Source of the DNA: Bacteroidota bacterium
GTDB lineage: Bacteria; Bacteroidota; Bacteroidia; Bacteroidales; UBA7960
Direction of reading: 5' to 3'
DNA: 64,000 bases
Assembly (NCBI GenBank): GCA_007694165.1
Contig: RECE01000241.1
Coordinates: forward strand, 1-64,000
Shown here one piece after another: positions 1 to 64,000 of this stretch. A program made the translations under genes and the position numbers. Under the pieces are notes generated by a model. It was not told the DNA's origin and searched no databases. It was given only the letters and a program-made list of their open reading frames with translations. The stretch's first letter is position 1; each line of letters starts with the position of its first letter.

Positions 1-385
1 GGACGAGAACCATGTAATTATTTACACTGCTCTTGCCCGGTCGGGACTCCAGGTTCCCGTCCGGGCTAATATAATGCTCCACTCAATTAGTCCGGAGGCG
101 AGCTGGAAGTCGCCACCGGACGAGAACCATGTAATTATTTACACTGCTCTTGCCCGGTCGGGACTCCAAGCTCCCGTCCGGGCTAAGACAATGCACCACA
201 TTTTAATCCGGAGGCGAGCTGGAAGTCGCCACCGGACGAGAACCATAGCCTTGTTGTAACTACACTGTGCGGAGTTTAGTGGCGGGGTCACTGGAAGTGG
301 CCCCGTCACAAGAAGACGAGCTGGAAGTCGTCTAACTACTGCGCGGAGTTTAGGTGACGGGGTGACTAAGGCTCACCCCATCACT
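1..385. repeat. REP/BIME-like mosaic of imperfect palindromes, including about 2 tandem ~117-bp units
   Basis: GGACGAGAACCATGTAATTATTTACACTGCTCTTGCCCGGTCGGGACTCCA... starts at 1 and again at 118, with a third partial start at 234. Hairpins by eye: 35-66, 90-121, 152-183, ~206-237, 279-309, 314-333, 354-384. Confidence 0.85.
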
Positions 386-401
386 AAAACTGCAAATATA
401 A

Positions 402-432
402 AAAGCCCCCTGACTTAGCATCAGCGGGGCTT
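402..432 (-). terminator. Rho-independent terminator downstream of the EF-G paralog
   Basis: Minus-strand AAGCCCCGCTGA...TCAGGGGGCTTTTTATATTT hairpin with a T-tract, 25 nt past the stop codon. Confidence 0.75.
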
Positions 433-456
433 CTATTGTTAGCGAATTTAGAAAGA

Positions 457-2592
457 CTAATCTTCTTCTTCCTGTTCTGCTTCGTATGCTTTGAGCAGTT
501 TGTCCTGCACATCTGCGGGCACTTGCTGGTATTCGGCATATTTCATGCCATACATACCGCGTCCACTGGTGAGTGAGCTCAAAGTAGTAGAGAACTTATT
601 CATTTCTGCCAGCGGAACTTTTGCTTTGATGATCTGATAGTTTCCTTCGGAGTCCATACCCATAATGATGGCGCGGCGTCCCTGAAGGTCGGTCATTACA
701 TCACCCATTTTGTCCTCGGGTACCATAACTTCAACGTCATAAATAGGTTCAAGAATTTTGGGACCAGCGTTTTTAAATGCTTCGCGGAAAGCATTTCTAC
801 CGGCAAGCTTAAAAGATATTTCATTGGAGTCGACCGGGTGCATTTTACCGTCGTAAACATTTACAACGATATCACGTGCATAAGAACCGGTAAGTGGACC
901 TTCTTCGATTTTTTCCATGATTCCTTTGAGGATGGCAGGCATAAAGCGCGCATCGATAGAACCCCCAACAATACAGCTGTTAAATACAAGCTTTCCACCC
1001 CAATCCAGTTCGTGAATGTCCTGGCCACGCACCGGAAATTCGGTCTGGTTGGCCATTCCTTCATAGTAGGGTTCAATCATCATATGTACCTCTCCAAACT
1101 GACCTGCACCACCAGACTGCTTCTTGTGACGGTAAGTGGCTTTGGCATTTTTGGTGATGGTTTCCCTGTAAGGAATTCTGGGAGAGAAGTACTCGATTCC
1201 TACCTTATTGATATTTTCGATCATCCATTTGGCCACGTTGAGGTGCAATTCACCCTGTCCCGAAATAATAACCTGCCTGAGCTCCTTGGAATGTTCATAG
1301 TTGAGCGTGGGGTCGATATTGTTCATTTCCTTGAGCACTCCGGCGAGTTTTTCTTCGTCAGCAGTATTTTTTGCTTTTACCGCCTGGCGGATTTTAGCAT
1401 CAGGAAAAATAATAGGCGCTACAGCCAATCCCTGGTTTTTACCGGTAGTAAGGGTCGTGTTGGTACGGCTGTCTTTAAGTTTAATGGTGGCAGCGATATC
1501 TCCGGCAACAACTTTTTCAATTTTCTGACGGTTTTTACCTGCTACAGCAAACAACTGCGAGAGTCTCTCTTTAGACCCGGTTGTGCTGTTAACAAGGTCA
1601 ATAGCTTCGGTGATGGTTCCATCGTACACCTTGAAGAATGAAATTTCTCCCAGGTGGGTCTCAATGGCGGTTTTGAAAATAAGGGCCGTTGCAGGTGCTG
1701 CAGGATCCAGTGAAAGTTCTTTGTCTTCTGTGGTTTTTTCTTTGACAACCTCATCAGGAGCAGGCAGACTGGCAGCAACAAAATCAAGAAAGCGGGCAAC
1801 GCCCTGATTGTGCTTGGCAGAAACACAGAATAAGGGGAACATGGTGCGGGTTGCTATTCCCTGTTTAATGCCCTGAGCAAGCTCTTCGGGAGTAAGGCTG
1901 CCATTTTCGAAGAAGTTTTCCATTAGGGCTTCATCGCTTTCGGCCGCCGCCTCAATAATCGCATTCTGATATTCTTCGGCCTTGTCCTTCTCTGATGCCG
2001 GAATGTCAGTGATTTCAGGAGTTCCTCCATCTTTGGGGAATTTGTACATTTTCATTTCCAGTACATCTACTATGCTATCAAAGCCAATACCAGCATTAAC
2101 AGGAAACTGCGCAGGAATTATCTTGTCTCCAAACTGGGTTTTCAGTTGCCTGATAGCTTCATCAAAATTGGCTTTTTCATGGTCAAGCTGATTAAGCACA
2201 AACACTGCAGGCTTTTCAAGGCGGTTGATTTGTCTCCAGGTAATCTCTGTTCCTACTTCCACACCATTTTGTGCGTTTATAACCATCACAGCAGTATCAG
2301 CAACTTTCAACGCGGCAATTACCTCTCCGATGAAATCATCGAATCCGGGGGTATCAATGATATTGATTTTCTTTCCGGCAAATTCGGAATACATCACAGT
2401 TGAAAAAACAGAAGCCTGACGTTCAAGCTCGATTTCTCTATAGTCAGAAACGGAGTTTTTATCATCAACAGATCCCCTGCGGTTTATCACACCTCCCTCA
2501 AAAATCATGGCCTCTGCCAGGGTGGTTTTGCCGGATTTTGTGCCTCCGGTCAATGCAATATTCTTAATCTCGTTAGTTTGATATACTTTCAT
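457..2592 (-). CDS. fusA2: Elongation factor G paralog (EF-G2 type)
   Basis: 711 aa with EF-G domain order; P-loop GGTKSGKTT, DTPGF, EF-G domain IV/V motifs (GGAGQFGEVHMMIEP, GPLTGSYARDIVVNVYDGKMHPVDSNEISFKLAGRNAF). Confidence 0.9.
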   Translation of the reverse strand: MKVYQTNEIKNIALTGGTKSGKTTLAEAMIFEGGVINRRGSVDDKNSVSDYREIELERQASVFSTVMYSEFAGKKINIIDTPGFDDFIGEVIAALKVADTAVMVINAQNGVEVGTEITWRQINRLEKPAVFVLNQLDHEKANFDEAIRQLKTQFGDKIIPAQFPVNAGIGFDSIVDVLEMKMYKFPKDGGTPEITDIPASEKDKAEEYQNAIIEAAAESDEALMENFFENGSLTPEELAQGIKQGIATRTMFPLFCVSAKHNQGVARFLDFVAASLPAPDEVVKEKTTEDKELSLDPAAPATALIFKTAIETHLGEISFFKVYDGTITEAIDLVNSTTGSKERLSQLFAVAGKNRQKIEKVVAGDIAATIKLKDSRTNTTLTTGKNQGLAVAPIIFPDAKIRQAVKAKNTADEEKLAGVLKEMNNIDPTLNYEHSKELRQVIISGQGELHLNVAKWMIENINKVGIEYFSPRIPYRETITKNAKATYRHKKQSGGAGQFGEVHMMIEPYYEGMANQTEFPVRGQDIHELDWGGKLVFNSCIVGGSIDARFMPAILKGIMEKIEEGPLTGSYARDIVVNVYDGKMHPVDSNEISFKLAGRNAFREAFKNAGPKILEPIYDVEVMVPEDKMGDVMTDLQGRRAIIMGMDSEGNYQIIKAKVPLAEMNKFSTTLSSLTSGRGMYGMKYAEYQQVPADVQDKLLKAYEAEQEEED

Positions 2593-2806
2593 TTTGAATA
2601 AATTTTATGAACTGGTATATTTTGAATTCTGGTAATTATTATGTTTGAAATAAATCGCTTTACAGGATTTTCCCGGGCAATAGAGAAGTGAAAGTCTTAT
2701 TGCTTTACTGCTACACCATCAGGATTGCTTGATTCTTACTTTTTTCAAACCCCTGAAAAAAGTGGCTAAAGATAGGAAAAAACTACAAAGTACAGAAAAA
2801 AACAGA

Positions 2807-3721
2807 TTAAAATTTATACTCTACAAGTTGCTCAAATTCCTGCAGTCTCTTTTGAATATCTCCAGGACTCAACTGGGTGAGTTTTTCTGTGCCGAATTTC
2901 TCAACAGTGAAGCTTGCCATCGCAGAACCATAAATCACCGCACGCTTCATGTTTTCGAAACTTAGATCGCCGGTTTTGGCAATCCATCCCATAAATCCTC
3001 CGGCAAAAGTATCTCCTGCTCCGGTAGGGTCAAAAACCTCTTCCAGGGGCATGGCAGAAGCAAAAAAGATTTTGTCTTCATAAAACAGCAGGGCTCCATG
3101 CTCTCCTTTTTTTACAATCAGAAACTTTGGGCCCATGGTAAGTACTTTCCTGGCCGCTTTTACCAGTGAGTATTCGCCGGACAACTGCCTGGCTTCCTCA
3201 TCATTGATGGTAAGAACATCTACCATCTTCAATACTTCAAGCAAATCGTCAAGTGCAATATCCATCCAGAAATTCATTGTATCCATACAAATGAGTTTCG
3301 GACGGGTCGTCATTTGTTCAATTACCCGCTTTTGAATGGAGGGTGTGAGATTCCCCAGCATGAGGTACTCACTGTTTTTATAAGATTCGGGCAGAACAGG
3401 GTCAAAATCGGCCAGTACATTTAAATCTGTAACCAGCGTATCGCGGATGTTCATGTTTTCATGATACTTTCCCGCCCAGAAAAAAGTTTTGCCTTCAGGA
3501 ATGACCCTGATTCCTTCTGTGTCAATATTGTGTTTCTTCATCAAATCGAGATGGCTGGCAGGGAAATCTCCGCCAACTACAGACACGATACGTATATCAT
3601 CGATAAGATGACTTGCGGCCAGTCCGATATATGTTCCGGCACCACCTAAGATTTTTCCCGACTTCCCAAAAGGGGTTTCCACTTCGTCGAATGCAACAGT
3701 TCCTATTACTAATAAACTCAT
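2807..3721 (-). CDS. PfkB family carbohydrate kinase
   Basis: C-terminal signature DPTGAGDTFAGGFMGW; N-terminal GGAGTYIGLAASHL. Confidence 0.9.
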   Translation of the reverse strand: MSLLVIGTVAFDEVETPFGKSGKILGGAGTYIGLAASHLIDDIRIVSVVGGDFPASHLDLMKKHNIDTEGIRVIPEGKTFFWAGKYHENMNIRDTLVTDLNVLADFDPVLPESYKNSEYLMLGNLTPSIQKRVIEQMTTRPKLICMDTMNFWMDIALDDLLEVLKMVDVLTINDEEARQLSGEYSLVKAARKVLTMGPKFLIVKKGEHGALLFYEDKIFFASAMPLEEVFDPTGAGDTFAGGFMGWIAKTGDLSFENMKRAVIYGSAMASFTVEKFGTEKLTQLSPGDIQKRLQEFEQLVEYKF

Positions 3722-3907
3722 AGTTATATTAAGATTGATTTTTGATGGGCAAAGTTATTATTTTAAATCAGTTATACCTAATACGGCATGGGTTGAAATT
3801 AAGAAGGGGTGGGCATTTTTCAAATCATTCTTCATTGAAAAAGAACTATTCCTGAGCCTCACCAACCCGTGTAAAAACGAAAAGTGCAGCGCCTTGAATT
3901 TGGAGCT

Positions 3908-3934
3908 AAAAAAAAACCCGCACATTGGCGGGTT
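3908..3934 (-). terminator. Rho-independent terminator downstream of glmS
   Basis: AACCCGC-ACATTG-GCGGGTT hairpin; minus strand continues into TTTTTTTTT. Confidence 0.8.
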
Positions 3935-3956
3935 ATCATTCGTTTTATTAATTCGC

Positions 3957-5795
3957 TTACTCCACCGTAACGGATTTAGCGAGGTTACGTGGTTGGTCTA
4001 CATGACAGCCTCTCATTACTGCAATATGATAGGATAACAATTGCAAGGGAATGCTGGCCACGATAGGCACAAAGGCCTCATCTGTATCAGGGATTTCAAT
4101 CACGTAGTCAGCCATTTGGCTTACCACGGTATCGCCCTCAGTAACGATGGCCACAATAGAACCTTTGCGTGCCTTAACCTCTTGTATGTTGCTTATCACC
4201 TTGTCGTATGAACCTTTGCGGGTGGCAATAATCACCACAGGCATATTGGCATCAATGAGGGCAATGGGGCCATGTTTCATTTCTGCTGCCGGATACCCTT
4301 CGGCATGTATATAGGAAATCTCTTTTAGTTTAAGCGCTCCTTCCAGTGCAAGGGGAAAATTATACCCCCTGCCCAGGTAAAGAAAATTCTGGGCAAACTT
4401 GAACGTCTTGGATATTTCCAGTATCTGCTGATTCACTTTCAGGGCCTTTTCCACTTTGGCTGGCAAAGATTCCATTTCAGCCAGCAGCTGATAATAACGA
4501 TTTTTGGGTATAGACCCTTTCTTGTTGGCAATAGATAGGGCCAGCAGTCCGAGAACTGTTACCTGTGCGGTAAATGCTTTGGTAGATGCTACTCCTATTT
4601 CAGGTCCGGCATGCGTATAGGATCCGGCGTGTGTGGCACGGGCGATGGAAGAACCCACCACATTGCAAATGCCGATAATGGTTGCACCTCTTGATTTGGC
4701 CATTTCAATAGCAGCAAGCGTATCTGCAGTTTCTCCTGACTGGCTGATGGCAATTACAATATCATCTTCGTATATAACAGGGTTGCGATACCTGAACTCT
4801 GAAGCGTACTCCACTTCAACGGGTATGCGTGCAAAATCTTCGATCATATATTCACCCACCAAACCGGCGTGCCATGAAGTGCCGCAAGCTACAATAATTA
4901 TACGTCTGGCATTGATGAACTTTTGCTCGTAATCGATAATACCTCCCAGGGTAACGATTCCTTTTGCTGCATTGAGCCTTCCGCGCATAGAATCTTTGAT
5001 GGAGCGGGGTTGCTCATAGATTTCCTTCAGCATAAAGTGGGGAAAACCTCCTTTTTCAATGGCTGAAAGCTGCATCTCCAGTTTCTGGATGTAGGGATGT
5101 TTTTCTTTGTTGCGAATGGTCTTTATTTTCAACTCGCCGGCCCTGTTTATCGTTGCAACTTCTTCGTCATCAAGATAAACAACATTCTTGGTATACTCAA
5201 CGATAGGAGTTGCATCAGATGCAATAAAAAACTCACCTTCGCCGATCCCAATTACCAGGGGACTGCCTTTTTTGGCAGCAATAAGCATGTCGGGCTGGTT
5301 TTTATCTATTACCACGATAGCATAAGCTCCAACAACCTGGTTGAGGGATATTCTTACGGCTTCCAGTAAGTCAACACCTTCATTGTGCTGGATGTCTTCA
5401 ATGAGGTGAATCAATACCTCTGTATCGGTTTCACTGCTGAAGTGATGATTGCGGTTGATCAGCTCCTCTTTAAGACTGCCGTAATTCTCAATGATTCCAT
5501 TGTGGATGATGGCAAGATTTTTTGTTTCGCTGTAATGCGGATGTGCATTTACGTCATTGGGCTCACCATGTGTTGCCCATCGGGTATGCGCAATACCCAA
5601 AGTGCCCGAAAGATCGACCCCCTGAAGCATTCTTTCCAGGTCAGAAACTTTACCATGGCTTTTAAAAACTTTAAGGTCCTCGTTCAAAAGCGCTACTCCG
5701 GCACTGTCATATCCACGGTATTCCAACCTTTTCAGGCCCTTTATGAGAATTGGGTATGCTTCTTTGGAGCCAATATATCCTACTATTCCACACAT
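3957..5795 (-). CDS. glmS: Glutamine--fructose-6-phosphate aminotransferase (isomerizing)
   Basis: N-terminal MCGIVGYIG GATase II; two SIS domains (ACGTSWHAGLVGEYMIEDFARIPVEVEYASEFRYRNP); C-terminal DQPRNLAKSVTVE. Confidence 0.97.
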   Translation of the reverse strand: MCGIVGYIGSKEAYPILIKGLKRLEYRGYDSAGVALLNEDLKVFKSHGKVSDLERMLQGVDLSGTLGIAHTRWATHGEPNDVNAHPHYSETKNLAIIHNGIIENYGSLKEELINRNHHFSSETDTEVLIHLIEDIQHNEGVDLLEAVRISLNQVVGAYAIVVIDKNQPDMLIAAKKGSPLVIGIGEGEFFIASDATPIVEYTKNVVYLDDEEVATINRAGELKIKTIRNKEKHPYIQKLEMQLSAIEKGGFPHFMLKEIYEQPRSIKDSMRGRLNAAKGIVTLGGIIDYEQKFINARRIIIVACGTSWHAGLVGEYMIEDFARIPVEVEYASEFRYRNPVIYEDDIVIAISQSGETADTLAAIEMAKSRGATIIGICNVVGSSIARATHAGSYTHAGPEIGVASTKAFTAQVTVLGLLALSIANKKGSIPKNRYYQLLAEMESLPAKVEKALKVNQQILEISKTFKFAQNFLYLGRGYNFPLALEGALKLKEISYIHAEGYPAAEMKHGPIALIDANMPVVIIATRKGSYDKVISNIQEVKARKGSIVAIVTEGDTVVSQMADYVIEIPDTDEAFVPIVASIPLQLLSYHIAVMRGCHVDQPRNLAKSVTVE

Positions 5796-5806
5796 TATCT
5801 GCTCTG

Positions 5807-7225
5807 TTAATTGGTATTGGGTTGGGTGTATCTTATTTCCAGGCGAAGAGGTTGTTCCCTTCCTGGTCCTTTCAAAACTACTCTTCCGGCGTTTTGCGCC
5901 GACCCGCTAACCCTGAGGTAAAGGGGTGTATTCAGATTCGCATCTTCAATTACATTTTGCAGATGCCTGGTAATGTTGAAAGAATATTCTCTTTTTTCGG
6001 CATCCAATAAACCACCGAAGTAACCAGGACCAACAAACTGATCCGCAAGATTGGTTAAAACGCCGGGCCGTAAGGGGTCCTCCCTGAAAAGAATGAGGCT
6101 GCGGGCCAGTTCAAGGGTGTCCTGCAAATACTCATCATCCACAGGAATAATAAGCCTTGCGGAGTTAATCGCAATATCCCCCTGGGATCCTTGCATGAAG
6201 TCTTGTATGAACGGCATTTGGATTTTTACCCTAAAGTTGGACATGGATTGTACAAATAACAAGCTGTCTCCCTGGAGGGTATCACCTTCAAAAATTTGTG
6301 CTCTGATGTTATTATCAACAAACTCATGGTCAAAGTTTTGGTAATGACTGAATCTTCTTCCCACGGGATCGTCCAGGAAAAAATCGAGGGTGTGTTGATT
6401 GGTTCCCTCTAGTGTGCCATAATAGATGCTCAGTCTTGAGCCGCTGTTTCTAAGGTTGAAATACAGCATAGAGCCGGGTTGTTCAAGTTCCTCCATAGAT
6501 ATATAGAGCCCTTTGAAATATGCCCTGAACTGATCATTGATAGTAATTTGATTGAGAGAATCCCTGTCGTCGATAAATCTTTTCCCAAACTCCGTGTCGA
6601 GTCTTATTCTCAGTTGTGCCGGTGCAGGTATACTGTCTTCTCCCAACCAAACGGTATCGGTTGGAAGGGGTATAAAAGAAGGATTGTAAACCATGATTTC
6701 ATCGCGGATGGCAAGCTCACGGTTTGACCAGACACTATCGCTGGGAACAATCTCATTTAACTCAAAAACCCTTACGTAATGAGATTGGGTGATATCCCCA
6801 AAGTACCCATTATAAACCATACTCAAAATTACAGAGTCGATCCTGAGGGAGTCGGGATGAATTTCTCTGATAACGGGAGGCAGACTCCTGGGCAAAACTT
6901 CGGTGTAAATGCTCGCTCTGGTTTTTCCAAAAACCGGATCGTTGATAAAGCCCAGCAAGCTGAGGTCATTTTGATGGGTGAGCAATGAATCCTCAATCTG
7001 GGTGTAAGCAATCAGGGAAATGGTGTCGGTTGAGTTTGATTGCAGGGGATTGTTTATGAGGTCAAGACCAATTTCATCAAGTTCATTGCAGGCAATGAAT
7101 GAAAGGCTGGTAGCCAGTATTGCTGCAAAAATGAATGAATTTAAACGGAAAAAACCCCGGTAAAACCGGGGATTAGGGATATTTTTCAAAGCTATTTTTG
7201 ATTTGGAGTTAATTATTTTTATCAT
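5807..7225 (-). CDS. DUF4270 family lipoprotein
   Basis: Lipobox-like LSFIAC followed by NELDEIGLDLINN; overall architecture and location next to glmS typical of Bacteroidota DUF4270 proteins. Confidence 0.75.
   Translation of the reverse strand: MIKIINSKSKIALKNIPNPRFYRGFFRLNSFIFAAILATSLSFIACNELDEIGLDLINNPLQSNSTDTISLIAYTQIEDSLLTHQNDLSLLGFINDPVFGKTRASIYTEVLPRSLPPVIREIHPDSLRIDSVILSMVYNGYFGDITQSHYVRVFELNEIVPSDSVWSNRELAIRDEIMVYNPSFIPLPTDTVWLGEDSIPAPAQLRIRLDTEFGKRFIDDRDSLNQITINDQFRAYFKGLYISMEELEQPGSMLYFNLRNSGSRLSIYYGTLEGTNQHTLDFFLDDPVGRRFSHYQNFDHEFVDNNIRAQIFEGDTLQGDSLLFVQSMSNFRVKIQMPFIQDFMQGSQGDIAINSARLIIPVDDEYLQDTLELARSLILFREDPLRPGVLTNLADQFVGPGYFGGLLDAEKREYSFNITRHLQNVIEDANLNTPLYLRVSGSAQNAGRVVLKGPGREQPLRLEIRYTQPNTN
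7149..7174 (-). terminator. Intrinsic-terminator-like hairpin inside the 5' end of the DUF4270 ORF
   Basis: Minus strand AATCCCCGGTTTTACCGGGGTTTTTT: perfect CCCCGGT/ACCGGGG 7-bp stem, 3-nt loop, T6 tract. Confidence 0.65.
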
Positions 7226-7261
7226 CTTTTACGTAAACAAAACGCAAAGGTATGGTAAAAA

Positions 7262-8089
7262 TTATTGCGTGAGTACAGATTCATGAACAATAATTTCGTC
7301 ATAGAACTCATTGTAGGCATCCATGTAGTTTTCAGGATTTTGGTATGCCAGAACAGGCTTACCGGATTCTCTGACGTAGGCCTCCAGCTCAGGATTGATT
7401 TTTTCGCTGCCAAAAATGATACCATCAGAATAATCAATAGCGGTTTTGCTGAGATTAATAAAAGAAGGATCTGTAAGTTTGGGAGTAAATTCTTCGCCAA
7501 CACCCTGGGTTTTAAACTTCTGTGATATCTTGTCGCTGAGATTTCCTTCAAAGCCATCGTCATAAATAGAGTAAATAACTTTGGTGTCGGAAAACATTCC
7601 TGAATCCTTTAGAGCAACTTTCACATAAACGGGCATAAGCGCAGTGAACCACCCGTTGCAATGAACAATATTGGGGGCCCAGCTGAGTTTTTTAACGGTT
7701 TCAATTACTCCGCGGGTAAAAAAGATGGCTCTTTCATCGTTGTCGACAAACATCTTTCCTGTTTTATCCAAAACCGTAAACTTACGTTTGAAAAAATCAT
7801 CATTGTCGATGAAATAGATTTGCATCCTTGCAGACTGAATGGAGGCTACTTTAATGATGAGAGGGTGGTCGGTATCGTTAATTACCAGGTTCATCCCTGA
7901 GAGGCGTATTACTTCATGCAGCTGGTTTCTCCTTTCGTTGATATTGCCGAAACGTGGCATGAAAGTTCTGATTTCTTTTCCCCTATCCTGAATTCCTTGA
8001 GGTAGTTGCCTCCCTATGAGGCTTTTGTGGGTTTCTTTCAAATATGGGGTGATTTCCTGCTGAACAAAAAGAACTTTGGGTTTTTCCAT
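7262..8089 (-). CDS. Short glycogen/starch synthase-like protein (GT5 N-domain only)
   Basis: MEKPKVLFVQQEITPYLKE... and WAPNIVHCNGWFTALMPVYVK (GT5 N-domain DVVHxHDWxxAL-like motif). About 275 aa, no C-terminal GT-B half. The upstream ORF start at 8155 looks non-coding. Confidence 0.7.
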   Translation of the reverse strand: MEKPKVLFVQQEITPYLKETHKSLIGRQLPQGIQDRGKEIRTFMPRFGNINERRNQLHEVIRLSGMNLVINDTDHPLIIKVASIQSARMQIYFIDNDDFFKRKFTVLDKTGKMFVDNDERAIFFTRGVIETVKKLSWAPNIVHCNGWFTALMPVYVKVALKDSGMFSDTKVIYSIYDDGFEGNLSDKISQKFKTQGVGEEFTPKLTDPSFINLSKTAIDYSDGIIFGSEKINPELEAYVRESGKPVLAYQNPENYMDAYNEFYDEIIVHESVLTQ

Positions 8090-8358
8090 AAATGCTTTAT
8101 ATTGACTGTTAGTAAAATAGTATGCAAAGGTACACTTTTTTTTGCTATTTCTCAAATTATTACATTAGCTTTGCCGGCTTATTCAAAACCTTACCCGAAG
8201 CACAGTAAAACGCTAAGGGATAACCTGTTAACAATATACGCAAATCCTGTTGCCATGGGTAAACCCACGATTAAAGCAACGTTGAACCAAAAAATGCAGA
8301 TAAAAATTTACACCAATGCCTTTTGTCTTTTGAATTGTACTCCAAAATAAACTTACGC

Positions 8359-9204
8359 GTGAAAGTTATTCGTACCATAAGCCAGATGCAGGCTCTCAGT
8401 CTTGCCGCCAGAAAAACGGGAAAAAGTATTGGTTTTGTGCCTACCATGGGGGCCTTGCACAGTGGTCATTTGCATTTGGTGGAAAGGGCACTGGCAGAAA
8501 ACGACATTGTGGTGTGCAGCATATTTGTAAACCCCATCCAGTTTACTAATCCCGGAGATCTCGAAAAATACCCCAGGACCTTCGGGAAAGATTCCGTTTT
8601 GCTTGAGGCTATCGGATGTGATGTTGTATTCTACCCCGATGTTGCAGAAATGTACCCGGAGCCCGTAACCCATACCTATGACTTTGGCATGCTGGAAAAG
8701 GTAATGGAAGGACTTTACAGGGCCGGTCACTTCAATGGGGTCGCCATTGTGGTGAAAAAGCTATTTGACATTGTGCTTCCACACAAGGCTTATTTCGGAG
8801 AAAAGGATTATCAGCAGCTTGCGGTAATCCAATCGCTGGTGAAACTGGAATCGATGGATATCGAAATCATCCCTTGTCCTATTGTGAGGGAACCTGACGG
8901 ACTGGCCATGAGTTCCAGGAATGCCCGATTGACTCCGGAACAACGAAAGGCAGCACCTTTTATTTTTGAAACACTGGTGAAAGCCGCACAGCTATATAAA
9001 AGCCGGAGTGTTGAGCTTGTTATTGATACGGTTTGTGAGTCCATCGCTGCCAACCCGGATATGGAACTTGAATATTTTGAAATATCAGATACAGAAACCC
9101 TGGCTCCCATAAGAGGAGAAAAACCGCACCGTCCTGTAGTAGCATGCATTGCAGTTTACATGGGGCAGGTGAGGCTCATTGACAATATGATTTTTAATTT
9201 GTAA
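8359..9204 (+). CDS. panC: Pantothenate synthetase (likely GTG start)
   Basis: VPTMGALHSGHLHLVERAL, SIFVNPIQFTNPGDLEKYPRT, HKAYFGEKDYQQLAVI. Confidence 0.95.
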   Translation: MKVIRTISQMQALSLAARKTGKSIGFVPTMGALHSGHLHLVERALAENDIVVCSIFVNPIQFTNPGDLEKYPRTFGKDSVLLEAIGCDVVFYPDVAEMYPEPVTHTYDFGMLEKVMEGLYRAGHFNGVAIVVKKLFDIVLPHKAYFGEKDYQQLAVIQSLVKLESMDIEIIPCPIVREPDGLAMSSRNARLTPEQRKAAPFIFETLVKAAQLYKSRSVELVIDTVCESIAANPDMELEYFEISDTETLAPIRGEKPHRPVVACIAVYMGQVRLIDNMIFNL

Positions 9205-9309
9205 TTTTGCCCACCCTTAACAGATGGGCTGAAAAAACTTGCAACAAAACTCTACAGCCAACTGTTTGTATTGCAGTAAAACAACATTAAAAAGCACCAA
9301 ATTTCCCCC

Positions 9310-9654
9310 ATGTTTATAGAAGTCCTTAAATCGAAAATTCATCGTGCTGTTATCACACAGGCCGACCTGCATTACATAGGCAGTGTTACCATTGACGAAG
9401 ATCTGATGGACGCCGTGGGCATTATCGAAAACGAAAAAGTCCATATTGTCAACATCAATAATGGTGAACGACTCGAAACCTATGTTATTAAAGGCCCCCG
9501 CGGAAGCGGGGTGATTTGCCTCAACGGTCCTGCAGCCCGCAAAGCACAAAAAGGTGATGTGGTAATTATCATCTCCTATGCCTTGATGGAGTTTGAAAAA
9601 GCAAAGGAGTTTGTTCCGCAGATTATATTCCCTGACGACAACAACAAGATCTGA
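9310..9654 (+). CDS. panD: Aspartate 1-decarboxylase
   Basis: [29 protein letters not shown] with the Gly-Ser self-cleavage site; follows panC. Confidence 0.95.
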
Positions 9655-9713
9655 CTTTCGCCGAAACCCTTTACCCCTGAAGCCAAAAAAACCCATTTCA
9701 AAAGCAAACAGTA

Positions 9714-10745
9714 TTGAAAGAACGGACTAAAAGATATGCAAAGGTTTTTCTGTTTACTTTCCTTGGGGTATTTATCCTTTGGTTAATTACACGCAATCAG
9801 GACATTGATAAAATATGGGAAGAACTGCGTCAGGCCAACTTTTTCTGGATCCTGCTGGCCATTTTCAGCGGTTTCCTCAGCCACTTCATACGCGCCATCC
9901 GCTGGAATATGCTTATCCGGCCTCTTGGAAAAACACCTGAAACTTCCACCACCTTTTATTCGCTGATGACCGGCAACCTTGCCAACCTTGCCGTACCCAG
10001 GCTGGGCGAGATAACTCGCTGTGTTACCCTGGCAAAACACTCAAAGCATCCCTTCAACTCCATTGCCGGCACGGTGGTGGCCGAGCGGATATTTGATATG
10101 CTAAGCCTGGTGGTGCTCATGTTTTTGACCATCGTATTTCAATTCAGTTACCTGAAAGGATTTCTCAACGATTTAGTCGTCAAGCCCCTGATGAAAATGA
10201 TCGGGCAGAATTCACTTCTCCTCTTTCTTTTAGCAATAGCTGGCCTGGGCTTATTGGTTTTCTTTTTCCGTTATATGAAAAAGACAAATATCAACAAAGA
10301 GGGGCTGTCCGGAAAAATCAAACGACAGATCCTGGGATTCTGGAAGGGGGTTCTTACACTGAGAGATATGGAGAATAAAATGGTGTTCATCCTTCTCACT
10401 GTTGCCATCTGGACTCTTTATTTCTTTACGGTATATTTCATTTTCTTTGCCTTGCCCGGCACATCCATGCTGGGAGTTTCGGCAGGATTTACCATTCTGG
10501 CCATGGGCACTCTGGGTATTGTTGCTCCGGTGCCCGGAGGGATTGGGGCTTATCACTTTATTGTAATTACTACCATGACAGAGGTATTGGGTATTGTTTC
10601 TGAATCAGCAACTTCTTATGCTTACATTGCGCATGCGGCCCAAACCTTTACTATTATTCTCCTGGGAGGGTTTTCATGGCTGATTTTGTCTGTAAAATTC
10701 AAAGATTCCAAAACGCAACCTGTTGCTAAACCACCAGTATCATGA
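9714..10745 (+). CDS. Lysylphosphatidylglycerol synthase TM region / UPF0104 family flippase-like membrane protein
   Basis: Multi-[23 protein letters not shown] and [15 protein letters not shown] motifs; TTG start. Confidence 0.85.
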
Positions 10746-11236
10746 ACCGAAGCGACATTATTACCCAAAAAATTATTTCCCTTGAAGAATTGCCTAAAAA
10801 GCTCGCCTACTGGAAGTTTAAGAACAAAAAAATAGTGTTTACCAATGGCTGTTTTGACATACTGCACCTGGGCCATGTGGATTATCTTTCCAAGGCTGCC
10901 GGGTATGGAGATATACTCGTGGTGGGTTTAAATACGGATGCATCTGTACAAAGGCTGAAAGGACCTTCCAGGCCTGTTAATGATCAGACTGCAAGGGCAA
11001 GATTGATGGCCTCTTTGTTTTTTATTACGGCAGTGGTCTTCTTTGATGAAGAAACCCCCTATGAACTTATCAAAACCATTCAACCCGATGTACTGGTAAA
11101 AGGGAGCGATTACAAGGCCGAAGACATTGTAGGATATGATATTGTAAAGGAAAAAGGTGGTGAGGTGGTTACCATCGACTTCCTGGAAGGCTATTCTACT
11201 TCAGGCATTATCCAGAAGCTGCGGGATATTGAATAA
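10742..11236 (+). CDS. rfaE2: D-glycero-beta-D-manno-heptose 1-phosphate adenylyltransferase-like
   Basis: Nucleotidyltransferase motif [49 protein letters not shown]; 4-bp overlap with the upstream CDS. Confidence 0.9.
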
Positions 11237-11275
11237 ACAAAACGTTTTGCTTCTTGTAATTTCTGAAGAGAAACA

Positions 11276-12559
11276 CTAAAACCCACCAATCCAACGCCTT
11301 AACCCGGTCATATCTTCCCATGGCTGCCTGTAAGCAGGTACTTGCAAAGCCTCTCCTTTGGTAATGCCGCTGGAGAGAAAAGCCAGTGAGTGTTGCAGCG
11401 AAGGCTCCAGCAAATCACCGAAGTCATAGGATAATCCATCATTGGCAATAATATCAGCCTGAATACCATCAAAAAACTCCCCTTCGTCGTCCGCATTTTT
11501 CACACTGATGGTAATAGGGGCTACAGCCCAGATGTTATTAAATCTCAAAATATCTGCTCCCATAGGCTTTCCATATGTGTTGGAGCCTACTATAAAAACA
11601 TCCATATAGGGACGAAGTCCGTTAATCACCATTTCACTGGCAGAAGCTGTTGCTCCGGTTGCAATGACAACCAGCCTGTCAAGTCCAAGGCTGTTGGCTT
11701 CTTGCGTGAAAAATTCGGTTTTGTTTCGGTCTTCTTTGAATGAGTTGTAATAATATCTTGCATAGGGTTCTCCCACAACCTCCGAACCAGCAATCAGGCT
11801 GGAAAGTTGCCGTGCAATGGAGGTTAAGCCTCCGCCATTATACCGCAAATCAAGAATCAGATCGTCGATTTGCTGCTCACTGAAAAACTGAAAAACATTT
11901 TCCAGTTCCTGTTTGGTAGAACCAGAGAAATTTTGAAGTACCAGGTAACCCACCTTTGAACCTTCCTGTTGGATTACCTCATAGTGCAATACTGTATTCA
12001 CCGCAAGTACTTCTTTTTGCAGAGAAAAGATTACTTCCTCTCCTTCAGGTGTAATGAACCGAAAATTATTGCTTACCCCGGGTTGATTAGGCCCCAGCAA
12101 AGACCCGACATTGACACCGGGCTGAAGAACTGTGCCGTTTACGGTAGCAAGAATCCACCCCCTTCTTACTCCTTGCTCATAAATAGGTACATTGTTATAA
12201 ATGTGGCTCACCCTGAATTTCCCTTCATTATCCCAGGCAAAGCCCAACCCATACCCAACAAACTCTGTATTGGTAATATAGGCATAAAACACATCCCAGT
12301 CTGCAATAAAACTCCATCTGTCAAGCTCCTGATAACGAACAGCATCCAGAACATGAAACAATGAAGGATAAGCAGAAGGGTTAATGTTGGGTATATTTTC
12401 TGTCCAATAATACCATTCCTTCATTACCTCATAAAACGCTTCGTTTTCTTCGTTCAGATCAGGCTGATCGTCCTCCTTGTTGCAAGCGTTAAACAAAACA
12501 GAAAATGGGAATAAAGCCAACAGAAAAACAACAAAAAAATGGCGGTGAATTCTTTTCAT
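11276..12559 (-). CDS. S41 family C-terminal-processing peptidase-like lipoprotein
   Basis: Lipoprotein signal ending NAC; PDZ-like region; DLILDLRYNGGG and ATGATASASEMVINGL (S41 catalytic Ser motif). Confidence 0.88.
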   Translation of the reverse strand: MKRIHRHFFVVFLLALFPFSVLFNACNKEDDQPDLNEENEAFYEVMKEWYYWTENIPNINPSAYPSLFHVLDAVRYQELDRWSFIADWDVFYAYITNTEFVGYGLGFAWDNEGKFRVSHIYNNVPIYEQGVRRGWILATVNGTVLQPGVNVGSLLGPNQPGVSNNFRFITPEGEEVIFSLQKEVLAVNTVLHYEVIQQEGSKVGYLVLQNFSGSTKQELENVFQFFSEQQIDDLILDLRYNGGGLTSIARQLSSLIAGSEVVGEPYARYYYNSFKEDRNKTEFFTQEANSLGLDRLVVIATGATASASEMVINGLRPYMDVFIVGSNTYGKPMGADILRFNNIWAVAPITISVKNADDEGEFFDGIQADIIANDGLSYDFGDLLEPSLQHSLAFLSSGITKGEALQVPAYRQPWEDMTGLRRWIGGF

Positions 12560-12726
12560 GGTTCGGGGGTTAAGGTTTCAACTTATAAACACAAATGTAA
12601 ACACAATTGTTGTTTTAACCGCCAGCAAAAAAACAGGCAATTGCTGGCTGCCTTTTCCTGACGGGTTGCCTTTTCCTGAAATATCCCGAAAATGTCTCCC
12701 TGTTTTTTGGTTTCAGGCAAAAAGCA

Positions 12727-12759
12727 AAGCGGGCATCTGATATTTTCAGACACCCGCTT
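12727..12759 (-). terminator. Long hairpin downstream of glyS, probable terminator
   Basis: AAGCGGG-CA-TCTGA-TATTT-TCAGA-CA-CCCGCTT; minus strand followed by T-rich GCTTTTTG. Confidence 0.55.
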
Positions 12760-12875
12760 CATCTTAGGGTTTTTTAGCCGACCGTTTCTTTTCCTGTTGC
12801 TGATAGTATTATTGCGTCCGGCAATCCAGTACTAACCGGTGGTTTTCAAAAACCGCCGGAGTTGTATAGTTCGTG

Positions 12876-14402
12876 TTATTTTTTGTAGCTTATTCTCTCC
12901 ATCACCACCCGTTTTACCTCATCCTTATGAATCCGTTCCTGCAGCATGGTATCGCGTTCGCGTATGGTTACGGTATTGTCTTCAAGGGTTTGGTGGTCAA
13001 TGGTGATGCAATAAGGAGTACCGATGGCATCCTGACGACGGTAACGACGACCGATGGCATCTTTTTCTTCGTATGCACACATGAAATCAAACTTGAGGTT
13101 GTCCATTACTTCACGCGCCTTTTCTGCCAGCCCGTCTTTTTTCATCAGCGGAAGCACGGCTACTTTGTAGGGAGCAAGCATGGGGGGCAGGTTCAACACC
13201 ACTCTTTGCGAACCATCTTCAAGTGTTTCTTCGTTATAGGCGTGGCTGAAAATAGCAAGGAACATGCGATCCAAACCAATAGAAGTCTCCACCACATAGG
13301 GCACGTAACTTTCGTTGGTTTCGGGATCGAAATACTGGAGTTTCTTGCCGGAGAATTTCTGATGGGCTCCCAGGTCAAAATCTGTGCGGGAATGGATTCC
13401 TTCCAGTTCCTTAAAGCCAAAGGGGAATTCAAACTCAATGTCGGCAGCAGCATTGGCGTAGTGTGCCAGCTTGTCGTGGTCATGGAAACGAAAAACATCC
13501 TCGCCCATACCCAGAGATATGTGCCAATTCATCCGCTCTTGCTTCCAGTATTCATACCATTGTTTCTCCTCTCCGGGTTTGACAAAAAACTGCATTTCCA
13601 TCTGTTCAAATTCGCGCATGCGGAAAATAAACTGACGCGCCACGATTTCGTTGCGGAAGGCTTTTCCTATCTGGGCAATCCCAAAAGGAATTTTCATGCG
13701 CCCGGTTTTCTGCACATTGAGATAGTTGACAAAAATACCCTGGGCAGTTTCTGGCCTGAGGTAAATCTGATTGGTGTCTTCACTCAACGAACCCATCTGT
13801 GTGCTAAACATCAGGTTGAATTGTCGTACATCAGTCCAGTTTTTAGACCCTGAAACAGGGCAGGCGATTTCGAGTTCTTCAATCAAAGCTTTTACATCTT
13901 TGAGATCTTCAGCCTCTAATGCAGCGACAAAACGCTTCATGATGGCAACAATCTTTTCCCGATTGGCCATTACCCGTGGATTGGTTTCACGAAACATTTT
14001 CTCATCAAAAGTTTCACCGAATCGGTTGGCGGCCTTTTGTACTTCTTTGTTAATCTTCTCTTCCAGTTTGGCCACATGATCTTCAATAAGCACATCGGCG
14101 CGGTATCTTTTTTTGGAGTCTTTATTGTCAATGAGGGGGTCGTTGAACGCATCCACATGCCCTGAAGCTTTCCATACTGTGGGATGCATAAAAATTGCCG
14201 AGTCAATTCCCACGATGTTTTCATGAAACTGAACCATGGTTTTCCACCAGTAATCCTTGATGTTGTTTTTCAGGGCAGAACCATTCTGACCATAATCGTA
14301 CACAGCACTTAGTCCGTCATAAATCTCACTGGACTGGAAAATAAAACCATACTCTTTGGCATGGGCTATAATTTTTTTAAAAACATCGTCTCCTTTAAGC
14401 AT
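12876..14402 (-). CDS. glyS: Glycine--tRNA ligase
   Basis: Class II aaRS; IYDGLSAVYDYGQNGSALKNNIKDYWW, SGHVDAFNDP, TSIGLDRMFLAI, DAIGTPYCITIDHQTLEDNTVTIRERDTM. Confidence 0.96.
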   Translation of the reverse strand: MLKGDDVFKKIIAHAKEYGFIFQSSEIYDGLSAVYDYGQNGSALKNNIKDYWWKTMVQFHENIVGIDSAIFMHPTVWKASGHVDAFNDPLIDNKDSKKRYRADVLIEDHVAKLEEKINKEVQKAANRFGETFDEKMFRETNPRVMANREKIVAIMKRFVAALEAEDLKDVKALIEELEIACPVSGSKNWTDVRQFNLMFSTQMGSLSEDTNQIYLRPETAQGIFVNYLNVQKTGRMKIPFGIAQIGKAFRNEIVARQFIFRMREFEQMEMQFFVKPGEEKQWYEYWKQERMNWHISLGMGEDVFRFHDHDKLAHYANAAADIEFEFPFGFKELEGIHSRTDFDLGAHQKFSGKKLQYFDPETNESYVPYVVETSIGLDRMFLAIFSHAYNEETLEDGSQRVVLNLPPMLAPYKVAVLPLMKKDGLAEKAREVMDNLKFDFMCAYEEKDAIGRRYRRQDAIGTPYCITIDHQTLEDNTVTIRERDTMLQERIHKDEVKRVVMERISYKK

Positions 14403-14425
14403 ATTTTAAAATTTCTATGTTATTG

Positions 14426-15397
14426 TTATTTTTTTTCAGGTCTTTTGAAAAGATTTTCCTTGTTGATTACCACCTTGAGGCTCTTTGGTATTAAAGTAAA
14501 ACGAAAAGGTGATTGCCCCAGTGATTCACCATCTGCCTCCATCAAAACGGGAGTTTTGGGTTCGATGACAATATGTCTTCCCTGGTGCATTTCTACCATT
14601 TTATGCTTGCCGATAGTACCGTTGTACAATCGATTCACATTGTAAATAACGGCCCATTTGCTCATGTCTTTGATGAGGGTAAGATCAAAAAGCCCGTCAT
14701 CGGGAATTGCATTGGGAGTCTGTTTCATTCCTCCTCCGTTGTATTGTCCGATTCCCACTCCCATGCTGAAGATGTGGTGATTCATCTCTGTATCATCTAT
14801 TACTATTCGGGTGGGGACAGACTTAAAGGAAAAGAGGGATGTGAAGATATGTTTAAAGTACACAAAAGGATTGGTCTTACCCAGATCCTTGTCGGCATTG
14901 GTTTTTTTAGCTACAAGGCCATCAAATCCGAGTCCTGCCATATTGATAAAATACCTTGTGTTTGTACCTGTACCATTGGCAAAGTTAACCATCCCGGCAT
15001 CTTGTATAAACGTATCTTCTTTTTTGATCAATGCAATGCACTTGTCATAATCAAGCGGAATGTGGTAGGTGCGCACCCAGTCATTGCCCGTGCCTACAGA
15101 AACGACAGCAAGGGTAATATCAGTAGTAGAAGCTACTTTCTGACGAAACACCCCGTTCACCACTTCGTTCAGTGTGCCGTCTCCACCCACAGATATGATT
15201 TTGCGGTATCCCTTTTCAATATACTCTTTGGTAATGGCAATGGCATGGCCGCGTCTTTCAGTAAATACGGCGTGGAAATTAATTTCATGCTTCTCCAGCA
15301 TCCCTGAAATCTTATTCCAGTCTTTTTTACACTTTTTTACCCCTGCATTGGGGTTAACAACTGCCAGCCATGTATTGGCAAAGTCCTGTTTTTCCAA
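14426..15397 (-). CDS. Diacylglycerol kinase / YegS-type lipid kinase family protein
   Basis: NPNAGVKKCKKDW, ISVGGDGTLNEVVNGV, VSVGTGNDWVRTYHIP, LMEADGE. Confidence 0.9.
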   Translation of the reverse strand: MEKQDFANTWLAVVNPNAGVKKCKKDWNKISGMLEKHEINFHAVFTERRGHAIAITKEYIEKGYRKIISVGGDGTLNEVVNGVFRQKVASTTDITLAVVSVGTGNDWVRTYHIPLDYDKCIALIKKEDTFIQDAGMVNFANGTGTNTRYFINMAGLGFDGLVAKKTNADKDLGKTNPFVYFKHIFTSLFSFKSVPTRIVIDDTEMNHHIFSMGVGIGQYNGGGMKQTPNAIPDDGLFDLTLIKDMSKWAVIYNVNRLYNGTIGKHKMVEMHQGRHIVIEPKTPVLMEADGESLGQSPFRFTLIPKSLKVVINKENLFKRPEKK

Positions 15398-15484
15398 AAT
15401 ATCAGTTCTTATTATACTTAAATTTCAACGCTTTGCGTAAAACAGCATCTGTTTTTCAGCGAATTGCAAAAGTACAAAAAATGC

Positions 15485-16480
15485 TTACGCCTGCACCAGA
15501 TTTTTTTCCAGCAACAGCTGGGCTATCTGAATGGCGTTGGTAGCAGCACCTTTGCGCAGGTTGTCGGCAACAACCCACATGTCCAGGGCATTGTCACAGG
15601 ACTCGTCCCTGCGAATCCGTCCTACAAAGACCTCGTCCTTGTTGTGGCTGTATCGTGGCATGGGATAGATGTTTTCGGCAACATTGTCCTGAACAACCAA
15701 TCCGGGAGAATTGGCAAACAAGTTCATTACTTCATTGAGATGGAAAGGGGATTTCATCTCCACATTCACCGCTTCCGAGTGTCCTCCTTTTACCGGGATG
15801 CGCACCACGGTGGCTGTAATTCTGATTTGATTGTCTTCAAGAATCTTTCGCGTTTCGTTCACCAGTTTGGTTTCTTCAGTAGTATAGCCATTGGGTTCAA
15901 AATCGCCCCCGTGGGGAAAACAATTCAAGTCTATGGGATGGGGATAAACCCTGTCGGGGGTATTGCCAGCGCGCTCGTCGTCAAGCTGTTTTACTGCTGA
16001 CACACCGGTGCCGGTAACAGATTGATAGGTTGAAATCACCAGCCTTTTTATGCCGTATGCTTTGTGCAACGGGTTCAGGGCTACCACCATCTGTATGGTT
16101 GAGCAGTTGGGGTTGGCAATAATTCGGGTTTGCTGATTGAGGGTATGGGGGTTCACTTCAGGAACCACCAGGGGTACCCTCTCGTCCATGCGCCAGGCAG
16201 AAGAGTTGTCGATAACAAAGGTGCCCTGTTGGGCAAACTTTTCGGCCCAAAGCTTTGAGGTTGACCCACCGGCAGAGAACAGTGCTATGGCAGGCCGGGC
16301 TGCAAGTGCATCTTCAATACTGCATACCTTGTGGGTTTTTCCTTTAAACTCAATGGGCTTTCCTACTGATCGTTCGGAGGCAGCGGGAAAAAATTCACTG
16401 ACCGGAAAGTCTCTCTCTTCCAGCACTTTCATCATTACATTACCCACCAGTCCGGTGGCGCCAATCAGGGCAACTTTCAT
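15485..16480 (-). CDS. asd: Aspartate-semialdehyde dehydrogenase
   Basis: GATGLVGNVMMKVLEERDFP, FSAGGSTSKLWAEKFAQQGTFVIDNSSAWRM, NPNCSTIQMV, RIPVKGGHSEAVNVE. Confidence 0.95.
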   Translation of the reverse strand: MKVALIGATGLVGNVMMKVLEERDFPVSEFFPAASERSVGKPIEFKGKTHKVCSIEDALAARPAIALFSAGGSTSKLWAEKFAQQGTFVIDNSSAWRMDERVPLVVPEVNPHTLNQQTRIIANPNCSTIQMVVALNPLHKAYGIKRLVISTYQSVTGTGVSAVKQLDDERAGNTPDRVYPHPIDLNCFPHGGDFEPNGYTTEETKLVNETRKILEDNQIRITATVVRIPVKGGHSEAVNVEMKSPFHLNEVMNLFANSPGLVVQDNVAENIYPMPRYSHNKDEVFVGRIRRDESCDNALDMWVVADNLRKGAATNAIQIAQLLLEKNLVQA

Positions 16481-16554
16481 ATACTAAGGCTTTAAAATCT
16501 TATTGAAGTCAATCAGGCAAAAATAGTATATTTACTCTCCCAAAATCAAGGCCC

Positions 16555-19500
16555 ATGATCAGAAAATCTATTTTATCCCTGTTTTTTCTTTTGCCTTTGC
16601 TCACCATTGCGCAGTTTACGGATGATTTCAGCGATGGAGATTTTACGCAAAACCCACAATGGATTGGTGATACAGACAAGTTTATTGTGGAAAATCAGAT
16701 GCTGCGCCTCAATGACAACCAGGCTGGAGAAGCATACCTGGCTACCCAAAGTGCCGTGCTCAATAATACGCAATGGGAATTTTGGGTAAGGATTGCTTTT
16801 ACCCCATCCAACAACAATCACCCTGTTATTTATCTTGTGAGCGACAGTGAGGATTTGTCCGGCCCTCTTAATGGGTACTATATCCGCATTGGCAAGGATG
16901 GTACTGACAACAAAAGGCTTTACTTCTACAGGCAAACCGGAGAAACGCACACTGAGATTTTGGCCGGCAATACTAACATTGCTCCATTGAGCAACAACAG
17001 AATTCGCATCAAAGCCACCCGCGATGACACAGGTAACTGGGAGTTTTTTGCCGACCCCACGGGGGCAAACTTTTTTCTGCCTCAGGGTACCACTTTCGAC
17101 AACCAGCATACCTCTGCTCAATGGTTTGGAGTGAAATGCCGCTATACCGTTACCAATGCATCCGGCTTTTATTTCGACGATTTCTACGTGGGAGAAATCA
17201 TACCTGACATTACTCCTCCGCAAATAAACAGCATCCTTGCAACTACAGAAAACACCTTAGAGGTGTTGTTCTCCAAAGCTGTGGAGCCGGTTACGGCACA
17301 AAATGTGACCAATTATTTCGTGAATAAAGGGATAGGAGCTCCGGCCACGGCTGTTCGCAGTGACGCAACACCCAACAAGGTGACGCTGACCTTTTCAACC
17401 GGATTTGTTGTCGGTGAAACTTACAATATTACCATCCTCAATGTGAAGGACTTTGCAGGGAATACCATGGCTCCCTTTACCGGTGATTTTTCCTGGTACA
17501 TCCCTCAACGCTTTGATGTGGTATTCAACGAAATCATGGCCGATCCTACACCTGAGGTGGGTCTGCCTCCGCACGAATACGTTGAACTCTTCAATACTTC
17601 GGCATTTGAAATCAACCTGGAAGGCTGGACTTTCCGCCACGGCACAACAAATCGGGAAATCCCCTTTGCTGTGATTCCGGCGGGAGGATTTTTGGTGCTC
17701 ACCTCCGCCGGGGCCATTGACGAGCTTGAAGGTTTTGGCAACGTAGTGGCTGTTCCGGGGCTTTCTGCAACGGCACTCACCAATTCAGGAGCCACCCTCA
17801 CCCTTTGGGATGAGCAGGGGGAGCTTGTCTCTTTTGTAAGTTATGCTGACACCTGGTACGATGACCCTGAAAAAGCGGGAGGAGGCTGGTCGCTGGAAAA
17901 GATTGATCCGTTCAATTTTTGTGGAGGAGCTGATAACTGGCGGGCAAGCACCGATCCCCGCGGAGGGACACCGGGAGAGGAAAATGCAGTGAGAGATGAT
18001 AATCCGGACACAACTCATCCATTGTTGCTGGGTGCGGCCTGGGAAAACCCCCTCCAGATTACGCTCTATTTCAGCGAAACTATGGATGAAGCATCTCTTT
18101 CTCAACCAGACCATTACCTGGTAAACAATGCTCATCCACTGTCTGTATCGGTTCAGGAACCTGACTTCAATCGGGCAGTGCTTATTCTGGGTACACCCCT
18201 GGAAAGCAATACTATATACGAAGTGGTCCTTTCTGAGGACATTACAGATTGCGCAGGAAATCCCCTTGCTGTTAATACGGCACAGTTTGCGGATTATACT
18301 GTAGCCCCTTTTGATATTGTTTTTAATGAATTGATGGCCAATCCCAATCCTGCCGTCGCCCTTCCGCCCTATCGGTATCTTGAGCTATACAATACCTCCG
18401 GATTCCCGATCCACCTCAGAGGCTGGACCCTCACACACGGCACCACCAGTCGTGAGCTCCCTTTTATCCCCATTATGCCGGGTGGATATGCTGTAATCAG
18501 CACAATGGCAGGGGCAGCCGCCCTGGAAGAGTTCCCCAATGTTTATGCTGTCCCCGGTCTTTCAGCAAATTTCCTTACCATTGGAGGAGTGACTCTGAGC
18601 CTTAAATCTCCGCAACAACAGATTGTATCCTTTGTGAGTTACAACGAATCCTGGTATGGCGATGCATCCAAAGCCAACGGAGGATGGGCACTTGAAAAAA
18701 TTGACCCGTTCAACTTTTGCGGAGGATCGCAAAACTGGAAAGCCTCCGTCGACCCCAGGGGAGGAACTCCCGGTGAACCCAACTCCGTGATGGGAAATAA
18801 TCCGGATACCGATTCACCGTTTTTGCTCAGGGCCGGGTATGAAGCCCCCAACCGCATCAGCCTCTTTTTCAATGAACCCATGGATGCTGAAACATTGACA
18901 AACACCGGAAACTATTCCATCAACAATGGAATCGGACAGCCCCTGAACATTGTGCTGTTTGCCCCTGAAAACCGCAGGGTTGACCTGGTATTACCCCAGC
19001 CATTGTCGCCCGAAACGATTTATGAGGTTACTGTTGCCAGTGAAATTACCGATTGTGCGGGTAACTCGCTGGAAGGTAACAGGGCCAAAGTGGGAATTCC
19101 AGTCATGGCAGACAGCCTTGACCTGGTGATCAATGAAATTCTGTTCAACCCACCCGACCGTGGGGTAAGATATGTGGAAATCTATAACCGCTCCCAAAAA
19201 ATCATTGACCTTAAGAATTACATCCTGTCATCAAAAGACACCCTCGAAGGAATTCTTACTACCATCAGGGAAATCAGTACAGAAAGTCAGCTGATTTTTC
19301 CCGGCGAATACCGGGTGCTTACCCCCAACCCGGAAATTGTAAAGAACCAATTCATGACTCCCAACCCGTTGTGGTTTATCTCTATGACCCTTTCCTCAAT
19401 GACCAACACACGGGGCATTGTTGTGCTGGCGAGCAAGGGACAGCAAATTACAGATATGATGATCTACCATGAGGACATGCACTATGCATTGCTCACAAAC

Positions 19501-19959
19501 AAAAAGGGGGTGGCACTCGAACGACTCAACTATGATCGCCCAACTGCTGATCGCAGCAACTGGCATTCTGCAGCCCGCAATGTGGGTTTTGGCACGCCGG
19601 GTTACAAAAACTCACAGTTCACCCTCAATGTGGATGCCGGAGAAAGTGTTTTTGAGGTTTATCCCAGGGTTTTCTCTCCTGATAATGACGGGGTGGACGA
19701 TGTGCTCAATATTACTTACGAAATGGAGACTCCCGGTTTTACTGCCAATGTAACAGTCTATGACAGCCGCGGCCGGCATATTAGAACCCTCTACAGGTCG
19801 GAATTGCTGGCCACCAAAGGAATCCTTACCTGGGACGGAACTACTGACGATTACCAGAAAGCGGACATGGGCATTTACATCATTTTCATTGAATTGTTCG
19901 AACCCGGCGGTACCGTAAAAACCTACCGCAAAACAGCAGTGCTGGGCGGTCGGCTGTAA
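16555..19959 (+). CDS. Secreted multidomain protein: LamG-like domain, SbsA-type Ig and lamin-tail domain (LTD) repeats, FlgD-like C-terminal Ig domain
   Basis: Signal peptide ending TIAQ; repeated ...VFNEIMADPTP/VFNELMANPNP/VINEILFNPPD...; two near-identical WYDDPEKAGGGWSLEKIDPFNFCGGADNWRASTDPRGGTPGEEN blocks; C-terminal FSPDNDGVDDVLNI...TWDGTTDDYQKADMGIYI. Confidence 0.88.
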   Translation: MIRKSILSLFFLLPLLTIAQFTDDFSDGDFTQNPQWIGDTDKFIVENQMLRLNDNQAGEAYLATQSAVLNNTQWEFWVRIAFTPSNNNHPVIYLVSDSEDLSGPLNGYYIRIGKDGTDNKRLYFYRQTGETHTEILAGNTNIAPLSNNRIRIKATRDDTGNWEFFADPTGANFFLPQGTTFDNQHTSAQWFGVKCRYTVTNASGFYFDDFYVGEIIPDITPPQINSILATTENTLEVLFSKAVEPVTAQNVTNYFVNKGIGAPATAVRSDATPNKVTLTFSTGFVVGETYNITILNVKDFAGNTMAPFTGDFSWYIPQRFDVVFNEIMADPTPEVGLPPHEYVELFNTSAFEINLEGWTFRHGTTNREIPFAVIPAGGFLVLTSAGAIDELEGFGNVVAVPGLSATALTNSGATLTLWDEQGELVSFVSYADTWYDDPEKAGGGWSLEKIDPFNFCGGADNWRASTDPRGGTPGEENAVRDDNPDTTHPLLLGAAWENPLQITLYFSETMDEASLSQPDHYLVNNAHPLSVSVQEPDFNRAVLILGTPLESNTIYEVVLSEDITDCAGNPLAVNTAQFADYTVAPFDIVFNELMANPNPAVALPPYRYLELYNTSGFPIHLRGWTLTHGTTSRELPFIPIMPGGYAVISTMAGAAALEEFPNVYAVPGLSANFLTIGGVTLSLKSPQQQIVSFVSYNESWYGDASKANGGWALEKIDPFNFCGGSQNWKASVDPRGGTPGEPNSVMGNNPDTDSPFLLRAGYEAPNRISLFFNEPMDAETLTNTGNYSINNGIGQPLNIVLFAPENRRVDLVLPQPLSPETIYEVTVASEITDCAGNSLEGNRAKVGIPVMADSLDLVINEILFNPPDRGVRYVEIYNRSQKIIDLKNYILSSKDTLEGILTTIREISTESQLIFPGEYRVLTPNPEIVKNQFMTPNPLWFISMTLSSMTNTRGIVVLASKGQQITDMMIYHEDMHYALLTNKKGVALERLNYDRPTADRSNWHSAARNVGFGTPGYKNSQFTLNVDAGESVFEVYPRVFSPDNDGVDDVLNITYEMETPGFTANVTVYDSRGRHIRTLYRSELLATKGILTWDGTTDDYQKADMGIYIIFIELFEPGGTVKTYRKTAVLGGRL

Positions 19960-19960
19960 A

Positions 19961-20710
19961 TTATACAGACATGGCAATGGTTGCCAGCCAGACCTTCACT
20001 CCTTTAACCGCTTTCAGCTTTTGAGCACATGCCTCTAAGGTTGAACCGGTGGTAATAACATCATCAATAAGCAAAACATTCTTTCCCCTGAAAGTATCTG
20101 GTGTTTTTATGCTGAAAACGGTTTCTACATTTTCCCATCTTTTAAAGCGGGCTTTGCGGGTTTGTGTGCCGGTTCTGGAGATTCGAACCAGATTGTCAGT
20201 AATCATGGGCCTTCCAAATGTCTCCCTGATTCCGCGACCAAAGACTTCGCTCTGGTTAAACCCCCGCTTGAACTGCTTCTTCTCATGCAATGGGACCGGG
20301 ACAATAACATCCACAGGTTCCCAAACAGGATGATTTTTGAGCTGCCGCCCCAGTAGTTTGCCAAGATATATTCCTATTTCGGTTTTCCCCCGGTACTTAA
20401 ACTGGTGTATGAGATTCTGAACCTTTCCACCTTTCTGAAAATAAAACAAGGCGGTAGCCGTTTCAATATCAACACGTCCCCAGAAAACCTGCGACATGGA
20501 GTTTTCCCTGTCGTTATGAATTTTGGTGAAAGGTAATTCATAGCGGCAAAAACTGCAAAGGCACTCTTCGTCCTGAATCAACGCTCGCTTGCAGCCATTG
20601 CATAACCGGGGGTAAAACAACGACAAAAAATCTGCAGCATATCTTTTTGCACTTCCATAAACCATAACAACCAAAAGTAATGAGTTCACAAATTTACACC
20701 AATGACACAA
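19961..20710 (-). CDS. comF: ComF family protein / phosphoribosyltransferase
   Basis: Zinc-finger-like CNGC...CSFC; QFKYRGKTEIGIYLGKLL, KRGFNQSEVFGRGI, VLLIDDVITTGSTLEACAQKLK. Confidence 0.9.
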   Translation of the reverse strand: MCHWCKFVNSLLLVVMVYGSAKRYAADFLSLFYPRLCNGCKRALIQDEECLCSFCRYELPFTKIHNDRENSMSQVFWGRVDIETATALFYFQKGGKVQNLIHQFKYRGKTEIGIYLGKLLGRQLKNHPVWEPVDVIVPVPLHEKKQFKRGFNQSEVFGRGIRETFGRPMITDNLVRISRTGTQTRKARFKRWENVETVFSIKTPDTFRGKNVLLIDDVITTGSTLEACAQKLKAVKGVKVWLATIAMSV

Positions 20711-20832
20711 AATACGAATCAGGTTATCAGAGCATTATAAGCATACAAAATCATACGAACTGTCAAAAACACGTTTTCGGAGAGGACTCAATAATAAATT
20801 AAAACGAACATTTTATTTGCTCTGACGACCTT

Positions 20833-20856
20833 TTTATGATTTTCAGAAATCATAAA
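20833..20856. repeat. Perfect inverted repeat TTTATGATTT-TCAG-AAATCATAAA
   Basis: 10-bp arms, 4-nt loop, in the divergent intergenic region upstream of 21086. Confidence 0.8.
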
Positions 20857-21085
20857 CCTAAAATCATCCCCTTAAATTATTGAAAACAAGCTTTAATCAT
20901 AAAAATAATATAAATTTGCACACCAAAAACAAACCAAATAATCATTACAAACCAACCTATGCATAGCAAAGCATATTTATCCCTGCAAAGGAAACCATTG
21001 TTTTATTTTTGCGTATGAAAAGGTAAGTAAGAAACTATTTTGCAATAAACCTTAATTACAAACCTATTAATCATTCCCCTACCAA

Positions 21086-22030
21086 ATGGACACCAGCAAC
21101 AAACCCAATCAACCATTGCAAAACAAAAGCAATACTTCTGACACCAAAAGTCGCAATGATAATGTTTACAAAGGAACCATCCTTGTATTGGTAATCATTA
21201 TCGGGGTGCTTACTTTTATGCTGATTACCGGTCGTCAGGCTTTACAGGAAGTTTCTACAGAAAAGACCATTGTTAATGAATTAAACCTTGAATTAAAGGA
21301 TGAACTCAACAACGTCTTGAATGAATATACAATGGTAAAACATGAGTATGACAGTGTGCTTACCAAACAAGACAGTATTATTCAGGCCAATGCCCGTGAA
21401 ATAGAAAAACTGATTGCCGAGCAAGGCGACTATCGTCGTATTCGCAGGCAACTCAATCTGCTGAGAGAGATTACCCAGAATTATGTGCGGGAGATTGACA
21501 GTCTGTATACAGAGAATCGTGTTCTCAAGGCAGAAAATGTAGAGATGCAGCAGGAAATTCAGCGGGTAACACGCCAGACTACCCAGTTAACAGAAACCAA
21601 GCAGGAGCTGGAAGGAAAAGTTGAGGTGGCTTCAGCGCTGAGGGCTTTCCAGATCAATGCAACGCCCATGCGTCTCAGAGGTCGTGACAGGGAGGATGAA
21701 ACCGACAGGGCACGCAGAACAGACCGCATCAAGGTATGCTTTACCGTAGCAGCCAATCCGGTTGCCAGCCCGGGAAATAAGAATGCTTATGTCAGGATTG
21801 CTGATCCTTCAGGAAGTATTCTCAGGCTGGGTGATGATGAACGTTACTCCTTTACCATTGGTAAAGACACGCTCCAGTTTTCCATGAGAGGACAATTCAA
21901 TTATATCAACCAGGATACAGATGTTTGTCTTTACTGGGACAAACAGGAAGAATTTGATGAAGGCATGTACCTTGTATCACTTTTTACCGATGAATTCAGA
22001 CTTGGTGAAACCCAGTTTTCCTTGCGCTAA
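21086..22030 (+). CDS. Uncharacterised single-TM coiled-coil protein with C-terminal beta-rich domain (paralog A)
   Basis: TM VYKGTILVLVIIIGVLTFMLIT; long heptad-like coiled coil; C-terminal DRARRTDRIKVCFTVAANPVASPGNKNAYVRIADPSG. Confidence 0.75.
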   Translation: MDTSNKPNQPLQNKSNTSDTKSRNDNVYKGTILVLVIIIGVLTFMLITGRQALQEVSTEKTIVNELNLELKDELNNVLNEYTMVKHEYDSVLTKQDSIIQANAREIEKLIAEQGDYRRIRRQLNLLREITQNYVREIDSLYTENRVLKAENVEMQQEIQRVTRQTTQLTETKQELEGKVEVASALRAFQINATPMRLRGRDREDETDRARRTDRIKVCFTVAANPVASPGNKNAYVRIADPSGSILRLGDDERYSFTIGKDTLQFSMRGQFNYINQDTDVCLYWDKQEEFDEGMYLVSLFTDEFRLGETQFSLR

Positions 22031-22087
22031 GAGCAAATTCGACTGGCTGTGCACCGCGAAATATTTAAAAATTAAACTATTCTTGTT

Positions 22088-23038
22088 ATGGAAGAAGAAA
22101 ATAATGAAAAAGGGAAAACCTATCGAAAAACCACTAATAACGGCAGTGGTTCAGCAGTAGTTATATTCCTGGCAGTATTAGCGGTTTTATTAGCTTTGGG
22201 CGGAGCTTTGCTTCTGAGGCAAATGCTTTCGGCCCAATACAATGCACAGGTCGCAGCCATCGAGATTAAAAACGTAAGTGAGGAAAAAGAATCGCTGATC
22301 GTTCAGCTGGATGAGCTGGAAGAAAGATATACCCAGCTTTCGGCCACAAACCAGGAGATGGAGGCCCTGCTGGCTGCAGAACGGCGCAGGGTAAGCCAGC
22401 TAAGGGCACAGTTACGTGGCGATGCTCCTTCGGCAGATGGAACCAGTATTGCACAATACCGACAGCGCATAGAAGAGCTGGAGGCGCAACTGGAAACTTA
22501 CCGAAACCAGCTCGAAATCACTGAGTCGGAAAACAACGTTCTTACCAGCGAAAATTCCCAGATTCGCGAATCACTGGCACAAACAACCGCACGCAACCAG
22601 CAATTGGAAAGAAAAACCGAGGAACTGGAGAAAAAGGTTGAAAAAGCCTCTATCCTGACTATCAGCAACCTGGAGGGCACGGCCATGAGGGAAAGAAGAA
22701 GAGGTGATGAACCTACCGACCGGGCAAAGAGGACAGATAAAATCCGCATTTGCTTTACCATCAATGAAAACCTGGTGGCCAACCCCGGCAATCGTGATTT
22801 CTTTGTCAGGCTCATCAATCCGCTCAACCAGGTGTTGACAACCTCTCCCGACAATACGCTCGATTTTGAGGGAGAAACCATTCAATACTCCCTCAAGCGC
22901 ACTGTTAATTTCCAGGGCAGTTCGCAAGACGTATGCGTGATTTGGGACCAGGCCGATAGATTTGAAAAGGGATACTACAACATCGTGTTATTTTCTGAAG
23001 GCAGAGAAGTAGGATATAAACTATTCCAACTCGAATAA
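22088..23038 (+). CDS. Uncharacterised single-TM coiled-coil protein with C-terminal beta-rich domain (paralog B)
   Basis: TM SAVVIFLAVLAVLLALGGALLL; coiled coil; C-terminal DRAKRTDKIRICFTINENLVANPGNRDFFVRLINPLN matching paralog A. Confidence 0.75.
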   Translation: MEEENNEKGKTYRKTTNNGSGSAVVIFLAVLAVLLALGGALLLRQMLSAQYNAQVAAIEIKNVSEEKESLIVQLDELEERYTQLSATNQEMEALLAAERRRVSQLRAQLRGDAPSADGTSIAQYRQRIEELEAQLETYRNQLEITESENNVLTSENSQIRESLAQTTARNQQLERKTEELEKKVEKASILTISNLEGTAMRERRRGDEPTDRAKRTDKIRICFTINENLVANPGNRDFFVRLINPLNQVLTTSPDNTLDFEGETIQYSLKRTVNFQGSSQDVCVIWDQADRFEKGYYNIVLFSEGREVGYKLFQLE

Positions 23039-23070
23039 TAATTGACAACAATATCAACGACACTTCATAA

Positions 23071-23107
23071 AAAACCGGAAGCTAAGAAAAGTCTTCCGGT
23101 TTTTTTA
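23071..23107 (+). terminator. Rho-independent terminator after the coiled-coil gene pair
   Basis: AAAAAACCGGAAG...CTTCCGGTTTTTTTA hairpin with T-tract. Confidence 0.8.
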
Positions 23108-23238
23108 TGGGTCAAAATTATTACTTTTGTGCTCTTTATTTCAACAGAACCAGGTTCATCATTCTGACAACCTGTTGTTTTTCCTCTTCGTGGGAAGAAC
23201 CTTTTTACACAATGCTTAATACTTAACAACATACATTT

Positions 23239-25704
23239 ATGAAGATCTCTCTCAATTGGCTCAAAGATTACATTCAAATTGATGAAACTCCTGAGAAAAT
23301 CGCACAGTTGCTTACGGATTGCGGTCTGGAAGTAGAGTCGCTGGAAAAAACGGAATCCGTTAAAGGCGGGCTTAAAGGTATCGTAATTGGCGAAGTGCTC
23401 ACCTGCGAAAAGCATCCCGATGCCGACCGCCTGAGTTTGACTACAGTAGACATCGGCGAAGAGGTGCTTCCAATTGTATGTGGCGCTCCCAACGTTGCCC
23501 GTGGGCAAAAAGTAGTGGTCGCCACTGTAGGAACGACCCTGCACCCTGCATCTGGTGAAAGCTTTGAGATTAAAAAAGCCAAAATAAGAGGGCAGGAATC
23601 CCGGGGCATGATATGTGCCGAAGACGAGTTGGGCCTGGGAACTTCTCATGATGGAATTATGGTTCTGGACCCATCAGTAAAAACGGGCACCACAGCTGCA
23701 GAGTATTTCAAAGTGGAAGAGGATCATTGCATCGAAATCGGACTTACCCCTAACCGAATTGACGCAGCATCGCATTATGGCGTTGCCCGCGACCTGGCAG
23801 CAGTTATCAATCATCTTCATCCCCAATCAAAAGTAAGGGCTCAAAAGCCGGATATCAGCAACTTCAAACCTGACAATAATACTGCCGGGATTTCCATAAC
23901 TGTTGAAGACCATGATGCCTGCCCAAGATATACCGGGTTATGTATTTCCGGAATAAAAGTACAGGAATCACCTGACTGGCTAAAAAACCGCTTGAAAGTC
24001 ATTGGTTTAAAGCCCATTAACAATGTGGTAGACATTACCAACTTTGTTTTGCACGAAACAGGCCAGCCCCTGCATGCCTTTGATGCCTCAAAAATTGCAG
24101 GCAACAAAGTAATTATCCGAAAACCACAAAAAGATACTGCTTTCATCACTTTAGATGAAGAGGAGCTGAAACTCACGGGCAATGATCTGATGATTTGCAA
24201 CGAAAAGGATCCCATGTGCCTGGCAGGTATCCTGGGGGGAATGGACTCGGGTGTAACTGAAGCCACAGAAAGCATTTTCCTGGAAAGTGCATATTTCGAG
24301 GCTTCCGGAATCCGCAAATCATCAAAATTCCATACCATAAATACCGATTCATCGTTCCGCTTTGAGAGAGGAGCAGACCCTGAAATGACAGTATATGCGC
24401 TGAAACGTGCTGCATTGCTCATCAGGGAAATTGCCGGCGGAAAAATCACTTCTGAGGTCATGGATGTATATCCGGTTCCGGTAAAGCCCTGCATCATCCA
24501 TTTGCGCTACGAATCTGCTCTTACCCTCATTGGCAAGGCCATTGAAAAGGAAACCATCAAAAAAATTCTGCTTTCGCTGGAAATCGCAATCAAGCAGGAA
24601 ACAGCAGAAGGGCTTGAGCTGGAAATTCCTCCCTACAGGGTAGATGTAACGCGCGAAGCAGATGTAGTAGAAGAAATTCTGAGAATATACGGATACAACA
24701 GCATTGAACTGCCCGAAAGATTGCACGCTTCAATTGTATCTTCGCCCAGACCTGATAAGGAAAAACTCCAGAATATAGCATCTGATATCCTTAGCAATCG
24801 TGGTTTTAACGAAATCATGAACAATTCGCTCACCCGGGCGAATTATTATCAAAGCGAACTTTTCGAGTCTGCCGGTATTGTTCATATCCTTAACCCTCTG
24901 AGCCAGGATTTGGGTGTAATGCGCCAGAGTCTCTTTTTTGGAGGGATGGAAACCATTGCCTGGAATCAAAACCGAAAGGTGGCAGATTTGAAAATTTACG
25001 AGTTTGGAAACATCTACTTCAAAGAAGAGAACAAAGCCAATGAGGGTCCGCTGAAATTGTCCGGCTACCGCGAACAGAGAATGCTTTCGCTATTTATGTC
25101 CGGCAACCTGAATCCTGAAAGCTGGTATGCAAAACATAAACCTGTCACCCTTTTCGATCTGAAAGCAGAAGTAATGGTTTTGCTGCAAAAAATGAATGTT
25201 CGCATGGACGATGCAATTGCAGAAGAAATTCACGGAGAAGGCTTCCTGGAGGCAGGCATCAGGTTTCTTTTCAACGATAAGCCATTGCTGGAACTGGGAG
25301 AAGTATCCCGCACTTTCCTCAAGTCATTCGACCTGAAACAGGATGTTTTTTATGCTTCTGTTAACTGGGAGCTGGTACTGGAACTTCAGGACAAACATAT
25401 GATTCGTTACAGTGAAATACCCAAATTTCCTGAAGTAAGAAGAGATCTTGCATTGCTTATCAATTCCGATGTAAAATTCAGTGACATAGAAAGACTGGCA
25501 AAGACTGCTGAAAAAAGGTTGCTTAAAAAAGTACGCTTATTCGACATTTACCGGGATGAAAAAATAGGTGCCGGTAAAAAATCCTATGCCGTGAGCTTTT
25601 CCCTTGTTGATGAAAAGAAAACCCTTACTGACAAAGAGATCGACAAGGTAATGGAGCGAATTTCCCAAACATTGCAAAAGGAGTTGAATGCGAGTATCAG
25701 GTAA
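23239..25704 (+). CDS. pheT: Phenylalanine--tRNA ligase subunit beta
   Basis: MKISLNWLKDYIQID; tRNA-binding domain; B3/B4, B5 and FDX-ACB domains (IPKFPEVRRDLALLIN). Confidence 0.96.
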   Translation: MKISLNWLKDYIQIDETPEKIAQLLTDCGLEVESLEKTESVKGGLKGIVIGEVLTCEKHPDADRLSLTTVDIGEEVLPIVCGAPNVARGQKVVVATVGTTLHPASGESFEIKKAKIRGQESRGMICAEDELGLGTSHDGIMVLDPSVKTGTTAAEYFKVEEDHCIEIGLTPNRIDAASHYGVARDLAAVINHLHPQSKVRAQKPDISNFKPDNNTAGISITVEDHDACPRYTGLCISGIKVQESPDWLKNRLKVIGLKPINNVVDITNFVLHETGQPLHAFDASKIAGNKVIIRKPQKDTAFITLDEEELKLTGNDLMICNEKDPMCLAGILGGMDSGVTEATESIFLESAYFEASGIRKSSKFHTINTDSSFRFERGADPEMTVYALKRAALLIREIAGGKITSEVMDVYPVPVKPCIIHLRYESALTLIGKAIEKETIKKILLSLEIAIKQETAEGLELEIPPYRVDVTREADVVEEILRIYGYNSIELPERLHASIVSSPRPDKEKLQNIASDILSNRGFNEIMNNSLTRANYYQSELFESAGIVHILNPLSQDLGVMRQSLFFGGMETIAWNQNRKVADLKIYEFGNIYFKEENKANEGPLKLSGYREQRMLSLFMSGNLNPESWYAKHKPVTLFDLKAEVMVLLQKMNVRMDDAIAEEIHGEGFLEAGIRFLFNDKPLLELGEVSRTFLKSFDLKQDVFYASVNWELVLELQDKHMIRYSEIPKFPEVRRDLALLINSDVKFSDIERLAKTAEKRLLKKVRLFDIYRDEKIGAGKKSYAVSFSLVDEKKTLTDKEIDKVMERISQTLQKELNASIR

Positions 25705-25799
25705 TGCAGTTTTTGCCTGTAAAATTTGCCACAACACCCCTTTTTTTGAGGGATTCGAACCCGACTCAATTGCAACAAGAAACCTAAAAAACCTGTAAT

Positions 25800-26645
25800 A
25801 TGGAAAACTTCAGCAAAACCATCACTATTTCCGATGAAGCAATCAATGAGAAAATAAAAGAACTGATAAGCGCCCGGGAAGGGAACATTGACAGAAAAAA
25901 AACGCTTACCACAATAATGGGTTTAATAGACCTAACCACCCTTGAAGGAGCAGATACCGATGAAAAGGTTCGCGCCATGTGCAAAAAAGGGATGACCATT
26001 GACAAGCTGGGATTGGGACTGCCCAATGTGGCAGCAGTTTGTGTATATCCCACCCTGGTTGCCACCGCCCGTAAGGCTCTTGAAGGAAGCAATCTCAGGG
26101 TAGCAGCGGTAGCAGGAGCTTTTCCTGCCGGCCAATCCCCCATCCGCATCAAGGTAGAAGAAGTAAAATACACTGTGGATGAAGGTGCAGATGAAATTGA
26201 CATGGTAATTTCAAGGGGCAAGTTTCTCCAGGGAGAGTATAACCTTGTTTTTGATGAAATTGCAGCTATCAAGGAAGCCTGCGGCAATGCTCACCTTAAA
26301 GTTATCCTGGAAACAGGAGAGCTGCATTCGGCAACCCTTATCAGGCGTGCCAGTGAAATCGCCATCAAAGCGGGGGGCGATTTCATAAAAACCTCAACCG
26401 GCAAAATACAGCCCGCAGCTACAGAAATGGCCATGGTGGTAATGCTTGATGCCATAAAAGACCATTACACCAAAACCGGAAAGATGGTGGGAATAAAGCC
26501 TGCCGGAGGAATTGGTGATGCCGCAACAGCTCTCAGGTATTACATTCTTACCGAAGAAATACTGGGTAGTGAGTGGCTCAGCAAGGACTGGTTGAGGATT
26601 GGTGCCAGCCGGCTGGTTGACAACCTTATCGATGAGTTAAAATAA
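25800..26645 (+). CDS. deoC: Deoxyribose-phosphate aldolase
   Basis: LIDLTTLEGADT, VCVYPTLVATARKAL, KVILETGEL, GGDFIKTSTGK, VGIKPAGGIGDAATALRY. Confidence 0.95.
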   Translation: MENFSKTITISDEAINEKIKELISAREGNIDRKKTLTTIMGLIDLTTLEGADTDEKVRAMCKKGMTIDKLGLGLPNVAAVCVYPTLVATARKALEGSNLRVAAVAGAFPAGQSPIRIKVEEVKYTVDEGADEIDMVISRGKFLQGEYNLVFDEIAAIKEACGNAHLKVILETGELHSATLIRRASEIAIKAGGDFIKTSTGKIQPAATEMAMVVMLDAIKDHYTKTGKMVGIKPAGGIGDAATALRYYILTEEILGSEWLSKDWLRIGASRLVDNLIDELK

Positions 26646-26646
26646 T

Positions 26647-27807
26647 TTACCCCTTGCTTAACAAGCGTTTGATGGCCTCAAAATGCTGTTTGTACCAGGA
26701 GCGATCAGTAAGTCGTGAAAAAACATAATTACGGGCTTTCTGATTCCAAAGCACCCGCATGGGCAACACAATGTATTTCTGGAAAAACATGATCACCAGA
26801 TGATAGCGGCGCAGCTTTGTGCTGCTCATCTTTAATGTATATTGCTGCCTTTTGAGAAAAAACCAGCCATAGTTGTTTTTGGCGAGTCCGGAAGGCATTT
26901 CCAGATCAAACACCTTATGCATCAGTTTCAGGTAGGGATAGGATTTTCTTTGGTAATGCCCATAGTCTCTGAAGATTTCAAAAGCATCCTCTTTGCGGCT
27001 CAGCAGAAGCAAATCATAGAGATCACGAAGAGAAACATCTGCATGATAATGTCCGCTGTGCATCAGCTGTGCGTGCAGAAAGTTATGGATAATCCTGTCG
27101 CGGAGGTTCATTACCCAGAATCCATCCTCAGATGAAGCTTCAACTTTATGTTTGTGTATCTGCGAGGTGGTGAAGTTTTTCTGATAAAGGTACTGCACGG
27201 CCATTCGATGCACTTCTATACCTGCCACCATATCGCTGCGCAACAGAATAGGATAGTGCATGGTAGATTCCATGGCCCGTGGGTTAAAACCTTTCTGCGT
27301 TACAAATCCATGCTTGTGAAGGATTTCAGCTGCCTGCAGCATTTTGCCCTCCTCTGCCAGTATATCCAGATCATATACCATTCGTTCCCCAATATCACCA
27401 TACAACCCATCCAGCATATTGGCGGTACCTTTCATAAAAACACATTCGATGTCAGCAGCGCGGAAAGTATCTCTTGCAAAAAGGGCCTGCTTCAATACCT
27501 TCTGGTTTCTCTCCCTGTTGAGATCAAGCACGCCCAGCAAATACTCATTGAGGTCATCGGGCAGATAAGCAGTGAGGTTGTGTTTATGGAGATTGAGGTA
27601 TAATGCCGGCAACACCAGGTTATCGCTGCCCAGTTTCACAAACCCATTCCAGTTAATCTTCCCGGAAAGAAAACCTTCCATTAGCTTTCCCCTGTTCTCC
27701 GGCTTGAAGTCGAGGGACAGAATCGATGCAAGAAAATAATACATGCCTGTTTTATCCATCAAGACTCTCTTCTTGTCAATGTTTGCGCAGGAATTTTGTT
27801 TTTGCAC
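26647..27807 (-). CDS. Nucleotidyltransferase family protein (NTP_transf_5-like)
   Basis: ECVFMKGTANMLDGLYGDIGERMVYDLDILAEEGKMLQAAEIL matches the KG...R...DxDILV pattern of this family. Confidence 0.8.
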   Translation of the reverse strand: MQKQNSCANIDKKRVLMDKTGMYYFLASILSLDFKPENRGKLMEGFLSGKINWNGFVKLGSDNLVLPALYLNLHKHNLTAYLPDDLNEYLLGVLDLNRERNQKVLKQALFARDTFRAADIECVFMKGTANMLDGLYGDIGERMVYDLDILAEEGKMLQAAEILHKHGFVTQKGFNPRAMESTMHYPILLRSDMVAGIEVHRMAVQYLYQKNFTTSQIHKHKVEASSEDGFWVMNLRDRIIHNFLHAQLMHSGHYHADVSLRDLYDLLLLSRKEDAFEIFRDYGHYQRKSYPYLKLMHKVFDLEMPSGLAKNNYGWFFLKRQQYTLKMSSTKLRRYHLVIMFFQKYIVLPMRVLWNQKARNYVFSRLTDRSWYKQHFEAIKRLLSKG

Positions 27808-27857
27808 CTGAGCAATACTATTACGGTTGGCTGCAAAATTAAGGTAAAAAGTGTATT

Positions 27858-27874
27858 GTCAACAAAATGTTGAC
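27858..27874. promoter_or_regulatory. Operator-like inverted repeat GTCAACA-AAA-TGTTGAC at the gldE promoter
   Basis: Perfect 7-bp arms with 3-nt spacer, overlapping a putative -33 TTG. Confidence 0.6.
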
Positions 27875-27901
27875 TTTATGAGCAAATTTGTATTACTTTT
27901 G
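27870..27901 (+). promoter_or_regulatory. Putative Bacteroidota promoter for gldE-gldD (TTG-N21-TACTTTTG)
   Basis: Match to -7 TAnnTTTG (27894-27901) with TTG at 27870-27872. Confidence 0.55.
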
Positions 27902-27926
27902 CAATGAAATCAAAGCTATTATTACC

Positions 27927-29252
27927 TTGGAAGATTCGCCTGAACCTTATTCTTGTTTTGTTTCAATTATACTGTCGTTTTTTAACACCTTTAATACCGA
28001 AGCAGCCATCGCATTGTTTGTCATGGCTATATTGCTGATCCTGTCTGCATTGGTATCGGGTTCGGAAATTGCATTCTTTTCCCTGAAACATTCCCAGTTA
28101 GAAGATTTACATGACGATGGCAGCACACGGGCTCTCAGGGTCATAAGCCTGATGGAAAAACCCAAACGGTTGCTTGCCACCATTCTCATAACCAACAATG
28201 TTGTAAACATTGCCGTAATTATTATCTCCACATTTGTCACCTCCATTGTTTTCAATTTTGAGGACTATTTTATTGTTGGTTTTATTGTGCAGGTAATTGT
28301 GGTAACTTTTCTGCTGCTCCTTTTTGCCGAGGTAATGCCCAAGGTGTATGCCACGCAGAATGCCCTTAGTTTTGCCCTGTTCATGTCGGGTATGATGATT
28401 ACTCTTCGCCGCGTTTTTTACCCTTTAAGCACGCTACTGGTAAAAACCACCAACTTAATTGACAAAAAACTGGATGTCAGAAAATCAGGTTTTAGTGCAG
28501 ATGAGTTGTCGCATGCCATTGACCTTGCACACGATGAAAAAAGTACTGAAGAAGACAAACAAATTCTTTACGGCATTGTGCAATTCAGCAATATCAATGC
28601 ACGGGAGATTATGAAAAGCAGGATGGATGTGGTGGCCGTGGATGAAAACACACCTTTTAATGAGCTGATACAAACCATTGTTGAAGCCGGTTACAGTCGT
28701 ATACCTGTATTCAAAGAAAACTTTGACAATGTTACCGGCATTCTTTACATAAAAGATTTGCTGCCCCATCTTGATTCAACCCCGGATTTCCGTTGGGTGA
28801 ATCTTATACGAAGCTGCTTTTTTGTTCCTGAAAGCAAAAAAATCAATGACCTTTTGAAAGAGTTTCAGGAAAAGAAAATACACATGGCCATAGTAGTCGA
28901 TGAGTATGGCGGCACCGCTGGTATCATTACCCTGGAAGATATCCTGGAGGAAATTGTAGGGGAAATCAATGACGAATTCGACATCGTAGAAACCATTTAC
29001 TCCAAGGTAGACAATAAGAATTATGTATTTGAAGGACGCACCCTGCTGAAAGACTTTTGCAAAATTACCGGCATTGACTATGCTGGTTTCAATGAGATAA
29101 AAGGAGAAGCAGACACCCTTGCCGGCCTTATTCTTGAAGTGAGGCAGGAAATACCCTACAAGGGAGAAAAAATCAGCTTCAATGGTTTTGATTTAATTAT
29201 TGATGCCGTGGACAATCGCAGGATAAAGCGTATTCGTGTTGCAATAAAATAG
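27927..29252 (+). CDS. gldE: Gliding motility-associated protein GldE (CNNM/CBS hemolysin-family protein)
   Basis: DUF21/CNNM TM region SGSEIAFFSLKHSQLEDL; CBS pair REIMKSRMDVVAVDENTPF...MAIVVDEYGGTAGIITLEDILEEIVGEINDE; adjacent gldD. Called from TTG 27927 because the putative promoter overlaps the ORF-track ATG at 27888. Confidence 0.88.
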   Translation: MEDSPEPYSCFVSIILSFFNTFNTEAAIALFVMAILLILSALVSGSEIAFFSLKHSQLEDLHDDGSTRALRVISLMEKPKRLLATILITNNVVNIAVIIISTFVTSIVFNFEDYFIVGFIVQVIVVTFLLLLFAEVMPKVYATQNALSFALFMSGMMITLRRVFYPLSTLLVKTTNLIDKKLDVRKSGFSADELSHAIDLAHDEKSTEEDKQILYGIVQFSNINAREIMKSRMDVVAVDENTPFNELIQTIVEAGYSRIPVFKENFDNVTGILYIKDLLPHLDSTPDFRWVNLIRSCFFVPESKKINDLLKEFQEKKIHMAIVVDEYGGTAGIITLEDILEEIVGEINDEFDIVETIYSKVDNKNYVFEGRTLLKDFCKITGIDYAGFNEIKGEADTLAGLILEVRQEIPYKGEKISFNGFDLIIDAVDNRRIKRIRVAIK

Positions 29253-29275
29253 CATCGACAATAATTCGCCGGATT

Positions 29276-29902
29276 TTGCGTCTTTTTTGTACTACAAAAC
29301 AGATTTATTTAATGAAGACCAACCTAACTATTTTCTTTGCTGTAATCCTGTCACTCTTGCTCAATGTCTCATGCGAGAGCAGTCATACTCCCCTTCCCCG
29401 GGCCTATTTCCGCATTGATCTGCCCGAAAAAGACTATCGAGACTTCGATACCATCTTTCCCTATCGATTCAGCTACCCTGTTTATGCAAAAGTAATACCC
29501 GATGGAAGACCCAATGCCGAACCCTGGTGGGCAGACATCTACTTCCCTGATTTCCAGGCTGTGGTTCATTTGAGCTACAAACCTGTTCATAATGAAGAGG
29601 CCCTTAACGATTATATCGAAGATGGCCGCAATTTTATCAACAGACATATTCCCAAGGCTACCGGTTTCAACGAAAGGATATACACCAACGAGGAGCAGCA
29701 GGTCTTTGGCATCCTATATGAGATCAGGGGAAAGGAAGCGGCCTCTCCCATTCAGTTTCATCTCACCGATAGTGTGAGCCACTTTTTGAGAGGTTCGCTG
29801 TATTTTGGTGTTTCTCCCAACAATGACTCTTTGGCTCCTGTTATTGATTTCATTCGTGAAGATATAATGCACCTGGTTGAAACCCTTGAGTGGACCCGAT
29901 AA
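29276..29902 (+). CDS. gldD: Gliding motility lipoprotein GldD
   Basis: Lipoprotein signal LLLNVSC; PLPRAYFRIDLPEKDYRDFD...PYRFSYPVYAKV...AEPWWADIYFPDFQAVVHLSYKP. Confidence 0.92.
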   Translation: MRLFCTTKQIYLMKTNLTIFFAVILSLLLNVSCESSHTPLPRAYFRIDLPEKDYRDFDTIFPYRFSYPVYAKVIPDGRPNAEPWWADIYFPDFQAVVHLSYKPVHNEEALNDYIEDGRNFINRHIPKATGFNERIYTNEEQQVFGILYEIRGKEAASPIQFHLTDSVSHFLRGSLYFGVSPNNDSLAPVIDFIREDIMHLVETLEWTR

Positions 29903-29968
29903 ACGACAAACTGTTTACACCCATTATTCCCGATTTCATTATCTTTAAAAAAATTTATTCCTCCCCCT

Positions 29969-29994
29969 GTAACATTCCGGCAGCTCATTACGTC
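29969..29994 (+). promoter_or_regulatory. Putative ECF-sigma promoter TGTAAC-N16-CGTC upstream of the sigma factor gene
   Basis: TGTAAC at 29969-29974, CGTC at 29991-29994; typical ECF -35 (AAC core) / -10 (CGTC) layout, 38 bp upstream of the start codon. Confidence 0.5.
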
Positions 29995-30032
29995 ACATTC
30001 ATAAACAGCAACAAAACAACAGCTTAAATTAG

Positions 30033-30518
30033 ATGACGGCACAGGAATACAATCATTGTGTGGATGAACATGCCGACGGCGTTTACCGCTTTATTCTGAA
30101 AAACATCAAAGATGAGGATAAGGCAAAAGACATCGTACAGGATAGTTTTGAGAAAATGTGGACAAAAGCAGGTGACATTGAATTTGCCAAGGCTAAATCC
30201 TACTTGTTTACTACGGCCTATCACACCATGATTGATGCCATCAGAAAAGATAAAAAGCAAACAGAACTGAATGAGGAAGCCTTTAACAAACACCAGGTAA
30301 ACAACAGCTACAGCGACCTGAAAGAAGTGCTTAACGAAGCTGTTTCAAAACTTCCGGAGATACAACGACACGTAATCATGCTCCGCGACTATGAAGGATA
30401 CTCATACCAGGAAATAGGAGAAATAACAAAACTCAATGAATCGCAGGTAAAAGTATACATTTACAGGGCCCGCACTTATCTGAAAAATTATATTGGCAAA
30501 CTGGATATGGTGGTATAA
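30033..30518 (+). CDS. RNA polymerase ECF-type sigma factor
   Basis: Region 2 DKAKDIVQDSFEKMWTKAGDIEFAKAKSYLFTTAYHTMIDAIRK; region 4 LPEIQRHVIMLRDYEGYSYQEIGEITKLNESQVKVYIYRARTYLKNYI. Confidence 0.95.
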   Translation: MTAQEYNHCVDEHADGVYRFILKNIKDEDKAKDIVQDSFEKMWTKAGDIEFAKAKSYLFTTAYHTMIDAIRKDKKQTELNEEAFNKHQVNNSYSDLKEVLNEAVSKLPEIQRHVIMLRDYEGYSYQEIGEITKLNESQVKVYIYRARTYLKNYIGKLDMVV

Positions 30519-30645
30519 AACTGCACAATCAACCATATCACACTCTAAATAAAGCAAATCACAAAATTACAAACCCACGTAAAAACAACAACCCTTACAA
30601 AAGACCATTACAGCACTTAATCAACAGACCTGAAACCTTACAGCA

Positions 30646-31764
30646 ATGAAAATCACAAGAGAAAATTATGAAGCTTACTTCCTCGATTACCATGAGGGAA
30701 ATCTGACCAAAGGTCAGAAAGCTCAACTCATGGAGTTTCTTGCGCAAAACCCCTCATTGAAAGAGGAATTTGAAGCTTTTGAGATGGTCGTGCTTGAGGA
30801 AGAAACAACTCCCCTGCCCTTTGACAGGGATTTGCTCAAAATACCTGTCAGCGATTCTGACCCTGCCACCATCAGCGAAAAAAAAATCATAGCTTACCAT
30901 GAAGGAGACCTTGGAACGGAAGAAAAAAAACAAGTACTGAAAGCTGTCGCAGAGAGTCCTGAAGCCCGAAAGGCATTTACCCTTTACAGCCTGAGCAAAC
31001 TGGAAGCAGACACTTCCATCGTGTTCCCTGCCAAAGCATCTCTTAAAAAGCATGTGATCGGTGCCCGTGCTTTGATGATCCGCAGGCTTGCCGTTGCAGC
31101 AGCATTGTTAACATTTATGGTGTCTCTTTACTTCCTCCTGCCTGGTTCTTTGCATCTGCAGCAGGTTGCAGAAGAACAGATCCCAGCTGCCACCCCCGAA
31201 CAAAAAGAAGAAACCGCCCATAGAGCACCTGTGGAAGAAATGCCCGTATTGGCGGAAACGCTGCCTGAAATTCAGCCCCTAAAAACCATATTGTCTGCTA
31301 TTGAGGCTTCACCACAGGAAACAACCCTGCAACCTGCCCGTATGGATGTATCGCAGCTTGCATTTATGAACCCTAAAGAGACGATAAATCTGAATATTCG
31401 GGATCAGCAACCACAAACCATCGAAATCCGGGAAGATTTTTACTGGTTTACTTACGCAGGTAATATTGACATGGCGAACGAAGAAGAGGACGAGCTACCG
31501 CTACCACAAGGCATGGAAGAACAGCGCTATACATCACTTGCAAGCCTTGCCTATAGCGGGATTGAAAGAAGGACCGGGGTTGATTTCAAGAATATGGAAA
31601 ACCCTTTTACCGATCGCAATTTCGGGCTTTGGGATATTGCCGGAATGGGGCTTGCCGGTATCAGCCATATTACAGGAACATCACTCACGGTTGATAAAGA
31701 AACAGACGAAACAGGCCGTATCACCTCCTTAGGTATCGGTGAGCGTTTCAAAATCAGTCGTTAA
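30646..31764 (+). CDS. Putative anti-sigma/membrane protein with duplicated N-terminal module
   Basis: Downstream of the ECF sigma gene; YFLDYHEGNLTKGQKAQLMEFLAQNPSLKEEFEAF and KIIAYHEGDLGTEEKKQVLKAVAESPEARKAFTLY; one TM (LAVAAALLTFMVSLYFLLPG); large extracytoplasmic part. Confidence 0.75.
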   Translation: MKITRENYEAYFLDYHEGNLTKGQKAQLMEFLAQNPSLKEEFEAFEMVVLEEETTPLPFDRDLLKIPVSDSDPATISEKKIIAYHEGDLGTEEKKQVLKAVAESPEARKAFTLYSLSKLEADTSIVFPAKASLKKHVIGARALMIRRLAVAAALLTFMVSLYFLLPGSLHLQQVAEEQIPAATPEQKEETAHRAPVEEMPVLAETLPEIQPLKTILSAIEASPQETTLQPARMDVSQLAFMNPKETINLNIRDQQPQTIEIREDFYWFTYAGNIDMANEEEDELPLPQGMEEQRYTSLASLAYSGIERRTGVDFKNMENPFTDRNFGLWDIAGMGLAGISHITGTSLTVDKETDETGRITSLGIGERFKISR

Positions 31765-32698
31765 TATCCGTAAGTTTTTGTGTGACACAGCCCAGTTGGG
31801 CCTTCTCTGGACGCTGGTGCTTCCATCGGCGGTGCGACCACAGCCAGCTCTCCGGCTGTGCACTGATGTCCCTTTCGAGGTAGGAGGCAAATAAACAGGT
31901 AAGGCTTCCGGGCTTTTCAAAAGCAGAGGGGTTCTCTGTTATAAGCTCAAGCTCAATTTGATAATACCCTCTTTTGATCCTTCTGACCGAACCCCAGAAC
32001 ACAGGAGTAGAGAATTTTTGAGACAACAATTCTGTGCCCCTGAAAAAGGGAGTCTCCTGGTGTAGAAATTTTATCCAGAATGCATTGTCAGGAGAAGGTG
32101 TTTGATCGGCAATAAGGGCAGTTGCAGTAACCTGGTTTCTTTGCTTTATCATTTCCCGTGGCAGGTTTTTCATGCTTGCAAGCAAGTTCCCTGTTCGCTG
32201 ACGCATCTTCAGGGTATCTTTGTCAAAGATCTTGTTTCGCAAAGGACGATAGGCGGTAAGGACCTTGTGCTTGTTATAAAGAGGATAGGAGGCTCCTGCC
32301 CATTCCCAGTTGCCCATATGCCCCATCACAATCATTACACTGCGGCCTTGATCATAATAGTTGTTAAGCAATTCTATTGATCTTTCCGGGTAATGGCATC
32401 GCTGCTTCAGGCTGGAAATGGGTATCGTTTTAAATTTAACAACCTCCACCATAATATCAGAAAAATTGCGGTAAAACATTTTTTCAATGGCTCTCAATTC
32501 TTTTTCCGTTTTTCCGGGAAAAGAGTTTCGGAGGTTTTGTCGCACGATGTTTAACCTGTAACGAAACACCCGATGCAGCAAAAAGCTTAGAAATGCCGAA
32601 AACCCATAAAGAATCCAAAAGGGCAAAAAGGATAGCAGGTAGAGGAACCCCATAAGCGGATAGGATAAGTAATCCCGAATACTATTTTTGTTCATCAT
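31754..32698 (-). CDS. Lysophospholipid acyltransferase family (LpxL/HtrB-like)
   Basis: VMIVMGHMGNWEWAGASYPL (HxxxxE/D motif), ALIADQTPSPDNAFWIKFLHQETPFFRGTELLSQKF. Confidence 0.9.
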   Translation of the reverse strand: MMNKNSIRDYLSYPLMGFLYLLSFLPFWILYGFSAFLSFLLHRVFRYRLNIVRQNLRNSFPGKTEKELRAIEKMFYRNFSDIMVEVVKFKTIPISSLKQRCHYPERSIELLNNYYDQGRSVMIVMGHMGNWEWAGASYPLYNKHKVLTAYRPLRNKIFDKDTLKMRQRTGNLLASMKNLPREMIKQRNQVTATALIADQTPSPDNAFWIKFLHQETPFFRGTELLSQKFSTPVFWGSVRRIKRGYYQIELELITENPSAFEKPGSLTCLFASYLERDISAQPESWLWSHRRWKHQRPEKAQLGCVTQKLTDIND

Positions 32699-32710
32699 TC
32701 CAAAGTGGCT

Positions 32711-34378
32711 TCAATTCAATACCTGAACTTTTTTAAAAACAACTCCTTCGCTGGTTCGAATCCGAAAAAGGTACATTCCTCGCCGAACATCCAGCCTTAG
32801 CGTATAGTGATGATTTTCTATGGGCTGCCTCATCACAAGGGCTCCGGTGCTATCAAAAACCTTCAATTCGTGAATCCAGTCTGTGGACTTCAGGTGAATG
32901 TCGCCCAAAAAAGATGGATTGGGATACACCAGCACACGGCCGGGTTGACTTTCAATATACATTTCATCGAGGGCAAAATTAGCATGTACGCTTGTATTTT
33001 CAGTTATTTTCTCCAGAAAAAGAACACTTACATTGAATGGATCGGTGCTGATTTGATCGGTAAAATCCTTTCCGTTCACCCAAAGCGTATCCACAACATA
33101 ATTTTGGGTGGGGTAAAAGGTGATGGCAATGTCCTCTCGGTCAAATATGGGTGTAAACCCAAAGGGAGCTACCATTCCGTTTCGACCCGCTGTAATGTTT
33201 ACGTAGTGAATGGGTAATGGAGTTCCTGATAAACTGATGTTGTTAAAAGTCACCCGGTTTCCCTCATCGGCCTCCATATCATATCCTTCGAACCGGATTC
33301 TGATTTTAAAATCTGCATTGTTGGATACCCCGTGAATATCACTGAAGTCGGCCTGAAATAACAAATATTGATCTCCCAGGATGAAGGGAGACATGAATTC
33401 AGGTAAGGGGATCCAGTTAGTTCCTGATGGGTCAATGTTGTATGCAATCTGCAATTTATCTGCTGCTCCTTCGTCAATAGCCGCAAACCGGAAAATGATG
33501 TTTGAAAACCCTGTTGCCGGGGCATGGAAAATCATGGTGTTTTGTTGTCCCTGGTGGTAAAAAGGTTGCTTGATCTGCAATCCCCTTACTCCTGCTTCAC
33601 CAAATGGAAGATGATTATTGATTTCAGGCAGGTAGTTCAATGAAATTGGCTTATTTCTTCGCTCCATGGAGGCTTTTCTCCAGAAGGGGTGTTCCTGGTG
33701 AAAGGGATACCCCTCAAGACAGGATACATACCGGATATACCCACCGGGCACCAGTGAATAAGCAGGATCCAGGGCTTCCAGAGGTGTATTGTTGGGGATA
33801 TTGGAGTCGAACAGCCAGAAATGAACCGGCATGTCACCTGAAGGGTGTGGCTCATTGGGAGCGCCGGGAGTAGGGTTCAGAGAGAATAACCATGACCCCG
33901 TACCGTCAGGATACCGGGCAAAGGAACTGTTGCGATTCAGATACACAGGTTTTAACTCATCTATCCGCGTCCCGTCAGGAGAGGTTAAAATCAGCTCTTC
34001 TCCGTTCCTGACGATGCTAAAGTTGGTATGTAGGGGCAGGGAAGCATTCCTGCGGTTTTTGCCCGAAGCCCACACCAGCAGATAATCTCCGGGATGGACA
34101 ACCACACCGGGAAACTTCCATTTGTAGGGATCGCCGTAATCATCTGAAAGGAAAAATCCGTTGAGATTAACGGGTTCTGAACCGTAATTAAAAAGCTCTA
34201 TCCAGTCTTCATAGTCTCCATCCTCATCGGCTATAACAGAACCATTGGAAGACATGAACTCATTGATGGAAATCTGTTGAGCAATCGCTCCTTCGGAGAA
34301 AGCCCAAAAAGAAAGGCAAAAACTGAACAGCAATAACCTTTTGGCCTGAAGTATTGTTGATGTATTTCTGTATTTCAA
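32711..34378 (-). CDS. Lamin tail domain protein with T9SS type A sorting domain
   Basis: ISINEFMSSNGSVIADEDGDYEDWIELFNYGSEPVNLNGFFLSDDYGDPYKWKFP (LTD); C-terminal VLVYPNPSFLGDIHLKS...VFDSTGALVMRQPI...GMYLFRIRTSEGVVFKKVQVLN. Confidence 0.92.
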   Translation of the reverse strand: MKYRNTSTILQAKRLLLFSFCLSFWAFSEGAIAQQISINEFMSSNGSVIADEDGDYEDWIELFNYGSEPVNLNGFFLSDDYGDPYKWKFPGVVVHPGDYLLVWASGKNRRNASLPLHTNFSIVRNGEELILTSPDGTRIDELKPVYLNRNSSFARYPDGTGSWLFSLNPTPGAPNEPHPSGDMPVHFWLFDSNIPNNTPLEALDPAYSLVPGGYIRYVSCLEGYPFHQEHPFWRKASMERRNKPISLNYLPEINNHLPFGEAGVRGLQIKQPFYHQGQQNTMIFHAPATGFSNIIFRFAAIDEGAADKLQIAYNIDPSGTNWIPLPEFMSPFILGDQYLLFQADFSDIHGVSNNADFKIRIRFEGYDMEADEGNRVTFNNISLSGTPLPIHYVNITAGRNGMVAPFGFTPIFDREDIAITFYPTQNYVVDTLWVNGKDFTDQISTDPFNVSVLFLEKITENTSVHANFALDEMYIESQPGRVLVYPNPSFLGDIHLKSTDWIHELKVFDSTGALVMRQPIENHHYTLRLDVRRGMYLFRIRTSEGVVFKKVQVLN

Positions 34379-34513
34379 CGGAATGTTTTTTTAGCACCTG
34401 CCTGTGCATTGTAATTTTTTTCAGCAAATGGTTAATTTTGGGGTGAAGCATTCATGATTAACCAATTCTCTGGAGCCAGGTGTGGGAATTAACCGGATAA
34501 CTCTTGCTACTGG

Positions 34514-35761
34514 TTACTCTTCAAGAATAAACTTCCTCATCATTGCTTCTCTGATTTCATAATGGACGTTCAACTGTTCCACATTTCTGTACCACTCTGC
34601 CATTGCAGCAGGCTGGCGGTATTTTTCAATATGAAAAGGCATAACCTTGTCAATGTTTTTATAGTGCATAATTACTATCTCTCTGAACCGTTCAGGAGCC
34701 AGCAGACCTGAGGCCAGCAGCTGGGAGAATCTCTCATAAAAACGGTTTTGAAACGCTTCATCTTCGTACAAGAGATAAAACAGGTCTGTTACCGGGTTGC
34801 TGCGCACCCGGTCAAGAAAGGTAAGTGGTCCCCTTTTCTTATGTGAAATGTTGGCATGATCAAGGTCAAACATAAAAAACCGGAACGGCGCATCTCCAAC
34901 AGCAAAAATCCTGACATTATTATGGGGCCAGTCCCGATTGGCAATAAAAGTATTAAAAATGATGTAATCTATGAAATTGTTCACATCTATCTCTTGTCTG
35001 ACGTAGAGAGTATTGCGATTATCAATAGCATCGAGTAAATTCCGGATTCGCTGGTAATCGCCGTTTTGTATTTCAATGATTACTGCGTCATTCTCATTAT
35101 CCGGACTGATCTTTGCCAGGGATATCCTATCAGGTGTTGTTTGGTATAACCCTGCTATTCCCCTTGCCGTAGACTCCGACCTGATGTTCATTACCCCCAG
35201 AAATTTGCCATTTAGAAAAACCGCCGCCTGCTCACCATACATCAAATCAAGATCAAGGCCCGCATCCATGGCCAGTTGTGTGTATGAGATATCCTTAATC
35301 ATGGTGGGATTAAAACTGTTGCTGAAATCGTTGCCCGAATTTCGCAATCGCAGGCTGTAAAGCAAATCAAGATTATGCCGGGACATTATGCTCACCGGGT
35401 TTAGAACAGTTTGCATTTGATTGTCAATGGGTTGTTCAAATCTAACACCCAATGATTTGAGTTCATACTTCCTGGATCCAGAACCTTTGATTCCGAAACG
35501 GACATTGGCTGCAGAAAATACAAGCTCATTATCCCGATAGACATCCATCAATCCGTAAACATATATGTCGCTCCAATAGTTTTCGTACATATGATTATAC
35601 TCTTGTGGATTCATGGTAAGGTTAACCACTGCAAGCCCGAAATCCATGCTAATGGGGTTGATATCCCCTACCTGCGGGAATTCATGACTGAACTTCTCCT
35701 GGAAATCTGAACAAGAAGCCAGAAGTGCAGAAAGGATAAAAATGATAACAATCTTCTTCAT
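34514..35761 (-). CDS. CotH kinase family lipoprotein
   Basis: Signal ALLASCSD; YIIFNTFIANRDWPHNNVRIF and FRFFMFDLDHANI match CotH active-site motifs. Confidence 0.88.
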   Translation of the reverse strand: MKKIVIIFILSALLASCSDFQEKFSHEFPQVGDINPISMDFGLAVVNLTMNPQEYNHMYENYWSDIYVYGLMDVYRDNELVFSAANVRFGIKGSGSRKYELKSLGVRFEQPIDNQMQTVLNPVSIMSRHNLDLLYSLRLRNSGNDFSNSFNPTMIKDISYTQLAMDAGLDLDLMYGEQAAVFLNGKFLGVMNIRSESTARGIAGLYQTTPDRISLAKISPDNENDAVIIEIQNGDYQRIRNLLDAIDNRNTLYVRQEIDVNNFIDYIIFNTFIANRDWPHNNVRIFAVGDAPFRFFMFDLDHANISHKKRGPLTFLDRVRSNPVTDLFYLLYEDEAFQNRFYERFSQLLASGLLAPERFREIVIMHYKNIDKVMPFHIEKYRQPAAMAEWYRNVEQLNVHYEIREAMMRKFILEE

Positions 35762-36453
35762 TTCGTTGCTTTGCTTTTTGACATATGCGTTTGGCTCGTC
35801 TTGTTGGCTTTCGATTTTGTGTTGAATCGATCATGCTGCCAGCTTTTATCGCCCGATAAAGGTCTGTCAGATTTCGAAAACAATCTATAGCTGACTCCCG
35901 TTTGAATATGTAAAGAGGGATCATTTAGCAGGTAAACCTTGGGCAATCCGGCATTTTGATGCAATGATAACATTAAATTCAAGCGATTACCGATTTGATA
36001 ATCCATTCGTAAATTCATATCAAACCTTATGTTGTGAGAACCCCGTATATGAAACATTTTCAAATCCTTATTGTTTCTTATTCCACCTCCGGCTGAAAGT
36101 TTTATTTGGTCATTAATGTTGATGCCAGCCAGGAAAGGGATGTAAATTTTCAGACTTCGGGATGTATATTCCGAAAAACCTACACGCCCGGTTACGGCAA
36201 TACCCATGCCATAAACTCCTGTTTGAAAGCTCCACCGGTGGGATATGGGTACGTTTATCCGGGAACCCAGACTAAAGGAGGCTCCGTTAATATTCCTTGC
36301 ATATTCCTGGCCCAGATAAAAAGTCCTGTGACTGAATGTATAACCGGCTATTCCTTCAGCATAAAATGTTGTCTGCCCAAAAGTAACTGTGCTACAAACC
36401 ATGAAAATGCAGGATAGGAATAGTCTTGCTGAATTACGATGTGGTAAAACCAT
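35758..36453 (-). CDS. Outer-membrane beta-barrel-like protein
   Basis: Signal peptide MVCSTVTFGQ; alternating amphipathic strands; 4-bp overlap with the CotH gene. Confidence 0.65.
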   Translation of the reverse strand: MVLPHRNSARLFLSCIFMVCSTVTFGQTTFYAEGIAGYTFSHRTFYLGQEYARNINGASFSLGSRINVPISHRWSFQTGVYGMGIAVTGRVGFSEYTSRSLKIYIPFLAGININDQIKLSAGGGIRNNKDLKMFHIRGSHNIRFDMNLRMDYQIGNRLNLMLSLHQNAGLPKVYLLNDPSLHIQTGVSYRLFSKSDRPLSGDKSWQHDRFNTKSKANKTSQTHMSKSKATK

Positions 36454-36658
36454 AATTTATACGGTGCAAATTTCGCAGCTTCAAACATCCTTAAAAGGTG
36501 TAAGACATGTGGATGTTCGAATTATATCCTTCTGTTGTTAAACAATTTGCAAAAATACAATAAATTAGCCTCATCTGTTTCAGTATAATTGCTGAATATG
36601 CTTATACTGTAATCCAAAATCTTTAGATTTGCACAGGATATTCAACAAATACATTCCC

Positions 36659-38272
36659 ATGAAGGGCAAAAAATCACTACCCCTTTTTTCTGAAAACACA
36701 CATACCTGGATATACTTTGTTTTATTGTGCATCCTGGCTGCAGCCATGCCTACCTCCAGGTTTGTGATGAGTCTCAGCCAATTGCTCATGGGAGCCAACT
36801 GGCTTCTGGAAGGGAATTATCGCGAGAAATTCCAGCGTTTCAAAAGCAATAAAGCAGCCATAACATTTCTTTCCCTGTTCAGCATTTATGTGGTGGCTTT
36901 GCTATGGACGGAAGACTTGCGATATGCCCTGGGAAAAAACCTTGTAGACAAGCTCCCCATGCTCACCCTGACCTTTATGGTTGCCTCCTCCAAGCCCATT
37001 CGCAGCTGGCAGGTATATCTGCTTGCCTATGTTTTTTTTGCTTCCGTACTGGTTACCTCCTTTATCGGTTTTTATGTGTTTATAACCGAAAGCTATACAA
37101 ACTTTCGCCATGTTTCGCCTTATATTTCTCATGTGTATCTAAGCATGATGATTTGCATGACCATCGGTATGCTACCATGGCTCACTCATAAACTGACAGA
37201 AGATTATCGATTGCGCATTTTGGCATGGGTAGTTGTAGCATGGCTCATTGTTTTCCTTTTTATCCTCAATTCTTTTACCGGTCTGATTTGCTTTGGCGGG
37301 ATGATTCTGTTTCTGTTCATCAGATTTTCTCACCGTATCAAAAGCCTCTGGATAAAAGCATCCATTGTATCACTGTTTCTGGCAGCAATAATATCCGGAG
37401 TGTATTTAATCAGTTCGATGTATCAGCTGGTGAGTAAAACCATTGAGGTTCCAAAGGAATCTTTGAGCGAAAAATCAGCTGAAGGCAACGCATACACGCA
37501 TTCTTTAAGCAACCCAATGCGCGAAAATGGCCATTACGTATACAGATTCATTGCCGATTCCGAGTTGCGCGAAAAATGGAACCAGCTGAGTGAAAAAGAA
37601 TATAATGGAAAAGATGTTCGTGGCAACCTCATAAGAGACAATGTTCTGCGGTATCTTTCATCCAAAGGAGAAAGGAAAGACAAAGAAGCCTTATCGCGAC
37701 TTGAAGAAGAAGAAATCCGGGCTATAGAAAGGGGCGTAACCAATTATCTCTACCTGGAGTGGCCCGGGGTACAAACAAGATTACATCAAACAGTTTGGGA
37801 AATTTACTGGTACAGGGAAATGGGAGATCCCACAGGCTTTTCATTTGCCCAGCGCCTGGAGTTCTGGCAGGCCTCCTGGATTGCATTCAAAGAAAAACCC
37901 ATTCTGGGCTGGGGCACGGGAGATATCTTTATAGCTATGTATTATGGACTGGAAAGTATCGACTCCCCTCTTGACAACTATCATTTCAAACCCCACAATC
38001 AGTACCTGCTGTTTCTGAATACTTTCGGTGTGTTGGGCGCTATACTTTTCTTTTTGATTTATTGGCGCTATGTAATGCTATCTAAAGTCTGGAAATATCT
38101 GCCCTTTAACCTTTTCCTGGTAATCATGCTGGTTTCCATGCTGGCCAACAATCCCATTGATGCCCAGGCGGGCCAAACATTCTTTACATTTTTCACTTTG
38201 TATTTTGGTGTTTTATACCCCTGGAAATTAATTAACAACCCAGACAATAATCATACAAACAACAAAGAGTAG
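36659..38272 (+). CDS. O-antigen ligase family membrane protein
   Basis: Multi-TM; GFSFAQRLEFWQASWIAFKEKPILGWGTGD...FKPHNQYLLFLNTFGVLGAILF (Wzy_C/O-antigen ligase signature). In-frame ATG at 36659 preferred over the TTG at 36629. Confidence 0.85.
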   Translation: MKGKKSLPLFSENTHTWIYFVLLCILAAAMPTSRFVMSLSQLLMGANWLLEGNYREKFQRFKSNKAAITFLSLFSIYVVALLWTEDLRYALGKNLVDKLPMLTLTFMVASSKPIRSWQVYLLAYVFFASVLVTSFIGFYVFITESYTNFRHVSPYISHVYLSMMICMTIGMLPWLTHKLTEDYRLRILAWVVVAWLIVFLFILNSFTGLICFGGMILFLFIRFSHRIKSLWIKASIVSLFLAAIISGVYLISSMYQLVSKTIEVPKESLSEKSAEGNAYTHSLSNPMRENGHYVYRFIADSELREKWNQLSEKEYNGKDVRGNLIRDNVLRYLSSKGERKDKEALSRLEEEEIRAIERGVTNYLYLEWPGVQTRLHQTVWEIYWYREMGDPTGFSFAQRLEFWQASWIAFKEKPILGWGTGDIFIAMYYGLESIDSPLDNYHFKPHNQYLLFLNTFGVLGAILFFLIYWRYVMLSKVWKYLPFNLFLVIMLVSMLANNPIDAQAGQTFFTFFTLYFGVLYPWKLINNPDNNHTNNKE

Positions 38273-38274
38273 TA

Positions 38275-39318
38275 TCAGTGTTTACTTTTTAAAAACCTCA
38301 AAATAATCTCAGCGGCCTTATTGCCATGAGAAATGTTTGTGTCATCGAAAATAATCTTGTTCCAATACTCCCGATCTTTTTCTTTCAAATCTGGTTGAAT
38401 CCTATATCGCTCAACTGCACCGGATAGTTCATCTACCTGATCAATTTGCAAGCTAATTTCACTGATCATTTTCCCAATCTCGGGTGTTAGCCGGGGGCTG
38501 AAAGGGACTCTAAAGGCGATAACAGGCTTATTAAGGGCGCAAAATTCGGCAATGACCGAACTGGTGTCACTTATCAGAAAATCGGCCAGAAGCATCGCCT
38601 CTGCCATTTGCTGGCTGTTTACAATACAGACACCTTGTTGTTGGATTATGCTTTTCCATTTGAAAGAGATAGCAGGATGCAGACTTACCATGATGTTAAA
38701 CTGGTCTGCCAGGTTAGTCAGCTTGTCGGCCCAACGATCAATGGCACTCATCCCGGATTTGTCCCAGGTGGAAGTAAACAACAATGTTATTTTATTCTTA
38801 TCGAGACTGGCATTTTCAAACAGACAGGTACTTTTACTGATAACTTTTTCATCTTTAAAACTATCAAGTGGGGGATAACCTCCCGAAACAGCTCCCTTAA
38901 TACCCATGGTTCTGGCAATATCTGCCTCATGCGAGGAGGTAAACAAGAACACATCAAATATATTATACTTTTTGGCATTTATCATGCGTTTGAAATGATA
39001 TGGCCCGTGCCTCATTCCTATTTTTTTTATCTCTGCCACCGGAAAGAGGTGAAATGCATGACGCACCATAACAAGCACTTCAGGAAAAGCAGGCCATTTT
39101 TTTACCGGTAGCCCTTTGGCTTGAAGCAATTCTACAACCGTCTTGCTGCGTGTAGTAAGGAGAAAAGAGGAGGGCAAATGAGGCAAGAGATTTTCAATAA
39201 CCCGGTAATCGTGCTCTGTAGCCACATAAAAAACCAAACCATCAAGGGTGTGGTTGAGCTTTTTCACCTTCCAGGTAAGCCAGTAAGGAACTTTGAGCAA
39301 AATTCCGGAAATTACCAT
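38275..39318 (-). CDS. CDP-glycerol glycerophosphotransferase-like protein
   Basis: GMRHGPYHFKRMI, LLFTSTWDKSGMS, MVSLHPAISFKW, LADFLISDTSSVIAEFCALNKPVIAFR. Confidence 0.75.
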   Translation of the reverse strand: MVISGILLKVPYWLTWKVKKLNHTLDGLVFYVATEHDYRVIENLLPHLPSSFLLTTRSKTVVELLQAKGLPVKKWPAFPEVLVMVRHAFHLFPVAEIKKIGMRHGPYHFKRMINAKKYNIFDVFLFTSSHEADIARTMGIKGAVSGGYPPLDSFKDEKVISKSTCLFENASLDKNKITLLFTSTWDKSGMSAIDRWADKLTNLADQFNIMVSLHPAISFKWKSIIQQQGVCIVNSQQMAEAMLLADFLISDTSSVIAEFCALNKPVIAFRVPFSPRLTPEIGKMISEISLQIDQVDELSGAVERYRIQPDLKEKDREYWNKIIFDDTNISHGNKAAEIILRFLKSKH

Positions 39319-39335
39319 ATTGAGAAAATTACAAT

Positions 39336-40427
39336 TTATTTGTTCTTTTTCACTTGCATCCTTTGTTCGATGAAGGCTTGCAGTTGCGTCACCATTGTTT
39401 CCATGCCAAATTTCTGACGAACAAAAGTTTTGGCTTTCTCGCCTGTAATTTTGAAATCCTCCGGATTACCCATGGCAAACTTTAGCGCCTCAGCAATAGC
39501 AGAGGAATCAAAAGGAGGAATAAGATAAGCAAACTGACCATTATTGCTAAGTTCTTCTGCTCCATTCACGCGTGTCATGATTACAGGTTTACCATAAGCC
39601 ATTGCCTCCATGGCTGCATTAGGCATCCCTTCATAAAGAGATGCATGAACAAAGAAATCACATGCTTTTAGGTAAGGAGAGGGATCATGGACATAGCCTT
39701 CAAAATGGACCATTTCGTCTACCCCTTTCTCCCTGGCATAGTCTATGAGTCGTTGTTTATCTTTGCCTTCACCCACAATAAAAAAGAGCAATTGAGGAAA
39801 TTGCTTTTTAATTTCAGAAATTGCATCCAGCAGGAAGAAATAGCCTTTATGTGACGCAACAAGTCTTCCCAAACACATTACCATTGTCCTGCCTGGGAAT
39901 TTACTGGTAAAATCGTAGGGTTCGCAAGCCTTGTTTATCTCCAGTCCATTGTAAATCACTTTCACAAATCCTGGTTCAGTAAATCCCATCTGGTGGTAAA
40001 TTTTTTCAATGGAATGAGTGTTGGTAACAATACCATCAACAAACTTGCGGGTGAGAAACATATTCTTCTTGCTTTTTCCTGAAGGAGGTAGCCCGCTCCT
40101 TTTTAAAACCAATGAGGCACCACCCCATCTGGCTGCCAACCCAGAAACCAATTGATCACGACCTTTGGTAAAAACCACATCAATTTTATTTTTGCGGATG
40201 TAGCGTGCTATGCGAAAGGCCTGGTAAATGCTAAGGTTGCTCAATATGTTGAATGTGTGGGTTTTAACTCCCCGTTTCTCAGCTTCTGCCAGTAAAACAG
40301 AACCCCCTCTCCCTCCAACAGTTACATCATGCCCGCGCCCGGCAAGACCGGAAGCAGCTTTTATAACCCACCTCTCTCCTCCTCCGTATTTATTTTTACC
40401 AATGGTGTGTATAAAGAGAATGTGCAT
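39336..40427 (-). CDS. Glycosyltransferase family 4 protein
   Basis: GGGERWVIKAASGLAGRGHDVTVGG; MCLGRLVASHKGYFFLLDAI; FFIVGEGKDKQRL; ACDFFVHASLYEGMPNAAMEAMAYGKPVI. Confidence 0.93.
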   Translation of the reverse strand: MHILFIHTIGKNKYGGGERWVIKAASGLAGRGHDVTVGGRGGSVLLAEAEKRGVKTHTFNILSNLSIYQAFRIARYIRKNKIDVVFTKGRDQLVSGLAARWGGASLVLKRSGLPPSGKSKKNMFLTRKFVDGIVTNTHSIEKIYHQMGFTEPGFVKVIYNGLEINKACEPYDFTSKFPGRTMVMCLGRLVASHKGYFFLLDAISEIKKQFPQLLFFIVGEGKDKQRLIDYAREKGVDEMVHFEGYVHDPSPYLKACDFFVHASLYEGMPNAAMEAMAYGKPVIMTRVNGAEELSNNGQFAYLIPPFDSSAIAEALKFAMGNPEDFKITGEKAKTFVRQKFGMETMVTQLQAFIEQRMQVKKNK

Positions 40428-40499
40428 ATAGATGTACTTTTTGGCGGTCTGGATTTTGGTGCCTCTGGGGTGAAAAGTTCAAAGTTGTAACAGAAATTA

Positions 40500-41735
40500 T
40501 CAGGGGTTGTCGGGGTTGTCGAAATCCTCGCCCCAGGGTTTATAATTGGGTACATCATAAGGATATCGAACCTTGTGAATGGTCAGCACATTCTCATACA
40601 GCATTTTCCTGAAGTTTTCTATATTGTCTTTTTCTTTGGCAGAAATAAAAATACAGGGGGCATTTTCCTGTGCCATCCAGGTTTGCTTCAGGCTCTCCAG
40701 GCTCATATTCTCTTTGGTGGCGGGAGTAAGGTCATCTTCCTCTTTTTGCACAAAGGAATAATTATCTATTTTGTTGAAAACCATGATTGTTTCCTTTTGG
40801 TCGTCGCCAAGGATATCGTTAAGGGTTTCTTTTACCACCGCTATCTGTTCTTCAAAATTGGGGTGTGAAATATCCACCACATGGAGCAATATATCGGCTT
40901 CTCTTACCTCATCAAGGGTAGACTTAAAAGAGTCAATGAGATGATGGGGCAGTTTTCGGATAAACCCTACCGTATCAGAAAGCAGGAAGGGCAGTGTTTC
41001 AATCACCATTTTTCTCACCGTGGTATCCAGGGTTGCAAATAGTTTGTCCTCAGCAAATACTTCCGACTTGCTGAGCATGTTCATGATGGTTGATTTGCCC
41101 ACGTTGGTGTATCCTACCAGGGCCACCCTAACCATATTTCCTCTGTTTGAGCGCTGGGTTGACTTTTGCTTATCAATTTGCTCCAGCTTTTTTTTCAGCA
41201 ATGAAATTCTGTCGCGTACGATACGGCGGTCGGTTTCAATCTCCCGTTCACCGGGTCCTTTCAATCCGATACCCCCTTTTTGGCGTTCCAGGTGGGTCCA
41301 CATACCGGCAAGGCGTGGCAGCAGGTACTGGTATTGTGCCAGTTCCACCTGTGTGCGGGCATTGGCCGATCGGGCACGCAGGGCAAAAATGTCGAGAATA
41401 AGGTTGCTGCGATCCAGCACCCGGCATTTTACAGCCCTCTCTACGTTGCGCTGCTGAGAAGGAGAAATCTCATCATCAAATATCAGGATATCGATCTCAT
41501 TTTCCTTGATATATTCGGTTATCTCCTCCAGCTTCCCTTTTCCTACGAAGGTGGTTTTATCGGGCCTATCCAGTTTTTGTGTAAAGCGTTTCAGGGTTTT
41601 TCCCCCTGCGGTATCTACCAAAAACTCCAGCTCATCAAGGTATTCGGCTACCGTTTCTTCTGACTGCCGTCCAAGAATAACCCCAACCAGTACAACCGTT
41701 TCTTTCTCTTTCGCTGTTACAATATTCTTTTGCAT
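40500..41735 (-). CDS. hflX: GTPase HflX
   Basis: LILDIFALRARSANARTQVELAQYQYLLPRL; GPGEREIETDRR; GYTNVGKSTIMNML; DTVGFIRKLPHHLIDSFKSTLDE. Confidence 0.95.
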   Translation of the reverse strand: MQKNIVTAKEKETVVLVGVILGRQSEETVAEYLDELEFLVDTAGGKTLKRFTQKLDRPDKTTFVGKGKLEEITEYIKENEIDILIFDDEISPSQQRNVERAVKCRVLDRSNLILDIFALRARSANARTQVELAQYQYLLPRLAGMWTHLERQKGGIGLKGPGEREIETDRRIVRDRISLLKKKLEQIDKQKSTQRSNRGNMVRVALVGYTNVGKSTIMNMLSKSEVFAEDKLFATLDTTVRKMVIETLPFLLSDTVGFIRKLPHHLIDSFKSTLDEVREADILLHVVDISHPNFEEQIAVVKETLNDILGDDQKETIMVFNKIDNYSFVQKEEDDLTPATKENMSLESLKQTWMAQENAPCIFISAKEKDNIENFRKMLYENVLTIHKVRYPYDVPNYKPWGEDFDNPDNP

Positions 41736-41745
41736 CTGGTTACTG

Positions 41746-42078
41746 TTATTTGTTTCCGTTTGATAAAAAGTACATAGACATGGAGCTGATTATCAGCCAC
41801 TGCACAAGAGTTCCGGTGAACCCCTGGTAGCCTGTAACCAGCTGTAAAACTGACAATATGAGCAAACCCAGCCCGGCAATTACCGTCAATGCGTTTTTGG
41901 TGAATCCGCCAATAAAGAGGAGCAATCCAAAAACTACGAAACCGGCAGCAAACCAGAACCGTTGCCCGCTAAGGTTAAATTGCATAAAAATACCGAAAAA
42001 CCGGTGATAAATAAATACTACAAGCGCCAGCCGCATCGCCCACGATGCAATGCCGGACAAACTTTTCCATGGCTTCAT
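41746..42078 (-). CDS. Small hypothetical membrane protein
   Basis: 110 aa with about 4 hydrophobic segments; lies between hflX and trpS on the same strand. Confidence 0.6.
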   Translation of the reverse strand: MKPWKSLSGIASWAMRLALVVFIYHRFFGIFMQFNLSGQRFWFAAGFVVFGLLLFIGGFTKNALTVIAGLGLLILSVLQLVTGYQGFTGTLVQWLIISSMSMYFLSNGNK

Positions 42079-42170
42079 ATACGTTTATATTTATATTTCA
42101 AAAGGGCAATGAGTCAGTGTTTCGGCATTTTTCTACCACAGCCTAAAAGTAACTGAAGATGGATGATTTC

Positions 42171-43166
42171 TCAGAAAGGTTTGAAACCGATAACTTCCCG
42201 AACCTCTTTTACTGTTTTGGCTGCACTCTCGCGGGCTTTTTCTGCGCCCATTCTTGCTACTTTGCTAAGATACACATCATCAGCACTTATTTCAAGTATT
42301 TTTTCCCGCAGGGGAGTAGTAAATACAATGACATCTTCGGCCAGTTGTTTTTTCAAATCGCCATAACGGATTTGGCAACTGTTGTATTGATCTTCAAAAT
42401 AGCTCACAGTATCATCAGACGAAACTACCTTCATGATGTTGAAGATATTCTCTATGGCCTGGGCTTTGGGCTGGTTCATTTCTGTTGGGCCGCTATCGGT
42501 TACAGCACGCATTATTTTTTTTCTGATGGTTTTGGGATCATCGGCAAGAAAAACCGCATTGCCCTCCCCTTCAGATTTGCCCATCTTGGTGCTTCCGTCA
42601 AGGCCGGGGATTTTAATCAGCTCTACCCCAAAATTGAATGCATAAGGCTCTGGGAAGTACTCAGTATTATACATCCGGTTGAAGCGTTTGCCAAAGGTAC
42701 GGGCCATTTCGAGATGCTGCTCCTGATCTTTGCCAACAGGAACCTTGGTGGCTCTGTGAATAAGAATATCGGCAGCCATCAAAACAGGATAGGTAAGCAA
42801 CCCGGCATTGATATTATCGGTCTGCTTTCGGGCCTTGTCCTTAAAGGTGGTGCAACGTTCCAGCTCTCCCATGTATGCATTCATGTTGAGCAAAAGATAA
42901 AGCTCCGCTACTTCGGGCACATCGCTCTGAATATAGAGGGTGGCCACTTCAGGATCTATTCCTGCTGCCAGGTATTCTACCAGAACCTGTCTTACATTTT
43001 GATGCAAATCTTCAGGTGTGGGATGAGTGGTGAGCGAATGATAATCGGCAATAAAGAAATAGCAGCGATGTTGGTGCTGCATTTTGATGAAGTTTTTTAT
43101 CGCACCAAAATAGTTTCCCAGGTGCAGGTTGCCTGTAGAACGAATGCCACTTAATACAGTTTCCAT
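42171..43166 (-). CDS. trpS: Tryptophan--tRNA ligase
   Basis: SGIRSTGNLHLGNYFGAIKNF (HIGH-like), STKMGKSEGEGNAVFL (KMSKS-like), ADILIHRATKVPVGKDQEQHLEMAR. Confidence 0.96.
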   Translation of the reverse strand: METVLSGIRSTGNLHLGNYFGAIKNFIKMQHQHRCYFFIADYHSLTTHPTPEDLHQNVRQVLVEYLAAGIDPEVATLYIQSDVPEVAELYLLLNMNAYMGELERCTTFKDKARKQTDNINAGLLTYPVLMAADILIHRATKVPVGKDQEQHLEMARTFGKRFNRMYNTEYFPEPYAFNFGVELIKIPGLDGSTKMGKSEGEGNAVFLADDPKTIRKKIMRAVTDSGPTEMNQPKAQAIENIFNIMKVVSSDDTVSYFEDQYNSCQIRYGDLKKQLAEDVIVFTTPLREKILEISADDVYLSKVARMGAEKARESAAKTVKEVREVIGFKPF

Positions 43167-43247
43167 TGATAATATCGAGAATTATGGTTTATGATAGTAG
43201 ATTTTGTATTGACAAAACCAGGTAAAAAAACGGTTTGCAAAGATAGG

Positions 43248-44996
43248 TTATTTGAGATAAGTTTTGATATCCTTGATGTTAAGCTGCAGATTGCGGGTTC
43301 CATTCCATTCGTTTTCTTCAATCTGGTATACGATATCAAAGTATTTACCCCACACAACGGCATCATAATGATGACCCTGTTGAAAAGCAATCCCACTGAA
43401 ACTTACACCCGGTTCGTCGGGATGACTGACGGTAACCTTCAAATGCTTTTGCCCCACAACCCTTGCCGTATTTTTATCTATCACGCCCCTGGTAAGGAAC
43501 ACCGGGCTCATGTTTCCGGGTCCGTGGGGTCCAAACTGACGGAGTATCCTGAAAAATTTGGGGGTTATTTGCGAGAGTTTGAGTTCGGCATCGATTTCAA
43601 TCTCAGGTACGAGCATCTTGTCGGTAATGGTGCTGGCCACCGTTTCTTCAAATGCTTTTTGAAAAGCTTCAAGATTTTCGGGTTTCAGACTTAGCCCGGC
43701 TGCGTATTTATGGCCGCCAAAATGGTCCAGATAGTCACTACAGGCATCAATGGCATCATACACATCAAAATCTTTCACCGAGCGTGCCGAACCAGTAATT
43801 ACGCCGTTGGATTCGGTTAGGATTACGGTGGGTCGGTAATAATGCTCAGTAAGCCTGGAGGCAACAATCCCGATAACCCCTTTGTGCCATTCTGAATTAT
43901 AAAGCACTGTAGATTTACTGTTTTGAAGCTCTGGGTTGTTTTCTATCATGGCCAAAGCCTGGCGTGTGATTTCAGTATCGAGGCTGCGACGTTCGGTATT
44001 GTTGTTATTGATGTTCTGGCTCAGCAGGTGGGTTTCACCCATACGTTCGCAGAGCAACAACTCAACGGCAGCATTACCACTTTCTATACGTCCGGCGGCA
44101 TTGATGCGCGGCCCGATAAGAAATACAGCATCACCGATATTGATTTCGCGTGTAAAAACTGACTTCTCACAAGACTGGCTTTTTCTGATAATGTTGCTGT
44201 AAAACAGGATAGACTCGAATCCTGCTCTTGGGTATAAGTTGAGCCTTTCCAGGCCATAAAATGCCAGAATACGGTTTTCGCCCATAATAGGCACTATATC
44301 GGCAGCAATACTGACGGCAACAAGATCGAGAAACTTTGTGAGATCTTCGAAAGGAAGTCTGTTTTTCTGATAATAGGCCTGCGCAAGTTTAAAGCCCAGT
44401 CCACAGCCCGAAAGCTCTTTGAAAGGGTACGTGCAATCTTCTCTTTTGGGATCAACCACGGCAACTGCATTGGGCAATTCATCACCCGGTCTGTGGTGAT
44501 CGCAAATGATGAAGTCTATCCCTTTTTCAGCAGCATAGTTCACCTGTTTGATGGCTTTGATACCACAATCCAGAGCGATAATCAGCTTGACATTGTTTTT
44601 CCCGGCAACATCAATTCCTTCAAGAGAAATACCATATCCCTCCTTGTACCTGTCAGGGATATAAAAATCTATTTTATCATAAAAGTCTCGCAGGAAGGCA
44701 TATGTAAGGGCCACTGCTGTTGTGCCATCCACATCATAATCACCGTAAACCATGATTCGTTCGCCGGCTTTCACTGCCCGCTCAATCCTTTCCACGGCCT
44801 TATCCATATCTTTTATCAAAAAAGGATCATGCAGACTATCCAGCGAGGGCCGGAAAAAGTCTTTTGCTTCCACAAAGCTTTTCACTCCTCTCTGAACCAG
44901 CAAGTTGGCCTGTACCTCATCTATATTTAGCGACTCTGATAATTTTTTTGTTATTTCCTCATTGGCAAGGTCTTTTACTACCCATCTTTTTTCCAT
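43248..44996 (-). CDS. recJ: Single-stranded-DNA-specific exonuclease RecJ
   Basis: DYDVDGTTAVALTYAFL, DCGIKAIKQVNYAAEKGIDFIICDHHRPGDELP, GPRINAAGRI, GGHKYAAGLSL. Confidence 0.95.
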   Translation of the reverse strand: MEKRWVVKDLANEEITKKLSESLNIDEVQANLLVQRGVKSFVEAKDFFRPSLDSLHDPFLIKDMDKAVERIERAVKAGERIMVYGDYDVDGTTAVALTYAFLRDFYDKIDFYIPDRYKEGYGISLEGIDVAGKNNVKLIIALDCGIKAIKQVNYAAEKGIDFIICDHHRPGDELPNAVAVVDPKREDCTYPFKELSGCGLGFKLAQAYYQKNRLPFEDLTKFLDLVAVSIAADIVPIMGENRILAFYGLERLNLYPRAGFESILFYSNIIRKSQSCEKSVFTREINIGDAVFLIGPRINAAGRIESGNAAVELLLCERMGETHLLSQNINNNNTERRSLDTEITRQALAMIENNPELQNSKSTVLYNSEWHKGVIGIVASRLTEHYYRPTVILTESNGVITGSARSVKDFDVYDAIDACSDYLDHFGGHKYAAGLSLKPENLEAFQKAFEETVASTITDKMLVPEIEIDAELKLSQITPKFFRILRQFGPHGPGNMSPVFLTRGVIDKNTARVVGQKHLKVTVSHPDEPGVSFSGIAFQQGHHYDAVVWGKYFDIVYQIEENEWNGTRNLQLNIKDIKTYLK

Positions 44997-45124
44997 TATA
45001 ATTTTAGTTTTGGTAAAGATAATAAATCCCCTACAAATAAGCCCCTCAGAATTTGTTGTCTGAAGGGCAATCTGTTGTAAAACAAGAATAAAAAATCTAA
45101 ATTATTTCACATGGAGATGGGGCG

Positions 45125-45361
45125 CTATTCGGTAAGCACGATAATTTTATTGTCCTTGATTTCTACGATACCCGGGCTAACCTCAAGGAAAAATTTATTT
45201 CTTCCCTCATCAATGATTTTTAGTTTTCCTTTGTCGATGCGGGCAATCAAAGGAGCATGGTTATGCAGCACCTCAAAGGATCCCATGGTGCCAGGAAACT
45301 GAACCAGTACCACTTCACCTTCGTATATAAACTCCTGCGGTGACATTACCTTGAGAAACAT
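45125..45361 (-). CDS. atpC: F0F1 ATP synthase subunit epsilon
   Basis: EVVLVQFPGTMGSFEVLHNHAPLIARIDKGKLKI...VSPGIVEIKDNKIIVLTE; adjacent to atpD. Confidence 0.93.
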   Translation of the reverse strand: MFLKVMSPQEFIYEGEVVLVQFPGTMGSFEVLHNHAPLIARIDKGKLKIIDEGRNKFFLEVSPGIVEIKDNKIIVLTE

Positions 45362-45363
45362 AT

Positions 45364-46935
<1,572 letters not shown>

Positions 46936-47289
46936 TTAAACAGAGTAAACAACGTAAATCACGTAATTTTAGAGAATAGTCAATATTTGATGCATTTATC
47001 AATACTATCTGAGGCTTTTCTTTATGTTTGGTTATGTCCGGACATGCCCAACCGGAAACCTGCGATACTTTTCAGAAAGCAACCGGCAAAAAGAAAGCCT
47101 GGTCAGATTAAATAATTTCTGGTTGATTTGCTGCATTTTGGGGTCTTTACATGATGTAAAACAAATACCCCGGCACCGGCAAATCCTGCTATCTGGAAAA
47201 TATGTTGTTTAAGCGAGACACAACAAACCGTTAATTGCATTTAATTTTTTAGTTTTGTATATACTTACAAATTTTAAAACAGCGACCCA

Positions 47290-48141
47290 TTGCAAAATTA
47301 CAGCAGCATAAAGGAAATAAGGGATCATGATTTCCGGCATATTATAGCGGGTGCATTTTTTCAGATGCAGAAAAGCTGTATCTCCAGGTTGCCGGAGATC
47401 AACCTGCTTGTCAGTGGCGATGTGTTGTATGTTGATGTATACCCCGTTGATACACATCATCAATTGTTGCTGAGTGCTCATGAACGAATCGGACTGCTCC
47501 GGCAACTGGGCACGGAGCACTACCTGGCTGTTTCTTCAACAGAATGGCCGGAAGTTTTGAACGAATTAAGAAAACGCAATACCTGCTCCCAGGGAATATA
47601 CAAAGGACCCTTCTTTCTGAGTGGCCTGGGAGAAAAAGGAACCGATATTTCCCTGCTTAAAAACTTCCTTTCCCTGGCTTTTAGCGATACCGGAGTTTTC
47701 AACTGGCAAAAGCATCTGGGTTATTACTTTCCCTTGCGGGGTAAAGTAGTATACGGCAATAAAATTGGCCGAACCCTTGGCTATCCAACCCTAAATATCG
47801 AACCCCACGACAGCAGAAAGCTTATTCCCCCCATGGGCGTTTATACCGGTTTGATTAAACACAATGGGCAATGGTTTAAAACCATGATAAATATAGGCAT
47901 TCGCCCAACCCTTGATTTAAGCAAAGTAACCATTGAGGCCCACGTTTTTGGTTTTTCAAAAGAAATATACGGTGAAGACATAACCCTTCACTTCGCAGGA
48001 CGCATAAGAGATGAAATGCGTTTCCCTTCATTGGATGAATTGAAAAAGCAATTAAAGATCGATCAGAAAGATGCTCTGTTAAATCTTGAGAAAGAAAACA
48101 TAAAGACTTCCAGGGATGATGAATTTCTAATTCTCAGCTAA
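47290..48141 (+). CDS. Riboflavin kinase with degenerate FAD-synthetase-like N-terminal domain (RibF-related)
   Basis: C-terminal flavokinase GRTLGYPTLNIEPHDSRKLIPPMGVYTG; N-terminal HIIAGAFFQMQKS at the expected GNFDGVHLGH position; TTG start. Confidence 0.8.
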   Translation: MQNYSSIKEIRDHDFRHIIAGAFFQMQKSCISRLPEINLLVSGDVLYVDVYPVDTHHQLLLSAHERIGLLRQLGTEHYLAVSSTEWPEVLNELRKRNTCSQGIYKGPFFLSGLGEKGTDISLLKNFLSLAFSDTGVFNWQKHLGYYFPLRGKVVYGNKIGRTLGYPTLNIEPHDSRKLIPPMGVYTGLIKHNGQWFKTMINIGIRPTLDLSKVTIEAHVFGFSKEIYGEDITLHFAGRIRDEMRFPSLDELKKQLKIDQKDALLNLEKENIKTSRDDEFLILS

Positions 48142-48172
48142 GGTTTTAACAAACAGCCTAATATCCGGAGAC

Positions 48173-49285
48173 ATGAACAATGCGCTGAAAAACATCATAG
48201 TATTGCTGATATTGGTATTATCCGGGCTGTTTATATGGTATTTTTTCCGGATTGTACTTTATGTCATCATTTCGGTGGTATTATCATTGCTGGGACAGCC
48301 TGTAGCCGATTTTTTACATCGCATGCGCATAGGCTCAATAAGACTTCCATTGGGGGCTAGTGCCTTCCTTACGTTGATGCTCATGATTGGTGTTTTTATG
48401 GGCTTTGTAGCATTCTTCTTCCCCTTGCTGGCATCTCAGGCTGCTTTTGTTTCAGAGCTGGATATAGCTACCCTGAGCCGAAGTCTTGAATATCCACTTT
48501 CGCAGGTAGAATTCCAATTGAAAGAATGGACCTTGCTGGATGCAGAAGAGACTCTTAGCGGTAAAATTATTTCCGAACTGATTGCCATTGCCACCTTTGA
48601 CCGATTCTCCCTGATTTTTAACTCTGTAATCAACTTCATCGTTGAAATATTTTTCGGTTTTCTGGCCATCAGTTTCATTACCTTTTTCTTTTTGAAGGAA
48701 AAGCATTTGTTCTCTAATATTATCGTGTTTTTTACACCCACTCCCCATAAAGAGGAGGCCAGGGAAATTTTTGCTGAAAGCAAGGTGCTGCTCAGAAGGT
48801 ATTTTGTCGGGTTGCTTACCGATCTTGCATCTGTTTTTTTAATGATAAGCCTTGCCATGTGGATCATTGGTTTGCCCAATGCACTGGTAATTGGCTTTTT
48901 TGCCGGGTTGCTGAATATTATACCCTATGTGGGTCCAATCATTGCCACTTTTATAGGTGTTTTTCTGGGGCTGTCTGTAAATTTGCATATGGATTTTATG
49001 AGCCAGATGGTACCCCTTATTATTGGTATTATCGCCTCCTTTATCATTGTTAATACGATTGATGTTGGGGTTTTACAACCCATGATTTATTCCAAAAGTG
49101 TGAGAACTCATCCCCTGGAGATATTTATCGTGTTTATAATCGCGGGAATGATTGCCGGAGTATTCGGAATGATTGTGGCCATACCCACCTACAGTGTTAT
49201 CCGGATTATTGTAAAACAATTTATTACCAAATCAAAAATGGTCAAGAGCTTGCAAGACTCCTTCAATACGCCTGCCACCGACTGA
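48173..49285 (+). CDS. AI-2E family transporter
   Basis: Multi-TM; LGQPVADFLHRMR; GLPNALVIGFFAGLLNIIPYVGPIIATFIGV; VLQPMIYSKSVRTHPLEIFIVFIIAG. Confidence 0.92.
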   Translation: MNNALKNIIVLLILVLSGLFIWYFFRIVLYVIISVVLSLLGQPVADFLHRMRIGSIRLPLGASAFLTLMLMIGVFMGFVAFFFPLLASQAAFVSELDIATLSRSLEYPLSQVEFQLKEWTLLDAEETLSGKIISELIAIATFDRFSLIFNSVINFIVEIFFGFLAISFITFFFLKEKHLFSNIIVFFTPTPHKEEAREIFAESKVLLRRYFVGLLTDLASVFLMISLAMWIIGLPNALVIGFFAGLLNIIPYVGPIIATFIGVFLGLSVNLHMDFMSQMVPLIIGIIASFIIVNTIDVGVLQPMIYSKSVRTHPLEIFIVFIIAGMIAGVFGMIVAIPTYSVIRIIVKQFITKSKMVKSLQDSFNTPATD

Positions 49286-49322
49286 TTCTGCCGGCTCCCA
49301 AAGTTCAAATCTGTTTCCAACA

Positions 49323-50321
49323 ATGATAATCAACCCCAGAAACTATTTTCAAGACAGTTTGTCGTTGCTGAAAAAGATCACCCCCGGCAGGTTTTGGAAT
49401 TATATTAAAATTCTGTTTTCCTACAAACTCTCAAGGATAAGAAAGCACCCGTATATCTGGGCAGGACCTTTTTCTCTGAGCTTTGAAACCGCATCTGTCT
49501 GCAATCTGAAATGCGCTGAATGTATGGCCGGCCAGGGAAAAGTAATCCGCAACCGAAAGCTTATGAAGCCTGAAGTGGCCCTTGAAAAGCTGGAGCTTCA
49601 CCGCCAGAGTGCTTTTTACTGTAACCTGTATTTTCAGGGTGAGCCCTTTCTTCATCCTGAAATCTATGCCATCATCCGATCTGCCGCAGAAAATAAATAC
49701 TATTCGGTAATTTCAACTAATGGCCATTTTCTTGATGAAAAAAATTGCCGCGAAATTATTGAAAGTGGTCTTAGCAGATTGATTGTTTCACTGGATGGAC
49801 TGGAACAGGAAACCTATGAGACATACAGGAAGGGAGGCAGTTTTGAAAAAGTTGCAGCAGGCATACTGCGATTGTCGGAGATGAAGAAAGAGGTGCGATC
49901 CCCTCATCCCTTTCTGGTAGTTCAGTTTTTGGTTAATAAAACCAACGAACATCAAATGGGAGATGTGGAAAAATATGTAAGAACCCTGGGGGCTGACAAG
50001 CTCGATTTTAAAAGTATGCAGATATATACTGAGCGGGGCATAAAGGAATTTAGCCCCCTGAATAAAAAGTACAACCGATATAAGGACGGAGAAAAAGGCA
50101 GGAATACGCTTTCGGGCTGCTTCAGATTATGGAGTCATATGGTCTATACGAGTGACGGGGAGGTGGTTCCCTGTTGTTACGATAAAATTCCGGAATACAG
50201 CACAGGCAGCACAGAGTCTTCGCCCCGGGAGCTTTGGAAAAGTCCTGCTATGCAGGATTTTCGAAAGGTGTTGCTTGCAGGAGAACAGACGCCTTCCATT
50301 TGCAGCAATTGCGGCGGATAA
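49323..50321 (+). CDS. Radical SAM/SPASM domain protein
   Basis: CNLKCAEC radical SAM motif; C-terminal CFRLWSHMVYTSDGEVVPCCYDK...CSNCGG. Confidence 0.92.
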   Translation: MIINPRNYFQDSLSLLKKITPGRFWNYIKILFSYKLSRIRKHPYIWAGPFSLSFETASVCNLKCAECMAGQGKVIRNRKLMKPEVALEKLELHRQSAFYCNLYFQGEPFLHPEIYAIIRSAAENKYYSVISTNGHFLDEKNCREIIESGLSRLIVSLDGLEQETYETYRKGGSFEKVAAGILRLSEMKKEVRSPHPFLVVQFLVNKTNEHQMGDVEKYVRTLGADKLDFKSMQIYTERGIKEFSPLNKKYNRYKDGEKGRNTLSGCFRLWSHMVYTSDGEVVPCCYDKIPEYSTGSTESSPRELWKSPAMQDFRKVLLAGEQTPSICSNCGG

Positions 50322-50347
50322 AAAAAACCGGCAGTGTGCCGGTTTTT
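50321..50347. terminator. Bidirectional rho-independent terminator between radical SAM gene and frr
   Basis: AAAAAAACCGGCA-GTG-TGCCGGTTTTTT: symmetric A/T tracts between convergent genes. Confidence 0.85.
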
Positions 50348-50350
50348 TAT

Positions 50351-50914
50351 TTATATGGTCATGATATCTGATTCTTTGGTTTCAAGCAACGCATCCACCA
50401 TTTGGCTGAACTTGTTTGTAAGTTCCTGAATATCTGATTCAAATCTTTTCACATCATCTTCAGGCACACCCTCTTTTTCGAGCTTTTTGCCAGAATCAAT
50501 GGCTTCCCTGCGGGCAGTTCTGATGCTTACTTTACAGTTTTCAGCTTCGGCCTTGGATTTTTTTACCAAATCTTTACGTCTCTCTTCGGTAAGAGGCGGA
50601 ACAACAATACGGATAAGTGTGCCGTCATTCTGTGGGTTAAATCCCAGGTTGGCAGCCATTATCGCTTTCTCAATGGGAGCAAGCATATTTTTCTCCCATG
50701 GTTGCACAACAATACTGCGTGGGTCAGGGGTGTTGATGTTCGAAATCTGTGTTAAAAGGGTCATCGTACCATAATAGTCCACTTTTACACTGTCAAGCAT
50801 CTGGGGGCTGGCTTTTCCTGCCCTAATCTTTAAAAGCTCGCGTTCGAGATGTTTTACTGCATTTGCCATCTTCTCTTCGGCTTCATCATACAGAAAAGCG
50901 ATTTCTTCGTTCAT
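50351..50914 (-). CDS. frr: Ribosome recycling factor
   Basis: LERELLKIRAGKASPQMLDSVKVDYYGTMTLLTQISNINTPDPRSIVVQPWEK. Confidence 0.96.
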   Translation of the reverse strand: MNEEIAFLYDEAEEKMANAVKHLERELLKIRAGKASPQMLDSVKVDYYGTMTLLTQISNINTPDPRSIVVQPWEKNMLAPIEKAIMAANLGFNPQNDGTLIRIVVPPLTEERRKDLVKKSKAEAENCKVSIRTARREAIDSGKKLEKEGVPEDDVKRFESDIQELTNKFSQMVDALLETKESDIMTI

Positions 50915-50993
50915 AACAGGGTTGCTTATGTGTTACATGTTTTGTTTACTACGTGCAAAAATAACGTTTTTGGGATAACTTCCGTAAACCTCA

Positions 50994-51707
50994 TTAATTT
51001 TTAACCAAAGTTCCGTTGGCTTTACCGTCAAGAATGATTTCTTTAAGGTTCCCGTTTTTGTGTACATCAAATACGATGATGGGGATATCGTTTTCACTGC
51101 AAAGGGTAAAGGCCGTTAAATCCATAATTCTCAGATTTCGCTTGTAGGCTTCATCAAAGGTTATTTCACTGAATTTGGTTGCGTTGGGGTCTTTTTCGGG
51201 GTCTGCGGTGTATACTCCATCTACCCGGGTACCCTTGAGCAGCACATCGGCTTTAATCTCCACGGCACGCAGGGCCGCGGCCGAATCGGTAGTAAAGAAC
51301 GGATTTCCCGTACCCCCGCTGATAATGGTTACAAAGCCCTGCTCCAGCAACCCTATGGCCCTTTTGCGACTCATTCTCTCACAAACCGGATCAATGGCAA
51401 TGCCTGATAAAACCACAGATTTTATTCCGGCATTATCAAGGGCAGACTGCAAAGCCAGGGAATTGATAACAGTGGCCAGCATGCCCATATAATCGCCCTG
51501 CACCCGGTCAAAACCTTTTCCGCTCCCGCTAACTCCTCTGAATATATTGCCACCCCCCAAAACAACGGCTACCTCGATACCTTTTTCATAAACAGACTTA
51601 ATTTCTTCCACATAGGCATTAAGCATGCCGGCATCAATCCCATGTCCGGCGCCGGAAGCCAGTGATTCACCGCTGAGTTTCAGTAATATTCTTTTGTATG
51701 TATTCAT
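50994..51707 (-). CDS. pyrH: UMP kinase
   Basis: RILLKLSGESL; VVLGGGNIFRG; GTGNPFFTTDSAAALRAVEIKADVLLKGT. Confidence 0.96.
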   Translation of the reverse strand: MNTYKRILLKLSGESLASGAGHGIDAGMLNAYVEEIKSVYEKGIEVAVVLGGGNIFRGVSGSGKGFDRVQGDYMGMLATVINSLALQSALDNAGIKSVVLSGIAIDPVCERMSRKRAIGLLEQGFVTIISGGTGNPFFTTDSAAALRAVEIKADVLLKGTRVDGVYTADPEKDPNATKFSEITFDEAYKRNLRIMDLTAFTLCSENDIPIIVFDVHKNGNLKEIILDGKANGTLVKN

Positions 51708-51951
51708 TTGTTGATGATTTATAGATTTTCATTCGAATAAAATTGGTCTAAATGATTGGTTAAATGGAACTTGCATAAACGACCTTATTACTCACAATCG
51801 TTTATTATTATTGGTGTTCGTGAGTTCGGTTCATTTCCTTTTGAGAGCACAGTGTTCATGCAAGTTTCACAAAGTTGCAAGTTTACATCTTTTTTCTTTA
51901 TCTGAGCCAAAAAAATTGTTCAAACACGACCCGTAAAATTCTTTCGGGCAC

Positions 51952-51978
51952 AAAAAAAAAGGGTCCGTTGGACCCTTT
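51952..51978 (-). terminator. Rho-independent terminator downstream of tsf
   Basis: GGGTCC-GTT-GGACCC hairpin; minus strand followed by TTTTTTTTT. Confidence 0.85.
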
Positions 51979-51999
51979 TGTAAGAATTATCTTGTTTGA

Positions 52000-52827
52000 C
52001 TAAGAAAGAGCAAATCTTTTAAAGTCAACAACAGTAAGACCTTTGTCAGTTTCTGTAAGCATTTGCTGAACCGTTTTTTTGGTGTCTTTGTAAAAATCCT
52101 GGTTAAGCAAGGTGCTTTCTTTGAAGAACTTATTGAGTTTACCCATGGCAATTTTCTCAAGCATTTCTTCGGGTTTGCCTTCCTGGCGGGCAATATCTTT
52201 ACCAATTTCAATTTCCTTGGCAATTACCTCTTCCGAAACACTTTCCTTGTCAAGGGCAACAGGGGCCATAGCAGCAATTTGCATTACCACATCCTTGCCG
52301 GTTTGTTCGTCAGCAACATCCTTGTTGAATGCAGCGATGGAAGCAACGCGGTTTCCGGGGTGATTATAAGAAAAAGCTCTTTCGCCGGTTACGACTTGAA
52401 ATTTAGAAAGGTTGAGTTTTTCACCAGTCTTACCAATCATATCGATGACTTTATCTTCCACTTTTCTGCCATCAACTTCCAGACTTTTGAGTTCATCAAC
52501 ATTTTTGCATCCTTTTTCCAGCCCCAACTCAAGCAACATATTGGTAAAATCAATTATTTCCTGGTTTTTGGCTACAAAGTCGGTTTCGCAGTTGAACATT
52601 ATCACAGCCGCTGTTTTATTGTCGTCAGTGGTTTTAGAAAGTACAACACCTTCATTGGCATCACGGTCTGCACGGTTGCTGGCTAATTTTTGTCCTGTTT
52701 TGCGAAGGATATCAATCGCTTTTTCAAAATCGCCTTCAGACTCCACCAGTGCTTTTTTACAATCCATCATCCCGGCACCGGTTTGCTTGCGCAATTCATT
52801 TACTTGAGCAGCAGTAATATTCGCCAT
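52000..52827 (-). CDS. tsf: Elongation factor Ts
   Basis: AAQVNELRKQTGAGMMDCKKALVESEGDFEKAIDILR; ETDFVAKN. Confidence 0.97.
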   Translation of the reverse strand: MANITAAQVNELRKQTGAGMMDCKKALVESEGDFEKAIDILRKTGQKLASNRADRDANEGVVLSKTTDDNKTAAVIMFNCETDFVAKNQEIIDFTNMLLELGLEKGCKNVDELKSLEVDGRKVEDKVIDMIGKTGEKLNLSKFQVVTGERAFSYNHPGNRVASIAAFNKDVADEQTGKDVVMQIAAMAPVALDKESVSEEVIAKEIEIGKDIARQEGKPEEMLEKIAMGKLNKFFKESTLLNQDFYKDTKKTVQQMLTETDKGLTVVDFKRFALS

Positions 52828-52857
52828 ATTTATGTTTTTATTAAAATTAATATCTGA

Positions 52858-53775
52858 TTATTTCCTGGGTTTTTTCACAGCAGCGCCTCTGGGAGCTTTG
52901 GATGCTTTCTTCATAGAATCATCATCCTCCTCTTCCTTGGCTTTGAGTTTTCTTGCTTTTCTGGCAGCTTCTTTTTCATCCTCGTCAAGCTCTTCTACAT
53001 CCTGCAATGACTGTGCTTTGGCAATTTTTTCTGCTTCAGCTTCCAGTTCTCTTTCTTCTTCCTCTTCAAGCGCCTTGTCTTTTTCCAGCTTTCTTTCAGT
53101 TAAACCTTCCTGAATGGCTTCCACCATTGTTTTGAGGATAACAGAAATGGATTTGGAAGCGTCGTCATTTGCGGGAATTGGAAAGTCCACCTCATTAGGA
53201 TTTGAGTTGGTATCTACAATCGCAAATGTGGGGATGTTGAGTTTTTGTGCTTCAGCAACTGCGATATGCTCTTTCATGATATCTACGATGAAGATAGCAG
53301 CAGGTAGTCTTGAAAGGTCAACGATGGAACCGAATTGTTTTTCCAGTTTCGCTCTTTCCCTTGTAATCTGCAGTCTTTCTTTTTTGGAGATATTTTCGAA
53401 AGTTCCGTCAGTACCCATTTTATCGATAAGCGCCATTTTCTTTACCGCTTTTCTTATGGTAGCGAAATTGGTAAGCATACCTCCGGGCCATCTTTCGGTA
53501 ACGTAGGGCATGTTGATTTTTTTCACCTGTTCTGCTACTACGTCTTTGGCTTGTTTTTTTGTTGCAACAAAAAGAATTTTCTTGCCAGATTTGGCAATTT
53601 GTTTCATTGCTGCAGCAGCCTCATCAATTTTGGCAATAGTTTTATTCAAATCTATGATATGAATACCACTTCTTTCCATAAAAATATAAGGGGCCATATT
53701 GGGGTTCCACTTGCGTTTGAGGTGACCGAAGTGTACTCCAGCTTCTAAAAGTTCGTTATAATTGGTTCTTGCCAT
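52858..53775 (-). CDS. rpsB: 30S ribosomal protein S2 with long charged C-terminal extension
   Basis: LLEAGVHFGHLKRKWNPNMAPYIFMERSGIHIIDL; GGMLTNFATIRKAV; C-terminal ~70 aa of E/K-rich sequence. Confidence 0.97.
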   Translation of the reverse strand: MARTNYNELLEAGVHFGHLKRKWNPNMAPYIFMERSGIHIIDLNKTIAKIDEAAAAMKQIAKSGKKILFVATKKQAKDVVAEQVKKINMPYVTERWPGGMLTNFATIRKAVKKMALIDKMGTDGTFENISKKERLQITRERAKLEKQFGSIVDLSRLPAAIFIVDIMKEHIAVAEAQKLNIPTFAIVDTNSNPNEVDFPIPANDDASKSISVILKTMVEAIQEGLTERKLEKDKALEEEEERELEAEAEKIAKAQSLQDVEELDEDEKEAARKARKLKAKEEEDDDSMKKASKAPRGAAVKKPRK

Positions 53776-53802
53776 GTTAAAAATAATTTTCCAAAAGTGA
53801 AA

Positions 53803-54189
53803 TTAACGTTTGCTGAATTGGAATTTCTTCCTGGCTTTTTTCTGGCCGGGTTTCTTCCGTTCTACCATTCTGGGGTCACGACGCATAAGGCCTTTTGACT
53901 TGAGAGCCGGACGCCATTCGCCGTTGATTTCAACCAAAGCCCTGGAAATAGCAAGCCTGAGTGCTTCTGCCTGCCCTTTAATCCCACCACCATCAAGATT
54001 CGCCTTAAGGTCATATTTACCTTCATTTCCGGTAATTTGGAATGGTTGGTTAACGATGTATTGCAGAATAGAAGTAGTAAAATAATCTTTTACGTCTCTT
54101 TTGTTTACAGTAACCTGACCTGTGCCGGGCTTGAGATAAACTCTGGCAACAGCAGTTTTTCTTCTTCCTATAGTGTTAATAACTTCCAT
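53803..54189 (-). CDS. rpsI: 30S ribosomal protein S9
   Basis: GRRKTAVARVYLKPGTG; C-terminal RDPRMVERKKPGQKKARKKFQFSKR. Confidence 0.97.
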   Translation of the reverse strand: MEVINTIGRRKTAVARVYLKPGTGQVTVNKRDVKDYFTTSILQYIVNQPFQITGNEGKYDLKANLDGGGIKGQAEALRLAISRALVEINGEWRPALKSKGLMRRDPRMVERKKPGQKKARKKFQFSKR

Positions 54190-54191
54190 GC

Positions 54192-54647
54192 TTACTTGAT
54201 TGTATTAAGGTTGATTGATTGTGGTTGTTGAGCCTGATGTGGGTGCTCAGAACCTGCGTATATATATACATTGCGCAAGAGGGCATCTCCCAGTTTGGTT
54301 TTGGGAAGCATACCTTTAACAGCCTTGCGAATAATTTCGGTAGGCCTTTTGTCAAGCATTTGCTTAACACTGGTAAAACGCTGACCCCCGGGGTAACCGG
54401 TATGGCGAACATATTGCTTCTGGTCCCACTTTTTGCCGGTGAGCTCAATCTTCTCGGCATTGATAATGATCACATTATCCCCGCAATCAACATGGGGCGT
54501 ATAGTTCACTTTATGCTTTCCGCGTACAATTTTGGCTACCTTACTGGCAAGACGGCCTAAAATATGCTTTTCTGCATCAACAATTACCCAGTCTTTGGTA
54601 ACTGTATCCTTGTTGGCAGAAACTGTTTTATAGCTTAATGTATCCAT
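54192..54647 (-). CDS. rplM: 50S ribosomal protein L13
   Basis: DWVIVDAEKHILGRLASKVAKIVRGKHKVNYTPHVDCGDNVIIINAEKIELTGKKWDQKQYVRHTGYPGG. Confidence 0.97.
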   Translation of the reverse strand: MDTLSYKTVSANKDTVTKDWVIVDAEKHILGRLASKVAKIVRGKHKVNYTPHVDCGDNVIIINAEKIELTGKKWDQKQYVRHTGYPGGQRFTSVKQMLDKRPTEIIRKAVKGMLPKTKLGDALLRNVYIYAGSEHPHQAQQPQSINLNTIK

Positions 54648-54815
54648 TTATTTGCTTAATTTGCTGTATTTGATTTTTTTATAGCACAAAATTCCCCTTT
54701 AGTAAGGGGGGTGCAAAGCTAAAACTAATTTTTAATTCGGGCAAATTTATTAACAATTAGTTGTTGATAAATTATTTATAAACATAGTGACAAAACGGTT
54801 CAATTTTTCAGGCTG

Positions 54816-54848
54816 CAAAGTTAGAAATTATTTCCTTTTGTTTTTCAA
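54816..54848 (-). promoter_or_regulatory. Putative Bacteroidota promoter for rplM-rpsI-rpsB-tsf (TTG-N22-TAACTTTG)
   Basis: Minus-strand TAACTTTG (complement 54816-54823) matches -7 TAnnTTTG; TTG at complement 54846-54848. Confidence 0.5.
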
Positions 54849-55002
54849 CAATTTGCAAAATATTAATTCATCCCTGCAATCACTTTTAACACATATTTAA
54901 TCCAACAGATAACTATAAAGCTTTCAATTGTTTATTTTTGCACTGTTCTTTTTCAACAGAATCCTTTTATTAATCCCTGTATCCTGCAAAATCCCCCCAG
55001 AA

Positions 55003-56268
55003 ATGAACCTCTCTCCACTCAAAATCATAATGCTGATGGTCGCCTTATGGCTCAGCTTGCCTCAAAGCAAAGCCATGACTCTTTCTCCCCATGCCGAAAT
55101 AACGATGCTCACGGCAAGCCCCGGCGATGAGCTTTACTCTGTATTCGGGCATAGTGCCCTGAGGGTTGTGGACAGGGAAAACAATCTTGACCTGGTATTC
55201 AATTATGGAACCTTTGATTTTGATACACCCAATTTCTACCTGCAGTTTACACGCGGAAAATTGCTTTACAAACTTTCTGTGGCTCCTATGGAATATTTTG
55301 TTCCCGAATACCGGTTTGAAGGAAGGGCAATATATGAACAGGTGCTCAATTTGAACCAGGTGCAAAAACAACAAGTCTTTGATTTTTTAATGATAAACCG
55401 ATTGCCGGAAAACGCCTATTATCATTACGATTTTTTTTATGACAATTGTGCAACCCGTATTCGCGACCTTGTGGATTATATTCTGGAGCCTGTATGGCCG
55501 GTTGAAAGTGAAATAAACGAGGAGTCCATTGCATTGATACGCTCCATGCTTGACTACGAATTTGATTACAAACCGGATCTGAAACCTTCGCGAACCTTCC
55601 GCGATTTGCTTCAGCCATTTCTTGTAACCATGCCCTGGAGTACATTTGGTATCGACCTTGCTTTGGGCCTTCCTGCTGACAAGGTGGCTACAGTTTGGGA
55701 TTTCATGTACCTGCCCGATGAAATGCTCATTGCTTTTGCGCTGGCACATCATGGCGACGGAAGACCCCTTGTATCGGAATACAGAATTATTATACCCAAA
55801 ACGGTGGAGCTTTCGCCTGCCTCAAAAATAACTCCCCAGATGGTAATGTGGCTTCTGGTATTGCTGGCACTGGCGAGTCTTTTCAGGGCAAAATGGTCAC
55901 TGATTTTTGACAAAATATTCTTCAATGTTTTGGGCATTACAGGTCTTGTTATTGTTTTTCTCTGGTTTTTTTCAGATCACATCACCACCAAAGCCAACCT
56001 GAATATCCTTTGGGCTATTCCAACACATCTGTATTTTATCTGGAGGGCCAATTATACCTCTTTGGGTGGTTCAGTAAAATGGTACTTCCGCTTTGTATCC
56101 TTTTTGTCATTGGGTTTACTGGTTTTATGGCCATTTATACCTCAGGCTTTCCATGGAGCATTTTTCCCCATTATACTTATTTCATTGCTGAAATCTCTTC
56201 CTTACGGATTTTCAATACCATTTATCTCAAAGCATCTGAAAGGAATTGCAGGCAATCAAATGTTTTGA
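55003..56268 (+). CDS. DUF4105 domain-containing membrane protein
   Basis: ITMLTASPGDELYSVFGHSALRVVD; FNYGTFDFDTPNFYLQFTRGKLLYKL; YHYDFFYDNCATRIRDLVD; C-terminal TM helices. Confidence 0.85.
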   Translation: MNLSPLKIIMLMVALWLSLPQSKAMTLSPHAEITMLTASPGDELYSVFGHSALRVVDRENNLDLVFNYGTFDFDTPNFYLQFTRGKLLYKLSVAPMEYFVPEYRFEGRAIYEQVLNLNQVQKQQVFDFLMINRLPENAYYHYDFFYDNCATRIRDLVDYILEPVWPVESEINEESIALIRSMLDYEFDYKPDLKPSRTFRDLLQPFLVTMPWSTFGIDLALGLPADKVATVWDFMYLPDEMLIAFALAHHGDGRPLVSEYRIIIPKTVELSPASKITPQMVMWLLVLLALASLFRAKWSLIFDKIFFNVLGITGLVIVFLWFFSDHITTKANLNILWAIPTHLYFIWRANYTSLGGSVKWYFRFVSFLSLGLLVLWPFIPQAFHGAFFPIILISLLKSLPYGFSIPFISKHLKGIAGNQMF

Positions 56269-56324
56269 ACAATAGAGTCAATTGCTTGTTTCTCAAAGTG
56301 TAATAACTAAAAAGCGCGACAATT

Positions 56325-57257
56325 ATGGTAAAGGGGCTTATTCAAGGTTTGCATCATGTTACCTCCTTTTCAGGAAGTGCAAAAAATAACATTCGTTTTT
56401 ATACGGAAATACTTGGATTACAATTCGTAAAAAAGACCGTTAATTATGACAGTCCGGATACCCTGCATCTTTATTATGGCGATAAAACCGGTAATCCTGG
56501 GAGTGTAACCACTTTTTTCCCATTTTCAGGCATCACACGTGGCAAAACCGGTAACAGTTCGGTAACATCCACCATGTTTTCCATTGGAGCTGATTCCATC
56601 GGATTCTGGACCAATCGGCTAAAAACTCACCAGGTCGATTTTCGCGGCCCATTTACACGTTTTGATGAAGAGTATATCTATTTTGATGATTTTGATGGCA
56701 TACAGGTAGAGCTTGTTGCCAATGCAGCAGATCTGCGTCCGGGTTGTTCTACCGCAGGTATCCCTGCTGAGCATGGCATCAAAGGCCTTTATTCCCTTAC
56801 ACTTAGTTATGCCTCTTCAGAACCCACCCAGGAGTTTCTAACCCGCCACATGAACCATCTGTTATTGAAGAGTGACTCTGACAGGAGCAGGCTATATTCG
56901 AAAGATAACCAACCCGGCAATTATATCGATCTGCTATCCAGACCCTCCATGCCCAATCACTTACCCGGAACAGGCACAGTGCATCATCTTGCTTTTCAAA
57001 CCAGTGATGAAACAAGCCAGGAAAAAATACGAACCCATCTTTACCGTGCAGGATTTCATCCCTCACCCGTAATGGATCGCCAGTACTTTAAATCTATCTA
57101 TTTTCGTGAACCCGGCGGAGTGTTAATGGAAATTGCCACGGCAGGACCCGGCTTTTTGATTGATGAAAGCCCCAATGAACTGGGAGAGAACCTTAAACTT
57201 CCTCATTGGCTTGAGGCCAAACGTGAGGAGATAGAAGCCGGTTTGGGAATGACTTAA
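56325..57257 (+). CDS. VOC/glyoxalase-superfamily ring-cleaving dioxygenase-like protein
   Basis: GLHHVTSFSGSAKNNIRFYTEILGLQFVKKTVNYD; GTVHHLAFQT; second VOC repeat SIYFREPGGVLMEIAT. Confidence 0.88.
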   Translation: MVKGLIQGLHHVTSFSGSAKNNIRFYTEILGLQFVKKTVNYDSPDTLHLYYGDKTGNPGSVTTFFPFSGITRGKTGNSSVTSTMFSIGADSIGFWTNRLKTHQVDFRGPFTRFDEEYIYFDDFDGIQVELVANAADLRPGCSTAGIPAEHGIKGLYSLTLSYASSEPTQEFLTRHMNHLLLKSDSDRSRLYSKDNQPGNYIDLLSRPSMPNHLPGTGTVHHLAFQTSDETSQEKIRTHLYRAGFHPSPVMDRQYFKSIYFREPGGVLMEIATAGPGFLIDESPNELGENLKLPHWLEAKREEIEAGLGMT

Positions 57258-57286
57258 TTTTTGGCATCCTTATGTAACTGCGGTTT

Positions 57287-58237
57287 TTATCCTGCAGCCA
57301 GGGGATGATACTCTCCTCTGAGCCCCACCGGATTAGCATTCCTGATTTCGTAAGCAATAGAAATACTGGGCCTTACGGTATCCAACCCAAAACCATCCCC
57401 CTGAAGAATGTGATTGTAGCTCTGAGTATGCAAATCGGTAAAGCCTCCACTGAACTCAAACTCTTCACCATTTAGGGTCAAAGAACGGTATGTGTGTTGT
57501 CCTTTGGCTTTTACTTCAGAGGGTAAATCGCTGCTGTTTACACTGAGAAACCATCTTACACGTGCTTTTTCGAGTGACAAAAACCCTGCGGCTTTGTCCC
57601 GCTGGCTTACATGTACAATGTTCTCCTTAACAGAACCAAAAATCCAGGTAAGCATGTCGAAAAAATGAATACCTATATTGGTGCCTACACCTCCTGATTT
57701 TTCAGTATTTCCTTTCCAGGAATAAAAATACCAGGAACCTCTTGAAGTGATATAGGAAAGATCAATGTCATAGATTTTATCGGCAGGCCCATTGTCAATT
57801 CGTTCTTTTAGCTGAGCAACAGCAGGATGGTGCCTGAGTTGCAAGATGTTAAAAATCTTTTTCCCGGTTTCCTTTTCTATTTCAGCCAGGGCATCTACAT
57901 TCCAGGGGTTTAGTACCAATGGTTTTTCGCAAATAGCATGGGCCTGGTTGCGCAGACACATTCTAATGTGCGAATCATGCAAATAATTGGGTGAGCAGAT
58001 ACTCACATAATCCATAGCATATTCCCCTTTTTTTCGAAGCTTATCCATGTGTCTGTCAAATCTTTCCGGTTCGGTAAAGAAATCTGCTTCAGGGAAGTAA
58101 CTATCAATAACTCCTACACTATCAAAAGGATCCAGTGCGGCAATCAGATTATTATTGGTTTCCTTTATTGCTTTCATGTGCCGGGGTGCTATATAACCAG
58201 CAGCACCTATCAATCCAAATTGTACAGGACGGTTCAT
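57287..58237 (-). CDS. Gfo/Idh/MocA oxidoreductase, WlbA/WbpB-like (UDP-GlcNAcA 3-dehydrogenase family)
   Basis: FGLIGAAGYIAPRHMKAIKETNNNLIAALDPFDSVGVIDSYFPEADFFTEPERFDRH; DYVSICSPNYLHDSHIRMCLRNQAHAICEKPL; GGVGTNIGIHFFDML. Confidence 0.85.
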   Translation of the reverse strand: MNRPVQFGLIGAAGYIAPRHMKAIKETNNNLIAALDPFDSVGVIDSYFPEADFFTEPERFDRHMDKLRKKGEYAMDYVSICSPNYLHDSHIRMCLRNQAHAICEKPLVLNPWNVDALAEIEKETGKKIFNILQLRHHPAVAQLKERIDNGPADKIYDIDLSYITSRGSWYFYSWKGNTEKSGGVGTNIGIHFFDMLTWIFGSVKENIVHVSQRDKAAGFLSLEKARVRWFLSVNSSDLPSEVKAKGQHTYRSLTLNGEEFEFSGGFTDLHTQSYNHILQGDGFGLDTVRPSISIAYEIRNANPVGLRGEYHPLAAG

Positions 58238-58509
58238 TGGAAAAAAATTGTTTTAAAGTAATTAGCTTCGCTGAGAACGATGTGACATACAGTAATCATG
58301 GTTGTTGTTAAAGAAACACTTCCACAGACGGATATACATAATTCACTGGTTGTTGTATCACAATAACGCTTATTATGAATGATTTATCCTTTATTGCCTC
58401 CCCTATTCTATCTTTCTTTCCCATCACGCTATCATATTGCCAGATAACACATCTAAAAAATCAGTTCACAAAAGTATAAATTTTTAGGTGAGTTTCGTCG
58501 TCAAAACAA

Positions 58510-58517
58510 TATCTTTG
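58510..58517 (+). promoter_or_regulatory. Putative -7 promoter element TATCTTTG upstream of UpxY
   Basis: Exact TAnnTTTG; implies a leader of about 110 nt. The -33 element is weak. Confidence 0.35.
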
Positions 58518-58632
58518 CACCGGAATAGCATTGCAATAAGGTTTTAGATGAGCATATTTCATAGCTCGGTTATAAAAAGAACGTTTTATATCTATAATAT
58601 TAATTGTATATTTGACAATCATATGAGGTTTT

Positions 58633-59145
58633 ATGCGCAAGAAAAAATGGTTAGCACTATATACACGGCCAAGATTTGAAAAGAAGATCTATAAGATTTT
58701 AAATGAAAAAAATATCACCTGCTACCTGCCGCTGGTAAAAACTATGCGCCAATGGACTGACCGCCGCAAATGGGTAGAAGTGCCATTGTTTAGTTCATAC
58801 CTGTTTGTGCAAATTGATGATTTATCTTTTACGGAAGTCCTCAATACACCAGGAGCATTACGATTTATAAGTTTTGATGGAAAAGTAGTAGAAATCCCGG
58901 AAAAAGAAATAGACAATATAAAATGGGTGCTTTCTACCGATATCATCACCAATCCACTGGAGGAAAAAATTCCATCAGGAAGTCATGTGCAGATAGTAAA
59001 AGGTCCTTTAAGCGGATTATCAGCGGAAATGGTCAATTACAATAACAAGAATATAATTATTGTCAGAATAGATCAGTTGGATAAAACCTTTGAAATACAT
59101 ATCCCTCGAAATCATGTAAAGCTGGTTAAGGAACAGGCTAAGTAA
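58633..59145 (+). CDS. UpxY/NusG-like transcription antiterminator
   Basis: KKWLALYTRPRFEKKIYKILNEKNITCYLPLVKTMRQWTDRRKWVEVPLFSSYLFVQI; KOW-like SGSHVQIVKGPLSGLSAEMV. Confidence 0.92.
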   Translation: MRKKKWLALYTRPRFEKKIYKILNEKNITCYLPLVKTMRQWTDRRKWVEVPLFSSYLFVQIDDLSFTEVLNTPGALRFISFDGKVVEIPEKEIDNIKWVLSTDIITNPLEEKIPSGSHVQIVKGPLSGLSAEMVNYNNKNIIIVRIDQLDKTFEIHIPRNHVKLVKEQAK

Positions 59146-59166
59146 TGAGATGCTTTATTTTACGTG

Positions 59167-59182
59167 AAACGCTTAAGCGTTT
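59167..59182. repeat. 16-bp perfect palindrome AAACGCTTAAGCGTTT
   Basis: Between the UpxY-like gene and the sugar transferase gene. Confidence 0.8.
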
Positions 59183-59330
59183 ATAAGGATCTTATTGATA
59201 ATTTTGCGTACCATGCCCGTGCTTATTTTCCAAACAAACAGCAGCAATGTGCATACCAGCGGAAATTAACGATGAACTGAGGAGGGATTAATTTGGGGGT
59301 TACAGTATAAAAAGGGATAAACTAGTTGAT

Positions 59331-60440
59331 ATGGCAGAGAAGCTGTTTTTAAAAGATGAATTATTGACCAAGACCCATTTGAATGGCAGCGGGGATAGAA
59401 GTCATCTGGAAAATAAAATACGGGTGGAGGCAGGAGATGGGGTCTTAAAATTGATTAATACGTATGTTGATGTAAACCTATCCAGTACACAGGTATTTAG
59501 TACTTCAACCGTATTTAACATAGAGAAGTTTGAAAAAAAGGAGATATCCTCTGTAGTTAATCTCAAAAGAATTAACGACTTAAGAAGAATCAACAAATTT
59601 TTTGAAGCTATCAATGAAAACATCGCCTACGGAACGATTTTTATTGGGTGTTCCGAAACGCTTGAACTTCGGAAAAAGAGACTTCTCAATAAATTTCCCG
59701 GGGTAGTCAACCGCTTATACCTGGCCGGAGACTACATATTCAAAAGAGTTTTTCCTAAATTACCCCTTACCAAACAGGTTTATTTTGCACTTACCGGTGG
59801 GAGAAATCGTGTCATAAGCAGGGCCGAAACCCTTGGAAGGCTTTATTCATGTGGGTTTGAAGTAATTCATGAAGAAACACACGGGTATCTTTACTATTTT
59901 GTTGCCCGCAAGGTGAAACCCCCGGCCTATGATTTGTCACCCTCCTATGGGCCTGTCTTTGCCATGGAGCGATCAGGTAAATATGGTAAGAAAATAAAAG
60001 TATATAAATTTCGCACCATGTACCCTTATTCGGAATACCTTCAAAAATATGTGTACGAAAAGCATAAGCTGGATAATGGGGGCAAATTCAATAATGATTT
60101 CAGAATAACAGCAACAGGAGAATTTATGCGCAAATTCTGGATAGATGAATTACCCATGCTTTTTAATTTGTTGAAACTCCAACTCAAACTGGTGGGAGTC
60201 AGGCCTCTTAGCAGGCAGTATCAAAGTCTTTATCCTTCTCAATTGCTCGAATTGAGACATAAGTTCAAACCTGGTCTTGTGCCCCCATATTATGCCGATA
60301 TGCCCTCAAATTTTGAAGAAATCATATCCTCTGAAGAAAGATACCTTGAGAGTTATCAGAAAAACCCCTGGATTACAGATTTCCGGTATTTCTGGAAGGC
60401 TTTTTTTAATATTGTGTTTCGCAATGCCCGCAGCAAATAG
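59331..60440 (+). CDS. Sugar transferase (polyprenyl-phosphate sugar-1-phosphate transferase-like), atypical N-terminus
   Basis: C-terminal MERSGKYGKKIKVYKFRTM...NDFRITATGEFMRKFWIDELPMLFNLLKLQLKLVGVRPLS. Confidence 0.85.
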   Translation: MAEKLFLKDELLTKTHLNGSGDRSHLENKIRVEAGDGVLKLINTYVDVNLSSTQVFSTSTVFNIEKFEKKEISSVVNLKRINDLRRINKFFEAINENIAYGTIFIGCSETLELRKKRLLNKFPGVVNRLYLAGDYIFKRVFPKLPLTKQVYFALTGGRNRVISRAETLGRLYSCGFEVIHEETHGYLYYFVARKVKPPAYDLSPSYGPVFAMERSGKYGKKIKVYKFRTMYPYSEYLQKYVYEKHKLDNGGKFNNDFRITATGEFMRKFWIDELPMLFNLLKLQLKLVGVRPLSRQYQSLYPSQLLELRHKFKPGLVPPYYADMPSNFEEIISSEERYLESYQKNPWITDFRYFWKAFFNIVFRNARSK

Positions 60441-60473
60441 GCTTTGCCAACCTGCAACAGATATTCGCATGTA

Positions 60474-61226
60474 TCAGGGAAAAAACAGCAGCTTAATTCC
60501 CGCGATAATTATCACTGCAATGAGTACATACCTGACAAATGCACTTCCCCAGCTCACCGCATATTTACTGGCAAAATAAGCTCCTATGCTGTTTCCCAGT
60601 GCCAGTACAAGTCCTGCACGAATATCAATTTGCCCCTGAATCACAAAAACAGCAAGGGCAAAGGGAGTAAATATCAGGTTGATAAACACTTTGAGAGCAT
60701 TTGCCCTTACCAGATCATACCCCGCAGTCAGTACCAGGGCACTGAGTAAAAAGATTCCCACACCTGCCTGAATAAACCCTCCGTAGGCTCCAATAAAAAA
60801 GAAGATAATAAACTGTAAAACAGGATAACTTTTGATTTCGTCATGAGCAGCACCCTTTAACCATCTGGAAGGTTTCATCCATAGGGGAACAAGCATAATG
60901 AGTAAAACAATGGCTACAGTAATTTCCACAGCCCGTTCATGCAATTCGAGCACAATCATTGCACCGGTTATTGAACCCAATATGCTGGGTATAGCCACCC
61001 TGAATCCCATTTTAACATCCAGAACATTCTGGCGTTTAAAATTTATGGTGCTGACTATATTCTGAAAAAATATTCCAATGCGGTTGGTTCCGTTGGCAAC
61101 ATTGGCAGGAAGTCCAATAAATATTAAAATAGGAAGGCTGATAAGCGAACCGCTACCTGCAAGGGTGTTAATAATTCCGCAAACAATACCGGCAATAAAA
61201 ACCAGGAGAATATGTTCCCAGGACAT
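60474..61226 (-). CDS. Sulfite exporter TauE/SafE family protein
   Basis: Multi-TM; GIVCGIINTLAGSGSLISLPILIFIGLPANVANGTNRIGI; AYGGFIQAGVGIFLL. Confidence 0.9.
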   Translation of the reverse strand: MSWEHILLVFIAGIVCGIINTLAGSGSLISLPILIFIGLPANVANGTNRIGIFFQNIVSTINFKRQNVLDVKMGFRVAIPSILGSITGAMIVLELHERAVEITVAIVLLIMLVPLWMKPSRWLKGAAHDEIKSYPVLQFIIFFFIGAYGGFIQAGVGIFLLSALVLTAGYDLVRANALKVFINLIFTPFALAVFVIQGQIDIRAGLVLALGNSIGAYFASKYAVSWGSAFVRYVLIAVIIIAGIKLLFFP

Positions 61227-61273
61227 AATTGTGAGTTTTGAGTAGCAAAAGTATTAGAATTCTGTTTAAAATG

Positions 61274-62380
61274 CTAAACAGGTTTCTCTGTATTGTTTTC
61301 AGAAGGAACAGAAATGATTTGTCCCGGTTTTTTGCTTTTGGAATACACCCGTTTTAACCAATGAGGCAATACAATAACACCAATAAAAAGATAGGGATAA
61401 TAACTGATAATTCTCCACATCAAACTCAGGGCGGGTGTTAATCCCTGCGGGATAAATTCGCCAAGAAACCCGGAAAACACAAACTCCGCTACTCCACTTC
61501 CTCCGGGAGTAGGACTAATAAGCAGAATGACCCACATAACCAGCTGACGGGCAAATATTAAAAACTGATCTCCTCCTGATACAAATGCCAGAATCAAAAA
61601 GTTTACCACCAGGAATCGACCTGTCCAGGAAAAAAAAGTTCCTGCAAAAGCTTTGATCCAGAAAATTACCGGCTTGCCCTTCATCTCACGGGAAGTAATA
61701 ATGATTTCATTGCCTGTTTCTGCTGCTTTCTTTCTCCATTTTCGCAGAAAAGGGAGTTTAAACACGGTTAGCAGGATCATTTTAAACCCGCGGGGGTTGA
61801 GAAACACACCATAAATGATGATGCTGGTTAATACCAGGATGAACAGATATCCAATAATAAAGATTCCCTGGGTTCCGAATTTTGTGTTGAAAAATATATA
61901 TTCACCCTCTGTGGTAAACAAATACTGTGTTCCCACTATGATGATAAATATCGGCACCATCAATATATAGAAGAGCTCATCCAGGAAAGCAGTAATGAGA
62001 ACAATGGCCGTTGTGCGGCCCATGCTTACACCCTCTTTGTTGACAATATACAGGGCAATGGCGGAGCCACCGATTATAGAAGGAGTAATTGCGCTGGCAA
62101 ATTCCCATAGCATGATTACATCAAAACTTCTCCTCCAGCTTATCTGCCCATCAGTCAGAACCCTGATGCGATACATGTAGCCTACATCGCGCACCACCAT
62201 CATTAGTAAAGCCATAAAAATGAAAAAGTAAGATTGCCATACCCAGTTGATCCCGGTAAAAGCCTCTCTGTCAAAACTTCTGACAAACATAAATGTAGCT
62301 ACACCCAAACCAAGCAGTATGGGAATAATGATTTTGCGGAATCTGAAATATGACAGTACTTTTTTCTGCTGATGGTCCAT
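61274..62380 (-). CDS. Lysylphosphatidylglycerol synthase TM region / UPF0104 family protein
   Basis: Multi-TM; MLWEFASAITPSIIGGSAIALYIVNKEGVSMGRTTAIVL; LLISPTPGGSGVAEFVFSGFLGEFIP. Confidence 0.85.
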   Translation of the reverse strand: MDHQQKKVLSYFRFRKIIIPILLGLGVATFMFVRSFDREAFTGINWVWQSYFFIFMALLMMVVRDVGYMYRIRVLTDGQISWRRSFDVIMLWEFASAITPSIIGGSAIALYIVNKEGVSMGRTTAIVLITAFLDELFYILMVPIFIIIVGTQYLFTTEGEYIFFNTKFGTQGIFIIGYLFILVLTSIIIYGVFLNPRGFKMILLTVFKLPFLRKWRKKAAETGNEIIITSREMKGKPVIFWIKAFAGTFFSWTGRFLVVNFLILAFVSGGDQFLIFARQLVMWVILLISPTPGGSGVAEFVFSGFLGEFIPQGLTPALSLMWRIISYYPYLFIGVIVLPHWLKRVYSKSKKPGQIISVPSENNTEKPV

Positions 62381-62843
62381 ACAACTTTACTAATCTATTC
62401 TTTAGAACATGCAACCCTGCAATAAGTTGCTTCAAAGCGCAAAATTAAAATAATCAAACCATTAACTGCCCTATTCTTCATTAAATAAACCCAAAAACAA
62501 TGAACGGAAGAGAAACCCGGCAGCAGGACAAGTAACAGTGGCTGAATAATTGTTTTTTCCATTGGAAAACAATTGACTTGCCGCACCCAAATCTGCGGAA
62601 AGGGTTGTATGGGTGAAAAGCAAATCAATCCCGAAAGTAGGTTTGGGCGTTACCCGGTGGAAAAGTTCAAGCATTGCGCCATTATGTCGCTTTGTTGCCT
62701 TTTTTTGTTGTTTTTGCGCCACATTGTCATTTTTCGGGGTTGAAAATAAGAAAAAATCGTGGTGGAATACAATTTGAATACCCCAGGAACAAATGAGACA
62801 AACAAGTAAATTCTATTAACAATAAAAACAGGAGACCCTTATT

Positions 62844-63278
62844 ATGACAATTATCAGATGGAGAATGCGCCCTGAAATGGAAAGATTTTCAGGCCGCGAT
62901 TATGAAACTACCACAGAAACAAGTCTTCCCGCCAATTGCGGTTGCCTGCCCGAAACCAATATCAGGAAACACAAAGATCATTACCTGATTGATATGGCAG
63001 CACCCGGCAGAAAAAAGGAAGATTTTACTATCAGCCTTGAGGACAACACCCTTACCCTGTCTTACGAGAAGCAGGAAAAAGAAAGCGGAGAGAACGAAAC
63101 CGCGCACTTTCTGAGGAGAGAGTTTAAAGATGAAAGCTTTTCCAGACATTTTACGCTGCCTGAAACTACCGATAAGGAGAAAATTTCAGCACGTTATGAA
63201 AATGGGATTCTTACGGTTAACATACCCTTTGAAGATCCTGAAAAAGATAAGCTGACAAAAAGAATCCATGTTAATTAA
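62844..63278 (+). CDS. Hsp20/alpha-crystallin family small heat shock protein
   Basis: PETNIRKHKDHYLIDMAAPGRKKEDFTISLEDNTLTLSYEK...FLRREFKDESFSRHFTLPETTDKEKISARYENGILTVNIP. Confidence 0.93.
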   Translation: MTIIRWRMRPEMERFSGRDYETTTETSLPANCGCLPETNIRKHKDHYLIDMAAPGRKKEDFTISLEDNTLTLSYEKQEKESGENETAHFLRREFKDESFSRHFTLPETTDKEKISARYENGILTVNIPFEDPEKDKLTKRIHVN

Positions 63279-63296
63279 AAACATGTGGAAAACACC

Positions 63297-63322
63297 AAAA
63301 AGCTCCTGAGGGAGCTTTTTTT
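63297..63322 (+). terminator. Rho-independent terminator after hsp20
   Basis: AAAAAGCTCC-TGAG-GGAGCTTTTTTT. Confidence 0.8.
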
Positions 63323-63424
63323 ATGGGGGTTAAAATCAATTGGTGAATTACACAGTAAATAATTCAGGGTAAGTTCGTATTTTTGCGCCACATAAGAATA
63401 ATCACCCTCAAAACACAAAAAAGT

Positions 63425-64000
63425 ATGTTGAAAAAGCTTAGCGATTTGCATGAAATGGCGCGCCAACACAAGAAGAAAAAACTGGTGCTTGCCGCTGCTC
63501 ATGATCAAAATGCCCTGGGAGCAGTTGTCAATGCTTCTGAAAATAATATTGTAGATGTTGTTCTGGTAGGAAATGTTGCCCAAATCAAAGAAATTTGTCA
63601 AAAAAATGGTTATAACATTTCTGGTTTTGAATTGATCGATGAGCCGGATAACGACAAAGCAGCGGAGCTGTCTGTAAAAATGGTTTCTGAGAAAAAAGCA
63701 GATATTGTAATGAAGGGGCATTTGAGCACCTCCAGTCTGCTGAAAGCGGTGCTGAATAAAGAATGGGGATTGCGCAGTGGTGAATTGCTCTCGCACCTGG
63801 CCTTGTTTGAGGTGGATTCGTACCATAAAATTCTTGGGCTTACTGATGCAGCCATGAATATTGCTCCCGATTTAAAAGGGAAGGTTTCTATCATTAAAAA
63901 CGCCGTAAACTACATGCGTAAACTTGGCCTGGAGAAACCCAAAGTGGCTGTTTTGAGTGCAGTAGAAACAATTAATCCTGATATGAAATCCTCCATGGAA
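63425..64000 (+). CDS. ptb: Phosphate butyryltransferase, 3'-truncated by window end
   Basis: Own translation from ATG 63425: MLKKLSDLHEMARQHKKKKLVLAAAHDQNALGAVVNASENNIVDVVLVGN...KKADIVMKGHLSTSSLLKAVLNKEWGLRSGELLSHLALF...; open to the window edge and absent from the ORF track. Confidence 0.88.
   Translation, partial: MLKKLSDLHEMARQHKKKKLVLAAAHDQNALGAVVNASENNIVDVVLVGNVAQIKEICQKNGYNISGFELIDEPDNDKAAELSVKMVSEKKADIVMKGHLSTSSLLKAVLNKEWGLRSGELLSHLALFEVDSYHKILGLTDAAMNIAPDLKGKVSIIKNAVNYMRKLGLEKPKVAVLSAVETINPDMKSSME

Follow-up and report, generated by a model that had tools for sequence, protein, structure and literature searches.

The first 390 positions of the window, the 64,000-nucleotide stretch analysed here (contig C168 of a 5.27-Mb metagenome-assembled genome, G000), carry seven hairpins. 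We read them, with a probability of about 0.86, as a mosaic BIME/REPIN-type REP array of a RAYT system, in which the REPs are, or were, mobilised as ssDNA and the apex is probably read. The hairpins have many copies, are polar and extragenic, are linked to a RAYT gene and are missing from the corresponding sites of sister genomes, and they combine a fixed apex with covarying stems. The first-pass annotation had proposed REP/BIME sequences with a RAYT; the copies, the covariation, the extragenic position and a RAYT gene on contig C85 flanked by the same hairpins support this proposal. None of the three outcomes that it had named as refuting was observed. The genome assembly consists of 395 contigs with 8.3% contamination, and the copy counts given below rest on genome searches and on individual loci.

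Hairpins of the array and the site between EF-G and ileS

All seven imperfect palindromes of the first-pass annotation are present where it placed them (Table 1), and tag-blind scans, by way of the polar TTA, confirmed its strand order of -,+,-,+,+,+,-. Six of the seven are full REP-like units, made up of a 5' TTAG or a close variant, a stem of ~12 bp and an apex around CT-NNN-AG, and the one at 314-333 is truncated. The stem families along the array are D, E, D, E, B, A (truncated) and C. Folding as ssDNA gave z values of -4.4 to -6.3 for six hairpins, with none of 200 shuffles equally good, and the truncated hairpin folds weakly (z -2.3; 3 of 200 shuffles as good). Pairing at 279-309 does require two G.T pairs, in agreement with the wobbles proposed for it. 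The tag-blind hairpin scan of the genome's loci showed TTA before 20 of 20 stems of family E and 31 of 34 of family D, with CTC or CTT on the opposite side. As in REPs, the foot carries a polar 5' tetranucleotide, TTA+G standing on one side only, and in the genus of the window this foot is TTAG or ATAG. The claimed sharing of an apical sequence stands in a refined form: the common apex is CT-N2/3-AG, usually with one extra 5' purine, and AGCTGGAAGTC is one form of it only. Rfam gave no match anywhere in the window, and TRF did not report the array; the sole tandem repeat from TRF in the window is a two-copy 26-bp tandem duplication at 50233-50282.

Table 1. Features at the start of the window, with folding scores and scores from covariance model R1
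Feature	Position	Strand	Sequence and remarks	z	R1 (bits)
REP, stem family D	35..69	-	TTA-GCCCGGACGGGA-ACCTGGAG-TCCCGACCGGGC; A.A mid-stem mismatch	-5.0	45.3
REP, stem family E	87..121	+	TTA-GTCCGGAGGCGA-GCTGGAAG-TCGCCACCGGAC	-4.5	54.2
REP, stem family D, second copy	152..186	-	loop GCTTGGAG	-5.5	48.3
REP, stem family E	204..237	+	degenerate foot TAAT in place of TTAGT	-4.4	45.3
REP, stem family B	276..309	+	TTA-GTGGCGGGGTCA-CTGGAAG-TGGCCCCGTCAC; two G.T pairs	-6.3	46.0
Truncated hairpin AGACGAGCTGGAAGTCGTCT	314..333	+	inner part of stem family A	-2.3	missed
REP, stem family C variant	354..387	-	TTA-GTGATGGGGTGA-GCCTTAG-TCACCCCGTCAC	-6.1	36.0
Rho-independent-type terminator of EF-G gene	398..435	-	between EF-G gene and array; kept in sister genomes; separate from REP array		
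EF-G-like gene, 711 aa	457..2592	-	anchor for orthologous-site comparison		

Comparison of the orthologous sites in six sister genomes (G002, G004, G007, G008, G009 and G011) showed the EF-G gene, its terminator and then ileS, which is the neighbour of EF-G there. Model R1 found no REPs between EF-G and ileS in these six, against six in the window locus. The end of contig C56 holds the 5' end of ileS together with the same array, and exactly 28 bases are common to C56 and the start of C168, in line with the earlier suggestion that the array continues beyond base 1; the two contigs very probably join at this point. On this comparison the array, several hundred bases overall, is a lineage-specific insertion, because the six sisters keep the EF-G/ileS neighbourhood without it.

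Copies in the genome and the RAYT genes

A BLASTN search with positions 1-400 gave 73 matches in the genome. Exact searches for stem cores gave 24 copies of D, 19 of E, 49 of B/C and ~19 of A-type, with no match in the genome for the reversed-pattern control. Like REPs, the hairpins are thus short (20-40 nt) imperfect palindromes in many copies, at least 110 by exact core over five stem families, and almost all are extragenic. Among 48 copies checked, 46 lie outside ORFs of at least 120 aa, which cover 75% of the same loci, and the loop motif is not accounted for by a translated protein, an explanation that the first-pass annotation had named as one that would overturn its reading. An exact search for ACTGGAAGT gave counts near background (82 vs 47 for the reversed control), so the loop cannot serve as a diagnostic on its own. 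The copies also form doublets in defined orientation, as in BIMEs and REPINs, with A-/D+ spaced by exactly 40 bp five times and D-/E+ by 47-48 bp four times. Two other kinds of palindrome were seen: a dispersed repeat, AGCGGAATTTGTAACCGACCGCAGGGAGCTCAACGAAGTTAATTCCGCT, in loci L013, L015 and L016, which is unrelated to the TTAG hairpins, and a further family, AAACCTTGGAGGTTT..CCTCCAAGGTTT, in several loci of the own genome.

Searches with R1 found REPs in 12 of the 12 genomes of the genus, from at least 2 to at least 73 matches each; outside the genus, matches are rare among those listed. The further genomic copies on which the earlier reading depended are therefore present in the genome and throughout these genomes. 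The B/C cores number 49 in G000, 25 in G007 and at most 9 elsewhere, and G000 and G007 are the two genomes with a B/C-flanked RAYT. The stem types of the own genome are paired in 95% of cells and have a covariation score of 0.765, against 0.195 when shuffled, although these counts (A1/A2) are partly circular, the members having been preselected as hairpins.

The genome contains one closely related RAYT (Y1) gene, on contig C85 (locus L033, 3622-4269), which answers the earlier call for such a gene. Its protein has the HUH motif NHFH and the catalytic-tyrosine motif YILFNP, of the Y..NP type expected of a RAYT. It matches the NCBIfam family REP_Tyr_transpos at E 1e-14, below the curated cut-off (NF047646, 54.6 bits vs 80, a database threshold and not a biological criterion), and is found weakly by PF01797. 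A profile match links the RAYT to PDB 4er8, a TnpA-REP (E 7e-6), and 4er8 is also the best PDB match (E 4e-6) of the AlphaFold prediction for a GTDB relative (pLDDT 84). The 4er8 structure shows a RAYT bound to a REP hairpin. The C85 gene is flanked on both sides by C-type REPs on the plus strand and B-like REPs on the minus strand, with three exact copies of the C core and B/C variants. Such flanking by cognate REPs (a REPtron) is seen in the own genome and in relatives; in sister genomes, each RAYT stands between hairpins of its own, whose stems differ and whose apex is unchanged.

Profile searches found no second gene of C85 type in the own genome and no RAYT of C85 type in G003, G005 or G006, three genus members that carry tens of REPs, one of which (G006) is listed as 100% complete. 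REPs thus persist in these genomes without a detectable RAYT of this type. Stems of families D, E or F were found beside no RAYT, so their mobiliser remains putative. A second, divergent RAYT (38% identical) lies on C230 (L083, ~1799-2458; relatives in L087, L088 and L094). It is missed by PF01797. A different long hairpin, GGAACTTCCAGCTTGC...GCAACTGGAAGCTTCC, borders it and its relatives in tandem units of ~100 bp. An IS200-type Y1 gene of 147 aa on C65 (L034, 2325-2768) has no TTAG hairpins nearby.

Apex and stem across Bacteroidota RAYT loci

A scan of contigs from GTDB genomes gave 552 RAYT relatives, and 80 loci were kept. Two tests were built to avoid the circularity of preselected hairpins. 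For the first, sites were selected by the apex only (GACTN1-5AGTC), and the pairing of nine bases on each side was then scored. This apex occurs at 1.06/kb up to 600 bp from the RAYT gene, at 0.83/kb inside it and at 0.055/kb beyond 900 bp. The flanking bases pair at 7.4 of 9 positions in place, compared with 4.2 of 9 when arms are swapped between loci; the stem covariation of the first-pass annotation, partly circular in the own genome, thus recurs at these 80 loci. For the second test, all 16 two-base apices were allowed, and at least 9 of 10 flanking bases had to be paired. The CT-NNN-AG apex was present in 86 of 90 hairpins near rayt genes and in 44 of 46 inside them (130 of 136), from 57 of the 80 loci, and the loop of these hairpins is Y-N-R.

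Analysis of 89 distinct arms showed a 13-bp stem that ends in A-N-T, with A in ~95% and T in ~88% of the feet, and pairing falls to 57% at position 5 from the apex. The foot is (T)A-N-T phylum-wide. The window's own genus has a variant form of the apex, which often has an extra 5' purine and often a loop other than Y-N-R. Stems of RAYTs more than 70% identical are alike (0.89-0.93 identity), and those of distant loci are nearly unrelated (~0.5 best identity of 8 nt). RAYT and stem identity are correlated only above ~70% RAYT identity; overall, the Mantel test between the two was not significant (r 0.084, 159 of 2000 permutations). The stems change freely and the tip is constant across the phylum, which suggests that the hairpin tip is what the enzyme reads. 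No published account of this apex rule was found in the accessible literature.

The chief competing explanation is that the fixed apex reflects common descent of one repeat family, the stems having drifted with compensation and nothing recognising the tip. The like stems of closely related RAYTs agree with such descent. However, drift would erode the apex as fast as the stem, whereas 130 of 136 hairpins retain the apex while distant stems are at ~0.5 identity, and pairing itself is held in the 89 distinct arms. We consider this explanation unlikely. That the hairpins act chiefly in transcripts, as attenuators, terminators or stabilisers of mRNA 3' ends, with the spread incidental, is less likely still. 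Such a role would fit the extragenic copies, the G.T pairs kept in the B and C stems, which pair as G-U in RNA, and the partial transcription of known REPs (PMC3733652, PMC12306157). Yet the array follows the EF-G terminator and is absent at the same site in sisters, so it is no conserved regulatory element, and both polarities stand side by side. The hairpins are moreover concentrated around and inside rayt genes, and no Rfam family corresponds to them; the structured RNA family that the first-pass annotation offered as an alternative is not needed.

It is very improbable that the hairpins derive, as ends or MITEs, from a different mobile element, for example the IS200-like element of C65 or the second RAYT of C230. 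The enzymes of both are Y1 and are encoded in the same genome, but there are no such hairpins near the C65 gene and the C230 RAYT has its different long hairpin, GGAACTTCCAGC...GGAAGCTTCC. Integron attC-like sites, with variable sequence and conserved structure, have a negligible probability: folded single-strand recombination sites with variable stems are known (an analogy in PMC8266576), but inspection showed no GTTRRRY core sites, no cassette ORFs lie between the hairpins and a RAYT adjoins the same hairpins. In all, attC sites, IS200 ends and protein coding were considered for the hairpins and rejected.

In the preferred reading of a RAYT-mobilised array, the insertion lies between the terminator of EF-G and the promoter of ileS, and each REP is a polar hairpin with a 5' foot of TTAG or a close variant, a 12-13-bp stem with a mid-stem mismatch and the apex CT-NNN-AG. 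The REPs would be non-autonomous and would be, or have been, mobilised as ssDNA by a Y1 HUH transposase of the RAYT/TnpA-REP type, presumably the product of the C85 gene with its B/C-type REPs. Contacts of the RAYT with the folded REP strand are most likely made at the CT-YNR-AG tip, the irregularity in mid-stem and the A-N-T foot, and the stem would be free to drift provided that pairing is kept. Apex recognition by the RAYT, and its cleavage and strand transfer, are what we infer from the sequences. One RAYT may also use all the stem families, and an enzyme serving several of them would give arrays of mixed families. In its general form, that Bacteroidota RAYTs of C85 type recognise REPs through an apex code, CT-YNR-AG, together with an A-N-T foot, and leave the stem free, we give the proposal even odds. 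If true, it would allow many stem families per enzyme, leading to mosaic arrays and rapid REP turnover.

Only in groups 2 and 3 has the recognition of REPs been dissected, and the two gave contrary results on whether the loop is read. Here evolution has supplied an experiment in the form of dozens of RAYT loci whose stems differ and whose apex is shared. The apex rule is a directly testable account of how a domesticated transposase picks its substrate, and the apex can serve as a signature in searches for REPs that would be overlooked by GTAG-based tools.

Relation to known REP systems

The system shares with IS200/IS605 ends (IS608, ISDra2) a Y1 transposase that reads a folded hairpin and a 5' guide sequence, but no element bounded by a pair of left and right ends is present here, and the repeats are dispersed and non-autonomous. 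The E. coli REP/BIME and TnpA-REP system of group 2 (PMC8266576, 4er8) likewise has a polar REP strand, a 5' tetranucleotide and a mid-stem irregularity. Both systems have mosaic doublets and a single REP-flanked RAYT gene, and the modelled protein fold is the same. However, the E. coli foot is GTAG, and the sequence of the loop goes unread by E. coli TnpA-REP, which needs the mid-stem bulge and GTAG (PMC8266576), whereas the apex is conserved here. In the group 3 systems of Stenotrophomonas and Marinomonas, loop bases are essential for the enzyme (PMC8266576), which is the precedent for the apex recognition proposed here; those systems differ in their short perfect stems, their GTAG foot and their RAYT group.

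A further likeness is to RAYT group 4 of Bertels, which is TnpAY1 subclass 2.4 of Quentin et al. 2018 (PMC6006769). That paper gives REPs inside the rayt gene as the hallmark of the subclass, reports a GT[AG]G foot and lists the motifs WQ and YIxNNP. Compared with this description, the present system agrees in its occurrence in Bacteroidota, the NHFH HUH motif, the variable region between the HUH and Y motifs, the long hairpins and the paired 'double foot'. It also agrees in the in-frame REPs inside rayt, with 44 CT-apex hairpins in 80 rayt genes; REPs in frame between the HUH and Y motifs are found in relatives and are absent from the own C85 copy. The foot differs, being (T)A-N-T, or TTAG/ATAG in the genus, and not the GT[AG]G of GTAG-type REPs (Di Nocera 2013), which is canonical for the subclass. 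The own protein has FRE in place of the listed WQ, and YILFNP in place of YIxNNP; the genus has FRE or FRK with YILFNP, and two relatives from other families have YIHNNP. The sharing of one apex by several stem families, which occur together with a single RAYT of this type, also sets the present system apart from the subclass as described there. Placement of the C85-type RAYT by these features is thus a matter of resemblance, in which the in-gene REPs match and the foot, WQ and YIxNNP differ. The kind of system is one already known, REP/BIME with TnpA-REP, and its RAYT resembles group 4/subclass 2.4.
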